DNA of 53,198 nt from NCBI GenBank assembly GCA_009885945.1, contig VFJR01000051.1:1-53198 (forward strand), given 5' to 3'. A model generated the notes under the pieces. It was not told the origin of the DNA, did no database searches, and saw only the letters and a program-made list of their open reading frames with translations. Of this stretch, positions 1-53,198 are shown in pieces. This DNA comes from Anaerolineaceae bacterium. Its GTDB lineage: Bacteria > Chloroflexota > Anaerolineae > Anaerolineales > Villigracilaceae. The position numbers were made by a program, and so were the translations under genes. Positions within the stretch are counted from its first letter, which is position 1. The number at the start of each line of letters is the position of its first letter.

Positions 1-419
1 CAACACAAGCGCTTGGGATTGCAGAAGCGGCCTACGAAGCGGCACGCAAGTATGCGGGTGAGAGAGAGGCGTTTGGTCAGGTAATTGGTGAATTTCAGGG
101 AACTGGATTCAAGATCGCAGATATGAAGACGCGCATTGAGGCTTCCCGTTTATTGATTTATAACGCCGCGCTTGCCAAGGAAAAATCCAAAAAAGATGGC
201 AGCCGCTATTCATTGGAAGCTTCCATGGCAAAACTATTTGCATCTGAAACTGCCATGTTTGTCACGCATCAAGCGATTCAAATTCATGGCGGCATGGGCT
301 ATAGTAAAGAACTTCCTGTGGAAAGATATTTTAGAGATGCTAAGATCACAGAAATTTACGAAGGCACGAGTGAGATTCAACGGTTTGTTATTTCGCGCAG
401 TGAGTTAGGGCTTAAATAA
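1..419 (+). CDS. Acyl-CoA dehydrogenase, C-terminal part (5' truncated by the window)
   Basis: The reading frame is open from base 3 to the TAA at 417-419 and continues upstream of the window, so the ATG at 123 is internal and not the start. The first visible residues run [20 protein letters not shown], which is the C-terminal helical bundle of flavin-dependent acyl-CoA dehydrogenases, followed by [10 protein letters not shown]. The segment [20 protein letters not shown] and the closing [13 protein letters not shown] are the family's hallmark C-terminal motifs, which contribute to FAD and acyl-CoA binding. The enzyme oxidises acyl-CoA to enoyl-CoA and passes electrons to ETF. Substrate chain length cannot be read from this fragment. 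The gene lies 19 bases upstream of the next gene on the same strand. Confidence 0.93.
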
Positions 420-438
420 AACTCAGGTTCTTATATCA

Positions 439-3400
439 ATGTCCCCGTCTACTAAGTTCTTAAAGTTTTTCCGAAGATATAAAAAAGAAACTTGGCTTAA
501 TATACTTGAGTGGCTATTGATCGCGGCTTGGGGGATTTGGGTTGGGCGTGACATGCTTCACTTTGATGAAAACTTAATTCCCTGGGGCAGGGAATATGGC
601 ATGGCGATTTCCACGCATCATTTTTGGACTTTTGTGCGCCAGTGCGGTTATTGTGCTGTTTGGGATGACTCGCAGATCGGTGGTTACCCTGCGCTGACAA
701 ATACATACGCCGCGATCCTGCATCCCATTACGATGATCACGACTTTGATCTGGGGTGTGGTTAACGGTTCAAAGGTGATGGTAGTACTATCTTTAATGGG
801 TGCTGGCATTGCACAGTGGTGGCTGTCTTATGAATTGAAGCTGGGCAGGTTTGCAAGAATTTGGGCATCTTTGCTGGTAGTTGTGGGCGGACATCTGTCT
901 GCAAAGTTAGAGTTGGGGGTTTTGGATATTGTGCTTTCAACAGTGATGACCAGCCTTATTTTCCCTGCAATTCTTATGTTGATACGAAAACAAGATTGGC
1001 GCTCTACGGTTGTACTTGCTCTTGTCATTTCTTCTGCTGTTTTTTCTGGACAGGGATATGCACAAGTTTTGTTTGTGATATCTCTGCCTGCGTTGAGTTT
1101 CCTTTTGTTTGAACGCGGCTGGAAGATAGATCCCATTTGGAAAAAATTTCTAACAGCCGGCGGCTTGGTGGTTTTGTTGACCGCTATTTTTACAATGCCT
1201 TTATTGGTAAACGGCTGGAATATCCATAAAAGTACGCTCCCAGATTTTGTATCGCTTCAACCGCTTAAATATAATTTGTTGAATTTTGTGATTGACGATA
1301 TGGCGTTCTATCGCACAGAAGCGCTTGGAAAATGGGCAAACCCAAGTTTGTATATTAACTTTATAGGATGGCTCCCTGTTTTGCTGTCTATTTTTGCAGT
1401 TGGCGCATATAAAAAACAAGACAGTAAAAAAATCCTTTATCTTGCAACAAGCGCGGCTTTGATCCTTGGGTTTGTAAATCCCGACTTCCTTAAATGGGTC
1501 TTTACCTGGTTTGAGCCGATTGCCAGCCTGCGATTTCCAAACCTTGGGCTGGGTGTTTCTGTCATTCTATTAGTTGGCTTGGCGGGCTATGGGCTAGATC
1601 AGTTACTTAAGCGTGTTCAATGGCCCACCATTCACTTTACTTTTGGCAAGAAAAAAAATGCCCGCACATTTTATTTGCCAGCAAGTGTGTTTTTGCTTAT
1701 TCCGTTGATCTTTAATGTTCAACAAGGCTATAACTTTGGGCGTCAATTCCTTAATGTATCCCCGTTATGGCCCACCACGGTGGAGAAATTAAAAGACCTA
1801 AAAACTGACTCTTTGGAATGGGTACTGCCAGTTTTAGGAGAGCAATTTTGGACCGAGCCCGCTGTACGTTTGGGTTTAAAAGTGACAAATGAATCACTGC
1901 CTTTTTGGACGGGCGTAAAACATTATCCCAATCCATATTTGCAACTTTCCAGGTTCCCTGTTGAGCCCGGAAGCACGCAATATACTTTGGTGCGAGAATA
2001 CAGTGCTGAATTTCTTTATTTAGATGCTTCTGCTGAATATGCTTATATTGTTGACGCTACTGGATATTTTCATGTATGCCAAGCAAGCGGCGCAGGCGGA
2101 AAAATTGATGTGGTATGTAACGCGCCCGTAGATGGATATTTACTGGTTCACGAAAATATCTGGAGCGGCTGGAAAGTTTGGGTAGATGGAACGCGCGCCG
2201 ACTTGTATGACCTTGATGGTTGGATGCAAGTTGCAGCTCCGTCTGGTGCGCATACTTATACTTTCAGATATCTGCCTTGGGAAATTCCTGTTGCCGTACT
2301 AGTAGGATTGTTCGGCTTGTTACTATGTTCTTGGCTGTGGCGAAATCCCTTAGGAGATTTTCCCCCAGATTTATGGCTTTTATTAAATAATAAAAAAAAA
2401 TGGAAAAGTCATAAAGAGTCTTCAAAAATTATTGCATTAGCATTATTAGGTGGATTGATCGTACTGTTTGCTGTGATCAACTATCGTTCCCTGCGTATGG
2501 ATCTGCAGTTTAGTGCAGTTTGGTTTATTTTGTTCGGCTTCTTGCAAATTTCAGTAAGTTTGCTTCTAATGTTTAATGAACAAGCATATCGTTGGTGGGC
2601 ATTGAAATTAAAAAAAATTACGAACTGGCTTGCAGTTGATGCTTTTCACGGCGCACTTCTTGGAACAAGTTTGGTGTTTTCATATCTGGCGGTTATCTCA
2701 AGCGGCTTTGAACCTGCGCTGAAAAGTCCATTTGTAGCAATTTCATCATGGCTGGTAAGCATTCTTTTGGCTGTGTGGGGCGCATCAAATAGAAGCACCT
2801 TTGAGAAATATTCGTTTAAAAAAACAATGTATTGGCTAATCCCGATTTTGATTTTTGCTTTATGGGTCAGAGTATTTAATCTCAATACTCTGCCGTTAAT
2901 CTTGAGCGGTGATGAAGCTGGTTTTGGGATTAACGCGGCGGACTTTGTAAAAGGGAAATGGAACAATCCTTTTATTGTTGGTTGGTATTCTTTCCCAACT
3001 TTATACCCGTTCATTCAATCGTTTTCAATTCGTTTGTTAGGGCAAACAATTTTTGCATTGCGCATCACGTCTATTCTTGCGGGCGTAGGCACAGTAGCTG
3101 CGGTCTATTTTCTTGGCAGGCAAATGTTTAATTTGCGCGTCGGAATATTTTCGGCATTGGTTTTATCTGCGCTTCACACCCATGTTTTTTTTAGCCGACT
3201 CGCGTTAAACAATGTTTGGGATGGTTTATGGATCACGATCACATTGGGCTTCATATGGTACGGCTGGGAAAATAAGAACCGTTTGGCTATTTTACTAGGC
3301 GGGTTAGCATTTGGATTTTCTCAATATTTTTATTATAGTGCGCGGGTATTGATCGGCATTCTGTTTATTGCATTGATCTTTGCATGGTTAAAAGAGCGAG

Positions 3401-4314
3401 CGCGTTTTCGTCAATTAGCGCTATCGATCGTTTTGGCAGGATTTATCTCTGCTGTTATTTTATTGCCGCTGACTTGGTTTTTTATCAACCTGCCAGAACA
3501 ATATTATATGAACATGGATCGTGTTTTAGTTCCCTTAAATTCAAATTGGATTGACCAGCTGATGAAAGGATTCGGCGCTTTTATAATTTCTCCCTTTCAG
3601 GTTTACTACGATATAGAAACGCCTCTTCTTCACCCGCTGTCTGCTTTCTTTTTTCTGATAGGTTTTCTCAGCCTGATAATTACCCGCAGAGACAGCCGCC
3701 TTGCTTTCCTCTCGCTTTGGTTAATTTCGTTTGGCTTGATGGGCGCTCTCAGCGAGTCAACTCCCGCACCGCAGCGTTATGTAGGCGCGGCACCCTTGTG
3801 CGCCTTATTAATCGGATTGGGCATCGATCGAAGCAATGGATTTCTCGAAAAATACATCCCTCGAATTTTAAAACGCACATCTCTTTTTGCCTTCATCGTC
3901 ATCACCATGATTTTGATGATAGACCTATATACTTACTTTTTCGCATATTCATCTTTGAATACTGCTGATAACACCAAAAGTCACGGTATGATCGCTCATC
4001 GACTTGGAGAATACCTTGCCGAAAAACCACAAGGAACAACTGTGTTGTTCTTTGGAAATACCAATATGAAATATTATTCTGTCCTTAGCGCCGCATACAT
4101 GGCTCCTCAAGTTTCTGGTGTGGATATTTTGGATACGTGGGCATCCTACGACCATTCGCAACTTAATTTGGACCAAACGATTTTTGTGTTCTTAAGTGAT
4201 AAAAAAGACCAAATGGATAAAGTTACCGCAGAATTTCCAAGTTGTTCCCTCGCTTCGGAGAGAGCTTGGAATAACGATGTTCTATTTTGGGCATACGACT
4301 GTACAACTTATTAA
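439..4314 (+). CDS. Giant GT-C membrane protein: YfhO-like half fused to a GT39/PMT-like half
   Basis: A 1291-residue integral membrane protein that appears to be two GT-C-type units joined end to end. Residues 1-~640 have many membrane segments, an early DE pair (D43-E44) in the first extracytoplasmic loop, and a soluble beta-rich module near 565-610 with the SGWKVWVDG signature seen in YfhO-family proteins, followed by a membrane helix. After a linker with more helices, residues ~800-1291 resemble GT39/PMT-type mannosyl- or arabinosyltransferases. They have a GDEAG motif (D825-E826) after the first helix, where the catalytic acid of GT-C enzymes lies, and about ten further helices. Such enzymes use lipid-phosphate-linked sugars at the outer face of the membrane. 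The donor and acceptor are unknown. The ATG at 439 opens the frame; no strong ribosome site is visible. Confidence 0.8.
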   Translation: MSPSTKFLKFFRRYKKETWLNILEWLLIAAWGIWVGRDMLHFDENLIPWGREYGMAISTHHFWTFVRQCGYCAVWDDSQIGGYPALTNTYAAILHPITMITTLIWGVVNGSKVMVVLSLMGAGIAQWWLSYELKLGRFARIWASLLVVVGGHLSAKLELGVLDIVLSTVMTSLIFPAILMLIRKQDWRSTVVLALVISSAVFSGQGYAQVLFVISLPALSFLLFERGWKIDPIWKKFLTAGGLVVLLTAIFTMPLLVNGWNIHKSTLPDFVSLQPLKYNLLNFVIDDMAFYRTEALGKWANPSLYINFIGWLPVLLSIFAVGAYKKQDSKKILYLATSAALILGFVNPDFLKWVFTWFEPIASLRFPNLGLGVSVILLVGLAGYGLDQLLKRVQWPTIHFTFGKKKNARTFYLPASVFLLIPLIFNVQQGYNFGRQFLNVSPLWPTTVEKLKDLKTDSLEWVLPVLGEQFWTEPAVRLGLKVTNESLPFWTGVKHYPNPYLQLSRFPVEPGSTQYTLVREYSAEFLYLDASAEYAYIVDATGYFHVCQASGAGGKIDVVCNAPVDGYLLVHENIWSGWKVWVDGTRADLYDLDGWMQVAAPSGAHTYTFRYLPWEIPVAVLVGLFGLLLCSWLWRNPLGDFPPDLWLLLNNKKKWKSHKESSKIIALALLGGLIVLFAVINYRSLRMDLQFSAVWFILFGFLQISVSLLLMFNEQAYRWWALKLKKITNWLAVDAFHGALLGTSLVFSYLAVISSGFEPALKSPFVAISSWLVSILLAVWGASNRSTFEKYSFKKTMYWLIPILIFALWVRVFNLNTLPLILSGDEAGFGINAADFVKGKWNNPFIVGWYSFPTLYPFIQSFSIRLLGQTIFALRITSILAGVGTVAAVYFLGRQMFNLRVGIFSALVLSALHTHVFFSRLALNNVWDGLWITITLGFIWYGWENKNRLAILLGGLAFGFSQYFYYSARVLIGILFIALIFAWLKERARFRQLALSIVLAGFISAVILLPLTWFFINLPEQYYMNMDRVLVPLNSNWIDQLMKGFGAFIISPFQVYYDIETPLLHPLSAFFFLIGFLSLIITRRDSRLAFLSLWLISFGLMGALSESTPAPQRYVGAAPLCALLIGLGIDRSNGFLEKYIPRILKRTSLFAFIVITMILMIDLYTYFFAYSSLNTADNTKSHGMIAHRLGEYLAEKPQGTTVLFFGNTNMKYYSVLSAAYMAPQVSGVDILDTWASYDHSQLNLDQTIFVFLSDKKDQMDKVTAEFPSCSLASERAWNNDVLFWAYDCTTY

Positions 4315-4334
4315 GGTGTAATGGATATAAATTT

Positions 4335-5366
4335 ATGAAAACAACTTTATTCCGCCAACACGGCGACTCTAGTGTTTTAGAATATACAGATTTTCCAACC
4401 CCTGAACCAAAAGCAGGCGAGGTCTTGATTCGTTTACATGTTGCAGCCTTGAATCGCATGGATGTGTTTGTACGCAATGGCTGGCAGGGATTAAAATTGG
4501 AACTGCCTCACATCAACGGCGCAGATGGCGCTGGAGAAATCACTGCTGTTGCTGAAGATGTGCATGGTTTAAGTATTGGGGATCGTGTAGTTATTAATGC
4601 AAATATAGGCTGTGCTCAATGTGAGTTTTGCAGTAGCGGCAAGGATAATCTTTGTCAAAACTGGCATTTACTAGGTGAAACAGTGCGCGGCACATACGCC
4701 GAATATATTTCACTGCCCGCAAGACAAGTTTACAAATTACCACAGGATTTTGATCTGCACATTGCTGCGGCTGGCGCGCTTGTCTTTCAAACAGCATGGC
4801 ATTCATTAATTAAGCGTGGAAACTTGCAGGCAGGCGAAACTGTTTTAATAGTCGGTGCGGGCGGGGGAGTGAATACTGCTAGCCTGGCAATTGCCAAACA
4901 TATCGGCGCCCAAGTTATCGTCGTCGGCTCTGATGCGAATAAATTAAAACTGGCAGAGTCGCTTGGTGCAGATATTCTCATTGATAGATCAAAAGAATCA
5001 GATTGGTCTAAAGCTGTTTTCATTGCTACTCAAAAGCGCGGCGTGGATGTGGTTGTAGACAATGTTGGCACAACTTTCCCGCTTTCGTTTCGTGCCGCAC
5101 GCAAGGGCGGGCGAATTCTCACAGTAGGCAATAGCGGCGCTCCAAAATTTGAAATTGATAATCGTTATATTTTTGCAAAACACTTAAGCATCATTGGCTC
5201 CACAATGAGCACACTCGCAGATTTTAAAGAAGTGATGGATTTGATCGTTGCAGGGAAACTCACACCAGTTATTGATAAAGTTTTCCCGTTGAAAGACGCT
5301 TCTCAAGCTCAGGATCATTTGTGGAAAAATAAAAACTTCGGCAAGGTTTTGCTGGAGATACAGTAA
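4335..5366 (+). CDS. Zinc-binding MDR-family dehydrogenase / quinone-oxidoreductase-like protein
   Basis: A 343-residue medium-chain dehydrogenase/reductase. I start it at the ATG at 4335 because the family N-terminus (MKTTLFRQHG) begins there; the in-frame upstream ATG at 4287 lies inside the preceding gene. A GroES-like domain covers ~1-130 and holds four cysteines (C93, C96, C99, C107) that form the structural zinc lobe. The usual catalytic-zinc ligands are not conserved (N40 and the sequence NGADGAG replace the Cys and GHE motifs), so a zinc-independent reductase is more likely than a true alcohol dehydrogenase. The Rossmann fold (~140-270) has the nucleotide loop VGAGGGVNTAS. It sits between two GT-C membrane proteins, and the substrate is unknown. 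Confidence 0.85.
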   Translation: MKTTLFRQHGDSSVLEYTDFPTPEPKAGEVLIRLHVAALNRMDVFVRNGWQGLKLELPHINGADGAGEITAVAEDVHGLSIGDRVVINANIGCAQCEFCSSGKDNLCQNWHLLGETVRGTYAEYISLPARQVYKLPQDFDLHIAAAGALVFQTAWHSLIKRGNLQAGETVLIVGAGGGVNTASLAIAKHIGAQVIVVGSDANKLKLAESLGADILIDRSKESDWSKAVFIATQKRGVDVVVDNVGTTFPLSFRAARKGGRILTVGNSGAPKFEIDNRYIFAKHLSIIGSTMSTLADFKEVMDLIVAGKLTPVIDKVFPLKDASQAQDHLWKNKNFGKVLLEIQ

Positions 5367-5391
5367 AATCTAGTTCTTCTAAAGCCTTCCT

Positions 5392-7458
5392 ATGAAAAAA
5401 AATTTCCCTATCTTTGAAATTGTCATCACTCTTATATTTATTTTAACTCTCGCTTACGGCGCATTGGCAGAAGGACATAATTTTTCACTTAACTGGTTCG
5501 ATCGTGATGACGCTTATTATTATTACAAAGTAGCTCAAAATATTACCGAGGGACATGGCATTACTTTTGACGGCATTAATCCTACAAACGGCTACCACCC
5601 GCTTTGGATGCTGGTTTGTATCCCTATATTTTATTTTGCGCGCTATGATCTAATCCTGCCTTTGCGAATTTTGTTTGTGGTCATTGGTCTTATAAGGCTA
5701 TGCACTGCTATTTATCTGTACCACTTTTTAAAGCGCATCGTTTCCGTGCCAATCGCCATGTTTTTTGCGAGTTTTTGGGCATTCAATAACATCATTGGCT
5801 GGAACATTTATCAAAACGGCTTAGAAACTGGCGTTGCATCCCTTTTCATTATTGTGCTCCTGTATGGCACTCTGCAAAAAGAACAGAAATGGCAAGAGCA
5901 GCCTGCTTCTGCCAAAGATATTATCCTTATTGCTTTTATCGCTGTGCTTACTATGTTTAGCCGCCTCGACTTGGTCTTTCTGGCTGTCATTATTGGTTTT
6001 CGAGTTATTTTTCGCGGAACCTATATGAAAGACCTGCTGGGGCTGGATCTGCTGATTATAGTTACTTCAATCGTATCTGGCTTTATATTAAGAATGGGCT
6101 TGCCTGAATATTATCAATATGCATCCTCTGTATTAGCTATGATCGCAGTTTCTAGTATCGTACGCATTCCTATATTTTATTTTTTTGGGCTTTACGATAA
6201 CACTGCTCAACAAAGCCCCTTTGAGATTTTAAAACGTGTTCTATCAGCAACGATCCTTGGGTCATTCATCATCGTGCCGCTTATGCTGGTTCTTTCTGTC
6301 GTTTTGCACTTTGATTCATTTTCACGCCTGACTCTGCTCTATGATCTATTTTTTCTAACCCCATTTATGATCGGCTCACGTTTGATAATGCTTTGGTTCA
6401 CTTCAAAGAACAATGCAGTAGTTAAGACACCCGTTGAAAATCTCAAAAAAAATTGGAAACGTTGGTGTACTGATGGCGCTCTATATTACGGGGTTGTTTT
6501 TGGGGCATTAATAATCTACATGCTTTTCAATCATTTCACTTTTGGAACATCCAGCCCTGTCAGTGGTCAAATTAAACGATGGTGGGGAGAATATTCAAAT
6601 AATAATGCGTACGGCGGCGCTGCTTCGATTACCCTTGATTATTACGCCATTAACCCTCGAGGCGATTTCAATGCATTTCCTCATTTGACGAATGTTGCTT
6701 TGAAACTCACCAATCTGATTTTTGGCGATATTAAATGGAGCACGGTTTTATACAATAGATACAGCGCGATAGTTATTAGTATTGTTGTTATCGCTTTTTT
6801 AATACTTGCCTTCCAAAGAAAATATAGTTCAATGAGTTTGTCGCGCTTAATGTTTTTGCCTTTAGTAACCGCATCAGGATTACAGCTTTTTTCTTATAAC
6901 GCTGGCGGCTACGCTGGGATCAAAGAATGGTATTGGGTTGCGCAATATTTTATTGTTATAGTTATCTCAGCCGTGCTTGTTGATTTATTTGCGCGCCGCC
7001 TATCTCATCTTAAAGGCGGTGTCACCTTGCTTTATCTTTTGGTCGTGCCTTTTATACTTATCGATGCGCAATGGTCTGTAGAACAAATGCGAGCTGATCT
7101 CTATCGCAGGGAATATTCTACTGATGTGCCTTTTATGGAAGCAGTTCCATTTCTGGAAATGTACACCCCGCCTGGTTCATTGATCGGCATGACAGGCGGA
7201 GGAAACGCCGGCTATTTTATCCATGATCGTACCATCGTAAACATGGACGGCTTAATAAATAGCCCGCAGTACTTTAAAGCGTTACAATCACAGACAGCAG
7301 ATAAATACCTTGCAAATATTGGGTTAGATTATATTTTTTCCAACGAAGCTATTTTAGAAGGCACGCCGTATTATGATCAATTTGAGAGCCTGTATGAAAT
7401 AGGAATAGATCGTTTTGGAGGCAAAGTTTTGATTAAGCTTAAACAGGATGTGAAATGA
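5392..7458 (+). CDS. GT-C fold membrane glycosyltransferase-like protein
   Basis: A 688-residue polytopic membrane protein with an N-terminal helix (~8-27) followed by the loop FDRDDAYYYYKVAQNITEGH. The paired aspartates D39-D40 sit where GT-C glycosyltransferases carry their catalytic acid. The next motif, NPTNGYHPLW, recurs in a family of large uncharacterised bacterial GT-C-like membrane proteins. About a dozen further helices follow, and the last ~110 residues form a soluble extracytoplasmic domain. It follows the MDR gene by 25 bases and is probably co-transcribed with it and the 1291-residue protein. A role in transferring sugar from a polyprenyl-phosphate donor to surface polymer or protein is inferred from the fold only. 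Confidence 0.7.
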   Translation: MKKNFPIFEIVITLIFILTLAYGALAEGHNFSLNWFDRDDAYYYYKVAQNITEGHGITFDGINPTNGYHPLWMLVCIPIFYFARYDLILPLRILFVVIGLIRLCTAIYLYHFLKRIVSVPIAMFFASFWAFNNIIGWNIYQNGLETGVASLFIIVLLYGTLQKEQKWQEQPASAKDIILIAFIAVLTMFSRLDLVFLAVIIGFRVIFRGTYMKDLLGLDLLIIVTSIVSGFILRMGLPEYYQYASSVLAMIAVSSIVRIPIFYFFGLYDNTAQQSPFEILKRVLSATILGSFIIVPLMLVLSVVLHFDSFSRLTLLYDLFFLTPFMIGSRLIMLWFTSKNNAVVKTPVENLKKNWKRWCTDGALYYGVVFGALIIYMLFNHFTFGTSSPVSGQIKRWWGEYSNNNAYGGAASITLDYYAINPRGDFNAFPHLTNVALKLTNLIFGDIKWSTVLYNRYSAIVISIVVIAFLILAFQRKYSSMSLSRLMFLPLVTASGLQLFSYNAGGYAGIKEWYWVAQYFIVIVISAVLVDLFARRLSHLKGGVTLLYLLVVPFILIDAQWSVEQMRADLYRREYSTDVPFMEAVPFLEMYTPPGSLIGMTGGGNAGYFIHDRTIVNMDGLINSPQYFKALQSQTADKYLANIGLDYIFSNEAILEGTPYYDQFESLYEIGIDRFGGKVLIKLKQDVK

Positions 7459-7535
7459 AACCCCGCATCGGTCTGCGCCTCAAGCTGGTTCCCGTTGCGG
7501 GCATTCTCTTGCCCTTTGCTGTGTTAGCGCGATAG
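7455..7535 (+). CDS. Possible 26-residue hydrophobic peptide
   Basis: A tiny frame whose ATG overlaps the TGA of the upstream gene (ATGA). It encodes MKPRIGLRLK followed by a hydrophobic stretch and ends at TAG. The coupled start and the basic-then-hydrophobic composition would fit a small membrane peptide, but the sequence has no recognisable family and may be the remnant of a longer gene. It fills most of the 100 bases between two membrane-protein genes. Confidence 0.2.
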   Translation: MKPRIGLRLKLVPVAGILLPFAVLAR

Positions 7536-7560
7536 GACTTACTGCCAAAAAATCCCGCCT

Positions 7561-7953
7561 ATGAATAATGAAAATCAGCTTTTTTATGCAACTCAACTAA
7601 GAAGATTGGTGTTAATCTTTATAGCGTGGCAGATTGTTCGTATATGGACAGCTTTCGTCTGGCGCGATATTCTTTCTGAATTTTCATCCCAGCCTGGAGC
7701 GTGGTATAACATTTTTAGCGGCGTGTTTTGGATTATCATTGCTGGAATTCTGCTGCGGAAACTGGCGCACCCAAAGCCCGGGGCGAGGAAGTGGCTTCTC
7801 GGCGCCTCGGCAGGTTTCAGCTTATGGTTTTGGAGCGAGGCTTTTTTTCTACAACAAGGCAGAGTAAATTGGCTTTTTATCGCTGGTGTTAATCTGGCGA
7901 TAATAATTATTATTTATATATTTTCATATTACAGCGAAGAGAGAGGCGTATGA
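7561..7953 (+). CDS. Small membrane protein of unknown function
   Basis: A 130-residue protein with about four hydrophobic helices (near 14-33, 50-66, 80-95 and 103-122), few charged residues and no motif I recognise. Its stop codon overlaps the start of the carboxyltransferase gene in the arrangement ATGA, so translation of the two is probably coupled. This suggests it belongs to the acyl-CoA carboxylase operon rather than to the upstream glycosyltransferases. A role as a membrane anchor or membrane subunit for a decarboxylase-type complex can be imagined but is not supported by any motif. The ATG at 7561 is the only reasonable start. Confidence 0.6.
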
Positions 7954-9497
7954 GTAACGATCCCATTCAAAAGTTGAACGACTATAAGGCGCAATCACGT
8001 TTAGGCGGAGGCTTAGCCCGCATTGAAGCCCAGCATAAAAAAGGACGCCTGACTGCCCGTGAACGACTTGACCTGCTGCTCGACAAAGGCTCCTTCCGCG
8101 AAGTGGATGCATTTGTGGTGCATCGTACGCATGATTTTGATTTGGATGAACAAAAATTTGTCGGCGATTCTGTTGTGACGGGCTGGGGCACAATTGAAGG
8201 TCGCCTCGTGTATGTATATTCACAGGATTTCACGGTGTTTGGCGGCAGCCTGGGCGAAGTACATGCTGAAAAAATTTGCAAGATCATGGATATGGCGATG
8301 AAGAGCGGCGCGCCTATTATTGGATTAAATGATTCTGGTGGCGCGCGCATTCAAGAGGGTGTGGTTTCACTTGCGGGCTATGGCGAGATATTCTTGCGAA
8401 ACACACTTGCTTCTGGTGTTATTCCGCAACTCTCTGTTATTTTAGGACCTTGTGCTGGCGGTGCAGTATATTCGCCCGCGCTGACAGATTTTATTTTTAT
8501 GACGCGTAACTCGTCTTATATGTTCGTCACAGGACCAGATATTGTTAAAGCCGCTACGCATGAAGAAGTGACACAAGAAGAACTTGGCGGCGCGACTGTT
8601 CATTCAGAAAAATCTGGTGTTTGCCATGTCGCTGCTGACAGCGAAGCAGATACGCTTTATCTGGTTCGAAAGATGCTTTCGTTTTTGCCGCAGAATAATA
8701 TGGAAGATGCGCCCTTTGTATCAGTTGGGGATGACCCATTGCGCGCTGAAGAAGCATTGAACACGATTATCCCTAGCGACGCAAATAAGCCCTATGATAT
8801 GAAGGAAGTTTTGCGTATGATCATGGATAAAGGCGAATTCATGGAAATTCAAGAAGGATTCGCCGAAAATATTTTGATTGGGTTTTCCCGTTTAGGCGGT
8901 CATACAGTAGGCATTGTAGCCAATCAACCGGATGTTTTGGCGGGTGTTCTGGATATAAAGTCTTCTGAAAAAGCAGGACGCTTTATACGTTTCTGTGATG
9001 CCTTCAATATTCCCATTGTTACATTCGTAGATACGCCAGGATATTTGCCCGGCACAGATCAAGAACATCAAGGTGTTATTCGCCGTGGAGCCAAATTATT
9101 GTTTGCCTATTGTGAAGCAACTGTGCCCAAGTTAACCGTGATCACGCGTAAGGCGTACGGCGGGGCATATTTGGTGATGAGCAGTAAGCACATTCGCGGT
9201 GATCTGAATTTGGCATGGCCCACTGCTGAGATCGCAGTGATGGGACCTGATGGCGCTGTGGGTAAGGTCTTTAGCCGTGAATTAAAAGAAGCAGAAAATC
9301 CTGATGAACGTAAAAAGGAATTGATTGCCACGTATCGCGAAAAATTTGCCAACCCTTATGTTGCAGCACAGCGTGGATATATTGATGATGTGATTGAGCC
9401 GAAAGAAACACGCCAACGGCTGATCAATGCGCTTGAGATGCTGCAAAACAAGCGCGATTCTAATCCTGCCAAGAAGCATGGCAATATCCCGTTGTAA
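7950..9497 (+). CDS. Acyl-CoA carboxylase carboxyltransferase subunit (PccB/AccD type)
   Basis: A 515-residue protein that matches the fused carboxyltransferase beta subunit of propionyl-CoA/acetyl-CoA carboxylases. It transfers CO2 from carboxybiotin to an acyl-CoA. It carries two crotonase-type domains. The first has the [14 protein letters not shown] oxyanion-hole motif near residues 125-139. The second has [20 protein letters not shown], the [15 protein letters not shown] segment and [10 protein letters not shown]. Length is typical of the family. The start overlaps the previous gene by four bases, and the biotin carboxylase follows after 9 bases. Sequence reading cannot distinguish propionyl-CoA, acetyl-CoA or methylmalonyl-CoA specificity. 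The neighbouring BCCP and AccC genes make a complete three-subunit carboxylase. Confidence 0.93.
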
Positions 9498-9506
9498 TGA
9501 GGAATT

Positions 9507-11015
9507 ATGTTCACTAAAGTATTAATTGCAAATCGTGGTGAAATTGCAGTGCGCATTATTCGTGCCTGCCGTGAAATTGGGCTTGAAACGGTAGCAGTTT
9601 ACTCTGAAGCAGATCGCAGTGCCTTGCATGTGCGCTATGCAGATGAAGCATATTTATTAGGACCTGCACCTTCGCGTGATTCATATTTGCGCGCAGATAA
9701 AATTATAGACATTGCGCGTAAATCTGGCGCTGACGCAGTTCATCCTGGCTACGGGTTTTTAGCAGAACGTGAAGATTTTGCCGCTGCTTGTGAAGATACA
9801 GGCATTACGTTTATCGGTCCGAAGCCGTCTGCGATTGCGGCGATGGGCGATAAAGGAGTTGCGCGAGCTACTGTGGTAAAAGCCGGCGTACCTGTTGTGC
9901 CCGGTACTGAAGATGTGGGCAACATGACCGACGATGATTTGCTGGCGGTTGCCCCGCAGATCGGATTTCCGCTATTGATCAAGGCTACTGCGGGCGGCGG
10001 TGGAAAAGGCATGAGAGAAGTTAAAACCATCGAGGAAATGCCGAACCTGCTCAAATCGGCGAGACGCGAAGCGGAATCTGCATTTGGCGATGGGAATGTG
10101 TATCTCGAAAAATTAGTAACAGGCGCGCGGCATATTGAATTTCAAATTATGGCAGATGGCAAAGGGAATGTAGTTCACTTTGGTGAGCGTGAATGTTCGC
10201 TACAGCGCCGCCATCAAAAATTATTGGAAGAAGCGCCTTCTGCCGCATTGGATGATGACTTGCGCCAGCGTATGGGTTCTGTGGCTGTAAAAGCGGCGCA
10301 GGCTGTAGATTATTTGAATGCCGGCACAATCGAATTTTTATTGGACAAAGACAAGAATTTTTTCTTTCTTGAAATGAACACACGTTTGCAGGTTGAACAT
10401 CCGATTACAGAAATGGTCACCGGTATCGATATTGTGAAGGAACAAATCCGTGTGGCGCGCGGGCGTGCGCTAAGTTACAAGCAAGAAGATGTTAAATTTA
10501 ATGGTCATGCGATTGAATGCCGTATTAATGCAGAAGATCCGTATAATAATTTTATGCCATCTACTGGGCGAATTACACATAGTTTGATTCCAACGGGTCC
10601 CGGTGTGCGTGTGGATACGGGCGTTTATCCTGGCTTTGAAATTACGCCGTTTTATGATCCTATGATCGCCAAGTTAATTGTTTGGGGCGAAACACGCGCG
10701 CAGGCAATTTTGAGAATGCGCCGCGCGTTGGAAGAATATCGTATTGTGGGCGTGAAGACCAACATTCCATTCCATCAAACGATGATGGACTCGCATCGCT
10801 TTATGGGCGGGCAATATGATACTCGCTTTGTAGAGGAGCGATTCTCTTTGGAAGAAGCAGAAGAATCGCGTGCCGACTTTGGGGAAATTGCTGCAGTTCT
10901 GGCAACTTTGGCGGCGCATAAGCAAACCGAACGTTCCGCGCAGATTGTGCAGCGTAACGAACGAGATGCCAGTAACTGGAAGTGGGTGGGCCGCTGGGAA
11001 CGAATGCACCGCTAA
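9507..11015 (+). CDS. accC: Biotin carboxylase subunit of acyl-CoA carboxylase
   Basis: A 502-residue ATP-grasp enzyme that carboxylates biotin using bicarbonate and ATP. The N-terminal preATP-grasp domain begins with the invariant KVLIANRGEIAVRIIRACRE. The glycine-rich ATP loop TAGGGGKGM is near 160-168. The metal- and bicarbonate-binding segment EMNTRLQVEHPITE is near 288-301, and the C-terminal biotin carboxylase domain (ECRINAEDP onwards) is complete. An in-frame GAGG ribosome site precedes the ATG. The last ~40 residues after the conserved domain are an extension with no recognised motif. The gene lies between the carboxyltransferase and BCCP genes in one operon. Confidence 0.95.
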   Translation: MFTKVLIANRGEIAVRIIRACREIGLETVAVYSEADRSALHVRYADEAYLLGPAPSRDSYLRADKIIDIARKSGADAVHPGYGFLAEREDFAAACEDTGITFIGPKPSAIAAMGDKGVARATVVKAGVPVVPGTEDVGNMTDDDLLAVAPQIGFPLLIKATAGGGGKGMREVKTIEEMPNLLKSARREAESAFGDGNVYLEKLVTGARHIEFQIMADGKGNVVHFGERECSLQRRHQKLLEEAPSAALDDDLRQRMGSVAVKAAQAVDYLNAGTIEFLLDKDKNFFFLEMNTRLQVEHPITEMVTGIDIVKEQIRVARGRALSYKQEDVKFNGHAIECRINAEDPYNNFMPSTGRITHSLIPTGPGVRVDTGVYPGFEITPFYDPMIAKLIVWGETRAQAILRMRRALEEYRIVGVKTNIPFHQTMMDSHRFMGGQYDTRFVEERFSLEEAEESRADFGEIAAVLATLAAHKQTERSAQIVQRNERDASNWKWVGRWERMHR

Positions 11016-11036
11016 CTTAATTGAGGTCTGTAACTT

Positions 11037-11531
11037 ATGAAATATATTACAACAGTTGAAGGTAAGGAATATACAATTGAAGTACTGGACGATCATCATA
11101 TTATTTTAAATGGAAAAACAATGTTGGTAGATTTTGTCTCTGTTGATGGTCAGCCTGTATTTTCCATGATAGTAGATGGAAAATCTTATGAAGCCATTAT
11201 TCAAGAAGGCGAGCCAGAATGGGACGTTTTATTACGCGGGCGTTTGTATCCTGCCCTGGTGGAAGATGAACGTGAAAAACGCTTGAAGACCGCCTCTGGC
11301 GGCGCTGTTGAAGGCGGTGAATATCAACTCAAAGCGCCTATGCCGGGCTTGATCGTTACTGTATTAGTTACAGAGGAGCAAGAAGTGACCAAAGGGCAGG
11401 TTTTGTTGATTCTTGAATCAATGAAAATGCAAAACGAGCTCAAAGCTCCGCGTGATGGAATTGTAGGGCGCATTCGCATCAAAGCGGGTGAGAGCGTTGA
11501 GCAAAAACAACCTTTGCTCAGCTTGCATTAA
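11037..11531 (+). CDS. Biotin carboxyl carrier protein of acyl-CoA carboxylase
   Basis: A 164-residue carrier subunit. The C-terminal biotinyl domain (~95-164) has the attachment motif ESMKMQNE, with K130 as the biotinylated lysine and the flanking methionines intact. The domain ends ESVEQKQPLLSL, which is typical of the lipoyl/biotinyl fold. The first ~75 residues are beta-rich and resemble the N-terminal part of methylmalonyl-CoA decarboxylase or propionyl-CoA carboxylase carriers, which is thought to help assemble the complex. It follows the biotin carboxylase by 21 bases and completes the carboxylase. Confidence 0.92.
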   Translation: MKYITTVEGKEYTIEVLDDHHIILNGKTMLVDFVSVDGQPVFSMIVDGKSYEAIIQEGEPEWDVLLRGRLYPALVEDEREKRLKTASGGAVEGGEYQLKAPMPGLIVTVLVTEEQEVTKGQVLLILESMKMQNELKAPRDGIVGRIRIKAGESVEQKQPLLSLH

Positions 11532-11558
11532 ATTCATCAATAACGAGATTAATGTTTT

Positions 11559-12173
11559 ATGAAAGCATCAATCCCCCAAGAAATTGAAGCAAAATTCTAC
11601 GTAACAAATTTAAATAAAATAGAAACGCGCCTTCTGCAAATGAAGGCGCGTTTGATTCAAACGCGTACCCGTGAACTTAATCTTCGCTTTGATACATCTG
11701 CCCGTACATTAACACAGCAAGGCTGTGTTTTACGTCTACGATTAGATAACGAAGCACGTTTGACATATAAAGGGTCAGGTAAAAAAGAAAATGGAATTGC
11801 CAGCCGTGAAGAGATAGAGTTTGTTGTGCAGGATTTTAAACTCGCCCAACAATTTCTCGAATCATTAGGGTATGAAAAAATTGTTTCCTACGAAAAACTC
11901 CGCACAATATACGAACTTGGGCGTACACATATTATGCTCGATAAAATGCCGTACGGCTCATTTGTTGAAATCGAAGGAAAGAGCGAGAAGGCAATTCGAA
12001 CAACTGCTGAAAAAATCGGGTTGCATTTTGATGCCGCGGTTGCAACCAGCTACCTTGGTTTATTCAAGCATGTTTGTACAGCAAAGAAATTAAAATTTGC
12101 AGACCTAACCTTCAAAAACTTTAAAGGCATGCGGGTTTCAGAAAAAGATTTGGGGGTCAAGAATGCATTATAA
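11559..12173 (+). CDS. CYTH-domain protein (class IV adenylate cyclase / triphosphatase family)
   Basis: A 204-residue CYTH-fold protein with the defining EIEAKF (ExExK) motif at the N-terminus. Alternating basic/acidic strand motifs follow (LRLRLDNEARLTYKGS, EEIEFVV, KLRTIYEL, FVEIEGK) and line the triphosphate tunnel. Family members hydrolyse triphosphates, such as inorganic triphosphate or thiamine triphosphate, or make cAMP. The activity cannot be chosen from sequence alone. It is the last plus-strand gene of the carboxylase cluster, 27 bases after BCCP. Its end overlaps the end of the convergent glutamate racemase gene by six bases. Confidence 0.85.
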   Translation: MKASIPQEIEAKFYVTNLNKIETRLLQMKARLIQTRTRELNLRFDTSARTLTQQGCVLRLRLDNEARLTYKGSGKKENGIASREEIEFVVQDFKLAQQFLESLGYEKIVSYEKLRTIYELGRTHIMLDKMPYGSFVEIEGKSEKAIRTTAEKIGLHFDAAVATSYLGLFKHVCTAKKLKFADLTFKNFKGMRVSEKDLGVKNAL

Positions 12174-12992
12174 AGTTTTGAGTGTCTGATTATTTTCCCA
12201 CAAGGCAAGTTTTACCTCAGCAGGTTTGTTCAATAAAATCGGTAGTGTGAATTCCAACGCTGATAGGTCTCCTGTTGTAAATATTTGAATTTTCCCGCCC
12301 AAGCCTTGATTTAATCTCCCGCCCGCTTCTAACAACCGTTGAGCCTGCCTCGCCACCGAGGGGGCTGGATCTATCACCCGAACATTTTCCCCTACGATCT
12401 GTTTAATCAGCGGAATCACAAATGGATAGTGTGTACAGCCCAAGACCACCGTGTCAATATTATTTTCCAGCATAGGTAGTAATGCGTTTTGCAAAATTGT
12501 GCGGGTTTCGGTTCCATTTAGGTTTCCCTTTTCAATTTCGCCTACAAGCCCAGCGCAGGTATTTTGAAATAACTCTACGTCATTCGCAAACCGTTCCACT
12601 ACTGATGCATATAACTCGCCTTGAAATGTTGCCGGTGTAGCCAACACGCCAACCTTACCTGTTTGCGTATACTCAGCCGCAGGTTTAATAGCGGGCTCCA
12701 TGCCTACAAATTGCACATCTGAAAATTTCTCGCGCAAATATTTCAACGCCGCCGCAGAAGCAGTGTTGCAAGCCACAATGATAATCTTCGCATTCTGCGC
12801 TAATAGAAAATTAGTGATGCCCTCTGAAAATTGTTGAATCTGTTCCATGGGGCGCGGCCCATACGGCACATGCCCTTGATCTCCAAAATAAATAATATTT
12901 TCATTTGGCAGTTGTTCTACTAGTGCTCTTAAAACAGAAAGCCCGCCTACGCCAGAATCAAAAATGCCGATGGGGGAGTTGTTTGTGGTCAT
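12168..12992 (-). CDS. murI: Glutamate racemase
   Basis: A 274-residue enzyme converting L- to D-glutamate for peptidoglycan. The N-terminus reads PIGIFDSGVGGLSVLR, and both catalytic cysteines are present: C75 in VACNTASA and C186 in LGCTHYPF. I start it at the ATG at 12990-12992 because the family N-terminus begins six residues later; the longer in-frame extension would run into the neighbouring amidotransferase gene. That neighbour lies upstream on the same strand, 17 bases away, so the two may be one transcript. The 3' end overlaps the convergent CYTH gene. Confidence 0.95.
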   Translation of the reverse strand: MTTNNSPIGIFDSGVGGLSVLRALVEQLPNENIIYFGDQGHVPYGPRPMEQIQQFSEGITNFLLAQNAKIIIVACNTASAAALKYLREKFSDVQFVGMEPAIKPAAEYTQTGKVGVLATPATFQGELYASVVERFANDVELFQNTCAGLVGEIEKGNLNGTETRTILQNALLPMLENNIDTVVLGCTHYPFVIPLIKQIVGENVRVIDPAPSVARQAQRLLEAGGRLNQGLGGKIQIFTTGDLSALEFTLPILLNKPAEVKLALWENNQTLKTL

Positions 12993-13009
12993 AATATTTT
13001 GATTTAGAT

Positions 13010-13723
13010 TTACTTTCCTGCCGCAGCAATAAAGGATTTGAATAGTTTCCGCATGGGTTCCTGATCTGTCAACCATTCAGGGTGCCATTGTACTGCGAGT
13101 GCGTATGGATGATCTGGTAATTCCACCATTTCGATTAATCCATCTGGTGCGTGAGCAACTGCTTTTAGTGCAGGAGCGAGGTCTTTTAATCCTTGATGAT
13201 GCAAGCTATTGACCTGCAGTAATGTCTCGCCAAAGATTTCGGCGGCGCGTGAATCTTCGTTCACATTAACCAAGTGAACAAGCGTCTTGCGGCGATTGCC
13301 TGGATAATCATGCTGAATGGAACTAGAAAATTGGTCGTGAATGTGTGTGTATAAAGTTCCGCCCAGCGCCACGTTCATCATTTGTGCGCCGCGGCAAATG
13401 CCTAAAAATGGTTTACCGTCTTTGACGGCGGCGCGCAGGAGCGACATCTCGGTAGAATCACGCTCGGGTTCCACGCCATCCACTAACGGGTGGTCTGAAC
13501 CGTTGAATTGATCTGATGCGATATCTCCTCCGCCAGAGAAGAGGATTCCATCAAGGCGCGTGTAAAGCACATCCCAGCCATTATTGGCGAGGCTATTTGG
13601 AATAATGACAGCTACGCCGCCAGCTTGTTGAATTGCATCTATATACGATTGCATTAAATAAACGGTGGGGTGATCGTCTCGATTTTTCCCTTTATTTGCG
13701 GTAATGCCGATAACAGGTTGCAT
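13010..13723 (-). CDS. Class I glutamine amidotransferase, gamma-glutamyl-GABA-hydrolase (PuuD) type
   Basis: A 237-residue class I amidotransferase-like hydrolase. The nucleophile C110 lies in FLGICRGAQMMNV, and the His/Glu of the triad are in VQWHPEW near the C-terminus. The start MQPVIGITAN is chosen because a GGAGAG ribosome site stands 6-11 bases upstream. PuuD-type enzymes release GABA from gamma-glutamyl-GABA in putrescine breakdown; related proteins act on other gamma-glutamyl amides. Here the gene sits between rplS and murI, so a link to glutamate or peptidoglycan metabolism is possible but is inference only. Confidence 0.88.
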   Translation of the reverse strand: MQPVIGITANKGKNRDDHPTVYLMQSYIDAIQQAGGVAVIIPNSLANNGWDVLYTRLDGILFSGGGDIASDQFNGSDHPLVDGVEPERDSTEMSLLRAAVKDGKPFLGICRGAQMMNVALGGTLYTHIHDQFSSSIQHDYPGNRRKTLVHLVNVNEDSRAAEIFGETLLQVNSLHHQGLKDLAPALKAVAHAPDGLIEMVELPDHPYALAVQWHPEWLTDQEPMRKLFKSFIAAAGK

Positions 13724-13745
13724 AGAGGTCTCTCCGTTGTGAATC

Positions 13746-13777
13746 AAAAAGGGCGCAGATTTTCTCTGCGCCCTTTT
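13746..13777 (-). terminator. Intrinsic terminator after rplS
   Basis: A perfect 13-bp inverted repeat (13747-13759 and 13765-13777) with a 5-base loop lies seven bases beyond the rplS stop on the minus strand. GC-rich in the middle, it runs into a T-tract on the minus strand at 13746-13750. This is a typical rho-independent terminator and separates rplS from the amidotransferase. Confidence 0.85.
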
Positions 13778-13783
13778 GGGTAA

Positions 13784-14131
13784 TTAGTCAAATTTCTGTT
13801 TGAGACGGGCGCTTTTACCTGTGCGCTCGCGCATAAAGTACAACTGCGCTCGGCGGACTTTGCCGTGGCGTTCCACCACAACTTTGTCAATGCGCGGAGA
13901 GCGAAGCAAGAAGGTGCGCTCAACGCCAACGCCGTTGCTTGCCATGCGACGCACTGTGAAGCATGAATCATTGCCGCCTTTGCGCAAGCGAATGACGATG
14001 CCTTTGAATTCCTGAATACGTTCGCGGTCGCCTTCTTTGATCTTGACGTGAACGCTGACGGTATCGCCGGAGCTCAATTGCGGGATTTTTTCGTTCGGTT
14101 TGGCTTCGAGAGCCTTGAGAATATTGCTCAT
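13784..14131 (-). CDS. rplS: 50S ribosomal protein L19
   Basis: A 115-residue protein of normal L19 length. Diagnostic segments are [30 protein letters not shown] and [19 protein letters not shown]19 lies at the interface between the large and small ribosomal subunits. Unusually, it is not next to trmD/rimM/rpsP here. It has its own sigma70-like promoter about 50 bases upstream and its own terminator, so it is a single-gene unit. Confidence 0.97.
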
Positions 14132-14181
14132 GTACGTTCTTCCTTAACTTTTATCAGAGGTTTCTTTTTAGGTGACGGCCG

Positions 14182-14210
14182 ATTATAGCACGCTATATTA
14201 CCTTTCACAA
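14182..14210 (-). promoter_or_regulatory. Sigma70-type promoter of rplS
   Basis: Read on the minus strand, a -35 box TTGTGA (14205-14210) is separated by exactly 17 bases from a consensus -10 box TATAAT (14182-14187). Transcription would start near 14175 and give a leader of about 45 bases before the rplS start at 14131. Confidence 0.75.
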
Positions 14211-14248
14211 GGGGATGGAATTGGGTGAGTGTCTAATTTTGTGGGCTT

Positions 14249-14299
14249 AGCCACAGAGTCAAAGAGTCTCTGAGAAAAAAACTCTGTGACCCCGTGGCT
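14249..14299. repeat. Imperfect inverted repeat, 19-bp arms (AGCCAC...GTGGCT)
   Basis: Arms at 14249-14267 and 14281-14299 match at 16 of 19 positions around an A-rich loop. The begin/end AGCCAC/GTGGCT and the inner CAGAGT repeats look like a dispersed REP-like element. It is not placed as a terminator for either neighbour, since both genes point away from it. Confidence 0.6.
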
Positions 14300-14414
14300 G
14301 AACCAGCTATTTCAAGTGAAGAACTTATTCATAGCATGATTAATATACGGCGACTTGAATCATCTTTGTGAATTACTAGCCGCACTTCTTTATGCGCTTG
14401 AAATCCTTAATGAA

Positions 14415-14439
14415 TAGGTCGGATTGCCAATCCGACCTA
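14415..14439. repeat. Perfect 11-bp palindrome with 3-base loop
   Basis: Arms TAGGTCGGATT (14415-14425) and AATCCGACCTA (14429-14439) surround the loop GCC. A compact GC-rich palindrome in an intergenic gap fits a REP-type repeat. Confidence 0.65.
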
Positions 14440-14544
14440 CCGCCTTACAAGATGAGGTAAAGTGCAAAATTGTTCATTTCTCCTTGAAAGCAAAATTTCT
14501 GCAAGAGGTACAATATCGTCGAATTTTTATGAGCGTGGGTGTTA

Positions 14545-14550
14545 TATAAT
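14545..14550 (+). promoter_or_regulatory. Consensus -10 box directly before the glycerate kinase start
   Basis: TATAAT ends six bases before the ATG at 14557, so the expected transcription start falls on or next to the start codon. No ribosome-binding site precedes the ATG. The -35 region is weak. Together these suggest a leaderless transcript. Confidence 0.4.
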
Positions 14551-14556
14551 TCTTTT

Positions 14557-15798
14557 ATGCATGCATTCCAAACAGTTTCTTTGCAAGACTTGCGCGTTCA
14601 GCGCATACTGGCTGGTGCTTTTGATGCCGTAGAACCTGCGCGCGCGGTGAAACGTTTTTTGCAAACGCAGACATTGCCCAAGGCAAAGCGCAATTTTATT
14701 TTTGGACTGGGCAAAGCCGCCTGCGCGATGAGTAACGCTCTGGCAGATGAAATTGATTTTGCGGACTCGTTGATCATTACCAAACGCGCCTCATTTCTTA
14801 ATCCCAAGCTGGGTGCGGTTATGCTGGGAAACCACCCTGTCCCGGGCGCAGAGAGTCTGGCGGCGGGGCGCGCGGCGTTGAAATTTCTGGCGCAATTGAA
14901 TCCAGATGATTTGTTAATTTGCTTAATCTCCGGCGGCGGGTCTGCGTTGATGAGCGCACCGATCATTCCGCTGGAGGAAATGCAAGCGCTGACTGAGACA
15001 TTGTTAACATCTGGCGCGCGCATTGAGGAGATCAATACCTTGCGCCGTCATTTGGATTTGCTGAAGGGCGGGGGTGTCGTTCAAGCCGCACATGGCGCGC
15101 AAATTATCAGCTTGATTCTTTCGGATGTCGTGGGTGATCCAATAGAAGCAATTGCCTCTGGTCCCACCGCGGCGGATCCCTCTACGCGGGAGGATGCAGC
15201 GGCTGTGGCTGCACGAATTACTAATTCGCGCTACGATTTTAGAGAGACGCTTAAACCTGATGATTCGATATTCAAAAATGTTCAAAATATTATTGTCGGT
15301 AATAATGATGCGGCATTGAATGCGGCAAAGGCTCAGGCTGAACAGGAAGGCTTTTATGCAGAAATTATTCAACGCGGAGTGCAAGGGGAAGCGCGTGATA
15401 TAGCAAAAGAATTAGTACAAAAATTAGAGCAGGCTTGTGAATTGCTTGCGCGCCCATTTTGTTTACTAGCAGGTGGCGAAACCACTGTTACTATAAGAGG
15501 AGATGGCAAAGGCGGCAGAAATTCGGAATTGGCTTTGGCGGCGGCAATTGAAATGGCGGGCATGAAAAATGTGCTGTGTATCTCGGTCGCTACTGACGGC
15601 GAAGATGGAATCACGGACGCGGCGGGGGCTGTGGCGACGGGGGAATCTGTTCAAAGGGCGGGAGCGCTTGGGGTGGAAGCGGTAGATTCGTTATTAAGAA
15701 ATGATGCGTATTCTTTTTTCGATTCCATTGGCGATCTAATCCGCATTGGCTCTAGCGGTACGAATGTCAATGATTTGGTTTTGATGATTGGGCTGTAA
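14557..15798 (+). CDS. Glycerate 2-kinase (GckA/MOFRL family)
   Basis: A 413-residue kinase of the MOFRL/GckA family, which phosphorylates D-glycerate to 2-phosphoglycerate. Key segments are the N-terminal FIFGLGKAACAM, the glycine-rich LISGGGSALMSAP near 125-140, SDVVGDP, and the C-terminal MOFRL domain with LAGGETTV and VATDGEDGITDAAGA. Homologues are often mislabelled hydroxypyruvate reductase. The ATG at 14557 is chosen over the GTG at 14539 because conserved sequence begins soon after it and the GTG lies upstream of the -10 box. The stop codon TAA is the first part of a dispersed repeat. Confidence 0.9.
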   Translation: MHAFQTVSLQDLRVQRILAGAFDAVEPARAVKRFLQTQTLPKAKRNFIFGLGKAACAMSNALADEIDFADSLIITKRASFLNPKLGAVMLGNHPVPGAESLAAGRAALKFLAQLNPDDLLICLISGGGSALMSAPIIPLEEMQALTETLLTSGARIEEINTLRRHLDLLKGGGVVQAAHGAQIISLILSDVVGDPIEAIASGPTAADPSTREDAAAVAARITNSRYDFRETLKPDDSIFKNVQNIIVGNNDAALNAAKAQAEQEGFYAEIIQRGVQGEARDIAKELVQKLEQACELLARPFCLLAGGETTVTIRGDGKGGRNSELALAAAIEMAGMKNVLCISVATDGEDGITDAAGAVATGESVQRAGALGVEAVDSLLRNDAYSFFDSIGDLIRIGSSGTNVNDLVLMIGL

Positions 15799-15821
15799 CC
15801 AGAGATGAACGGAGATAAGCA
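15796..15821 (+). repeat. Dispersed repeat copy next to tpx (same family as 16443-16477)
   Basis: This stretch begins TAACCAGAGATGAACGGAGA and continues ATAAGCA. It matches, almost base for base, the reverse complement of 16452-16477 on the far side of the thiol peroxidase gene. Confidence 0.65.
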
Positions 15822-15876
15822 CACCGTATAAAAATGTGGTTTAATAATCCCACTTTAACTCAAGGAGAAATAAATA

Positions 15877-16401
15877 ATGACAACAGAACGAAAAGACTTT
15901 TTCAAACTTGGTGACAATTTTGTGACCGTGTTAGGCGATGATGTAAAGCTCGGACAGCAAGCGCCAGAATTTACCTCTGCGGCGCAGGATTGGAAGCCAG
16001 TGAATGTGCTGGCAGAATCAAAGGGTAAGGTTGCCATTTTGTGCGCTGTGCCTTCAATCGATACAGACACCTGTGATCGTGAGACACGCCGCTTCAACGA
16101 AGAAGCCGCCAAGCTCAGCGATGATATTATCGTGTGGACGATCAGCACAGATTTTCCTTTTGCGCAAAAACGCTGGTGCGGTGCGGCTGGCATCGATAAA
16201 GTGAAAGTTGTCTCGGATGTGTTGGAAGCAGAGATGGGCTTGAAGTATGGTTTGTTGGTGCGCGAGCGCCGTTACCTGCGCCGCGCGGTGTTTATTGTAG
16301 ACCGCACTGGCAAGTTAACGTATGTGGCGTATATGCCCAATAACGGCACTGAGCCGAATTATGATGAAGTGATCGAAGCCGCCAAGAAGACTTTGGGATA
16401 A
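15877..16401 (+). CDS. tpx: Thiol peroxidase (Tpx-type atypical 2-Cys peroxiredoxin)
   Basis: A 174-residue peroxiredoxin that reduces hydroperoxides with thioredoxin. The peroxidatic C66 sits in the Tpx motif PSIDTDTCDRETRRFNEEA, and the resolving C101 in DFPFAQKRWCGAAG, both at the expected spacing. An extra C56 is present. A strong AAGGAGA ribosome site lies eight bases before the ATG. The gene stands alone, bracketed by related repeats at 15796-15821 and 16411-16477. The palindrome-like GTGG...CCAC at 15836-15853, just upstream, could be an operator but is unproven. Confidence 0.95.
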   Translation: MTTERKDFFKLGDNFVTVLGDDVKLGQQAPEFTSAAQDWKPVNVLAESKGKVAILCAVPSIDTDTCDRETRRFNEEAAKLSDDIIVWTISTDFPFAQKRWCGAAGIDKVKVVSDVLEAEMGLKYGLLVRERRYLRRAVFIVDRTGKLTYVAYMPNNGTEPNYDEVIEAAKKTLG

Positions 16402-16410
16402 AGATAAATT

Positions 16411-16477
16411 TAACCAGAGATGAACTTGATAAACTAGATTATAAAAATCTCTGTTTATCTCCGTTCATCTCTGGTTA
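16411..16477. repeat. Inverted repeat with perfect 15-bp arms after tpx
   Basis: Arms at 16411-16425 (TAACCAGAGATGAAC) and 16463-16477 are exact reverse complements, with a 37-base middle. The right half is a second copy of the element found before tpx. It may double as a terminator between tpx and the convergent acetyltransferase gene. Confidence 0.7.
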
Positions 16478-16504
16478 TGTATGAGAGAATTCGGGGAATT
16501 TTTA

Positions 16505-16969
16505 TTATTGCAACTGTAATATATATCCATCAACAGGCTTTTCAAGTTTTTCATCCTGAATGATGTCTTCGCCGCAGATGCTGAATCCGTTTTTTTCAAG
16601 GACGCGGCGTGAACCAATGTTGTGTTTTGCTACGTGCGCATAGAGAGGACGGGTTTTTAATTCTGGTAAAAATAAAGCCACAGCTTGGGTAGCAATGCCT
16701 TTGCTCCAAAATTCTTTTCCCAGCCAATAGCCGACTTCACGATGGACAAAAGTTTCAAAGCTGATGATGTTGCCTGCAACCTGGTTATGATAAAGAATGG
16801 TCTTAATAGTAATGGTTTTATTGACCATTATTTTGGACCAATGCGCCATAAACGCTTCTTTTTCGCGCGGGGGAAATGCCGCCATTTGATTTGAAATGGG
16901 ATCAGCTTGGTGTTCAAATAAGATAGGCAGATCCGCTTCAATAACGGGGCGGAGGGCGACCTTGCTCAT
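16505..16969 (-). CDS. GNAT-family N-acetyltransferase (RimJ/RimL-like)
   Basis: A 154-residue GNAT protein of the RimJ/RimL type. The order of conserved elements is LRPVIEADLPILFEH at the start, VGYWLGKEFWSKGIATQAVAL (strand 4 and the acetyl-CoA pyrophosphate loop, with the Q/RxxGxG/A element reading EFWSKGIA) and NIGSRRVLEKNGF near the end. Such proteins acetylate ribosomal protein N-termini, antibiotics or small amines; the substrate is unknown. Its start overlaps the end of the heme A synthase gene by four bases, so the two are translationally coupled. Confidence 0.85.
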   Translation of the reverse strand: MSKVALRPVIEADLPILFEHQADPISNQMAAFPPREKEAFMAHWSKIMVNKTITIKTILYHNQVAGNIISFETFVHREVGYWLGKEFWSKGIATQAVALFLPELKTRPLYAHVAKHNIGSRRVLEKNGFSICGEDIIQDEKLEKPVDGYILQLQ

Positions 16970-17994
16970 TGAGCGAGATCGCCCGCGCGCAAGCGGTGGA
17001 TTAAAAATAAGCTAAGTCCGAATAAAACAACTGCGTTGGCTTGATGCAAAAGCGCGATCATGATTTGAACATTGAATAAAATAGTTAAGATACCCAAGAG
17101 GATCTGCAAGCCGACAATGCCAACAGCCCAAGCTAAGCCTGTGCGAAGCTCTCTTGGGAGTTCTTGTTTTTTTGCTTTATAGAACAAAGCCACTACGAAT
17201 GCGGCGCTTAACCATGCCAGCCAGCGATGAATGAAGACAATGGTTTCTCCGCTTTCAAGTATATTGATGAATGGTGTAAATAAATTGGGTGGAATCAATT
17301 TATCGAACATGAGTGGCCAAGTGTTGGAAACGTGACCTGCTTTGAGTCCAGCTGTCATACCGCCGTAAGAAATCTGAATGATTAACACGATGAATGATGT
17401 AAGTGCAAGCTTGGATAGAGATGACCATGTTTTTTTGACGTGGCTGGCGAATCCATAACGATGCCCAAAATATGTCCACAAGGAAAGCGCAAATAGAGTG
17501 AGCGCTAACAGCAAATGAATTGTTAAGCGGAAGTGACTAACGGCTGGGATATCTACGAGTCCGCTGGCGACCATGTACCAGCCCATGAACGCCTGTGCAA
17601 TGAATAACGTGCCCATACCAAAATAAATACCAAACTCTTTGAAGGGGATATTCTTTTTCAAAAGAAAATAAAATACCGGAATCGCATAGGCCAAGCCTGC
17701 CAGGCGAGCGATCAGGCGGTGAATCCATTCAATGAAGAAAATGTATTTATATTCAGCCAAATCCATTTTTGTGTTGATGAACTTAAATTCTGGAGTGAGC
17801 TGATACTTTGCAAATTCCTGTTCCCAGGCTTGCTGGCCAATAGGAGGCAGGCTGCCGCTAATGGGATTCCACTCGACTATGGAAAGCCCAGAACGGGTCA
17901 GGCGGACAAAGCCGCCGAATACGATCAAGAAAGCAACAACAAAGGCAAAAATAAACAGCCAATTCATAACAGCGCGATTTGTGGTTTTGGGCAT
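16966..17994 (-). CDS. ctaA: Heme A synthase (CtaA/COX15 family)
   Basis: A 342-residue protein with about eight membrane helices that oxidises the C8 methyl of heme O to give heme A for aa3-type cytochrome oxidases. Conserved histidines lie in EWIHRLIARLAG, HFRLTIHLLLAL, IHRWLAWLSA and LLHQANAVVLF, the heme-binding set. The start MPKTTNRAVMNW is preferred: a GGAGCG ribosome site stands about 10 bases upstream and the longer frame adds an unrelated hydrophobic stretch. Its presence implies an oxygen-using terminal oxidase elsewhere in the genome. No ctaB or oxidase subunit is in the window. Confidence 0.92.
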   Translation of the reverse strand: MPKTTNRAVMNWLFIFAFVVAFLIVFGGFVRLTRSGLSIVEWNPISGSLPPIGQQAWEQEFAKYQLTPEFKFINTKMDLAEYKYIFFIEWIHRLIARLAGLAYAIPVFYFLLKKNIPFKEFGIYFGMGTLFIAQAFMGWYMVASGLVDIPAVSHFRLTIHLLLALTLFALSLWTYFGHRYGFASHVKKTWSSLSKLALTSFIVLIIQISYGGMTAGLKAGHVSNTWPLMFDKLIPPNLFTPFINILESGETIVFIHRWLAWLSAAFVVALFYKAKKQELPRELRTGLAWAVGIVGLQILLGILTILFNVQIMIALLHQANAVVLFGLSLFLIHRLRAGDLAQ

Positions 17995-18100
17995 GGACTT
18001 ACGCTCCAGTTGGTTCGAATTTTGTGAGATTATAGCGATGAAGAATAAAAGAAGATAGATGATATTTGTCACCTATAAAAGTAACTACTTGCCGCATACT

Positions 18101-18183
18101 ATGTCATTGCGAGACGCTTACTTCGACAGGCTCAGTACAACGCTTGGTTTCCCGCAGAGCAAATGCCCGCCTCGAAATGACAT
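18101..18183. repeat. Dispersed repeat with ATGTCATTGCGAG ends
   Basis: Ends at 18101-18113 and 18171-18183 are inverted copies with one mismatch. The interior contains CTTCGACAGGCTCAGTACAA, a sequence I recognise as recurring in intergenic repeats of environmental bacterial genomes. A diverged relative is seen near 23483-23605. Confidence 0.6.
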
Positions 18184-18199
18184 GGCTGAGTAGGTATAA

Positions 18200-18232
18200 A
18201 AAAACGCTGATAAAAAGAAAATCAGCGTTTTT
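18200..18232 (-). terminator. Intrinsic terminator after the TPR gene
   Basis: Perfect 12-bp arms AAAAACGCTGAT (18200-18211) and ATCAGCGTTTTT (18221-18232) with a 9-base loop. It lies 25 bases past the TPR gene stop on the minus strand and runs into a T-tract in that direction. Confidence 0.8.
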
Positions 18233-18257
18233 GGTACAGAAATTAAGTAGGTTACCT

Positions 18258-20567
18258 TTAATCTTGTTGTAATTGAACCATCAATTGGCGGTAATCCTGC
18301 ACATTGGGCGGGTTCATTAATACGATTTGATTGATGACCTCGAGCGCGTCTTTCTTTTTTCCTTCTGTGACGAGCATTTCTCCAAGCGCGTCCAGCTGTG
18401 TAATGGCTTCATTGGTTCTGCCGGCGCGATGCAGTTGTTCGGCAAGCACACGCTTGAGTATGGGCTGATCATCCTGATCCTTTACCAAATCTTCAAGGAA
18501 GCTAATAGCTACTGCGGCTTTATTGTTTGTTTGCAAGAAGGTGATGAAATTGTCGAGTTCGCTTAAAGCTTGCGGATGCTGTGCCATGCGCAGGTTAAGT
18601 TCAATGATTTGTTTGCGTACGCCACTGTCGTCTGGGCGCAGGGTGCGCACTTGCTCAAAGACGCGCAGGGCTTGTTTCCAATCTAAGCGCTGCATGTCAA
18701 TATCTGCCATGCGCTGGAGGATATGTACATTCCAGTCACGGTTAGCATTTCCCTGCTGAATGACGCGCAAGGCAGTTGTATAAGTTTTTCGCGACATGTC
18801 TAATTCTGCCAGGCGGTAATAAATATCAGCCAGCTCAACATATTCGTGAACTGCGTCATCTGCCTGACCTTTGGCGAGCAGAGTTTCGATCAAGCGATTG
18901 CGGGCACTCAAGTCCATGGGCGAGAGTTGAATAATGCGGCGTAGAAGTTTGGTAGATTGATTGACTTCGCCGCGCACCCCATATGCATGAGCAACAACGC
19001 CATACTTTGTGATGGCATCTGTAGTGCGTCCATCCTGAACTAATAAATCGCCCATCAGGCTGTGCAAGGGCAGGTAGGTGGGCGCAAACTGAATCGCGCC
19101 ATAGGCTTCGTCCATCGCTGTGCGTAGACTGCCCATGCGCGCTAACTGATTAATACGGTTGATAGACTCAAGCACAGAACTGGATTGTGCCTGCAAAATC
19201 ACATCTGCTAGAGGCGCCAGCATATTACCTTCCTGCTTGGGCATTTGTTCGCGGGTCTTATGTAATTGCTCGCGCCAATCTGCGCGCATCAACAGCGTGC
19301 TGACATTGTCGCATAATTGTTTTAAAACCTTTTCATCTTTTTGGTTTTGATGCGATTCAAGCAACGGCTCATACTGTTGAAGAATTTCATCTGCTTGTTC
19401 AGTCGGCACGGTCATTGAATCTGCCAGTTTGAGGGCTTCCAAATAATCCAAGCCTGCGGCTGAAAGCGCGTTTTTCTTTAATGAGATTTGCGCAAGCAAT
19501 AAGCGCGTAGCAAGTGCATAATCGATATGTTTGATAGAGTTTTGCAGAAAGCGCTGTGCGCTTTCCAGCCGATCCCCTTTGAAACGTAACAGACCAAGAT
19601 TAAAGTAAATAGATGGGTGCTTAAAGCCAGCCTCTTGAGCGCGCTCTAATTCTTCTGCGGCTTGCGCGTCATTGCCTTTGGTTTGCGCATCAATGGCTTG
19701 ACCAAGATGTAAAACAACTTTGGTTTGTTCCCCTTGCTGCATAGAAAGCGGACCAGTGCCTTTCATAATAGCAGAAAGACCGCGTCTTTCTTGCGCGCCG
19801 GGGCTTTCGTCAGAATATTCGAAGAGTAGCTCTGCCAGCTGAGAGATCGCCTTTTGGCGTGCCTCAGCTATCGGGTCCATGCCAGAAGCGGTCTTCTTCG
19901 GCTGATTTAATTGCTTGACCTTCGCCATCATAATGGGACCTGTGCCGCCTTTTCCGCGTACAGGTTTAGGCAGCAATTGCCCGCTCTTTAATAATGTAGA
20001 AGCTTGCTTTGCCTCGGGGCTGTTGGGCATGATCTGCAAAGCTTTATTAATTAATTCCTGTGTTTTTTCGGCATTGCCAGAACGCTGTAACAAACTTGCC
20101 ACTGCCAGGTACTCAATGACTGCTTGTGAGGTTTGACCTAATTTTTCGTGAACCATTGCCAGCCGTGAATGTGCAATCGCGTGTTCTGGATTTAAATTGA
20201 TCACACGCACCCAGCACTCAATGGCTTTGTCGGTATCACGTTGATTCATAAATAATTCGGCGGCTCTCAGTGAAGCGTTGACGGCTTCTTGCAGATTGCC
20301 AAGTCTTTCGCAAAGCTGAGCTACTTTTTCTAACGGTACAGGGTCATCAGCCGTCAATTTGGTGACATGAATATAAGTTTGCAAGGCATCCTCATAGAGA
20401 CCTTGTTGATACAATGCCAGCCCCAAACTATTCAAGGCTTTGGGTTGATCTGGAACTTCTTGCAAGGCTCTGCGATAGGCATTGACAGCTTTGCCCCAAT
20501 CCTGATCCCAGGCGGCAGAGTGTCCATCATTCATTGCTTTTAGGAAGTTATCTTCTTTTGAAGGCAT
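18258..20567 (-). CDS. Large TPR-repeat protein
   Basis: A 769-residue protein made almost wholly of tetratricopeptide repeats, with no signal peptide or membrane helix. Repeat units are clear near residues 20-190 (for example ALNSLGLALYQQGLYEDALQ and AIAHSRLAMVHEKLGQTSQA), after a low-complexity linker (~195-240), and again through ~260-380 and ~480-769 (SLMGDLLVQDGRTTDAITKY). TPR arrays form protein-binding superhelices, so a cytoplasmic scaffold or assembly role is likely. The partner is unknown. The gene lies 30 bases downstream of polA on the same strand and ends at a good terminator, so it may be co-transcribed with polA. Confidence 0.85.
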   Translation of the reverse strand: MPSKEDNFLKAMNDGHSAAWDQDWGKAVNAYRRALQEVPDQPKALNSLGLALYQQGLYEDALQTYIHVTKLTADDPVPLEKVAQLCERLGNLQEAVNASLRAAELFMNQRDTDKAIECWVRVINLNPEHAIAHSRLAMVHEKLGQTSQAVIEYLAVASLLQRSGNAEKTQELINKALQIMPNSPEAKQASTLLKSGQLLPKPVRGKGGTGPIMMAKVKQLNQPKKTASGMDPIAEARQKAISQLAELLFEYSDESPGAQERRGLSAIMKGTGPLSMQQGEQTKVVLHLGQAIDAQTKGNDAQAAEELERAQEAGFKHPSIYFNLGLLRFKGDRLESAQRFLQNSIKHIDYALATRLLLAQISLKKNALSAAGLDYLEALKLADSMTVPTEQADEILQQYEPLLESHQNQKDEKVLKQLCDNVSTLLMRADWREQLHKTREQMPKQEGNMLAPLADVILQAQSSSVLESINRINQLARMGSLRTAMDEAYGAIQFAPTYLPLHSLMGDLLVQDGRTTDAITKYGVVAHAYGVRGEVNQSTKLLRRIIQLSPMDLSARNRLIETLLAKGQADDAVHEYVELADIYYRLAELDMSRKTYTTALRVIQQGNANRDWNVHILQRMADIDMQRLDWKQALRVFEQVRTLRPDDSGVRKQIIELNLRMAQHPQALSELDNFITFLQTNNKAAVAISFLEDLVKDQDDQPILKRVLAEQLHRAGRTNEAITQLDALGEMLVTEGKKKDALEVINQIVLMNPPNVQDYRQLMVQLQQD

Positions 20568-20597
20568 ATATTGATTATACCGTAGGGAGCAATCCCT

Positions 20598-23387
20598 TTA
20601 TAGGGATTTCATCTCGCCCCAATTTGCGCCAGCGCGCGCTTCTGTGGAGAGGGGGATACTCATTGGATATGCATTTGCCATGGTTTCTTGAATGAGACGC
20701 GCAGTATCTGCCGCCTCGCTTTGGGGACATTCAATTACCAATTCATCATGAACTTGTAAAAGCATTTTGCCTTTTAAGCCAGCGGCTTTTAATGCGGCGG
20801 GAATTTTTAACATCGCAATTTTCATAATATCTGCGGCTGTGCCTTGAATGGGCGCGTTGATGGCTTCACGTTCTTCGCGGTTTTTCATTTGTGGATTGCT
20901 CTTGCCTTGCAAGGCGGGGAAATATCTGCGCCGCCCAAGCAATGTTTCTACATAGCCTTGTTCTGCGGCTGTTTTGCGAATGCCGTCTAAATATTTTTTC
21001 ACCCCAGGAAATTTTGCAAAATATGCTTTCACAAAATCTTCAGCCTCCGCCAGCGTGAGGTCTGTGGAACGCATTAAGCCAAATGCCGACATGCCGTAGA
21101 TCAGCCCAAAGTTGATCGCCTTCGCGTGGCGTCTCATATCTTTTGTAACCGCTTCATTTTCGATGCCGTAAATTGCTCCTGCCGTCGTGGAGTGGATATC
21201 TTCGCCTGAGCGAAAAGCGGTCAGCATGGCTTCATCCTCTGCCATCAGCGCCACAATGCGTAATTCTATTTGCGAATAATCTATTGAAAGCAAGACATTG
21301 CCCTTTGCGGCAATAAACCCATTACGCACTTTGCGCCCTGTTTCAGTGCGGATGGGGATATTTTGCAAATTAGGATTATTCGAAGATAATCTGCCAGTCA
21401 CAGCGCCAATCTGACTATAGGATGTATGCACACGTCCAGTTTTAGAATCTACGGCTTCTGGCAGAGCGTCCAAATAGGTTGATTTAAGTTTTGAAAGTTC
21501 ACGGTGTTCCAAGACCCAATCTACAACCGGGTGCTTGCCTCTCAATCCATCCAGCACATCTGCCGAGGTGGAGTAATGACCGCTGGCGGTTTTCTTACCT
21601 TTATCGGGCGGGTCTAATCGCAGGCGGGTAAATAAAATATCTGAGAGTTGTTGTGTGGAATTCATGTTGAATTCTTTGCCAACCGACTCGAAAACTTGTT
21701 TTTGAATCTCTGCCAATCTTTCTGCCAACTCACCAGACATCTTTTTGAAGAAAGGCAGATCGATCATTACGCCTTCCATTTCCATCTCTGCTAATACAGG
21801 CGTGAGCGGCATATCAATTTCTGCGAGAATTTTTTCGCCAGCGATTCGTTTAAGATCTTTCTCCAATAAGGGCACAAGCCGTAGGGTGATCTCGGCATCA
21901 GCGGCGGCGTATGGGGCGACAGATGCAATAGCGACATCTGCCATACTGATTTGTTTTTTGCCTGAGCCAATCAAATCTTCGATATGCGTCATTTCTTCAC
22001 CGAGACGTACCACGGCAAGATTCTTTAATCCCAAGTGACGTGAAGATGGATCTACAATGAACTCTGCCAGCATGGTGTCGAAGGTCAGCGGGCTGACTCT
22101 TAATCCGTGTTTTGCCAGCATAATAAAATCATATTTGGCGTTATGCGCTACTTTGCCAATCTTTAGATCGGTGAGCGGTGCACGCAAGGCTTGCAGAACT
22201 TCATCTAGCGGCAGGTTATCTCCGCTGTGATGCCCGACGGGGATGTAATATCCTTGACCTTCTTTTACAGCCAATGAAATACCAACGATCTCTGCGCGCA
22301 TTTCTTCCGTGGATGTTGTTTCAGTATCAAATGAAATGAGACTTGATTTATTTAACTCTTTAACCAATGCAGAGAGTTTTTCACTGCTATCCACAATGAC
22401 CACTTCAATGTTCACTGTGGTCTTGGGCGCGGCAATCACTTGCGGTTCATTTGCAAACATGGACATTTGCGCGCCAGATTTGGCAGGAACTTCTATTTCA
22501 ATGGAGGCTGTTTTGCCTGTTATTTTTTCCAGCGACTTGATCAATGTGCGAAACTCAAGCTCTTTGAAAAAAGCTTCCACTAGGGCTGGGTCAAAATCGC
22601 GCGATTTTGCTTTTTCCAGATCAAACTCAATTTCCAGATCTGTTTTAATTTGGGCAAGTTCGCGGCTCATATACGCTGATTCTTTGCCGGCTTCTAGTTT
22701 TGTTTTCCAGCGCGGTTCAACTTTATCTATGTTCTCGTAAATTTTGTCGAGGGTTTCAAATTTTTCCAATAGGTAGATGGCTGTCTTTTCACCGACGCCG
22801 GGTACACCGGGAATGTTGTCAGATTTATCGCCGACGATGGCTTTGTAATCTACCACTTGATTGGGACGCACGCCTAATTTTTTGATGACATCTTTATCTG
22901 TGATGTAATTTTGGTCATCGCCAGCCAGATAGACAGCGGTGCGTTTGTTGACTAGCTGTAACAGGTCACGGTCGCCGGTGATGATCTTTACGCCTAAGCC
23001 TTTTTCTGCGGCAACTTTGGCAACGGAACCAAGCACGTCATCTGCTTCAAAGCCGTCCATTTCAAGGCGCGGGATGTTGAAGGCATCTACCATTTCGCGG
23101 ATTCGTTCAATTTGAACGCGCAAATCGTCAGGCATTTTGGCGCGCGTGCCTTTGTAGGCTGGGAAAATCTGGTCGCGGAAGGTTCTGCCAATGTCGAAGG
23201 CGACTGCTAAATATTCAGGGTTTTCCTGTTCCAAAATTCGCATGAGTTCGCGTGCGAATCCATATGTGCCGGCGGTGGGTTCACCTTTAGATGTTTGCCA
23301 ACGTTGGCTGGAGGCTCCCGCAGTTAATGCGAAATACATACGATAGGCTAGGGCGTGTCCGTCTATAAGGTAAAGTGTAGGTGGCAT
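20598..23387 (-). CDS. polA: DNA polymerase I
   Basis: A 929-residue family A polymerase with all three domains. The 5'-3' exonuclease domain (1-~290) begins LYLIDGHALAYRMYFAL and contains DGFEADDVLG and GDKSDNIPGVPGVGEKTA. The 3'-5' proofreading domain (~325-520) keeps its carboxylates: DTE at 354-356, then HNAKYD and YAAADAE. Polymerase motif A is LSIDYSQIELRI, motif B RRHAKAINFGLIYGMS and motif C LQVHDELVIE. It fills Okazaki gaps and acts in excision repair. It lies between the receiver-roadblock fusion gene (upstream) and the TPR gene (downstream). Confidence 0.97.
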   Translation of the reverse strand: MPPTLYLIDGHALAYRMYFALTAGASSQRWQTSKGEPTAGTYGFARELMRILEQENPEYLAVAFDIGRTFRDQIFPAYKGTRAKMPDDLRVQIERIREMVDAFNIPRLEMDGFEADDVLGSVAKVAAEKGLGVKIITGDRDLLQLVNKRTAVYLAGDDQNYITDKDVIKKLGVRPNQVVDYKAIVGDKSDNIPGVPGVGEKTAIYLLEKFETLDKIYENIDKVEPRWKTKLEAGKESAYMSRELAQIKTDLEIEFDLEKAKSRDFDPALVEAFFKELEFRTLIKSLEKITGKTASIEIEVPAKSGAQMSMFANEPQVIAAPKTTVNIEVVIVDSSEKLSALVKELNKSSLISFDTETTSTEEMRAEIVGISLAVKEGQGYYIPVGHHSGDNLPLDEVLQALRAPLTDLKIGKVAHNAKYDFIMLAKHGLRVSPLTFDTMLAEFIVDPSSRHLGLKNLAVVRLGEEMTHIEDLIGSGKKQISMADVAIASVAPYAAADAEITLRLVPLLEKDLKRIAGEKILAEIDMPLTPVLAEMEMEGVMIDLPFFKKMSGELAERLAEIQKQVFESVGKEFNMNSTQQLSDILFTRLRLDPPDKGKKTASGHYSTSADVLDGLRGKHPVVDWVLEHRELSKLKSTYLDALPEAVDSKTGRVHTSYSQIGAVTGRLSSNNPNLQNIPIRTETGRKVRNGFIAAKGNVLLSIDYSQIELRIVALMAEDEAMLTAFRSGEDIHSTTAGAIYGIENEAVTKDMRRHAKAINFGLIYGMSAFGLMRSTDLTLAEAEDFVKAYFAKFPGVKKYLDGIRKTAAEQGYVETLLGRRRYFPALQGKSNPQMKNREEREAINAPIQGTAADIMKIAMLKIPAALKAAGLKGKMLLQVHDELVIECPQSEAADTARLIQETMANAYPMSIPLSTEARAGANWGEMKSL

Positions 23388-23437
23388 GGTTTATCCAGTT
23401 TTTTTATGTGCAACAGCTTGCTGTTGCACTCCAGAAT

Positions 23438-23485
23438 TAATAAATAAAAGCGCAGAGCAATTATACTCTGCGCTTTTATTTATTA
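23438..23485 (-). terminator. Hairpin with perfect 20-bp arms upstream of polA
   Basis: Arms 23438-23457 and 23466-23485 are exact reverse complements around an 8-base loop. The core is GCGCAGAG and the flanks are A/T. It lies between the fusion gene stop (23604) and the polA start (23387), so it should end the fusion transcript. A small CAACAG/CTGTTG hairpin follows at 23411-23426. Confidence 0.75.
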
Positions 23486-23603
23486 GCATGTCGGTACGAG
23501 GCGCTCCTGCTTTTTGCCGAAGCAGTCTCGTCATGATGGGAGATTGCTTACTCTGCGAGTACGATGTCGGCGGGAAGAGCAAGAACTCGCCTTCGCAATG
23601 ACA
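23486..23603. repeat. Degenerate dispersed repeat ending in CGCAATGACAT
   Basis: The block carries TGCCGAAGCAGTCTCGTCAT, GGGAGATTGCTTACTCTGCG and the closing CTTCGCAATGACAT. This is the same style of element as 18101-18183, but its arms are diverged. No gene is seen in it. Confidence 0.45.
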
Positions 23604-25223
23604 TTATCTACGAGGATTTTCAATGCCCTGGCGTTCACGTGTCTCGCGAATGTAGTCTTTGACAAGTTGAGCTGGGTGCGGTTGGTTGCCGCCCATGATC
23701 AGGTAACCGGGCGCCCAAAAGTCGCCGGATGGATTTTCTTTTTTGAAGCGTGCAATTTCTGCGAATATCTTTTCGGATGTTTGCTGGCGCATGATGCGCA
23801 TTAAATGTCCGGGGGATGTGTTGGGTTGAACATTCACGACCCATTGAACATATTCTGGTCTGACCGCTAAATGTTCCAATCTCCAGCCGAAGGCTACACA
23901 AATATTAGGCATCCAGTCGCTGATGTAATTGGCGAGGTCGCCGACGATGGCGTGAGAGACAAAACGAGGTACTAATAAACAGGCGTACGCCAGATGGTAC
24001 AGCCCGGCGGTAACAGGTTCAAGTTTTAGGCTGCGTTTTGCTTCGGTGGTAGGGGTTGGGCGCGTCTCAGCTTGTTCGCCCTCTTTGGGAGTGGCGAGTG
24101 GGGTGAGCGGGCGTTGCTTTGGCGGTGCAGGTGCAGTGACATCTATACCGTTAATGGATATTTCTGGTTCTTCTGCTGGGTTGTTGACATTCGCTGGGTT
24201 GCTGGTTAAGCGGACAGCCGGTGATTGCTCGCGGCTGAATACAGTTGCGCGTGAGAGGGATGGGGCTTGGCGGGTTTCGCCGTCAGCGGGGAGAGAGGCT
24301 GTTTGGCTGCGAATCAGGCTTGAGCTGGATGATGAAGCGGATGGGTTTGGAATCGGTATATCTTTTAGGATATCGGTAATGTGCGGGATTTCCAAATCAT
24401 CATTTTCGTCATCATCTTCATATTGATCTTTGGCGGCTACAACAAATTGCGGAGTTGGCTTTTTTACGGCAGGCGCGGATTGTTGTGGTTCTGCTGTTGG
24501 TTCGAGCGAGGTCATGAGTTTACTGGCTTGTGAGCGAATGGTACTGAAGGGTGTTTCTGCATCGAAGACGAGCGCCAAAATAGTTCCTTCTAAAAGGAAA
24601 GTTGCATAGAGCATGTGTTCGGCGCGGGTGCTTTCGAGGCGAATGAAGCGCAGTAAGTCGCTTCCTTTTTGGCTGTCCCAGGTGCGAGAAACAGTTTGCG
24701 CAACTTCTTTTGCGGCTTCTTGTGAAAGCCCGCCCGCGTATGCCCAAAGCTCATTATTGCGTGTGATGAGGGCGGCTTGCGCAGAGGATCCTAAAGTGAT
24801 GCGCGTGAGCTGTTGCGCGGCTTTGGATGCATCACCAAGCCAAGCAAGATCTGCGACGGGGAGGACTTGATTTTCTTGCGGATTTTTTATCATTTTTATG
24901 ATCTCGGTTATATGAAAAGGTTTACGGACGAGCGCCCAAGGGCGGATGGCGTCTAATGCGGGCGGGGTTTCGTCTCCGCATAAAACGAAAAGGTTAATGG
25001 TAGGCTTGATGGTTCGTAGTGATTTTGCAATTTCGGTTACGTTCTTTTCACCAAGTTCCAAATCAAGAAATACCATTTCGCTGGATTCTTCATCTGCGCG
25101 GACGACTGCTTCTGATCTGTTGCGAGCAACGTGTACTGTGTAACTTCCGCTTTGCTCAAGAGATTTGCGGAGCATATCCCCAAGTGAGGGGGTAGGTGTA
25201 ACTACAAGTAAACTTGCGCTCAT
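23604..25223 (-). CDS. Receiver-like + roadblock/LC7-like + IS200/REP-transposase-like fusion protein
   Basis: A 539-residue protein with three parts. Residues 1-~113 are a CheY-like receiver: D54 in VFLDLEL is the phospho-acceptor position and K101 in VRKPF the conserved lysine. Residues ~125-240 look like a roadblock/LC7 domain (AALITRNNELWAYAGGLSQE and a strand LEGTILALVFD). Residues ~241-400 are a Pro/Ser/acidic linker. Residues ~401-539 match the IS200/TnpA-REP (Y1) transposase fold: LYHLAYACLLVPRF at the start and FWAPGYLIM then VKDYIRE at the end. The HUH position (usually DHVH) reads EYVQ (457-460), so metal binding should be lost, while the catalytic-type tyrosine Y524 remains. It is probably a signalling protein, not an active transposase. 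The transposase-like assignment is from motif spacing and needs a profile search. Confidence 0.75.
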   Translation of the reverse strand: MSASLLVVTPTPSLGDMLRKSLEQSGSYTVHVARNRSEAVVRADEESSEMVFLDLELGEKNVTEIAKSLRTIKPTINLFVLCGDETPPALDAIRPWALVRKPFHITEIIKMIKNPQENQVLPVADLAWLGDASKAAQQLTRITLGSSAQAALITRNNELWAYAGGLSQEAAKEVAQTVSRTWDSQKGSDLLRFIRLESTRAEHMLYATFLLEGTILALVFDAETPFSTIRSQASKLMTSLEPTAEPQQSAPAVKKPTPQFVVAAKDQYEDDDENDDLEIPHITDILKDIPIPNPSASSSSSSLIRSQTASLPADGETRQAPSLSRATVFSREQSPAVRLTSNPANVNNPAEEPEISINGIDVTAPAPPKQRPLTPLATPKEGEQAETRPTPTTEAKRSLKLEPVTAGLYHLAYACLLVPRFVSHAIVGDLANYISDWMPNICVAFGWRLEHLAVRPEYVQWVVNVQPNTSPGHLMRIMRQQTSEKIFAEIARFKKENPSGDFWAPGYLIMGGNQPHPAQLVKDYIRETRERQGIENPRR

Positions 25224-25441
25224 TTTTTTAGTTTATCACTTTCAATGATTAGAATCAAGTTTGGACGCTGTTTTATTTGTGTATACAACTTGATTTTTAT
25301 GTGCGGATGTGCTATTAATAATGAAGAAATATATGGCACACAGAGCAAGTGAGTTCACTTTTATATAAAAACAATTGTACTCACAATGGTCTCGGCGGTT
25401 CTTTTTGAAATCATATTGATATATACGATAGAGGATATTTT

Positions 25442-26275
25442 ATGCACCGAGAAAGAGTTTCTGAAAATGTTTATTGGTTCCAAAGTGAAGTGTACGCGCA
25501 GGTAACGGCTGGTGTGATTGCGGGTCCGCAATGGGCAGTGGTGATCGATACACTGGCTTTGCCGGATGAAACGCAAGGGATGCGTGAGTTCATTGAACAT
25601 GAATTAAATGTGCCGGTGCGCTATGTGATCAATACGCATTATCATGCCGACCATGCCTGGGGAAATTGTTTTTTTCCGGGCGCGATCGTGGTGGCTCATC
25701 AACATTGCCGTGAATTATTGGACACCTTGGGCACGCCGTCGCTGGAAACCGCGCGCAAAAGTAACCCAGCTTTGAAACAGGTGAAGCTCGTTCTGCCGCA
25801 CATGACATTTGATTCCGGTGAATTAACTTTACGAGTGGGCAAGAAGAATTTGATCTTGAGTTCTGCCACGGGGCACAGTGATGACGGAATCGCTGTTTTG
25901 GTGGAAGAAGACCGTGTTTTATTTGCAGGGGATTCTTTTATGTCACTGCCTTATATTGTGGACGGCGACTTGGACGAAATGTCTGCTTCGGTGAAGCGGA
26001 TCGGGCGCATGGGCTTGGAGAATATTATTCAAGGTCATGGTGATATTGTTTTGCGCGGTGAAATTGACGCGGCTGTGAAGGAAAACCTTAACTACCTAAC
26101 CAATATCAAAAAGTCTATTAAAGCCATTGCTAAAAAGAAAAATGCAGATGAATTATTGGATGAGATCACTGTGGAAAGCTGCGGCAAAAGCCGTGTGCAC
26201 CTGGGCGGGTTAGCACCGATGCTGCATCAACGTAATTTAAGAGCGTTGTTGAATCAGGCGCGGGATGTGGAATAA
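25442..26275 (+). CDS. Metallo-beta-lactamase-fold hydrolase
   Basis: A 277-residue MBL-fold protein. The metal motif THYHADHAWGN (H66, H68, D70, H71) is intact, and later ligands are in TGHSDDG, FAGDSF and IQGHGDI. This gives a typical dinuclear site. The family covers glyoxalase II-like, lactonase, beta-lactamase B3-like and other hydrolases; the substrate cannot be chosen. A GAGGA ribosome site precedes the ATG. The gene is divergent from the receiver-roadblock fusion and shares a 218-base gap with it. Its stop codon lies inside the left arm of a perfect hairpin shared with plsY. Confidence 0.88.
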   Translation: MHRERVSENVYWFQSEVYAQVTAGVIAGPQWAVVIDTLALPDETQGMREFIEHELNVPVRYVINTHYHADHAWGNCFFPGAIVVAHQHCRELLDTLGTPSLETARKSNPALKQVKLVLPHMTFDSGELTLRVGKKNLILSSATGHSDDGIAVLVEEDRVLFAGDSFMSLPYIVDGDLDEMSASVKRIGRMGLENIIQGHGDIVLRGEIDAAVKENLNYLTNIKKSIKAIAKKKNADELLDEITVESCGKSRVHLGGLAPMLHQRNLRALLNQARDVE

Positions 26276-26333
26276 ATTTCAAGAATAAAAAATCTCATCA
26301 CTAAGATGAGATTTTTTATTCTTGAAATTTATT
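26271..26333. terminator. Bidirectional terminator with perfect 29-bp arms that include both stop codons
   Basis: Arms 26271-26299 and 26305-26333 are exact reverse complements around the 5-base loop ACTAA. The centre is ATCTCATC/GATGAGAT, flanked by A/T tracts giving T-runs in both directions. The TAA of the MBL gene (26273-26275) and of plsY (26329-26331, minus strand) are both inside the stem. Confidence 0.85.
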
Positions 26334-27015
26334 TTGCTTCTGCCTTCTCACGTTTTGCTTTTATCTTCCCGTACAAACTAATCCCCACGATGCGTTCGTT
26401 GCCTTCGAGTAATTTTTTTATATTTGGTCTCAATGCCCACATTAATAATCCAGTGGCGATCAAGCCATACGTTACATAGATCCATGGAGAAATTTCCAGC
26501 CACGCGCGCACTGCAAAAACAAGTGTCACGAACACTGCAATGCTAATGGTAGTAATGGATGCGATCCCAATTGTGAAAAATACCAAGACCGCCAAAGGAA
26601 AGACGATCAAGACAGAAGGCGCCCACAAGCCCATCGCTCCGCCCACAGAGGGGGCGCCGCCTGCGCCTCCGCGTAGTTTTAAAAACTTATTGTTCTCGTC
26701 AAATTCGGGCAGGTAAATGGAATAGTTATGCCCAATGATAGCGGCTACTGCGGTCAGTACATGGATCAAGTCATTATCAGGCGCGATCCATTTTGCCAGC
26801 CAAACCGCTACTCCAGCTTTGATAATATCTGAAACAGCAGTGCCCAGCCCAGCCCAAAAGCCTGCCGCGCGCAGGGCGTTTGTTCCGCCGGTGCGCCCGC
26901 TTTCCACATCGCGTATATCTTTACCAGTTTTCATTTTTACGATCAGCAAGCCTGAAGGAATCGAACCCAAAAGATATCCCAGTAAAATCGCCCCAATATT
27001 AAATAATGTTTGCAT
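26329..27015 (-). CDS. plsY: Glycerol-3-phosphate acyltransferase PlsY
   Basis: A 228-residue membrane protein that transfers the acyl group from acyl-phosphate to glycerol-3-phosphate, the first step of phospholipid synthesis. The three PlsY motifs are present: LLGSIPSGLLIVK, SGRTGGTNALRAAG and GHNYSIYLPEF followed by RGGAGGAPSVGGAMG. About six helices are expected, as in the family. A strong GAGGAG ribosome site precedes the ATG. The substrate is made by PlsX, which is not in the window. Confidence 0.92.
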   Translation of the reverse strand: MQTLFNIGAILLGYLLGSIPSGLLIVKMKTGKDIRDVESGRTGGTNALRAAGFWAGLGTAVSDIIKAGVAVWLAKWIAPDNDLIHVLTAVAAIIGHNYSIYLPEFDENNKFLKLRGGAGGAPSVGGAMGLWAPSVLIVFPLAVLVFFTIGIASITTISIAVFVTLVFAVRAWLEISPWIYVTYGLIATGLLMWALRPNIKKLLEGNERIVGISLYGKIKAKREKAEAK

Positions 27016-27091
27016 TAAAAAATCTCCTCAAGAGTGATATTCGCAAGCTTACATCTTGTAAAAACACAAAAGTAGGCAAGTAGTCACGTAT

Positions 27092-27517
27092 TTATAAAAT
27101 CTGCAATGCCACTTCGCTTACGCGCTCTTCTTCGATCCAAAACCCGCGCGCCTGCCAATCGTCCACTTTTGGAGACCAAACGATATGCACCACCGCGTAA
27201 GCCGCCTCCGTGATATCGGTCACAGAAACAACTTCGGGTCCCGTAGGATGCGAATGATAGATGGCGATCAAATCCATTTGAGAAGATTCGATTAATTCCA
27301 ACGTCTGCAACTGTTCATAAGGATTCATCACGAATCGAACCGCGCTGTGAGCCTGATTCGCAATTCCAAGCGTGATCTTCGCTGTGGCAATTGTCTCACC
27401 ATGCGCCTCAACAATAACGCCCGCGCATAAACCGCACGCTTCTAATGGCGAGTCTGTCATCACGTGCTCGCGCATTTGCAGCCATTGTATTTTTGGAATT
27501 TGCAAGACAGAAATCAC
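27092..27517 (-). CDS. JAMM/MPN-domain metalloprotease-like protein
   Basis: A 141-residue stand-alone MPN+ protein. It keeps the full JAMM set: a glutamate near the start (E26 in PLEACGL), H88 and H90 in YHSHPTGP, S98 and D101 in SVTD. This predicts one catalytic zinc. Bacterial relatives cleave small ubiquitin-like sulfur carriers or act in cysteine/siderophore pathways. No sulfur-carrier or ThiF-like gene is next to it here. Its ATG lies four bases inside the end of the upstream membrane-protein gene, so the two are coupled. Confidence 0.85.
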   Translation of the reverse strand: MISVLQIPKIQWLQMREHVMTDSPLEACGLCAGVIVEAHGETIATAKITLGIANQAHSAVRFVMNPYEQLQTLELIESSQMDLIAIYHSHPTGPEVVSVTDITEAAYAVVHIVWSPKVDDWQARGFWIEEERVSEVALQIL

Positions 27518-28332
27518 TTGATAAAAATCGCCGCAACAGAGCTGATCAGCACCACGATTAATGGCTGTGTCAGCGCGCGCTTAAACGGTATTCCTTCTGT
27601 TGTGCTTACAGAAAGAGAAGTTAATCCATACAGCACACCCGTTAAGATCAATCCATATTGCAATGGCGTAATTTTCCAATAATGTAAGCCTGCGCCTAAT
27701 TGCATGCACACCAAGCCAATGCCTACCGCCCAAGGGAAATCCCAGCGGTCAATGCCGTCCATGTTTAAGATGCGCAGGCTGATCAGCCCCGCCGCCAGAA
27801 AAATGGCAGGCGCAGAAATAATTAAGCGCGTGCCCCCAAAACGCAAGGATGCTAATAGGATTAGGAATAAGGCATATGCCAAAGCAGTAAGCCCGGCGCG
27901 CGCAAGGGTATATCCAGAACTGGTTGCTGAGACCACTAAATATTCTGCCCAAAATACCAAGGTCAGCAGTAATGCGCCCACACAAAAAACAGCCCACCAG
28001 ATCGTATTATTAGGAAACAGTGCCAATGAAAACCCGATGATAAATGTTGTTAAAGTGGGAATCAGCCAGTGCTGCGATGTGCGGCTATTTCCAATTTCTG
28101 GATGTACCTGCATGATCGAGTTCATGCCGCTGGCGGTCATGCCTGCGGCTAGGAAAGTGATGATCATATTGATGTTAATTGGGTAAGAAAGATTAACCCC
28201 AAACAGGTTGACCGAAAGAAAAAATTGCGGGGAATGCACTATGCGTGTAAGCGAAAAAGAGAGCAAAACCAACGCAGTTAATAAGCCAATGCGATCAATT
28301 AAAGATAATCTTTCTTGATTCATAAACTGCAT
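27514..28332 (-). CDS. Polytopic membrane protein of unknown function
   Basis: About 272 residues and some eight hydrophobic helices, with no catalytic motif I recognise. Two Met codons (28332 and 28323) are possible starts; the first has an AGG three bases before it in a suitable position, so I use it. The longer frame to 28395 adds a hydrophobic leader of doubtful reality. It is divergent from the membrane-protein gene at 28402 and overlaps the JAMM gene by four bases. Confidence 0.65.
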   Translation of the reverse strand: MQFMNQERLSLIDRIGLLTALVLLSFSLTRIVHSPQFFLSVNLFGVNLSYPININMIITFLAAGMTASGMNSIMQVHPEIGNSRTSQHWLIPTLTTFIIGFSLALFPNNTIWWAVFCVGALLLTLVFWAEYLVVSATSSGYTLARAGLTALAYALFLILLASLRFGGTRLIISAPAIFLAAGLISLRILNMDGIDRWDFPWAVGIGLVCMQLGAGLHYWKITPLQYGLILTGVLYGLTSLSVSTTEGIPFKRALTQPLIVVLISSVAAIFIK

Positions 28333-28401
28333 TGTACCTGCGGGCAGGAGCCAGCGCAAGCAGAGATAAAGAAAGGATGGGTATGGTAGAATCAATTTGT
28401 T

Positions 28402-31447
<3,046 letters not shown>

Positions 31448-31532
31448 TACCTTCGTTTTGTTTGTTATGAAAGTACCATATTTACTGATGATCATTCGAC
31501 TACAATCCTTATAAAGGAAAGTGATACAGGTT

Positions 31533-34500
31533 ATGCAATCGCCGCGCCGCCCAACGATGTTGATCAATCAAACCTTGCAATGGATTGTGTTTACGTACCA
31601 ATTCATTGCAATATCTGCCATCATGGTTTCGTTCTATCAGGGTTATCTTTGGGCGCAGCTTCCGTTTATTGGCGCGTTTTATGAGCATACCCTTGTCTTT
31701 AATGGCGTTGGTCCAGCGGCGCCAAATGATCAATGGGCTTTGTACGATGGTGTTGGAAAGCTTGGAAACCAATTGGTATCCATTAATGGCATTCAAATTC
31801 ATTCAGCCCTTGAAATTAAAGACATCTTAAATAATTTTAATCCCGGCGAAACAATCCCGATGGGCATACAAAAAAATAACGGAGAATTTGAATCTGTTAA
31901 TGTTACCTTGGGCTCTTTTCCACAAGAAGATTACATTGGATTCTTTATTATCCCAACGATCTTGGGGTTGGTGTTTTTAACAATTAGTTTATGGATTTTT
32001 GGCTTGCGACGCACCGAAGCCGCTGGGCGCGCGTTTTCACTGCTTTCATCATCACTCGCGATCATTACTGGAACTTACTTTGACCTAAATACAACCCATA
32101 CGATGACTTATGTCTGGGTTTTTTCTTTGGGCATGGTGGGCGGTGCATTTTTTGATCTTGCCTTAACCTTTCCGCAAGAATCACGGCTTTTGATTGGCCG
32201 CCCTTACCTTCGCTGGCTGGGGTATTTGGCTGGCTTGATCTTAAGTTTGCGGGCGTTTTTATATTTATTTAACTTTGCACAGCCAACAGAGTACATTCTT
32301 GCTTGGCAAAGCATATATTTATTTGTAGGGTTGTGTGGTATCGCATATTTGGGCTCAACCGCGTATTATGCTGTGCGCGCCCCATCCCCGGTCGTAAAGT
32401 CACAAGCACGTACAATTTTAATTGGCAGTGCTGTCGCCTTGACTCCAATGATCGTTTGGCTGTTATTGTCGCCTTTTAATGTGCCTTTTAGCCCTTATTT
32501 TTTCATCCCAATTATTGTTTTCCCAGCTACTATTGGCTACACCATTTTACGATTCCGCTTTTTGCGCATTGATGAATGGATGCGCTACGGAGCAGTTTAT
32601 TCTATATTAGCTTTTTTCATTGTTGGTAGTTACGCCTCGCTGGTAACAGGCCTTGGCTTAATATTTGCAAATCAATTTTTATTAACCAATCCAATTTGGG
32701 TGGGTTTCATTATATTTTTTATAGCAATACTCATAGATCCTGTTCGCGCACGCTTGCAGGTATTTGTTGATAATACTTTTTTCCGAGGACAACGGGCTTT
32801 TGCGGAACGCCTTCAGGCTTTTGGATATGAATTAGCCGCCGCATCGGACATTCTCAGTATTGGGCGGATTCTAAAACAACAAGTTAGCTCTTCGCTGATG
32901 CCAGACCGAATCCATATCTACACATTTGATGCTCTTAATGATCAGTTTGCGGCTTTACCGGGTGATAACAATCGCGCTACCAGCGATATTCGCTTTGCTT
33001 CAACCAGCCCATTGGCTCGTTATTTCTCCGAAGAAAAAATTCCACTTTATTTGGATGATGTCTCATCCCTGCCAGAAACCCTTGCTCCTGAACAATCACG
33101 CCTTTCCTTGTTGGATACGCGGCTTTTAGTTGTATTGCCGGGCAAAAGGATCCCTGCTGGTTGGCTTGCATTAGGCGGGCGGCGCACTAAGCAAGCCTAT
33201 AGTCCAAAAGATTTAAGGTTTTTGGAAAGCCTGTGTGAGCAGGCATCTGTTGCAATTGATCGTTTGCAAACTGTGGCAAACCTTGAGCGGCGTGTTCAAG
33301 AGATGAATGCTCTAACCCGCGTTTCTCAAGGCGTTAACATCACTTTGACATTTGATGATGTGCTCGAATTGATTTACGCCCAAACGGCGCAAATTATCCC
33401 GATCACTCATTTTCATATCACTCTTTTCAATAAAGCGAATGATTACTTTTATTATGGCTTCTCTGTAGAAAATGGGGAAAGAATAAATGTGCAGGAGAAT
33501 ATTCCATTCCCGCCAAATACAGGCTTAGGTTCAGAAGTCATTCGTAAGGGTCGCCCTATTCTTACTCAAGACCATCAGCGTGAGTGTCAGGCGCGTTCTA
33601 TTGCCCCTGCCTTGAATGGAGTATATGCATGGATGGGCGTTCCGCTGAATGCAGGCGCAGAATCGATAGGCGCGCTTAGTGTTTCATCTGCAGATGTTGG
33701 TACAGCTTACACACGGGGTCAATTAGACCTTTTGCATGCGATAGCAGATCAAACCGCTGGAGCGATTGTAAAAGCGCGTTTATTACAAGAAACACAACAG
33801 CGCGCGCATCAGCTTTCAACATTGAATGAAGTGACTCGTCAATTAACATCTACCTTGGAATTAGAACCGCTTCTTCAGAATATTCTTGACAGCGCGGTAG
33901 CCATTTTAAATTGTGAAGCAGGTAGTCTTTTCTTAACCGACGAACAAACGGATGAGTTGATATTTAAAGTAACAGTAGGACCTGTGGCGAAAGACCTTTT
34001 AGGTCAGCGTCTGGCTCCCGGAAGCGGCATTGTGGGCAGGGCAGTACAAGCACGCGGCCCTGTAATGGAAAATAATGCACAACGCTCCATGGGGCGCTTT
34101 TCTGGCACAGATAAACAAACAGGTTTCGTAACCCGCGCGTTATTGGCTGTGCCTTTACAGGTAAAAGATAGAGTCTTGGGCGTGGTTGAAGTTATCAATC
34201 GGCGTGACGGCTTACCGTTTGTAGAAGATGACCAGAATTTATTAACTGCTTTTGCAGGACAAGCAGCAGTTGCCATTGAAAATGCACGTCTCTATACCCT
34301 CACAGATCAGGAGCTTGCAGACCGTGTTGAAGAACTTTCGGTTATGCAGCGAATTGACCGCGAATTAAATGCCAGCCTTGAGATGGATCGAGCCATGCGC
34401 ATTACGCTGGAGTGGGCTATGCGCCAGTCACGTGTCGAAGCAGGGTTGATCGGTATGCTTGAAGAGAGCAAATTGGTGATTATGGCTGGCGAAGGATACA

Positions 34501-35525
34501 ACGAATATATTGAGAGTTTGCCTAATCGCACTATGAAATTAGAATTGCCGTCTATGCTGGCAGCTGTAGAAACAGGACACCCGCAAAGAATATCTTTCCC
34601 TCCTAATTCAAATAGCGGCTTATTGCCCGCGGCAGTTGCGCAAATTGTCATTCCCATTCGCCGTGAGAGTGATGTGATTGGGTTGATCATGCTCGAAAGC
34701 GCTTCGGATAATTTGGCAGATATTGCCTTTCTTACCCGCTTAAGTGATCATGCTGCGATTGCTATTTCCAATGCTCAGTTATTTAGCGAAGTAGAGCGTG
34801 CCAATGAAGCAAAAAGTGAATTTGTTTCATTCGTGGCACATGAACTCAAGAATCCAATGACTTCTATTAAAGGCTATACAGAACTTTTGGCTGGCGGGGC
34901 AGTAGGCGCTATTACCGATATGCAGACGAATTTCCTGAATACCATTCGTTCCAATGTAGAGCGTATGTCCACCCTGGTTTCAGATCTAAATGATAACTCT
35001 AAGATTGAAGCTGGCAAATTGCGGCTCGACTTTAAAGCCACAAGCGTGAATGATTTGATTGATGATGTTGTCCGTTCTACGAAACGCCAAATTGAAGATA
35101 AAAAACAGGAAATTAACATAAGTTTACAAAACGAGCTCCCTGCAATTTGGGCAGACCGTATTCGTGTGGGGCAGGTGCTTACTAACCTTGTTAGCAATGC
35201 TCATAAATACACACCTGAAGGCGGTAAAGTTCTGCTTGGTGCAGAAGTCGCAGACAACCAATGGGATCATGAAAGCGCCGCAAAACAAGTTGTTCATATA
35301 TGGGTAAAAGATACGGGAATTGGCATTAGCATGGAAGATCAAAAGAAAATCTTCCAAAAATTCTTCCGTTCTGATGATTCAAAAGCTCGCGAATCACCGG
35401 GTACAGGACTTGGGTTGAACATCACCAAAAGTCTGGTTGAAATGCAGGGTGGACGCATTTGGTTTGATAGTGAATTTAGACAAGGGACTACATTTCACAT
35501 TACCGTCCCTGTGGCGGAAGGATAA
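31533..35525 (+). CDS. Membrane histidine kinase with PDZ-like loop and about four GAF domains
   Basis: About 1330 residues. I use the ATG at 31533; a GTG at 31521 is less likely because its ribosome site would be too close. In order: a membrane helix (~17-37); a PDZ-like loop (~50-128, with NQLVSINGIQIHSALEIKDIL); about eight membrane helices (~135-400); three to four GAF domains between ~430 and ~1085; a HisKA domain with the phospho-acceptor H1103 in HELKNPMTSIKGYTELL; and a HATPase domain (~1190-1330) with NLVSNAHKYTPEGG, KDTGIGIS and GTGLGLNI. It lacks a receiver and no response regulator adjoins it. The FIST-domain gene follows after six bases, so the two should form one sensory unit. 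Confidence 0.9.
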   Translation: MQSPRRPTMLINQTLQWIVFTYQFIAISAIMVSFYQGYLWAQLPFIGAFYEHTLVFNGVGPAAPNDQWALYDGVGKLGNQLVSINGIQIHSALEIKDILNNFNPGETIPMGIQKNNGEFESVNVTLGSFPQEDYIGFFIIPTILGLVFLTISLWIFGLRRTEAAGRAFSLLSSSLAIITGTYFDLNTTHTMTYVWVFSLGMVGGAFFDLALTFPQESRLLIGRPYLRWLGYLAGLILSLRAFLYLFNFAQPTEYILAWQSIYLFVGLCGIAYLGSTAYYAVRAPSPVVKSQARTILIGSAVALTPMIVWLLLSPFNVPFSPYFFIPIIVFPATIGYTILRFRFLRIDEWMRYGAVYSILAFFIVGSYASLVTGLGLIFANQFLLTNPIWVGFIIFFIAILIDPVRARLQVFVDNTFFRGQRAFAERLQAFGYELAAASDILSIGRILKQQVSSSLMPDRIHIYTFDALNDQFAALPGDNNRATSDIRFASTSPLARYFSEEKIPLYLDDVSSLPETLAPEQSRLSLLDTRLLVVLPGKRIPAGWLALGGRRTKQAYSPKDLRFLESLCEQASVAIDRLQTVANLERRVQEMNALTRVSQGVNITLTFDDVLELIYAQTAQIIPITHFHITLFNKANDYFYYGFSVENGERINVQENIPFPPNTGLGSEVIRKGRPILTQDHQRECQARSIAPALNGVYAWMGVPLNAGAESIGALSVSSADVGTAYTRGQLDLLHAIADQTAGAIVKARLLQETQQRAHQLSTLNEVTRQLTSTLELEPLLQNILDSAVAILNCEAGSLFLTDEQTDELIFKVTVGPVAKDLLGQRLAPGSGIVGRAVQARGPVMENNAQRSMGRFSGTDKQTGFVTRALLAVPLQVKDRVLGVVEVINRRDGLPFVEDDQNLLTAFAGQAAVAIENARLYTLTDQELADRVEELSVMQRIDRELNASLEMDRAMRITLEWAMRQSRVEAGLIGMLEESKLVIMAGEGYNEYIESLPNRTMKLELPSMLAAVETGHPQRISFPPNSNSGLLPAAVAQIVIPIRRESDVIGLIMLESASDNLADIAFLTRLSDHAAIAISNAQLFSEVERANEAKSEFVSFVAHELKNPMTSIKGYTELLAGGAVGAITDMQTNFLNTIRSNVERMSTLVSDLNDNSKIEAGKLRLDFKATSVNDLIDDVVRSTKRQIEDKKQEINISLQNELPAIWADRIRVGQVLTNLVSNAHKYTPEGGKVLLGAEVADNQWDHESAAKQVVHIWVKDTGIGISMEDQKKIFQKFFRSDDSKARESPGTGLGLNITKSLVEMQGGRIWFDSEFRQGTTFHITVPVAEG

Positions 35526-35531
35526 GCAAGT

Positions 35532-36698
35532 ATGGCTATCATTGCCTCAGTGGGTCAGGCGCAAGACTTAGACGGTCGCCAGGCTGGGTTACAAGCAACC
35601 CACCTTGCGCTTAATAAACTTGGCTCTGCTTTTATGCCAACTCTTGCGATTGTGATTGCCTCGCACCAATATCAAGCACGAGAAGTACTTAGTGGTGTTG
35701 CAAGTTTGGTGGGTGATATTCCTATTATTGGGTTTAGTGCGCCAGCAGTTTTAAGCGCAGATGGCCAACGCTCGAACTCTGTAGTCATTGCCCTGCTTGG
35801 TGGTGATTTTCAAGTTGATGGTCATTGGCTGCCGGGCTATGCTCAATCTGGACGTGAGACGGGTACTAAATTAATGCAATTGCTTGCCAGTCGAGGAGCA
35901 GATGGCGGCGGGCTACTCTTTTTTGCAGATGGTTTCAACGGTGATGCAGAGCAGTTGTGCAGCGCAATGGCAGGCCGGTCTTTCCCAGTGGTAGGCGGGC
36001 TTTCCAGTGGCGATTTACATACCGGCAATAATTATCAAATGTCTGGTACCCAAAGCGGATCAGGTGGATTGGCAGCTGCTTTTCTACGAGGCAATATAAA
36101 AATGGGCGTAGGGTATGCCCATGGTTGGGATCCTGTCGGAAGTCAATTTAGAGTGACGCGTTCGCGCGGCTTTTGGCTGCGAACACTAGACGGCAGGCCC
36201 GCTTCTGAAACGTATGCTCAACTATTTGGTTATTCAGCTCGTGAGTGGGCTTTTCCTCCCCTTAATTATTTAGCACGTTTATATCCCTTGGGCGTGGAAA
36301 CGGGTGATGAGCTTGTAGTGCGTGCCCCAATTCGCGTGGAGGCTGATGGCAGCTTTCGTATGAATGCAATGGTGCGTGACGGTATGGATGCATTTTTACT
36401 TGTAGGCAGCCGTGCTTCATGCGAAAAAGCCGCACAACAGGCGGCGCAACAGGCATTGCACCAGTTAGGAAATTCTAAACCCGCTTTTGCTATGGTGTTT
36501 GTTGATATTGCTTGGCAAATGTTGTTAAAAGCTAACCCAGGGGCAGAACTTGACGCAGTTCAGGATATTCTTGGAACACAGGTACCGATTTTAGGCGGAT
36601 ACACATTAGGACAAGTGGTACCCAATGGAGATCTAGCTCCTAAATTTTTAAATCAACATATTGTTGTGATGGTGTTTGGGGAGAATCAACAAACGTAA
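35532..36698 (+). CDS. FIST-domain sensory protein
   Basis: A 388-residue protein with FIST N (~30-215) and FIST C (~220-370) regions. Typical segments are IIGFSAPAVLS, LLFFADGFNGDAEQL, FPVVGGLSSGD and, in the C part, NYLARLYPLG and PILGGYTLGQ. FIST domains are thought to bind small ligands such as amino acids and usually sit next to signalling proteins, as here with the upstream multi-GAF kinase. No membrane helix is evident. A GGAAGGA ribosome site overlaps the end of the kinase gene. Confidence 0.88.
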   Translation: MAIIASVGQAQDLDGRQAGLQATHLALNKLGSAFMPTLAIVIASHQYQAREVLSGVASLVGDIPIIGFSAPAVLSADGQRSNSVVIALLGGDFQVDGHWLPGYAQSGRETGTKLMQLLASRGADGGGLLFFADGFNGDAEQLCSAMAGRSFPVVGGLSSGDLHTGNNYQMSGTQSGSGGLAAAFLRGNIKMGVGYAHGWDPVGSQFRVTRSRGFWLRTLDGRPASETYAQLFGYSAREWAFPPLNYLARLYPLGVETGDELVVRAPIRVEADGSFRMNAMVRDGMDAFLLVGSRASCEKAAQQAAQQALHQLGNSKPAFAMVFVDIAWQMLLKANPGAELDAVQDILGTQVPILGGYTLGQVVPNGDLAPKFLNQHIVVMVFGENQQT

Positions 36699-37141
36699 TA
36701 TAAGCGTTATGAAGGAACTTAGATATCCCGAAAGATGTGATATAGCAATTGGATGCTAAAGGAAGAACGGGGGCAATACGGCATAATCTAGTAAATATTC
36801 GTTAAAATATGACTAGAAAGAGAAATACTAAGAGCTAGTGCTGTTGAGTAATCAGTTTTTTTGGAAATTAAATTTACTTTAACTTATTGATGATATTGTA
36901 AAGTAAGAATACCCCACACCTTGTATACTATAATCATAATAAAACAAAAGTAGACTTCTTGCATAAGCCTCTAACACAAAGGTTTAGGCAAGTTCTTTTC
37001 CACGAATCCGCACGGATTTTTTAATAAATCAGTGAAAACCCGCGGCTAAAAAATACTTTTGCAAGAAGTTTAGTAAATTAGGGTATTTAGAAAATACCCT
37101 AATCCCATCGCTAAACAAGAATTGATTTTAGGAGACTGAGT
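36699..37141. other. Non-coding gap with repeat-like hairpins
   Basis: No gene is seen. The gap holds an AATCCG/CGGATT hairpin followed by T residues near 37004-37020, which may terminate the FIST transcript; a GCAAGAAGT-type inverted match to CTTCTTGCA at 36955-36963; and the palindrome at 37078-37102. I looked for a cobalamin riboswitch before the cobalt/nickel transporter and did not find its B12-box. Confidence 0.5.
37078..37102. repeat. Perfect 11-bp palindrome before the metal transporter
   Basis: TTAGGGTATTT (37078-37088) and AAATACCCTAA (37092-37102) flank a 3-base loop. It lies 40 bases before the transporter start and could be an operator or a stem in the leader RNA. Confidence 0.55.
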
Positions 37142-38083
37142 ATGTTATTTTCACCTGCCCCGCCCATGCATATCCCAGATGGTTTTTTGAGCTTATATGT
37201 TTCAGCAATTTGCTGGCTTGTTACAATTCTTGTCTTAAGTTTGGCAATTTCGAAGACCAATCAATCTCTTGGCGAAAGACAAGTGCCTTTGATGGGCGTG
37301 ATGGCGGCATTTATATTTGCGGCGCAAATGATCAACTTCCCTGTCTTGGGCGGCACCTCTGGGCATTTGCTGGGCGGTGCATTGGCGGCAATCACGCTAG
37401 GTCCTTGGGCTGGGATGATAGTTATGACGGCTGTGATTGCAGTGCAAGCTTTGCTTTTTCAAGATGGTGGCTTGACGGTGATGGGCGCTAATATTCTTAA
37501 TATGGGCTTGATTCCAGTGATAGTGGGCTATGGCTTTTATAGAGCTGTTCTAAACAGAAACCGCATCGCGAAACTTGCTGTTACTGGTGTTGCAGCTTGG
37601 CTGTCGGTGATGGCTGGAGCGTTGTTTACAGCCTTGCAAATTTGGTTAAGCGGACATGCGCAATTAGATGTAATAGTCCCTGCCATGCTTTTTGTACATA
37701 TATTCATTGGTATTGGAGAGGCGATGATTACTGTTGCTGCTTTGTCTTTCATTATGCGTACCAGACCAGATCTATTAGGAGAAGAATCCGAATCGGCCAA
37801 AGCGGGAGGCGGGTGGGTCTTAATCGGCCTGGCGATTGCACTTGTAGTTATTCTGCTTTCACCTTTTGCGTCATCTGATCCTGATGGGCTTGAGCGTGTC
37901 GCTATTAATCTCGGTTTTATTAATACCAGTAATGCTGCTGTGTACAACATTCTTCCTGATTATTCAATTCCCTTGCTAGGGCAAACATCCTCATCCACGA
38001 TTGCAGCGGGTGTCATTGGTGTGATGGTAGTAGTGGGACTTGCCTATGCTGCCGGACGATTTTTGCAAAAGAAAAAGGTCTAA
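37142..38083 (+). CDS. ECF-type cobalt/nickel transporter, CbiM/NikM subunit with PDGLE domain
   Basis: A 313-residue membrane protein, the metal-binding S-component of a Co2+/Ni2+ ECF transporter. The core motif MHIPDGFLS is present but starts eight residues after the ATG at 37142, which has a strong AGGAG site at 37130-37134. In characterised CbiM/NikM, the mature N-terminus at Met-His helps bind the metal, so the 8-residue extension needs processing or the real start is the ATG at 37166. Conserved core segments include NFPVLGGTSGHLLGGALA and HIFIGIGEAMIT. The C-terminal part (DPDGLERVA..., then a membrane helix) is a CbiN/NikN-like PDGLE domain fused on. Cobalt versus nickel cannot be read. 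Confidence 0.88.
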   Translation: MLFSPAPPMHIPDGFLSLYVSAICWLVTILVLSLAISKTNQSLGERQVPLMGVMAAFIFAAQMINFPVLGGTSGHLLGGALAAITLGPWAGMIVMTAVIAVQALLFQDGGLTVMGANILNMGLIPVIVGYGFYRAVLNRNRIAKLAVTGVAAWLSVMAGALFTALQIWLSGHAQLDVIVPAMLFVHIFIGIGEAMITVAALSFIMRTRPDLLGEESESAKAGGGWVLIGLAIALVVILLSPFASSDPDGLERVAINLGFINTSNAAVYNILPDYSIPLLGQTSSSTIAAGVIGVMVVVGLAYAAGRFLQKKKV

Positions 38084-38091
38084 AAAAATTT

Positions 38092-38883
38092 ATGCATTCT
38101 GATGCGTTTGATCGCTACCACCATGGTCACAGCCTTATCCATCATATAGATCCGCGCGTAAAGGTGATATTAACGCTTGCGCTTATTGTGTCCAATGTGA
38201 TGCTTCCAGATGGTGCCTGGCCCGCATTTACATTGATGTGGCTTGTGTTATTGATTCTTAATCGTGTTTCAGGTCTTGGGTTTTGGTTTACATTTGCCCG
38301 CTCTTTTATTGCTTTGCCTTTTGCTTTGGCAGCGATTACAGTTTTATTTTCACCGCAAGGCAATTCAGTATTGAGTATTAAAATTTTGATGTGGAATTTA
38401 ATGATCAGTGATTATGGTTTGATTCACTTTGCTAGTATAGTCGTTCGGTCTTGGCTTTCGGTTCAAATTGCTATTTTATTGGTTGCCACAACCCAGTTCC
38501 CAGATATTGTGCATGCTTTTAAACATCTGCATGTGCCAGCTATTCTAACGACCATTATCGCCTTTTTATATCGGTATTTGTTTGTGCTGGTGGATGAGGT
38601 TTTGCGTTTGCTGCGGGCTAGAGAAGCCCGTTCGGCGGCGGCATCAGGCTCGAGGTCAGCTGGAGGCGTTTTGTGGCATGCAAAGGTGGCGGGCAATATG
38701 GCAGGTCAATTATTTTTGCGAAGTTATGAGCGCAGTGATCGTATCTACAATGCAATGTTGGCGCGTGGGTATCAAGGTCAAATGCATACATTGAATCCGC
38801 ATCATTATCATTTGAGTGATTGGCTTACGCTTGGTGCTTCAAGTATATTAATAATTATTCTTCAATGGATTGGACGACTTTAA
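38092..38883 (+). CDS. cbiQ: ECF transporter transmembrane subunit CbiQ
   Basis: A 263-residue membrane protein with five or so helices, the energy-coupling T-component that joins the ATPase to CbiM. The motif RAREARSAAASG near 180 fits the first of the two Arg-rich coupling motifs, and RSYERSDRIYNAMLARGY the second. It starts eight bases after the CbiM-like gene. The ribosome site is poor, so it may depend on coupling. Confidence 0.88.
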   Translation: MHSDAFDRYHHGHSLIHHIDPRVKVILTLALIVSNVMLPDGAWPAFTLMWLVLLILNRVSGLGFWFTFARSFIALPFALAAITVLFSPQGNSVLSIKILMWNLMISDYGLIHFASIVVRSWLSVQIAILLVATTQFPDIVHAFKHLHVPAILTTIIAFLYRYLFVLVDEVLRLLRAREARSAAASGSRSAGGVLWHAKVAGNMAGQLFLRSYERSDRIYNAMLARGYQGQMHTLNPHHYHLSDWLTLGASSILIIILQWIGRL

Positions 38884-38884
38884 A

Positions 38885-39637
38885 ATGCCTATATCTTCTT
38901 CGCCTATACCTGTATTACCTGATAGCAATGGTAGTGTGTTAAGTGTAAAAGACTTACTGTTTGATTATCCTGATGGGCACGTGGCTCTGCGTGGTGTTTC
39001 GTTTACTTTAAAAGCTAACGATAAGGTAGCCCTGGTGGGACCAAACGGCGCAGGGAAATCTACTTTGATGCTGCATCTTAATGGAATTTTGCAGGGCAAA
39101 GGCTTGATCGAAATCTCAGGCGTGCGCCTCACGCGCAATAACTTGCCAGCTATTCGTTCAATGGTTGGGCTCGTCTTCCAGAACCCCGACGACCAACTCT
39201 TTTCGCCGACAGTATTTGAGGATGTGGCTTTTGGACCTTTGCATATGGGTTTGCCAGAAGCTGAAGTGCGTGCGCGAGTGGACGCTGCGCTTGAAGCGGT
39301 GAATATGTCTGCGTATCGCGAGCGTTTATCTCATCATTTGAGCGTTGGAGAGAAGAAGCGTATTGCCATTGCAACGGTTTTATCAATGAAACCGCAAATA
39401 TTAATTTTAGACGAACCATCTGCTGGGCTTGACCCGCGTGCGCGCAGGTTGTTGATCAATTTATTGCGAGACCTGCCGATTTCAATGCTTGTTTCTACCC
39501 ATGACATGGCGCTCGTCAAAGAATTATTTACACGTACGATCGTGATGGATGATGGCAAAATAGTTGCTGATGGAATTACGGCTAAGATTATGAATGACGA
39601 AAAATTTCTGCATGAACATGGATTGGAAAAACCATAA
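38885..39637 (+). CDS. cbiO: ECF transporter ATPase CbiO
   Basis: A 250-residue ABC ATPase that powers the metal uptake transporter. It has Walker A GPNGAGKST, a Q-loop in VFQNPDDQLFSPTV (the DDQ form typical of ECF ATPases), the signature LSVGEKKR, Walker B ILILDEPSAGLDP and the switch His in STHD. The ATG at 38885 directly follows the CbiQ stop; an in-frame TTG at 38870 is possible but less likely. It is the third gene of a complete uptake transporter. Confidence 0.93.
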   Translation: MPISSSPIPVLPDSNGSVLSVKDLLFDYPDGHVALRGVSFTLKANDKVALVGPNGAGKSTLMLHLNGILQGKGLIEISGVRLTRNNLPAIRSMVGLVFQNPDDQLFSPTVFEDVAFGPLHMGLPEAEVRARVDAALEAVNMSAYRERLSHHLSVGEKKRIAIATVLSMKPQILILDEPSAGLDPRARRLLINLLRDLPISMLVSTHDMALVKELFTRTIVMDDGKIVADGITAKIMNDEKFLHEHGLEKP

Positions 39638-39640
39638 ATT

Positions 39641-40888
39641 ATGAATTCTCGGCCAGATGTACTTATTGTTGGAGGGGGAGTCATCGGGGTTTGTTCTGCA
39701 TATTATCTTGCTCTAAAAGGTATTCGTGTAACGCTGGTTGAAAAAGGGGAAATAGCATCAGGTTGTTCTTACGGTAATGGGGGGTTGATTGTTCCCAGCC
39801 ATGCTGTTCCGCTTGCTTCGCCAGGCGCTTTAGGGAATGGTTTGCGCTGGCTGTTAGATTCGCGCAGTCCGTTTTATATCAAGCCGCGCTTGGATGTGCA
39901 TCTTTTAAGTTGGTTGTTGCGCTTCGGTTTGGCAAGCCGTCATAACATTATGTTGAGCTCATTGCCTGTCATGCGCGATCTTTTGCTGGCAAGCCGCGCG
40001 TTATATGTTGACCTTGCCCAAAATGCAGGCTTTGATTTTGGTTTTACCAACAAAGGTTCATTGTTAGTTTGTTTATCGAAAGAGAAATTAGAAGATGAGC
40101 AAGGGGAGGTTGACCTGCTTGAGAAATTTAACATTCCTGCCAAAATTGTAAATCAAGCTGAGGCTCATGACCTTGAACCTGCGTTATTACCAAAGGTAAT
40201 TGGAGGTGTGTTTTATCCTAACGATGGGTATATCCATCCATTCCATTTTGTACATGGACTGGCAGAACAAGCAAAAAAACTAGGGGTGCAGATTTTAACA
40301 AATACAGAAGTGATGGGCTTTGAAATTGAGGAGCAGAAAATTAAGCAAGTTCATACCACGCGCGGAAATTTTTCTCCCAAGCAAGTTGTTCTCGCGTCTG
40401 GGTCGTGGTCGCCTCAACTTGCGCGCGGATTGCGATTGTCGATTCCAATTCAGGCTGCAAAAGGATATAGTATCACTCTTGAAAATCCGCCTGTGCCACC
40501 CAAACTGCCTTTGCTTTTCGCTGAAGCTCGAGCAGTGATAAATCCTTTAGGTGATTCTTTGCGCATTGCGGGAACTCTTGAGTTGGCAGGCATGGACTTT
40601 TCGTTTAATTTAAAGCGTATTCATGCCATGCAAAAAGCATCTGCTGAATATTTGCCTGGAATTGCAGAAGCTAAGACTATAGAAATTTGGCGTGGTTTGC
40701 GTCCATGTACACCAGATGGGGTTCCGATCATTAGTCGCTCAACGGAACTGTCTAATCTGATTATTGCGGCAGGTCATGCTATGCTGGGTATGTCCCTAGG
40801 TCCGATTACAGGTAAATTGGTTTCTCAAATTGTTGTGGGGGACAAAACAGATGTGGATATTGATCCATTACGAGCAGAAAGATTCTAG
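39641..40888 (+). CDS. FAD-dependent D-amino-acid dehydrogenase-like oxidoreductase
   Basis: A 415-residue DAO-family flavoprotein. The dinucleotide loop VLIVGGGVIGVCSAYYLA is at the N-terminus, followed by VEKGEIASGCSYGNGGLIVP, which is characteristic of DadA-type dehydrogenases. The C-terminal IWRGLRPCTPDGVPIIS and AAGHAMLGMSLGPITGK complete the FAD site. DadA enzymes oxidise D-amino acids to keto acids and pass electrons to the respiratory chain; glycine or sarcosine oxidase activity is an alternative. The gene starts three bases after the cbiO stop, so it is probably in the same transcript, an uncommon pairing. Confidence 0.87.
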   Translation: MNSRPDVLIVGGGVIGVCSAYYLALKGIRVTLVEKGEIASGCSYGNGGLIVPSHAVPLASPGALGNGLRWLLDSRSPFYIKPRLDVHLLSWLLRFGLASRHNIMLSSLPVMRDLLLASRALYVDLAQNAGFDFGFTNKGSLLVCLSKEKLEDEQGEVDLLEKFNIPAKIVNQAEAHDLEPALLPKVIGGVFYPNDGYIHPFHFVHGLAEQAKKLGVQILTNTEVMGFEIEEQKIKQVHTTRGNFSPKQVVLASGSWSPQLARGLRLSIPIQAAKGYSITLENPPVPPKLPLLFAEARAVINPLGDSLRIAGTLELAGMDFSFNLKRIHAMQKASAEYLPGIAEAKTIEIWRGLRPCTPDGVPIISRSTELSNLIIAAGHAMLGMSLGPITGKLVSQIVVGDKTDVDIDPLRAERF

Positions 40889-40894
40889 AAAATA

Positions 40895-41770
40895 TTAACT
40901 TGCCGCAGACAGGGTTAAGCGATGTAAATTAACCAACTCTGTTTGATTTAATGCAGAGCCAATATAGCCTCCCGCCAATACAAAAGCAACTGGCAAGTTT
41001 CGATTTTTGCACCATTCGAAGACCATTTTTTCGCGGTTGGCAAGGATGTCGTAATTAATTCCAGTTTTACCGCCTATCGAGCAATTTTCAAAAGGATCCA
41101 TTCCGGCATTGTAGATGCACAGATCAAAGTGACGTTTTTGTTTTTCAAGTGCACTATTGATTGAAGGTAGATAATTAGCCCCATTTTCAACGATGTTTAA
41201 TTCATATTGATCTGAGCTTTCATAATGATCGTAATCATCAACTGAGATGTCAACTTGCCAAATCTTTGATTCATCTTTGATTAAAGATTGTGTTCCACCC
41301 CCGCAATGAGCGTCAAGGTCTAAAATAAGCACAGATTGCGCGCCCGCTGCCAGTGCAGAATGAGCGGCAATTGCTAGTCCGTTGAAAGTGCAATACCCGG
41401 CGCCGTGAGCACGTTGTGCATGATGAAGCCCACTAGATAAAGAACCAGCTACTCCGCCGTATTCAAGAGCGTGTAGTGCCGCGTCTACGACACCTCCGTT
41501 TGAGGCAAGTACCATTGGAAATAGCTGTGCGTCCCATTGAAATCCTTGAGATTCGGCAAGCTGGCGATTTTCCCCATTTTCTATAGCCATTACATAATCG
41601 AGGTCGTGTACTTGTGTAACTTGATCTTTCGTTAATACTTTTGGTTCTAGCAATTGAATCTTTGACAGAGGAGATTGTATGAGTGAATCTGCAACCCATT
41701 TGGCTTTTCGGGTTGTATCGAAAGAGTACCCTGTGCCCACATAAGTTGAGCTGTAATAAACATTGACCAT
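40895..41770 (-). CDS. Histone-deacetylase-superfamily amidohydrolase
   Basis: A 291-residue HDAC-family protein. The charge-relay histidines are in SGLHHAQRAHGAGYCTFNG, and the zinc site in LDLDAHCGGGT and YNAGMDPFENC. Bacterial relatives deacetylate polyamines or acetoin-related compounds, or act on small amides; the substrate here is unknown. It is convergent with the D-amino-acid dehydrogenase gene, six bases apart, and lies downstream of glpX with a 43-base gap. Confidence 0.85.
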   Translation of the reverse strand: MVNVYYSSTYVGTGYSFDTTRKAKWVADSLIQSPLSKIQLLEPKVLTKDQVTQVHDLDYVMAIENGENRQLAESQGFQWDAQLFPMVLASNGGVVDAALHALEYGGVAGSLSSGLHHAQRAHGAGYCTFNGLAIAAHSALAAGAQSVLILDLDAHCGGGTQSLIKDESKIWQVDISVDDYDHYESSDQYELNIVENGANYLPSINSALEKQKRHFDLCIYNAGMDPFENCSIGGKTGINYDILANREKMVFEWCKNRNLPVAFVLAGGYIGSALNQTELVNLHRLTLSAAS

Positions 41771-41813
41771 TAACTTTCAACTCATTCTATATAAGCGAGA
41801 TTGGTATTTCCTT

Positions 41814-42809
41814 TTAATAGATTTCTTCGTTTAAATAATGTAGTTTATCCATGCGGTGTGTGGCGTTGATTTGGCGCACAGTGCCTGTCAGCCCACGGAC
41901 TACAATGCTGTCTGTTGACGCACCGTCGCCAAAGTAGCGCACGCCTTGCAATAATTCACCGTCGGTAATGCCTGTCGCGGCAAAGAAAACATCTTCTGAT
42001 GAGACAAGGTCGTCCATTGTCAGGACTTTGTTAAAGTTAAAGCCAGCTTCGATTCCGCGTTGCAGTTCGTTTTTATCGCGGGCGTATAACTTGCCTTGAA
42101 TTTCTCCGCCCATTGCGCGTAACGCGCAGGCGGCAATCACGCCTTCGGGTGTGCCGCCGATGCCAAATAAGACATCCACGCCTGAGTCGGGCCAGGCTGT
42201 CATCAAAGCCGCGCCTACATCTCCATCCGGGATTTGGCGTAAGCGCGCACCTGCTTCGCGGATTTCTTTTACCATTTCATTGTTGCGGTCGCGGTCGAGG
42301 ATGATGGCGGTCAAGTCCTCAATTGACTTTCCTTTTGCCTTGGCAATGGCTCTTAGATTTTCTGTAATGGATTTTTCAATATTGATCTTGCCTTTTGCCT
42401 CAGGACCAACCGCAAGTTTGTTCATATATACAAAGGGGCCGGGGTCAAACATTGTTCCACGCGGGGCAATGGCAACGGTGGCAAGTGAGTTTGATCTGCC
42501 AAATGCTAATGGGCGAGTGCCGTCAATCGGATCAACAGCCACATCTACGTCTGGTTCCGAACCGTTGCCTACTATCTCGCCGTTGTATAACATTGGAGCG
42601 TTATCTTTTTCCCCTTCGCCAATGACGATAATACCGTTCATATCTACAGTTTGGAGCACAATCCGCATCGCATTTACTGCGGCTTGATCAGCGGCTTCTT
42701 TATCGCCGCGTCCCATAAAGCGGCCCGCAGAAAGCGCTGCAGCCTCGGTAACACGCACAAGTTCGAGCGCTAGATTGCGCGTAGGCGCACTATGTTCAAG
42801 TGTGGGCAT
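41814..42809 (-). CDS. glpX: Class II fructose-1,6-bisphosphatase
   Basis: A 331-residue GlpX-type phosphatase of gluconeogenesis. It has GEGEKDNAPMLYNGE, the metal-binding VDPIDGTRPLAFGRSNS, and ADVLFGIGGTPEG-like sequence (read here as VDVLFGIGGTPEGV). The start MPTLEHSAPT is chosen because an AGAGAAG site precedes it; the longer frame runs into cdsA. The SBPase activity of some class II enzymes is possible. It follows cdsA by 13 bases on the same strand. Confidence 0.94.
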   Translation of the reverse strand: MPTLEHSAPTRNLALELVRVTEAAALSAGRFMGRGDKEAADQAAVNAMRIVLQTVDMNGIIVIGEGEKDNAPMLYNGEIVGNGSEPDVDVAVDPIDGTRPLAFGRSNSLATVAIAPRGTMFDPGPFVYMNKLAVGPEAKGKINIEKSITENLRAIAKAKGKSIEDLTAIILDRDRNNEMVKEIREAGARLRQIPDGDVGAALMTAWPDSGVDVLFGIGGTPEGVIAACALRAMGGEIQGKLYARDKNELQRGIEAGFNFNKVLTMDDLVSSEDVFFAATGITDGELLQGVRYFGDGASTDSIVVRGLTGTVRQINATHRMDKLHYLNEEIY

Positions 42810-42822
42810 ATTTCTTCTCTCT

Positions 42823-43638
42823 TTAGAAAATAATGATCGTAATATAGTAATATCCGATAACCGCGCCCCATAACCATGAATCGATTCGGTCAAAAAAACC
42901 GCCATGCCCAGGGAAAACATCGCTCGAGTCTTTCATGCCTGATTGACGCTTGAACATGCTTTCTCCAAAATCACCTAATGGAGCGAGTATAGCAATTAAC
43001 AACCCAAGCGTTGCGCCTTGCCAGAGAGTGATGTCTCCAGCCAATGCACCCCAGCGTGAATATACATAAGCGAAAAACATGCCCCCCAGCGTAGCTGTGA
43101 AAATACCTGCTAGATAACCTTCCCAACTTTTCTTAGGGCTTAGGCGGGGCGCCATTTTGTGCTTTCCATACACAGAGCCGATCATGTATCCGCCTGTGTC
43201 TGTGAGCCATACGCATGGCAAAACGATCATGACCCACCATGCGCCATCTTGATTAATGTTTCGCAAGTCAACCAGAAACGCGCCGATGATTCCAAGATAG
43301 ACTAAAGCTCCGATGGTGGAGCCAAAATCGAGAGCGGCTTGATCGCGTCCTCGTTCAAACGATATCAGATGGACAGTTAATGTCAACAAGGTTAGGAAAA
43401 TGAATAATGGGTATTCCCATTCCTTGAAATAAACGCGTGCAAGAATGATTAAAAAAACGCCGCCTATGGTAATGGCTTCGTTAGGTTCTATTTTGATTGC
43501 ACGAAATAACCGAACATACTCCCAGGCTGCGCCAACGACAAATGTGCCAAGTAACAGAAAATAAAAAATTCCGCCAACCGTGATGGCTGGCAGACCGATT
43601 GCTAATAATGCTAGTGCTGTGATGGTGCGCGTACGCAT
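42823..43638 (-). CDS. cdsA: Phosphatidate cytidylyltransferase
   Basis: A 271-residue membrane enzyme that makes CDP-diacylglycerol from phosphatidic acid and CTP. The C-terminal signature LGDFGESMFKRQSGMKDSSD and FPGHGGFFDRIDS, and the middle SPKKSWEGYLAG, are diagnostic. About eight helices are expected. It is directly downstream of uppS, the usual uppS-cdsA order. Confidence 0.94.
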   Translation of the reverse strand: MRTRTITALALLAIGLPAITVGGIFYFLLLGTFVVGAAWEYVRLFRAIKIEPNEAITIGGVFLIILARVYFKEWEYPLFIFLTLLTLTVHLISFERGRDQAALDFGSTIGALVYLGIIGAFLVDLRNINQDGAWWVMIVLPCVWLTDTGGYMIGSVYGKHKMAPRLSPKKSWEGYLAGIFTATLGGMFFAYVYSRWGALAGDITLWQGATLGLLIAILAPLGDFGESMFKRQSGMKDSSDVFPGHGGFFDRIDSWLWGAVIGYYYITIIIF

Positions 43639-43658
43639 TTTTAAGGCGACTCCGTAGA

Positions 43659-44375
43659 TTAGATTTTTCCGTAGCGGCGATCGCGATTTGCAAAGTCTTC
43701 TAGTGCGCGGCCGTATTCTTCTCTGTCAAAGTCGGGCCAAAAAGTAGGAGTGATATACCATTCGGAATAGGCGGCTTGCCAAATGAGAAAATTGCTGACG
43801 CGTAATTCGCCAGATGTGCGAATAATCAAATCGGGGTCCGGAACGCCGACTGTGAACATATATTTACTGACGAGTTCATCGGTTACGTCTTCCGCGCGGA
43901 TGCCCTCGTTCATTAATTTCTGAATTGCACATACGATCTCATCGCGCCCGCCATAATTAAAAGCAACATTTAGAATGAGCTTGTCGTTGTTTTTTGTCAG
44001 GTCAATTGCTTTTAAAACCTTTTGTTGAATGCGAGGATCAAGGCGTTCAAGTCGTCCAATGTGGCGTAATTGCACGCCTTCCTTGTTTAATTCACCAAGT
44101 TCTTTGTCAATCACATCTTGCAGGATGTACATCAATCCTTGAACTTCTTCGGGGGGTCTGCCCCAATTTTCAGTGGAGAAGGCGTAGATGGTTAGATATT
44201 TTACGCCAAACTCAACAGAGGCTCGAATGACGCGGCGTAGATTTTCTGTGCCTGCTTTGTGCCCTGCCAAGCGCGGCAAGCCGCGTGAAATTGCCCAGCG
44301 TCCATTGCCGTCCATGATCATGGCAACGTGACGCGGTATTTTTTCAATGGGGATGTTCAATGGAGAATTGCTCAT
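43659..44375 (-). CDS. uppS: Undecaprenyl diphosphate synthase (cis-prenyltransferase)
   Basis: A 238-residue cis-prenyltransferase that makes the C55 lipid carrier for cell-wall polymers. The N-terminal motif HVAMIMDGNGRWA has the catalytic D22. Further motifs are LTIYAFSTENWGRP and, near the end, PDPDLIIRTSGELRVSNFLIWQ. I start at the ATG at 44373-44375; an in-frame TTG four codons upstream is less likely. Between frr and cdsA, as commonly seen. Confidence 0.94.
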   Translation of the reverse strand: MSNSPLNIPIEKIPRHVAMIMDGNGRWAISRGLPRLAGHKAGTENLRRVIRASVEFGVKYLTIYAFSTENWGRPPEEVQGLMYILQDVIDKELGELNKEGVQLRHIGRLERLDPRIQQKVLKAIDLTKNNDKLILNVAFNYGGRDEIVCAIQKLMNEGIRAEDVTDELVSKYMFTVGVPDPDLIIRTSGELRVSNFLIWQAAYSEWYITPTFWPDFDREEYGRALEDFANRDRRYGKI

Positions 44376-44399
44376 AGCGGATAACAACGAGTGTTGTTA

Positions 44400-44969
44400 T
44401 TACACTTCCATAATCTCTTTTTCTTTATTCTGCCCGTGCTTTCCGATATCTTCAATAAACTTATCGGTTAATTTTTGCAAATTCTCTTCGCCGCGTTTGA
44501 GATCATCCTCGGTGATGAGCTTTTCTTTTTCATAATCACGCAGATCGTTATGTATATCGCGGCGTATATTCCGTACAGCGATGCGGCTTTCTTCCAATCG
44601 TTGATGTACTTGTTTTACAAGATCGCGCCTGCGCTCTTCATTCAAGGGAGGCAAATTAAGGTGAATGACTTTGCCGTCTGAGTTTGGGTTTATGCCAAGA
44701 TTTGAGTTGCTAATGGCTTTTTCAATCTCTTTAAGGCTGGTGACGTCGAAAGGCTTAATTAATATAGAGCGCGGTTCTGGTATGCTGATAGATGCTAATT
44801 GCATGAGCGCAGTTGGCGTGCCGTAATAATCGACGGGTAGTTTTTCAACAAGGGCTGGGCTAGCTCGTCCAGCGCGAATTCCTGATAAATGTTCGTGCAA
44901 GGATTGCGATGCACCATTCATGCGGTGCTCAGCATCTTTCAATAGATCTTTAATTTCGTCGGTAGTCAC
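44400..44969 (-). CDS. frr: Ribosome recycling factor
   Basis: A 189-residue protein of normal RRF length that splits post-termination ribosomes with EF-G. Segments such as SGIRAGRASPALVEKLPVDYYG, PEPRSILIKPFD and KVIHLNLPPLNEERR are typical. The start codon is GTG, with a perfect AGGAGG ribosome site five bases upstream. A promoter is readable 45-73 bases upstream, so frr can be transcribed apart from pyrH. Confidence 0.96.
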   Translation of the reverse strand: MTTDEIKDLLKDAEHRMNGASQSLHEHLSGIRAGRASPALVEKLPVDYYGTPTALMQLASISIPEPRSILIKPFDVTSLKEIEKAISNSNLGINPNSDGKVIHLNLPPLNEERRRDLVKQVHQRLEESRIAVRNIRRDIHNDLRDYEKEKLITEDDLKRGEENLQKLTDKFIEDIGKHGQNKEKEIMEV

Positions 44970-45013
44970 CGTATCCTCCTAGGGAAAATTTATTCTTTAA
45001 GGATACCCCAAAA

Positions 45014-45042
45014 TATAGAATTATGCTATGGGAACACGTCAA
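45014..45042 (-). promoter_or_regulatory. Sigma70-type promoter of the frr-uppS-cdsA-glpX genes
   Basis: On the minus strand, -35 TTGACG (45037-45042) and -10 TCTATA (45014-45019) are spaced by 17 bases. The leader to the frr start is about 38 bases. A 19-base-spaced TATATT alternative overlaps. Confidence 0.55.
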
Positions 45043-45131
45043 TTGTGATAGGGTTTGAGAAAATTTGATAGTCGTAATTTTATGGCTTACATAAAAATTA
45101 CATTAAAACCAACAATAAAACTTAAAAAAAT

Positions 45132-45860
<729 letters not shown>

Positions 45861-45866
45861 TTATAA

Positions 45867-45894
45867 AAAAAGCCAACCCGAAGGCTGGCTTTTA
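45867..45894 (-). terminator. Hairpin between tsf and pyrH
   Basis: Arms AAAAGCCA and TGGCTTTT, extended inward by a mismatch and CC/GG around the loop CGAA, lie three bases after the tsf stop. A T-tract follows on the minus strand. It can act as a partial terminator before pyrH. Confidence 0.65.
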
Positions 45895-45897
45895 AAG

Positions 45898-46506
45898 TTA
45901 ACTTTGTTGTGTGCTTTCGCCTAATTCCCATCGCTGAAAACGTCGCACAATTACACTTTCGCCAATCGCAGCAATATTTTGCAGGATCAACTTTTCAATG
46001 CTCATTTTTTCATCGCGGATATAAGCCTGGCGCAAAAGACAAACTTCATCTTTATATTTTTCAATGCGTCCTTCAACGATCTTTTCCAAAATATTGTCGG
46101 GCTTGCCTTCTTCTTTGGCGCGCGCGCGGGCAATCTCGGATTCGTGATCTAATTCAGATTGAGGAATTTCTTCGGCTCTTGTGTATTTCGGTGCGCTGGC
46201 GGCAATTTGTAATGCAATCTCATGAGCTAATGTTCGGAATTTTTCAGAACGGGCTACAAAGTCGGTCTCACAATTTACTTCAACCATCACGCCCACGCGT
46301 CCGCCGCCGTGGGAATAAATTTCAACGACACCATTAGATGCATCGCGGTCAGCGCGCTTGGCGGCTGTTGCCATGCCTTTTTCGCGCAGCCAGTCTACAG
46401 CTTTTTGAAAATCTCCATTTGCATCCTGCAACGCCTTGCGGCAATCCAACATAGGAGCGTTGGTTGCGGCGCGCAGTTCTTTAATCATCGCAGTCGTAAC
46501 TTCCAT
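45898..46506 (-). CDS. tsf: Elongation factor Ts (short form)
   Basis: A 202-residue guanine-nucleotide exchange factor for EF-Tu. The N-terminal UBA-like region MEVTTAMIKELRAATNAPMLDCRKAL and the core signature VMVEVNCETDFVARSEKF are clear. At 202 residues it is the short type seen in Thermus and some other phyla rather than the ~280-residue E. coli type. I start it at 46506, the first residue of the conserved N-terminus; the longer frame runs into the upstream hairpin. The rpsB-tsf-pyrH-frr order is conserved in many bacteria. Confidence 0.95.
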   Translation of the reverse strand: MEVTTAMIKELRAATNAPMLDCRKALQDANGDFQKAVDWLREKGMATAAKRADRDASNGVVEIYSHGGGRVGVMVEVNCETDFVARSEKFRTLAHEIALQIAASAPKYTRAEEIPQSELDHESEIARARAKEEGKPDNILEKIVEGRIEKYKDEVCLLRQAYIRDEKMSIEKLILQNIAAIGESVIVRRFQRWELGESTQQS

Positions 46507-46522
46507 TTTCTCTTTTTCCTCT

Positions 46523-46559
46523 TCATCGTTGTGAGGAGTAAAACTCCTCACAACGATGA
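46523..46559 (-). promoter_or_regulatory. Perfect 17-bp hairpin between rpsB and tsf
   Basis: Arms 46523-46539 and 46543-46559 are exact reverse complements with a 3-base loop, GC-moderate and centred on GAGGAGT/ACTCCTC. It begins 16 bases before the tsf start, very near its ribosome site, and eight bases after the rpsB stop. It could block exonuclease decay of rpsB mRNA or limit read-through into tsf. Confidence 0.75.
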
Positions 46560-46567
46560 TAATCTAA

Positions 46568-47509
46568 TTATTCTGGTTTATCTTCTGCTGTTTCAGCAGG
46601 CTTTGTTTCTTCAGGTTTTACTTCTTCAGGCTTTACTTCTTCTGGCTTTACTTCTTCTGGCTTGCGCGTGGCATCCAGTTTTGCAAGTGTAGATTCGCCT
46701 AACAAAACATTATCGCTGGTCTCTTCATCTGAATCCACAACTTTGGGACCTTTGCGAGAACGACCGGACGATTCTTTCTTACCATCAGGCTTGGATTCTT
46801 CACCATCAGCATTATCTGCATCTTTACGCATACCCTTGCCTTCAAGCACGGCATCGGCAATCTTTGAGACTAATAACTTGATAGCCCGAATCGCATCATC
46901 GTTGGATGCAATCACATAGTCAACACCCTGTGGGTTTGCATTGGTATCCACCAAAGCAACAATGGGGATGTTGAGTACATTTGCTTCGCGAACAGCCGCG
47001 ATTTCGCGACCCACGTCTACAATGAAGAGAAGATCAGGGACGCGCTTCATCTTACGAACACCGGATAGACGTGTCAGCAAGCGTTCAATTTCACGCTGGA
47101 TGAGCAAGCCTTCTTTTTTGGTGAGGCGGGTTATATCGCCACTATCACGAACTCCCTCAAGGCGTTCTAATTCTTTAATACGAGCATGCATGGTCGACCA
47201 GTTGGTTAACATTCCGCCCAGCCAACGCTCTGTTACGAAGGGCATGCCGCAGCGAACAGCTTCTTCTTGGACTGTTTCCTGCGCCTGACGCTTGGTACCG
47301 ACAAACATAACTGTTCCACCATTTGCAACTGTATCGCGAATGATGTTGTAGGCGTTGTTCAACAACTTAACAGTTTGTTGAAGATCGATAATATGAATAC
47401 CATTACGCTCAGTGAAGATGTATGGTTTCATACGGGGGTCCCACTTGTTGGTGCGATGTCCGAAGTGGACGCCGCTCTCAAGCAGGGCTTTCATAGAAAT
47501 GACAGCCAT
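46568..47509 (-). CDS. rpsB: 30S ribosomal protein S2 with long acidic C-terminal tail
   Basis: A 313-residue S2. Residues 1-~225 are the normal S2 domain ([71 protein letters not shown]). The remaining ~88 residues are an acidic, low-complexity tail: [18 protein letters not shown], then the pentapeptide KPEEV three times plus KPEET and KPAET. Typical S2 is about 230-260 residues. The tail's 15-base repeats are at 46605-46664. The structured leader and promoter upstream fit S2's usual autoregulation. Confidence 0.95.
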
Positions 47510-47531
47510 TATGTTACTCCTTGTAACTTAT

Positions 47532-47630
47532 TCTATTGCCAAACGCGCAATGAGTCGGCGTGCAATAGAGTGGGTTTAGCGGGGATAAAGTACCCGCTCA
47601 GGGACGCTTGATGCCCGTCCCAGGCAAGAT
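47532..47630 (-). promoter_or_regulatory. Structured rpsB leader (three hairpins)
   Basis: Between the promoter and the rpsB start, the minus-strand RNA has three stems in order: GGGACG/CGTCCC (47601-47606 with 47616-47621), AGCGGG/CCCGCT (47578-47584 with 47593-47598) and TCTATTGC/GCAATAGA (47532-47539 with 47562-47569). S2 leaders in several bacterial phyla bind S2 for feedback control; a match to a known family is not shown here. Confidence 0.45.
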
Positions 47631-47654
47631 GTTGCTTCTTTGTGAAGCGACGAG

Positions 47655-47684
47655 ATTATACACGAAGAATATGATTTGCGCCAA
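47655..47684 (-). promoter_or_regulatory. Sigma70-type promoter of rpsB
   Basis: On the minus strand, -35 TTGGCG (47679-47684) and -10 TATAAT (47655-47660) have an 18-base spacer. The leader to the rpsB start at 47509 is about 140 bases. Confidence 0.65.
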
Positions 47685-47699
47685 TTTACACAGGTTGCC

Positions 47700-47748
47700 A
47701 AGATAATAAAGAAGGTCACTGTAAACTAGTGGCCTTCTTTATTATCTT
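47700..47748. terminator. Hairpin with 21-bp arms after dnaA
   Basis: Arms 47700-47720 and 47728-47748 pair along their whole length with one G-U wobble around a 7-base loop. It lies 12 bases beyond the dnaA stop on the minus strand and just upstream of the rpsB promoter. A T-tract follows the stem on the plus side, and a T-rich arm on the minus side, so it could act in both directions. Confidence 0.7.
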
Positions 47749-47760
47749 ATTTTTTATTAC

Positions 47761-49125
47761 TTATGCCGTAGCAGGTTGATTAAACAACTGCTGTTTTATA
47801 TCCATCACATCTTTGCGTAGTTTAGAGCCTGTATCGCCGTCAATTTCTTTGGCTATTTTTTCGATAGCGTACATGACGGTGGTGTGATCGCGTCCGCCCA
47901 TGGCTTCGCCAATTTGAGGCAGAGAAAAATCGGATACTTCGCGTAGCAAATACATGGCGATTTGACGGGGCAGAGCGACGTCACGGGTGCGATCACGGCT
48001 TAATAATTTTTCTGAGGTGATATTGAATTTACGCGCAACCAAATCTACGATACGCGCAGGGTGCATGTCGGAGCGCTGGGGGAGCAGGTCGCCGAGGGCT
48101 ACGTCTACAAGCGCGGGCGTGAGTGCGGTTCCGCTCAGGTCGGCGAAAGCGATGATGCGATTTAATCCGCCTTCGAGTTCGCGAATGTTGGATTGTACGC
48201 GGCGCGCGATGGTCTCAAGCACATCATCGGGGATGTTGCGTCCTGTGCGTTCTGCTTTTGATCGTAGAATGGCGAGGCGGGTTTCTAGGTCAGGAGCTTG
48301 TACGTCGGCGGCGAGTCCCCATTCGAAGCGGGAGCGTAAGCGTTCTTCAAGCGTAATCAATGACTTGGGAGGGCGGTCAGACGAAACGATGATTTGTTTG
48401 TCTTGACCGTGTAACGTGTTGAAGGTGTGGAAGAATTCTTCTTGTGTGGATTCTTTGCCAGCAATGAATTGAATATCATCAATTAGTAAGACATCTGCGG
48501 AGCGGTATTTTTCACGGAAGGCTTGGGTGGTGTGGGTGCGAATGGCATTGATCATGTCGTTGGTGAATTCTTCGGATGAAACGTAGAGTACGTTTAATCC
48601 GCGGGCATGACAGGAGTTGCCAATGGCGTGTAGTAAGTGAGTTTTACCAAGACCTACGCCGCCATAAAGGAAGAGTGGGTTGTAGGCGCGGGCGGGTTTT
48701 TCTGCGACTGCCATACAGGCGGCGTGTGCTAGGCGGTTGCCAGAGCCAACGACATAGGTTTCGAAGACATAGCGAGGGTTGAGGCTGGAATTTCGGGCGC
48801 GCAGAGGCTGTTCGGTTGGAGATTCAGGTTCGGCTACAGAGGCAGGCTCAAGTTCAGAGGTTGAAGCGGGGTTTTCATCCCCATTAAGGACAATAAAGGT
48901 GACTGCTGTATTGGAATTGGTGACGCCGATCAGGTGTTTGTTGATGGTTGTAGCAAGACGGCTCTCTAGCCAGTCACGTGCATAGGCATTGCGAACACCA
49001 ATTGTCATGATTCCGTCTTCGTATGAAATTGGATGAGTGTCTCGCACCCAGGTATCGAAGGAGGCGCGGGGCATTTCCATTTGAAGTTGTGAGAGCACGG
49101 ATTGCCATGTGTGTTCAGCGTTCAT
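47761..49125 (-). CDS. dnaA: Chromosomal replication initiator DnaA
   Basis: A 454-residue initiator with all four domains. Domain I (1-~85) includes FDTWVRDTHPISYEDG; domain II is a short Pro/Glu linker; domain III AAA+ (~115-335) has Walker A GGVGLGKT at 155-162 and VLLIDDIQFIAGKESTQEEF; domain IV ends with the DNA-binding LPQIGEAMGGRDHTTVMYAI. An AGGAA ribosome site precedes the ATG. The gene lies beside rpsB and not dnaN, an uncommon location. A promoter is readable about 130 bases upstream, and the 650-base upstream gap is a weak oriC candidate. Confidence 0.96.
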   Translation of the reverse strand: MNAEHTWQSVLSQLQMEMPRASFDTWVRDTHPISYEDGIMTIGVRNAYARDWLESRLATTINKHLIGVTNSNTAVTFIVLNGDENPASTSELEPASVAEPESPTEQPLRARNSSLNPRYVFETYVVGSGNRLAHAACMAVAEKPARAYNPLFLYGGVGLGKTHLLHAIGNSCHARGLNVLYVSSEEFTNDMINAIRTHTTQAFREKYRSADVLLIDDIQFIAGKESTQEEFFHTFNTLHGQDKQIIVSSDRPPKSLITLEERLRSRFEWGLAADVQAPDLETRLAILRSKAERTGRNIPDDVLETIARRVQSNIRELEGGLNRIIAFADLSGTALTPALVDVALGDLLPQRSDMHPARIVDLVARKFNITSEKLLSRDRTRDVALPRQIAMYLLREVSDFSLPQIGEAMGGRDHTTVMYAIEKIAKEIDGDTGSKLRKDVMDIKQQLFNQPATA

Positions 49126-49775
49126 ATGTTTTCCTGGGTGTTGAGGGTAGATAAAACCAACCCGCTTATATGGCGGCTTGGTAAGTTATTTATCTTGTAA
49201 TGCTGTGGTCTTACAGGGTTTGGATGTGGTAAAGACGATACATCTTAATTTCAGCGTAAATGTATTCTAGCAGAGAATTGATAAATAACAAGACGTTCAA
49301 CCTACGTTAACCTAAAAAGATTGATTTCTTTAAGGTAAGCGAATCTTAAAAAATCGTTGTGTAATAAGCTTTAAGATAGTTGCAGAATAGAACGGACGTT
49401 TCAGCCAGTGATGCGCTTATTCATTAGGTATACCCCCATATATAGGGGGTAGGGGCGTTTTTCGTTATAAGACGCTTTATCTACCTTAAAAAACCGTGTT
49501 GATAAAATTGATGGATACATGAAGTATGAATCTCTTGTTCCAGTGATTCGTTTGCTCTATTTTTAGTTGTTTTGTTTAAACCAAATTTAATTTTTGAATT
49601 ATGGCATCAAATAAAACATAGATCGAAATTTAATGGTGATTCTATGCACATGTTTTTTCTTAAGTTGTTGTTTTGAATTTAAATAATAAGGTTTGAAGAA
49701 TAATTCACAAAGATAAATGAGCTTAGAATTTTTTTCTGTGCGATTTGCGCACACTGTATCGTTAGATTGATTTCA
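49126..49775. other. 650-base AT-rich gap upstream of dnaA: weak oriC candidate
   Basis: No gene is seen. Three DnaA-box-like 9-mers are one mismatch from TTATNCACA (TGTTGATAA inverted at 49497-49505, CTATGCACA at 49642-49650, TAATTCACA at 49701-49709). The stretch 49556-49720 is very AT-rich, as an unwinding element would be, and 49431-49451 is a palindrome TACCCCC...GGGGGTA. No perfect box was found, so this is only a hypothesis. Confidence 0.35.
49264..49291 (-). promoter_or_regulatory. Possible dnaA promoter and leader hairpin
   Basis: On the minus strand, -35 TTGTTA (49286-49291) and -10 TAGAAT (49264-49269) have a 16-base spacer. A hairpin CCAA-CCGC/GCGG-TTGG at 49157-49181 lies in the leader before dnaA. 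Confidence 0.4.
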
Positions 49776-50948
49776 TTACTCGAAATTTTTCTTATCCGCA
49801 TCGCTTAATTTTCGTGGAACCCATACAAGAATCGTTGTTCCTTCATCTAAAATGGACGTAATATCAACATCTCCGCCCACAGAACGTGCGCGCGCATGGA
49901 TATTCGCCAAGCCATGACCAATGTTTGCTTGCATTTGCTCTGTATTGAAGCCTTTACCGTTATCATGTATCTCAATCAGCATTCGATCGGCTGTTGTCCA
50001 TACAGTTATCTGAACTTTTTTGGCTTTTGCGTGTTTGGCTGTGTTTGCTAAAGCTTCTTGGCATATATGAAATAGCGCCATAGCGTGAGCATCAGGTAAT
50101 TCTCGCAGGTCTGTTTCTGAACCTGAGAGTTGCGCATCTGCGAATGTGTTGGAGCGGTATTCACTAATAAGACGTGACAGACCTTGTATTAAACCTTCGT
50201 TGCCCATCTGACGCGGCTTTAGATCCAAAATATATGAACGAATGTCACGAATCACTTGATTCAATCCCGCGATGCTTTGTGTGATGCGTTCTTTTGACTC
50301 ATTGATGTCTTCACCCAGGCTAAGTTGGGCGTTTTCAAGGGTCAATCCCACCCCGTAAATGGATTGAATGATGCCATCGTGTAAATCCATGCCGATGCGG
50401 TTGCGTTCTTCAAAGATAGCCAGTCTGCGTGAGTTTTCGTGTAGTTCAACATTCTGTATCGCCGCTGCGGCGTAAGTCGCCAGCATTTGAATGATCTTCT
50501 CGTCATCACTGGTAAATTCGGGCGCGCCAATTTTTTCGGTTAGATAAATTTGCCCCCATTGTTTGCTGCCGCTGCGAATGGGTACGCCGAGGAAAGACTT
50601 CATGGCAGGATGATTCGCAGGGAATCCCACTGAGTGCGGGTGTTCTTGAAGAATTGGCAGCCGCAATGGGGCTTCGGTGTTCATTAACTCGCCGATTAGC
50701 CCTTTGCCAACAGGCGGATGTGCAATTTTGTTAATTTCATCCTGTGCCATTCCGACAGTGATAAATTTTTTTAGGCTGCCGTTATCATCCAGAACGCCCA
50801 GTGCGGCATAATTGGCATCTGATAGCTCGCAGGCTATGGAGACGATTTTTTCTAGCAGTACTTCCAGCGGCACATCCTTTGTCAGTTCCAAGCTGGCTTC
50901 GTGTAATGCAATCAAACGTTCCTGTAGTTGTTCGCGGGTTAATAACAT
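49776..50948 (-). CDS. GAF-domain histidine kinase (NarX/DesK-type HisKA_3)
   Basis: A 390-residue cytoplasmic kinase. A GAF domain (~24-170) is followed by the HisKA_3 dimerisation domain with H190 in the box ERNRIGMDLHDGIIQSIYGVG and a HATPase domain (~285-385) with CQEALANTAKHAKA, DNGKGFN and GHGLANIHARARSVGG. Such kinases usually signal to NarL-type regulators; none is adjacent, so it is an orphan here. No membrane helix is seen, so its input is probably a cytoplasmic ligand or redox signal bound by the GAF domain. It is divergent from the HMG-CoA reductase gene. Confidence 0.92.
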   Translation of the reverse strand: MLLTREQLQERLIALHEASLELTKDVPLEVLLEKIVSIACELSDANYAALGVLDDNGSLKKFITVGMAQDEINKIAHPPVGKGLIGELMNTEAPLRLPILQEHPHSVGFPANHPAMKSFLGVPIRSGSKQWGQIYLTEKIGAPEFTSDDEKIIQMLATYAAAAIQNVELHENSRRLAIFEERNRIGMDLHDGIIQSIYGVGLTLENAQLSLGEDINESKERITQSIAGLNQVIRDIRSYILDLKPRQMGNEGLIQGLSRLISEYRSNTFADAQLSGSETDLRELPDAHAMALFHICQEALANTAKHAKAKKVQITVWTTADRMLIEIHDNGKGFNTEQMQANIGHGLANIHARARSVGGDVDITSILDEGTTILVWVPRKLSDADKKNFE

Positions 50949-51021
50949 GCTTAAATTATCTCATAAATATGATAGATTTTGGAAGTAGATAAGAATACAA
51001 TACATACACTATGGTGATTCT

Positions 51022-52296
51022 ATGACAACCTCCCGCATTTCGGGATTCTACAATTTGACTCTTGACCAGCGGCGGCTTAAGCTGGCTGAAGTTTCGCATC
51101 TAACTCCTGTGGAGCTGATCCCGTTTACCGAAGGTCTCCAAGCTGAGACAGCCATGCACATGGTTGAGAACATGGTGGGCATATATAGCCTGCCCTTGGG
51201 AATTGGACTTAACTTTATGGTCAATGGACGTGATGTACTCGTTCCCATGGTCATTGAAGAGCCATCTGTGGTGGCGGGCGCATCCTTTATGGCAAAACTT
51301 GCCCGCGCTGGCGGCGGATTCATTACCTCTAGCACTCAGCCTGAGATGATCGGTCAATTGCAAGTGTTGGACATTAAAAATGTGCAAGAAGCCGCCAAAA
51401 AAGTCCTTGAACGTAAATCTGAATTAATTGATTATGTAAACAGTGCCGACTCATCTTTGGTAAAACGGGGAGGTGGTGCGCGTGATATCGAAGTCCGAGT
51501 TATCGAATCGTCTATTATCGGTTCTTTCCTCGTTGTTCATCTAATTTATGATGTGCGTGATGCGATGGGCGCGAATGCGGTCAATACAGCTTGTGAACGC
51601 CTTGCTCCTAAGATAGAAGCGATGACTGGCGGGCGTGTGCATTTGCGTATACTGTCGAATTTAACAGATCGAAGGCTCTCTCTCTCGCGTTGCGTGATCC
51701 CCGTCAATGAATTGGCGTTTGATCATTTCTCTGGTGAAAAAGTTCGCGATGGAATTATCGAAGCCTATGCTTTTGCAGAGAGTGATTCATACCGTGCCGC
51801 GACACATAATAAAGGAATCATGAATGGCGTAGATTCAGTTGTAATTGCAACTGGCAACGATTGGCGTGCTATCGAAGCTGGCGCTCATGCATACGCAGCT
51901 CGAAGCGGACGGTACACTTCATTATCCACTTGGGAAAAAGATGGCGATGGAAACTTGGTTGGTACACTCGAAATGCCAATGGCGGTAGGAATCGTCGGAG
52001 GGGCAACCAAGGTTCACCCGGGCGCTCAATCCGCAGTTAAATTAATGAACGTAAGCACTGCATCCGAATTGGCTGAAGTGATTGTATCTGTTGGGTTGGC
52101 ACAAAACATGGCGGCGTTGCGCGCGCTGGCTACCGAAGGCATTCAACGTGGACATATGTCCTTGCACGCGCGCCAAGTTGCAATTGCGGTGGGCGCATCT
52201 GGTGAGTTGATTGAGCAGGTTGCAAGCCAAATGGTGATGGAGCAGGTTGTGCGAATTGAAAGAGCGCAAGAAATTTTGAGAAATTTAGAAGGGTAG
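51022..52296 (+). CDS. Hydroxymethylglutaryl-CoA reductase, class II (degradative type)
   Basis: A 424-residue class II HMG-CoA reductase. It begins SRISGFYNLTLDQRRLKLAE and has the catalytic-glutamate region VPMVIEEPSVVAGAS and the later TGNDWRAIEAGAHAYAARSG with the conserved Asp. The C-terminal segment RGHMSLHARQVA carries the His expected in the catalytic site. In bacteria the enzyme serves either the mevalonate pathway to isoprenoids or mevalonate breakdown. The direction cannot be decided from this gene; no other mevalonate gene is in the window. Confidence 0.93.
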   Translation: MTTSRISGFYNLTLDQRRLKLAEVSHLTPVELIPFTEGLQAETAMHMVENMVGIYSLPLGIGLNFMVNGRDVLVPMVIEEPSVVAGASFMAKLARAGGGFITSSTQPEMIGQLQVLDIKNVQEAAKKVLERKSELIDYVNSADSSLVKRGGGARDIEVRVIESSIIGSFLVVHLIYDVRDAMGANAVNTACERLAPKIEAMTGGRVHLRILSNLTDRRLSLSRCVIPVNELAFDHFSGEKVRDGIIEAYAFAESDSYRAATHNKGIMNGVDSVVIATGNDWRAIEAGAHAYAARSGRYTSLSTWEKDGDGNLVGTLEMPMAVGIVGGATKVHPGAQSAVKLMNVSTASELAEVIVSVGLAQNMAALRALATEGIQRGHMSLHARQVAIAVGASGELIEQVASQMVMEQVVRIERAQEILRNLEG

Positions 52297-52327
52297 AAAG
52301 TGGAAAGTGGAAAATAGGATATAAAAG

Positions 52328-52996
52328 ATGAAAGACGAAAACATGCTTTGGCAAATACGTCGTTTTGTATATCAGCATTTTGCAGATATAGCGCGCGCGC
52401 CTCGTGTGGATGAAACTGCTAGTCGCTTCAAGATTAGCGTTAATGATGCAGGTGCATTTTATACAGAGCTAAACAATCGTCACGCTTTTTTTCTTGAACC
52501 AAACACCTTGGATATTCGTATGGCTTTCCCTTTTTCTGCAGCCCCAACGGATTTTACAGTTCAGGCAAATGGAAAAACATATTTTGCCAACTGCGCCTGG
52601 GATATGCTCGGTATTCCTACTGCTTTACATTGCGATGCGCTTATTGATGCGAAATTTTCTGAAAGTAACGAGCCCGTTCAATTGGAAGTAAAAGAAGGCA
52701 AAGTTACGAATGGCGAATTACTCATTCACTTTCCTTTACCTTTCACTCGCTGGTACGATGATTTGGTCTTCACCTGAGCAACCATGCTTCTCTTCCAGTC
52801 GGAAGAGTGGATTGATAAGTGGTGTAAGCGCAACTCCCTCGAACGCGGAGAAGTACTTACCGTGAATCAACTTTGGGAACTAAGCCAGCCTTGGTATGGC
52901 AACCGCCTCTCTGCCGATTTTCGCGGACGTAGCGTTGAGCAGGTTGCGGAGATTTTTAGAGGGGCAGGGTTGAAGTCAAAGTTTTGGTATAGGTGA
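52328..52996 (+). CDS. MerB-like (organomercurial-lyase family) protein with in-frame UGA, candidate selenoprotein
   Basis: One 222-residue frame if the TGA at 52775-52777 is read as selenocysteine; otherwise a 149-residue product. The N-terminal part has a winged-helix-like region, then NCAWDMLGIPTAL with C89 and D92, which match C96 and D99 of MerB by their CxxD spacing. The frame continues past the UGA in the same phase with ATMLLFQSEEWIDKWC, the usual MerB-family C-terminus, and ends at TGA 52994-52996. The UGA falls at residue 150, 61 residues after C89, close to the 63-residue spacing of C96 to the catalytic C159. A perfect 7-bp stem with loop AGUC follows (see 52775-52807). Alternatives are a nonsense mutation or read error. 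Whether it cleaves C-Hg bonds is unknown. Confidence 0.7.
52775..52807 (+). promoter_or_regulatory. Putative bacterial SECIS element after the in-frame UGA
   Basis: After UGA (52775-52777) and 12 bases, CTCTTCC (52790-52796) pairs perfectly with GGAAGAG (52801-52807) around the loop AGTC. The loop G-U lies 24-25 bases from the U of UGA, close to the position of the SelB-contacting G-U in the E. coli fdhF SECIS as I recall it. The U-U mismatch below the stem resembles the bulged U of known elements. Confidence 0.55.
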
Positions 52997-53049
52997 AAGG
53001 TATTTAAGTAGACAGGTAGTCAAGCACAAGGTATGATTCTTGACGAGGC

Positions 53050-53198
53050 ATGAACACAATGACTGAAAGAAAACCGCTCACTTCCGAAGAAATCTCCGCC
53101 ATTGTGGATGGAGTCAATCCTATTGATTGGGTGCAAATGGAACTATTGGCAAAAATGCCGCCTGGAAAAAGAGTTTATCCCAGTCTGCAAGCCAGCGC
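53050..53198 (+). CDS. N-terminal part of an unrecognised protein (3' truncated by the window)
   Basis: An ATG at 53050, with GAGG just before it, opens a frame that continues to the end of the window (MNTMTERKPLTSEEISAIVD...). A second ATG three codons later is an alternative start. The 49 visible residues show no motif I recognise. Confidence 0.45.
   Translation, partial: MNTMTERKPLTSEEISAIVDGVNPIDWVQMELLAKMPPGKRVYPSLQAS

Follow-up and report, generated by a model that had tools for sequence, protein, structure and literature searches.

A TnpA (Y1) transposase domain of the IS200/IS605 type that has lost its catalytic residues is conserved in Anaerolineae as the C-terminal part of a receiver-roadblock protein, whose gene lies at a fixed place before polA. 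We describe this protein from the 53,198-nucleotide stretch of an Anaerolineaceae (Villigracilaceae) genome (contig VFJR01000051.1, the whole stretch being referred to as the window), together with its relatives in the host family and in more distant families of the class. The C-terminal domain is referred to below as pseudo-Y1 or pseudo-TnpA, and the whole protein as the fusion protein.

RESULTS

Domain architecture of the fusion protein

The window protein consists of four parts (Table 1). An initial annotation, made from the sequence without database searches, had read it as a receiver and a roadblock domain fused to a domesticated IS200-type transposase without the HUH motif, and this reading of the domains proved right. 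AlphaFold2 modeling on a family alignment placed most of the receiver and roadblock domains at a pLDDT of ~90 or above 90, whereas the Y1 region was weaker in the full-length model and the linker stayed below 50. Mean pairwise identity among 81 proteins was 82.7% for Y1, 76.4% for the roadblock domain, 49.8% for the receiver, and 39.9% for the linker, making Y1 the best-conserved domain of the protein. Amid the variable sequence of the linker, the family consensus contains a conserved motif, IPxIxxILxDIPxPxP (residues ~280 to 294), which may be a docking peptide.

Table 1. Features of the fusion gene and its surroundings in the window
Feature	Position	Strand	Basis or remark
Receiver-roadblock-linker-pseudoTnpA protein, whole gene	23604..25223	-	539 aa, ORF 25223..23604
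Degenerate receiver, aa 1-118	24870..25223	-	PF00072 4e-6, Z 17, residue counts
Roadblock/LC7-like domain, aa 125-241	24501..24851	-	pLDDT, Foldseek, identity
Low-complexity linker, predicted disordered, aa 242-404	24012..24500	-	pLDDT<50, consensus
IS200/TnpA (Y1) domain, predicted catalytically dead, aa 405-531	23631..24011	-	PF01797, Z 16.7 to 2ec2
Y458-V459-Q460 in HUH motif position	23844..23852	-	Alignment with TnpA
Y524, catalytic tyrosine position	23652..23654	-	Residue counts
polA, DNA polymerase I, 5'-3' and 3'-5' exonuclease domains	20598..23387	-	Pfam; directly downstream
769-aa TPR protein, next conserved neighbor past polA	18258..20567	-	Pfam; 53/80 named loci
Perfect 20-bp hairpin, fusion gene/polA gap	23438..23485	.	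Once in genome, A/T-rich ends

The C-terminal domain is a TnpA relative without the HUH motif

In Pfam, Y1_Tnp (PF01797) matched residues 409 to 527 with an E value of 4e-11, at nearly twice the gathering score, and 2.8e-12 for the domain by itself. The NCBIfam IS200 transposase model matched the 539-aa protein at 2.4e-15, and TnpA sequences from the PDB matched the fusion protein with E values down to 6e-9. Folded alone on a 35-row alignment, the domain reached a pLDDT of 93. The top 15 structural matches of this model were all TnpA proteins (Z of 14.2 to 16.7), with scores of 16.7 to 2ec2 from Sulfolobus, 15.9 to ISDra2, and 14.9 to IS608; after TnpA, Z fell to 8.1 (a RAYT), and unrelated folds scored lower. 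Both profile (E of 4e-11) and predicted structure (Z up to 16.7), the comparison with Y1_Tnp that the initial annotation had named as its check, assign the domain to the Y1_Tnp or IS200-IS605 TnpA family by fold and homology.

Alignment with TnpA bore out the observation, made from the sequence alone, that the HUH histidines are replaced (Y458-V-Q460) and that the tyrosine is left (Y524). In none of 119 aligned homologs, comprising fusion and paralog sequences, were both HUH histidines kept. Among the family members, the first histidine is replaced by Tyr in 94/95 and the second by Gln in 92/95, and the metal-binding glutamine, equivalent to Q131 of IS608 TnpA (PMC5934647), is lost in all 95. 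The nucleophilic tyrosine is present in 85 of these 95 and is Phe in nine; Phe also occupies this position in 11 of the 12 distant-family members counted. With both histidines and the metal-binding glutamine lost, DNA cleavage by the Y1 domain is very probably lost as well. The domain has been retained though catalysis is gone, which therefore suggests a new function.

In the host family, the Y1 domain has retained the basic charge typical of TnpA (pI of 8.9 versus 9.5 for TnpA). In distant families it is acidic (median pI of 5.1), and a proteome bias, as seen in PolA (pI of 5.7 versus 5.2), accounts only partly for this. DNA binding throughout the class is therefore not to be assumed.

Palindromic repeats of the genome had been put forward as targets of the domain. 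Among the positions named in the window, 16411 has one inverted-repeat arm pair, and a search at 14415 and 18101 gave no arms of at least 14 nt. No direct-repeat family occurs within the window, its inverted repeats are mutually unrelated, and the hairpin beside the fusion gene is unique in the genome; as far as the window and this one hairpin show, REP-like or other palindromic targets are not supported. A separate perfect inverted repeat of 29 nt with a 5-nt loop, located between convergent genes at 26271-26333, is probably a two-way terminator.

The receiver is degenerate and the middle domain has a roadblock fold

Response_reg (PF00072) matched residues 7 to 112 with an E value of 4e-6, slightly below the Pfam gathering score, and the receiver model reached a Z of 17 to receivers of the CheY/Spo0F type. 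All 95 family members retain the phospho-acceptor D54 and 94 of them K101, so the receiver-like domain recognized earlier by these two residues was confirmed. The acidic Mg2+-binding pair is present in 0/95 members, Cys, Ser, or Ala mostly occupies the Thr/Ser switch position, and several members of the fusion family carry no receiver whatever. Because the acidic pair is lost, the switch position is altered in many members, and some members do without the domain, the phospho-signaling control that had been suggested for the protein appears unlikely in the host family. The receiver is apparently decaying over time, since receiver-roadblock-only relatives, which are without Y1, retain one acidic residue of the pair.

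For the middle domain, the fold of the proposed roadblock/LC7 assignment held and the sequence match did not: the PF03259 profile found no match in the 539-aa window protein or in its middle domain. In the relative L065, PF03259 matched over its full length with an E value of 0.034. Foldseek searches with the roadblock model returned MP1/p14 and MglB matches, including 3cpt (E of 3.8e-6, TM of 0.70) and the MglB structure 6izw. The host genome also encodes a small GTPase and two further roadblock proteins.

The gene is linked to polA

In 105 loci, the fusion gene or a relative without Y1 is immediately followed by polA in the same orientation. Spacing between the two genes is mostly within 200 bp, with 4-bp overlaps in two loci. 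Fifteen loci with room for polA are without it, among them four stand-alone paralogs and one fragment. Distant families show the linkage too; polA and the gene for a TPR protein are the sole recurrent neighbors seen there. Of the 80 named loci, 71 had polA, 53 the TPR gene, and 37 the adjacent gene of the opposite side. Most loci of the class have this TPR protein, 769 aa long in the window, after polA.

In the window, the perfect hairpin lies within a 216-bp gap between the fusion gene and polA, and by its sequence it is probably a terminator. Because this possible terminator separates the two genes, their cotranscription in the window is unsure; a scan of the region for sigma-70-type promoters found nothing. 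Neighborhood with polA is no proof of a shared process.

The fusion occurs throughout the class and points to a single origin

A match was found in 145/152 genomes of the host family, covering 26/26 genera and mostly as one full-length copy. Named records with the fusion protein are metagenome-assembled genomes (MAGs) of Anaerolineales or Anaerolineae. Proteins from other Anaerolineae families show the same domain order, often with longer linkers (468 to 1202 aa). Of 19 distant-family proteins, 18 have a C-terminal domain that matches Y1_Tnp by itself, and profile comparison of the distant-family C termini with the host family gave a probability of 99.5%. One relative of the same order (L061) retains the first HUH histidine (ATHVE), and its second is gone. 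Some families of the class have a receiver-roadblock protein without Y1, encoded directly before polA (L062, L065, L067, and L069).

A tree built from 56 sequences placed every pseudo-Y1 domain in one clade apart from 20 Chloroflexota TnpA proteins (support of 100/99), and the stand-alone paralogs clustered with the host-family fusions. Because they form a single clade apart from the Chloroflexota TnpA proteins, the tree points to one domestication from which all pseudo-Y1 domains stem. Beyond the class, searches of the phylum, in which the weaker matches were inspected in part, gave stand-alone Y1 hits of TnpA size and no fusion; one genome of another class encodes a receiver-roadblock protein away from polA. 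The phages searched gave no match to the fusion, the plasmids searched gave only IS200 tnpA matches (Bifidobacterium), and none of the known defence-system models matches it. Rather than the mobile, multicopy, and patchy spread of a transposon, the gene shows a fixed site before polA and presence in nearly every genome of the host family. It is evidently under strong purifying selection.

Stand-alone paralogs accompany an Mrr-type gene

The host genome additionally encodes a stand-alone pseudo-Y1 paralog of 169 aa (G000:C189). After it come a 156-aa TPR protein remnant and the beginning of a kinase-like open reading frame, at which the contig ends; this locus carries no Mrr-type gene. In relatives, the TPR protein belongs to a cassette with the order pseudo-Y1, Mrr_N/Mrr_cat protein, TPR protein of ~440 aa, 7TM/PAS/GAF histidine kinase, and NarL-type regulator. 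A stand-alone pseudo-Y1 gene lies directly before an Mrr_N/Mrr_cat gene in other genomes of the family (L072, L073, L074, L214, and L215-L231), and only the fuller loci of this set run on into the TPR, 7TM histidine kinase, and NarL-type regulator genes. When the best 20 family matches to the Mrr-type protein were examined, pseudo-Y1 was the gene immediately upstream in 16, within the stretches retrieved, and lay no more than ~1.5 kb away in another 3. The Mrr-type partner matches PADLOC PDC-S02 candidate models only. Together, the genes look like an undescribed DNA-linked signaling or defense cassette. In two genomes (L075 and L076), the paralog is found beside chemoreceptor-like, CheW-like, and flagellar-motor-like genes.

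DISCUSSION

The pseudo-Y1 domain resembles the TnpA proteins of IS200/IS605 elements (IS608, ISDra2, and Sulfolobus 2ec2) in fold (Z of 14 to 17) and over the whole-domain profile. It differs from them in having neither the HUH motif nor the metal-binding glutamine, in a tyrosine that is often Phe, and in being fused to a receiver and a roadblock domain in a core gene that has a fixed place and is not mobile. TnpA-REP proteins, or RAYTs, are likewise TnpA relatives kept by the host (PMC6006769, PMC8266576), but they keep HUH and the tyrosine and go with REP palindromes (PMC6006769), whereas pseudo-TnpA is predicted to be without catalysis and has no REP-like family in the window, where the adjacent hairpin occurs once in the genome. 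A census of Y1 proteins discarded sequences without the HuH/Y motifs as nonfunctional, as well as overlong ones (PMC6006769), so proteins like pseudo-TnpA would be left out of it. TldR, an RNA-guided regulator exapted from TnpB (PMC13418256), also arose from a protein of an IS200/IS605-type element, but its origin is TnpB and it is guided by RNA, whereas the present protein is of TnpA origin and encoded by a class-wide core gene.

The receiver and roadblock proteins of the MglA-MglB-RomR system share with the fusion protein a receiver and a roadblock fold near that of MglB; they differ from it in that the fusion protein ends in pseudo-TnpA and its receiver is without the acidic pair. No mglA was seen in the neighborhood of the fusion gene. 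The Y1-less receiver-roadblock proteins of the class have the same N-terminal domains and the same position before polA, and differ in the missing Y1. Exaptation of TnpB is well known (Cas12 and TldR). Our searches, which covered a mostly open literature, found no description of the fusion or of the exaptation of a dead TnpA; within this literature, a catalytically dead TnpA has no prior description as a vertically inherited host protein.

Our best explanation, which is tentative, is that the protein acts as a non-cutting adaptor, predicted to bind DNA structures and to work with DNA enzymes. A TnpA (Y1) transposase would have been captured once in an ancestor of the Anaerolineae, would have lost DNA cleavage, and would have persisted at the C terminus of a receiver-roadblock protein encoded immediately before polA. 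As a dimer, pseudo-TnpA may still bind DNA that is structured or single stranded, leaving it uncut. The degenerate receiver and the roadblock domain, the latter through dimerization or by way of a small GTPase, would provide docking and regulatory platforms, which would bring DNA enzymes to these DNA structures or hold them back there, presumably Pol I in the case of the fusion and the Mrr-type protein in that of the paralog. The TnpA fold, the basic Y1 of the host family, and the two DNA-enzyme neighborhoods, polA and Mrr, favor such an adaptor; the acidic Y1 of distant families, the paralogs near signaling and motility genes, and the terminator-like hairpin before polA appear to speak against it.

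The main rival is a further possibility that we consider somewhat less probable: Y1 would now be only a module for dimerization or protein docking in a signaling or polarity scaffold that resembles the roadblock/receiver proteins MglB and RomR, and linkage to polA would reflect shared regulation or old gene order. The same acidic Y1 in distant families fits this explanation, as do the resemblance of the roadblock fold to MglB and MP1, the presence in the genome of a small GTPase and of two roadblock proteins besides this one, and the occurrence of paralogs in histidine kinase/response regulator cassettes or near chemotaxis and flagellar genes. It accounts poorly for Y1 being the top-conserved domain and basic in the host family, and for two separate DNA-enzyme neighborhoods. 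Alternatively, the protein could control polA expression by binding mRNA or DNA hairpins at its own locus. Its constant site immediately before polA, the strong hairpin in the gap of the window, and the ability of TnpA folds to bind hairpins (2a6o) would agree with this, but the gaps of many relatives are 3 to 60 bp and leave scant room for a hairpin, the hairpin is known from the window alone, and stand-alone copies are not near polA, making such control improbable.

It is very improbable that the Y1 domain is still a nuclease that uses Tyr524 and an altered metal site (Y458/Q460). The near-invariance of Y458 and Q460 and the frequency of Y524 in the family (85/95) would fit such an enzyme, but both histidines and the metal-binding Gln are gone, and Phe replaces the tyrosine in 9/95 family members and 11/12 distant ones. 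A recent chance fusion or a decaying, functionless transposase remnant, to which membership in a mobile-element domain family and the lost catalytic residues might point, is refuted by conservation: the gene is class-wide, is found in 145/152 host-family genomes, and its dead domain has a mean identity of 82.7%.

Taken as an adaptor, the dead TnpA is suggested to read or organize DNA rather than cut it. Whether it is a general reader of DNA structures plugged into host machines, governing Pol I across Anaerolineae as part of a receiver-roadblock switch and joining an Mrr-type nuclease as a separate subunit under two-component control, we regard as doubtful. That a gene present across the class is linked to polA suggests an unrecognized DNA replication or repair factor in Anaerolineae, and since the dead domain is also paired with an Mrr-type nuclease, its role can be probed in a second system.

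Follow-up and report, generated by a model that had tools for sequence, protein, structure and literature searches.

What becomes of an in-frame UGA in a gene that otherwise reads as a member of the MerB organomercurial lyase family? The window analysed here (the whole 53,198-nt stretch of contig VFJR01000051.1 from an Anaerolineaceae bacterium, phylum Chloroflexota; assembly GCA_009885945.1) carries close to its end a frame whose sole interruption between 52328 and 52996 is a TGA at 52775–52777, and which a standard ORF call splits into two pieces (52328–52777 and 52784–52996). The first-pass annotation, made from the letters alone, had taken this UGA to break one continuous frame and had proposed a candidate selenocysteine (Sec) form of MerB; the reading frame bears out the former, and the latter gains support, at the level of sequence, from sel genes, a conserved TGA and a conserved stem. 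The features on which the argument rests are as follows.

51022–52296, forward strand: upstream neighbour gene, putative HMG-CoA reductase (named from recognised sequence features), 31 bases before the MerB gene
52328–52996, forward strand: predicted Sec-containing MerB-family gene (Sec-MerB), with ATG start at 52328 and terminal stop TGA at 52994–52996; 222 residues if UGA is read as Sec
52592–52594, forward strand: TGC codon of C89, at the MerB Cys96 column
52601–52603, forward strand: GAT codon of D92, at the MerB Asp99 column
52775–52777, forward strand: in-frame TGA, predicted Sec150, at the MerB Cys159 column
52790–52807, forward strand: bacterial SECIS-like hairpin CTCTTCC-AGTC-GGAAGAG, with a 12-nt spacer after the TGA and a perfect 7-bp stem

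Domain and structure searches placed the read-through product in the MerB family. Pfam model PF03243 (MerB) matched residues 69–191 (93.7 bits against a cut-off of 27; E = 1.1e-26) and hence spans the UGA, in keeping with the earlier claim that the part after it is the MerB C-terminus in the same phase. In a phmmer comparison with solved structures, C89 and residue 150, which lie 61 residues apart, aligned to Cys residues of MerB2 (PDB 5c17), the aligned chain having Ser at the Asp99 column where Sec-MerB has D92. C89, D92 and the UGA column were all invariant in an alignment of 21 sequences, and the assignment of the UGA to the catalytic Cys159 position, with both C89 and D92 intact, was thus upheld. 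An AlphaFold model of the window protein (mean pLDDT 90) retrieved exclusively MerB and MerB2 entries at E <0.001, and superposed on MerB2 5c17 with a VIA Z of 18.5 over 190 residues. Its N-terminal 70 residues resemble winged-helix folds by structure match, as do those of MerB itself. A search of viral contigs with the Sec-MerB alignment found no relative.

Homologues were collected with six peptide patterns that left out the UGA codon, scanned against the genome contigs of GTDB. The scan returned 28 loci, from Anaerolineales, other Chloroflexota, one member of the Chloroflexia (~45% identity) and one of the Gemmatimonadaceae (34%), and all 28 had an in-frame stop at the Cys159 column, which excludes a chance in-frame TGA. 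Altogether, a TGA at this column was found in 74 distinct homologous sequences from Chloroflexota and one Gemmatimonadota genome, and the internal stops at this position within the Sec-MerB clade were TGA without exception. More broadly, the MerB domain was matched in 44 of 301 whole genomes of the same order, the non-classical matches mostly carrying one or two TGA codons, and in 59 of 400 genomes of a phylum-wide sample. A tree built from 93 MerB proteins put 44 UGA and four Cys rows in the Sec-MerB clade, the Cys rows forming two separate lineages within it; in this clade, the column held either TGA or, in sel-less genomes, Cys, and no further sense codon was seen. This is the pattern by which bacterial selenoproteins are recognised, namely a UGA kept at a Cys column for which Cys homologues exist. 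The notion of a pseudogene or sequencing error, in which translation really ends at the TGA and what follows is a remnant (as the two ORFs of the standard call might suggest), retains next to no probability and is refuted by the identical TGA, with both halves conserved in frame, across dozens of independent genomes and assemblies at 34–76% identity.

Two further observations concern the same column. Four Cys forms (L057, L058, L183 and L185), from two selA-less Chloroflexota genomes and two Pseudomonadota plasmids, carry a further Cys in the Asp99 column (NCAWC, APCMWC, APCLWC), giving a three-thiol site. A 'merB' on a Rubrobacter radiotolerans plasmid (NZ_CP007515.1:103195-103464; L184:2450-2719) is annotated short, ending at the TGA of the Cys159 column; as the frame after this TGA is shifted, it looks like a decayed copy.

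The second line of evidence is the hairpin downstream of the UGA. The first-pass annotation had noted a perfect 7-bp stem with an AGUC loop starting 12 bases after the UGA and had likened the loop position to that of the fdhF SECIS, and both descriptions held. With a 4-nt loop, 7 bp, 19 nt from UGA to loop and a fold energy of −14.4 kcal/mol, the window hairpin falls within the bSECIS constraints of PMC13188914 (loop of 3–9 nt, upper stem of 4–16 bp, a G among the first two loop nucleotides, UGA-to-loop distance of 16–37 nt and MFE of at most −7.5). The E. coli fdhF SECIS, a sequence matched under fdhF in 5,368 genomes of that species, has a GGUC loop 18 nt past the UGA, compared with [A/G]GUC at 19 nt in Sec-MerB, and its stem differs in sequence from the perfect 7 bp of the window. 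Rfam returned no SECIS match on the window. The hairpin pattern occurred once in the window against 0.01 occurrences expected by chance; on its own, the structure was modestly unusual (z −1.8; p 0.006–0.03 versus synonymous codons), such per-sequence tests being weak, as the stem is in part set by the encoded amino acids.

It is therefore the comparison across homologues, and not single-sequence statistics, that makes the hairpin decisive. Of the 74 distinct UGA sequences, 73 had five or more consecutive base pairs enclosing an [A/G]GUC loop, with the spacing unchanged, so that the stem is conserved across homologues, with compensatory changes, as the earlier proposal had asked to be checked. 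Cys sequences mostly had 0–1 bp at this position; the two Cys members of the clade L057 and L058 had five and four pairs, respectively, with a different loop (AGGA). Compensated changes from C-G to U-A occurred at pairs 1, 2 and 7, counting from the loop, and covariation was pronounced, with 14 cells altered on both sides versus 5.0 in shuffles (0 of 500 shuffles reached as many). When the stem was slid out of register as a control, the share of paired stem cells was 47–63%, compared with 93.9% in register. Codon choice follows the stem as well: the Ser codon was TCG in 65/65 sequences after CGG or CAG, but TCA in 8/8 after TGG, restoring the pair. For instance, in a group of ~250-aa relatives with two UGAs, a Trp codon (TGG) dictates U at pair 1, and the Ser codon after it changes from TCG to TCA; likewise, replacement of Glu by Lys (AAA) was compensated by a change of the Phe codon from TTC to TTT.

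As to the machinery for Sec insertion, the suggestion to look for sel genes was largely rewarded. The source genome encodes selA (548 bits) and selB (332 bits, above cut-off) as well as a selD fragment at a contig end (G000:C122:16668-16914; L162) that has its own in-frame TGA and a possible hairpin, followed by a frameshift. What did not turn up in the source assembly (fragmented into 209 contigs) was tRNA-Sec, and a tRNA search of the window and the surroundings of selA and selB yielded no tRNA of any kind; at the level of the order, tRNA-Sec was present in 239 of 301 genomes, and in three sampled cases ARAGORN assigned it a UCA anticodon. Among order-level genomes with the one-TGA form, 26 of 27 had selA above cut-off, the 27th (G002) having a fragment at a contig start, and all 17 UGA genomes tested across the phylum had it. 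As selA is common (241 of the order's 301 genomes score above cut-off), this co-occurrence is weak by itself, and the informative part is the presence of Cys in selA-less genomes: no selA scored above cut-off in four genomes with Cys proteins inside the clade (G010, G037, G319, G375), nor in G337, a congener of G319 with an unread protein, sampled as a near relative.

These data also bear on whether the UGA might be read in another way, through near-cognate readthrough, reassignment to Trp or Cys, or programmed truncation to two products. Any selenoprotein gene may undergo partial termination, which would here yield a 149-residue product that keeps C89 and loses the second thiol. As a full explanation, such readings are nevertheless very improbable, given that the replaced residue is always Cys, that a SECIS-type hairpin follows and that Cys forms of the clade sit in selA-less genomes; moreover, TGA is also the terminal stop of Sec-MerB and of three further long ORFs in the window, so UGA is not reassigned. 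With the TGA and hairpin conserved, sel genes present and Cys confined to two selA-less lineages, Sec insertion at the UGA is very likely, as far as sequence can tell.

Relatives outside the large clade extend the theme to both catalytic positions. Its sister group (support 100/100; L113–L117, L175, L177–L179) shows UGA at the Cys96 as well as the Cys159 column, and one further sister-group member, L174, combines Cys at the first catalytic position with UGA at the second. Five of the double-UGA members (L113–L117) run on into an AAA+ ATPase domain (Pfam AAA, 27.6 bits in one member). A distant group of ~250-aa proteins (L118–L123, L176, L180) likewise has UGA at both catalytic Cys columns. In the double-UGA genes, a hairpin also follows the first UGA; in the ~250-aa group, it recurs as CCCTT-CGTGC-AAGGG, with a compensated change in L122. 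An isolated UGA was found within the classical part of the tree (L172), without the shared hairpin. Inspection of the flanks of double-UGA genes by eye revealed no recurring metal gene, and no description of double-UGA forms was found in the literature searched, most subscription journals falling outside its scope. Chloroflexota probably harbor a radiation of Sec MerB-like lyases, plus Sec/Sec diselenolate lyases outside mer operons; in this radiation, Sec would have arisen at least three times, in the large Cys159-column clade, in the ~250-aa double-UGA clade and in one classical-side member.

If Sec is inserted, the remaining question is what the protein does. MerB cleaves carbon–mercury bonds with two thiols and an Asp proton donor. 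Since the MerB catalytic set is complete, the best inference is that Cys89 and Sec150 capture the metal while Asp92 donates the proton, and the gene is likely to encode a MerB-type organometal lyase with Sec at the second catalytic thiol (Cys159 of MerB), as predicted from its sequence features. In the proposed mechanism, SelB loaded with Sec-tRNA would bind the hairpin (loop RGUC, 19 nt past the UGA) and insert Sec150; Cys89 and Sec150 would then trap the cation of an organomercurial or similar organometal, the carbon would be protonated by Asp92, and the metal ion would depart to a thiol or selenol carrier. Being softer and deprotonated at neutral pH, the selenol should allow tighter binding of Hg(II)-like metals and faster capture. 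Homology would make methylmercury the default substrate.

Genome context, by contrast, points to a role other than mer detoxification. In 25 compared loci of Anaerolineales, the Sec-MerB gene comes after a putative HMG-CoA reductase gene, and HMG-CoA synthase- and thiolase-like genes (named from recognised sequence features) lie downstream. The recurring neighbours in the window and in loci L026–L051 were dnaA, a GAF/histidine-kinase-like gene and mevalonate-pathway-like genes only; no mer genes were among the conserved neighbours, and Sec-MerB was linked neither to merA nor to other mer genes. In the source genome, no mer genes adjoin Sec-MerB and family matches to MerA stayed below cut-off (best 344 of 454 bits), so that mercury is a presumed substrate. 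We tallied MerA by hand from result tables for 80 genomes: it scored above cut-off in 11 of the 14 that carry classical Cys MerB (eight of these within 3 kb of merB), in 8 of 34 genomes of the UGA clade (26 of 34 without; within 3 kb in none) and in 1 of 19 genomes without MerB.

Two side observations belong to these surroundings. The cut-off end of the window (53053–53198) encodes the start of a small protein (MTERKPLTSEEISAIVDG), relatives of which recur downstream in several loci, where they precede a nucleotidyltransferase-like protein. Separately, four MerA-like frames with one in-frame TGA each were seen (G117:C27:19421-20776, G115:C134:5907-7262, G603:C430:1405-2757, G045:C38:7121-8476).

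The reading that survives best beside an organometal lyase accepts Sec as real and gives the protein another cellular job, in binding or trafficking another metal(loid), in processing an endogenous organometal or thiol substrate, or as a redox or sensor protein. The mevalonate-type neighbours in place of mer operons, the scarcity of merA in UGA-form genomes relative to classical ones and the winged-helix-like N-terminus (shared, however, with MerB) all lend it weight; C89, D92 and Sec150, invariant in 21 sequences, fit the same chemistry as MerB and count against it. We consider this reading a genuine but less than even prospect, and hold to a MerB-type lyase as the likely activity; without linked mer genes, it is possible that Sec-MerB acts on another organometal(loid) or has a housekeeping role.

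Sec is usually seen as a redox residue, while here it is predicted to replace the metal-capturing thiol of a lyase. The replacement would be widespread in a major environmental phylum, where Sec-MerB has apparently been kept through vertical descent. Comparing the Sec and Cys variants of a single enzyme, with the natural Cys forms among them, would permit a direct test of what selenium contributes to C–Hg cleavage. Environmental MerB surveys likely miss or truncate such genes, as the Rubrobacter plasmid 'merB' illustrates, and, if methylmercury is indeed the substrate, these genes would form a large overlooked reservoir of demethylation genes.

A Sec-containing MerB-like protein as such has already been predicted. 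SaoL (NF040728), a MerB-like organometallic lyase selenoprotein with the motif CU, is listed in PMC9312934 and PMC13188914 and credited to Haft & Gwadz 2023. Like Sec-MerB, SaoL is MerB-like with one predicted Sec; it is set apart by its listed motif (T-U-A in Sec-MerB) and by model score, the window protein reaching 41.5 bits and the whole set 22–57 bits against a cut-off of 140, far short of that model's threshold. Among the predicted prokaryotic selenoproteins in Table 4 of PMC7435645 (2020) is 'Organic mercuric lyase MerB2', an entry that resembles Sec-MerB by name and idea and may denote the same family. The main texts of the deep-Sep, ISME 2016 and GOS 2008 papers make no mention of MerB. 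The curated NCBI MerB models scored far below cut-off on the window protein (34 versus 193 and 32 versus 200 bits), and none of the scanned sequences passed the cut-off of any NCBIfam MerB-type model. With MerB and MerB2 (PF03243; PDB 3f0o, 5c17), Sec-MerB agrees in fold and in the Asp and the two catalytic thiol columns; the difference is that those enzymes have Cys at the Cys159 column, whereas Sec-MerB is predicted to carry Sec there and is unlinked to merA.
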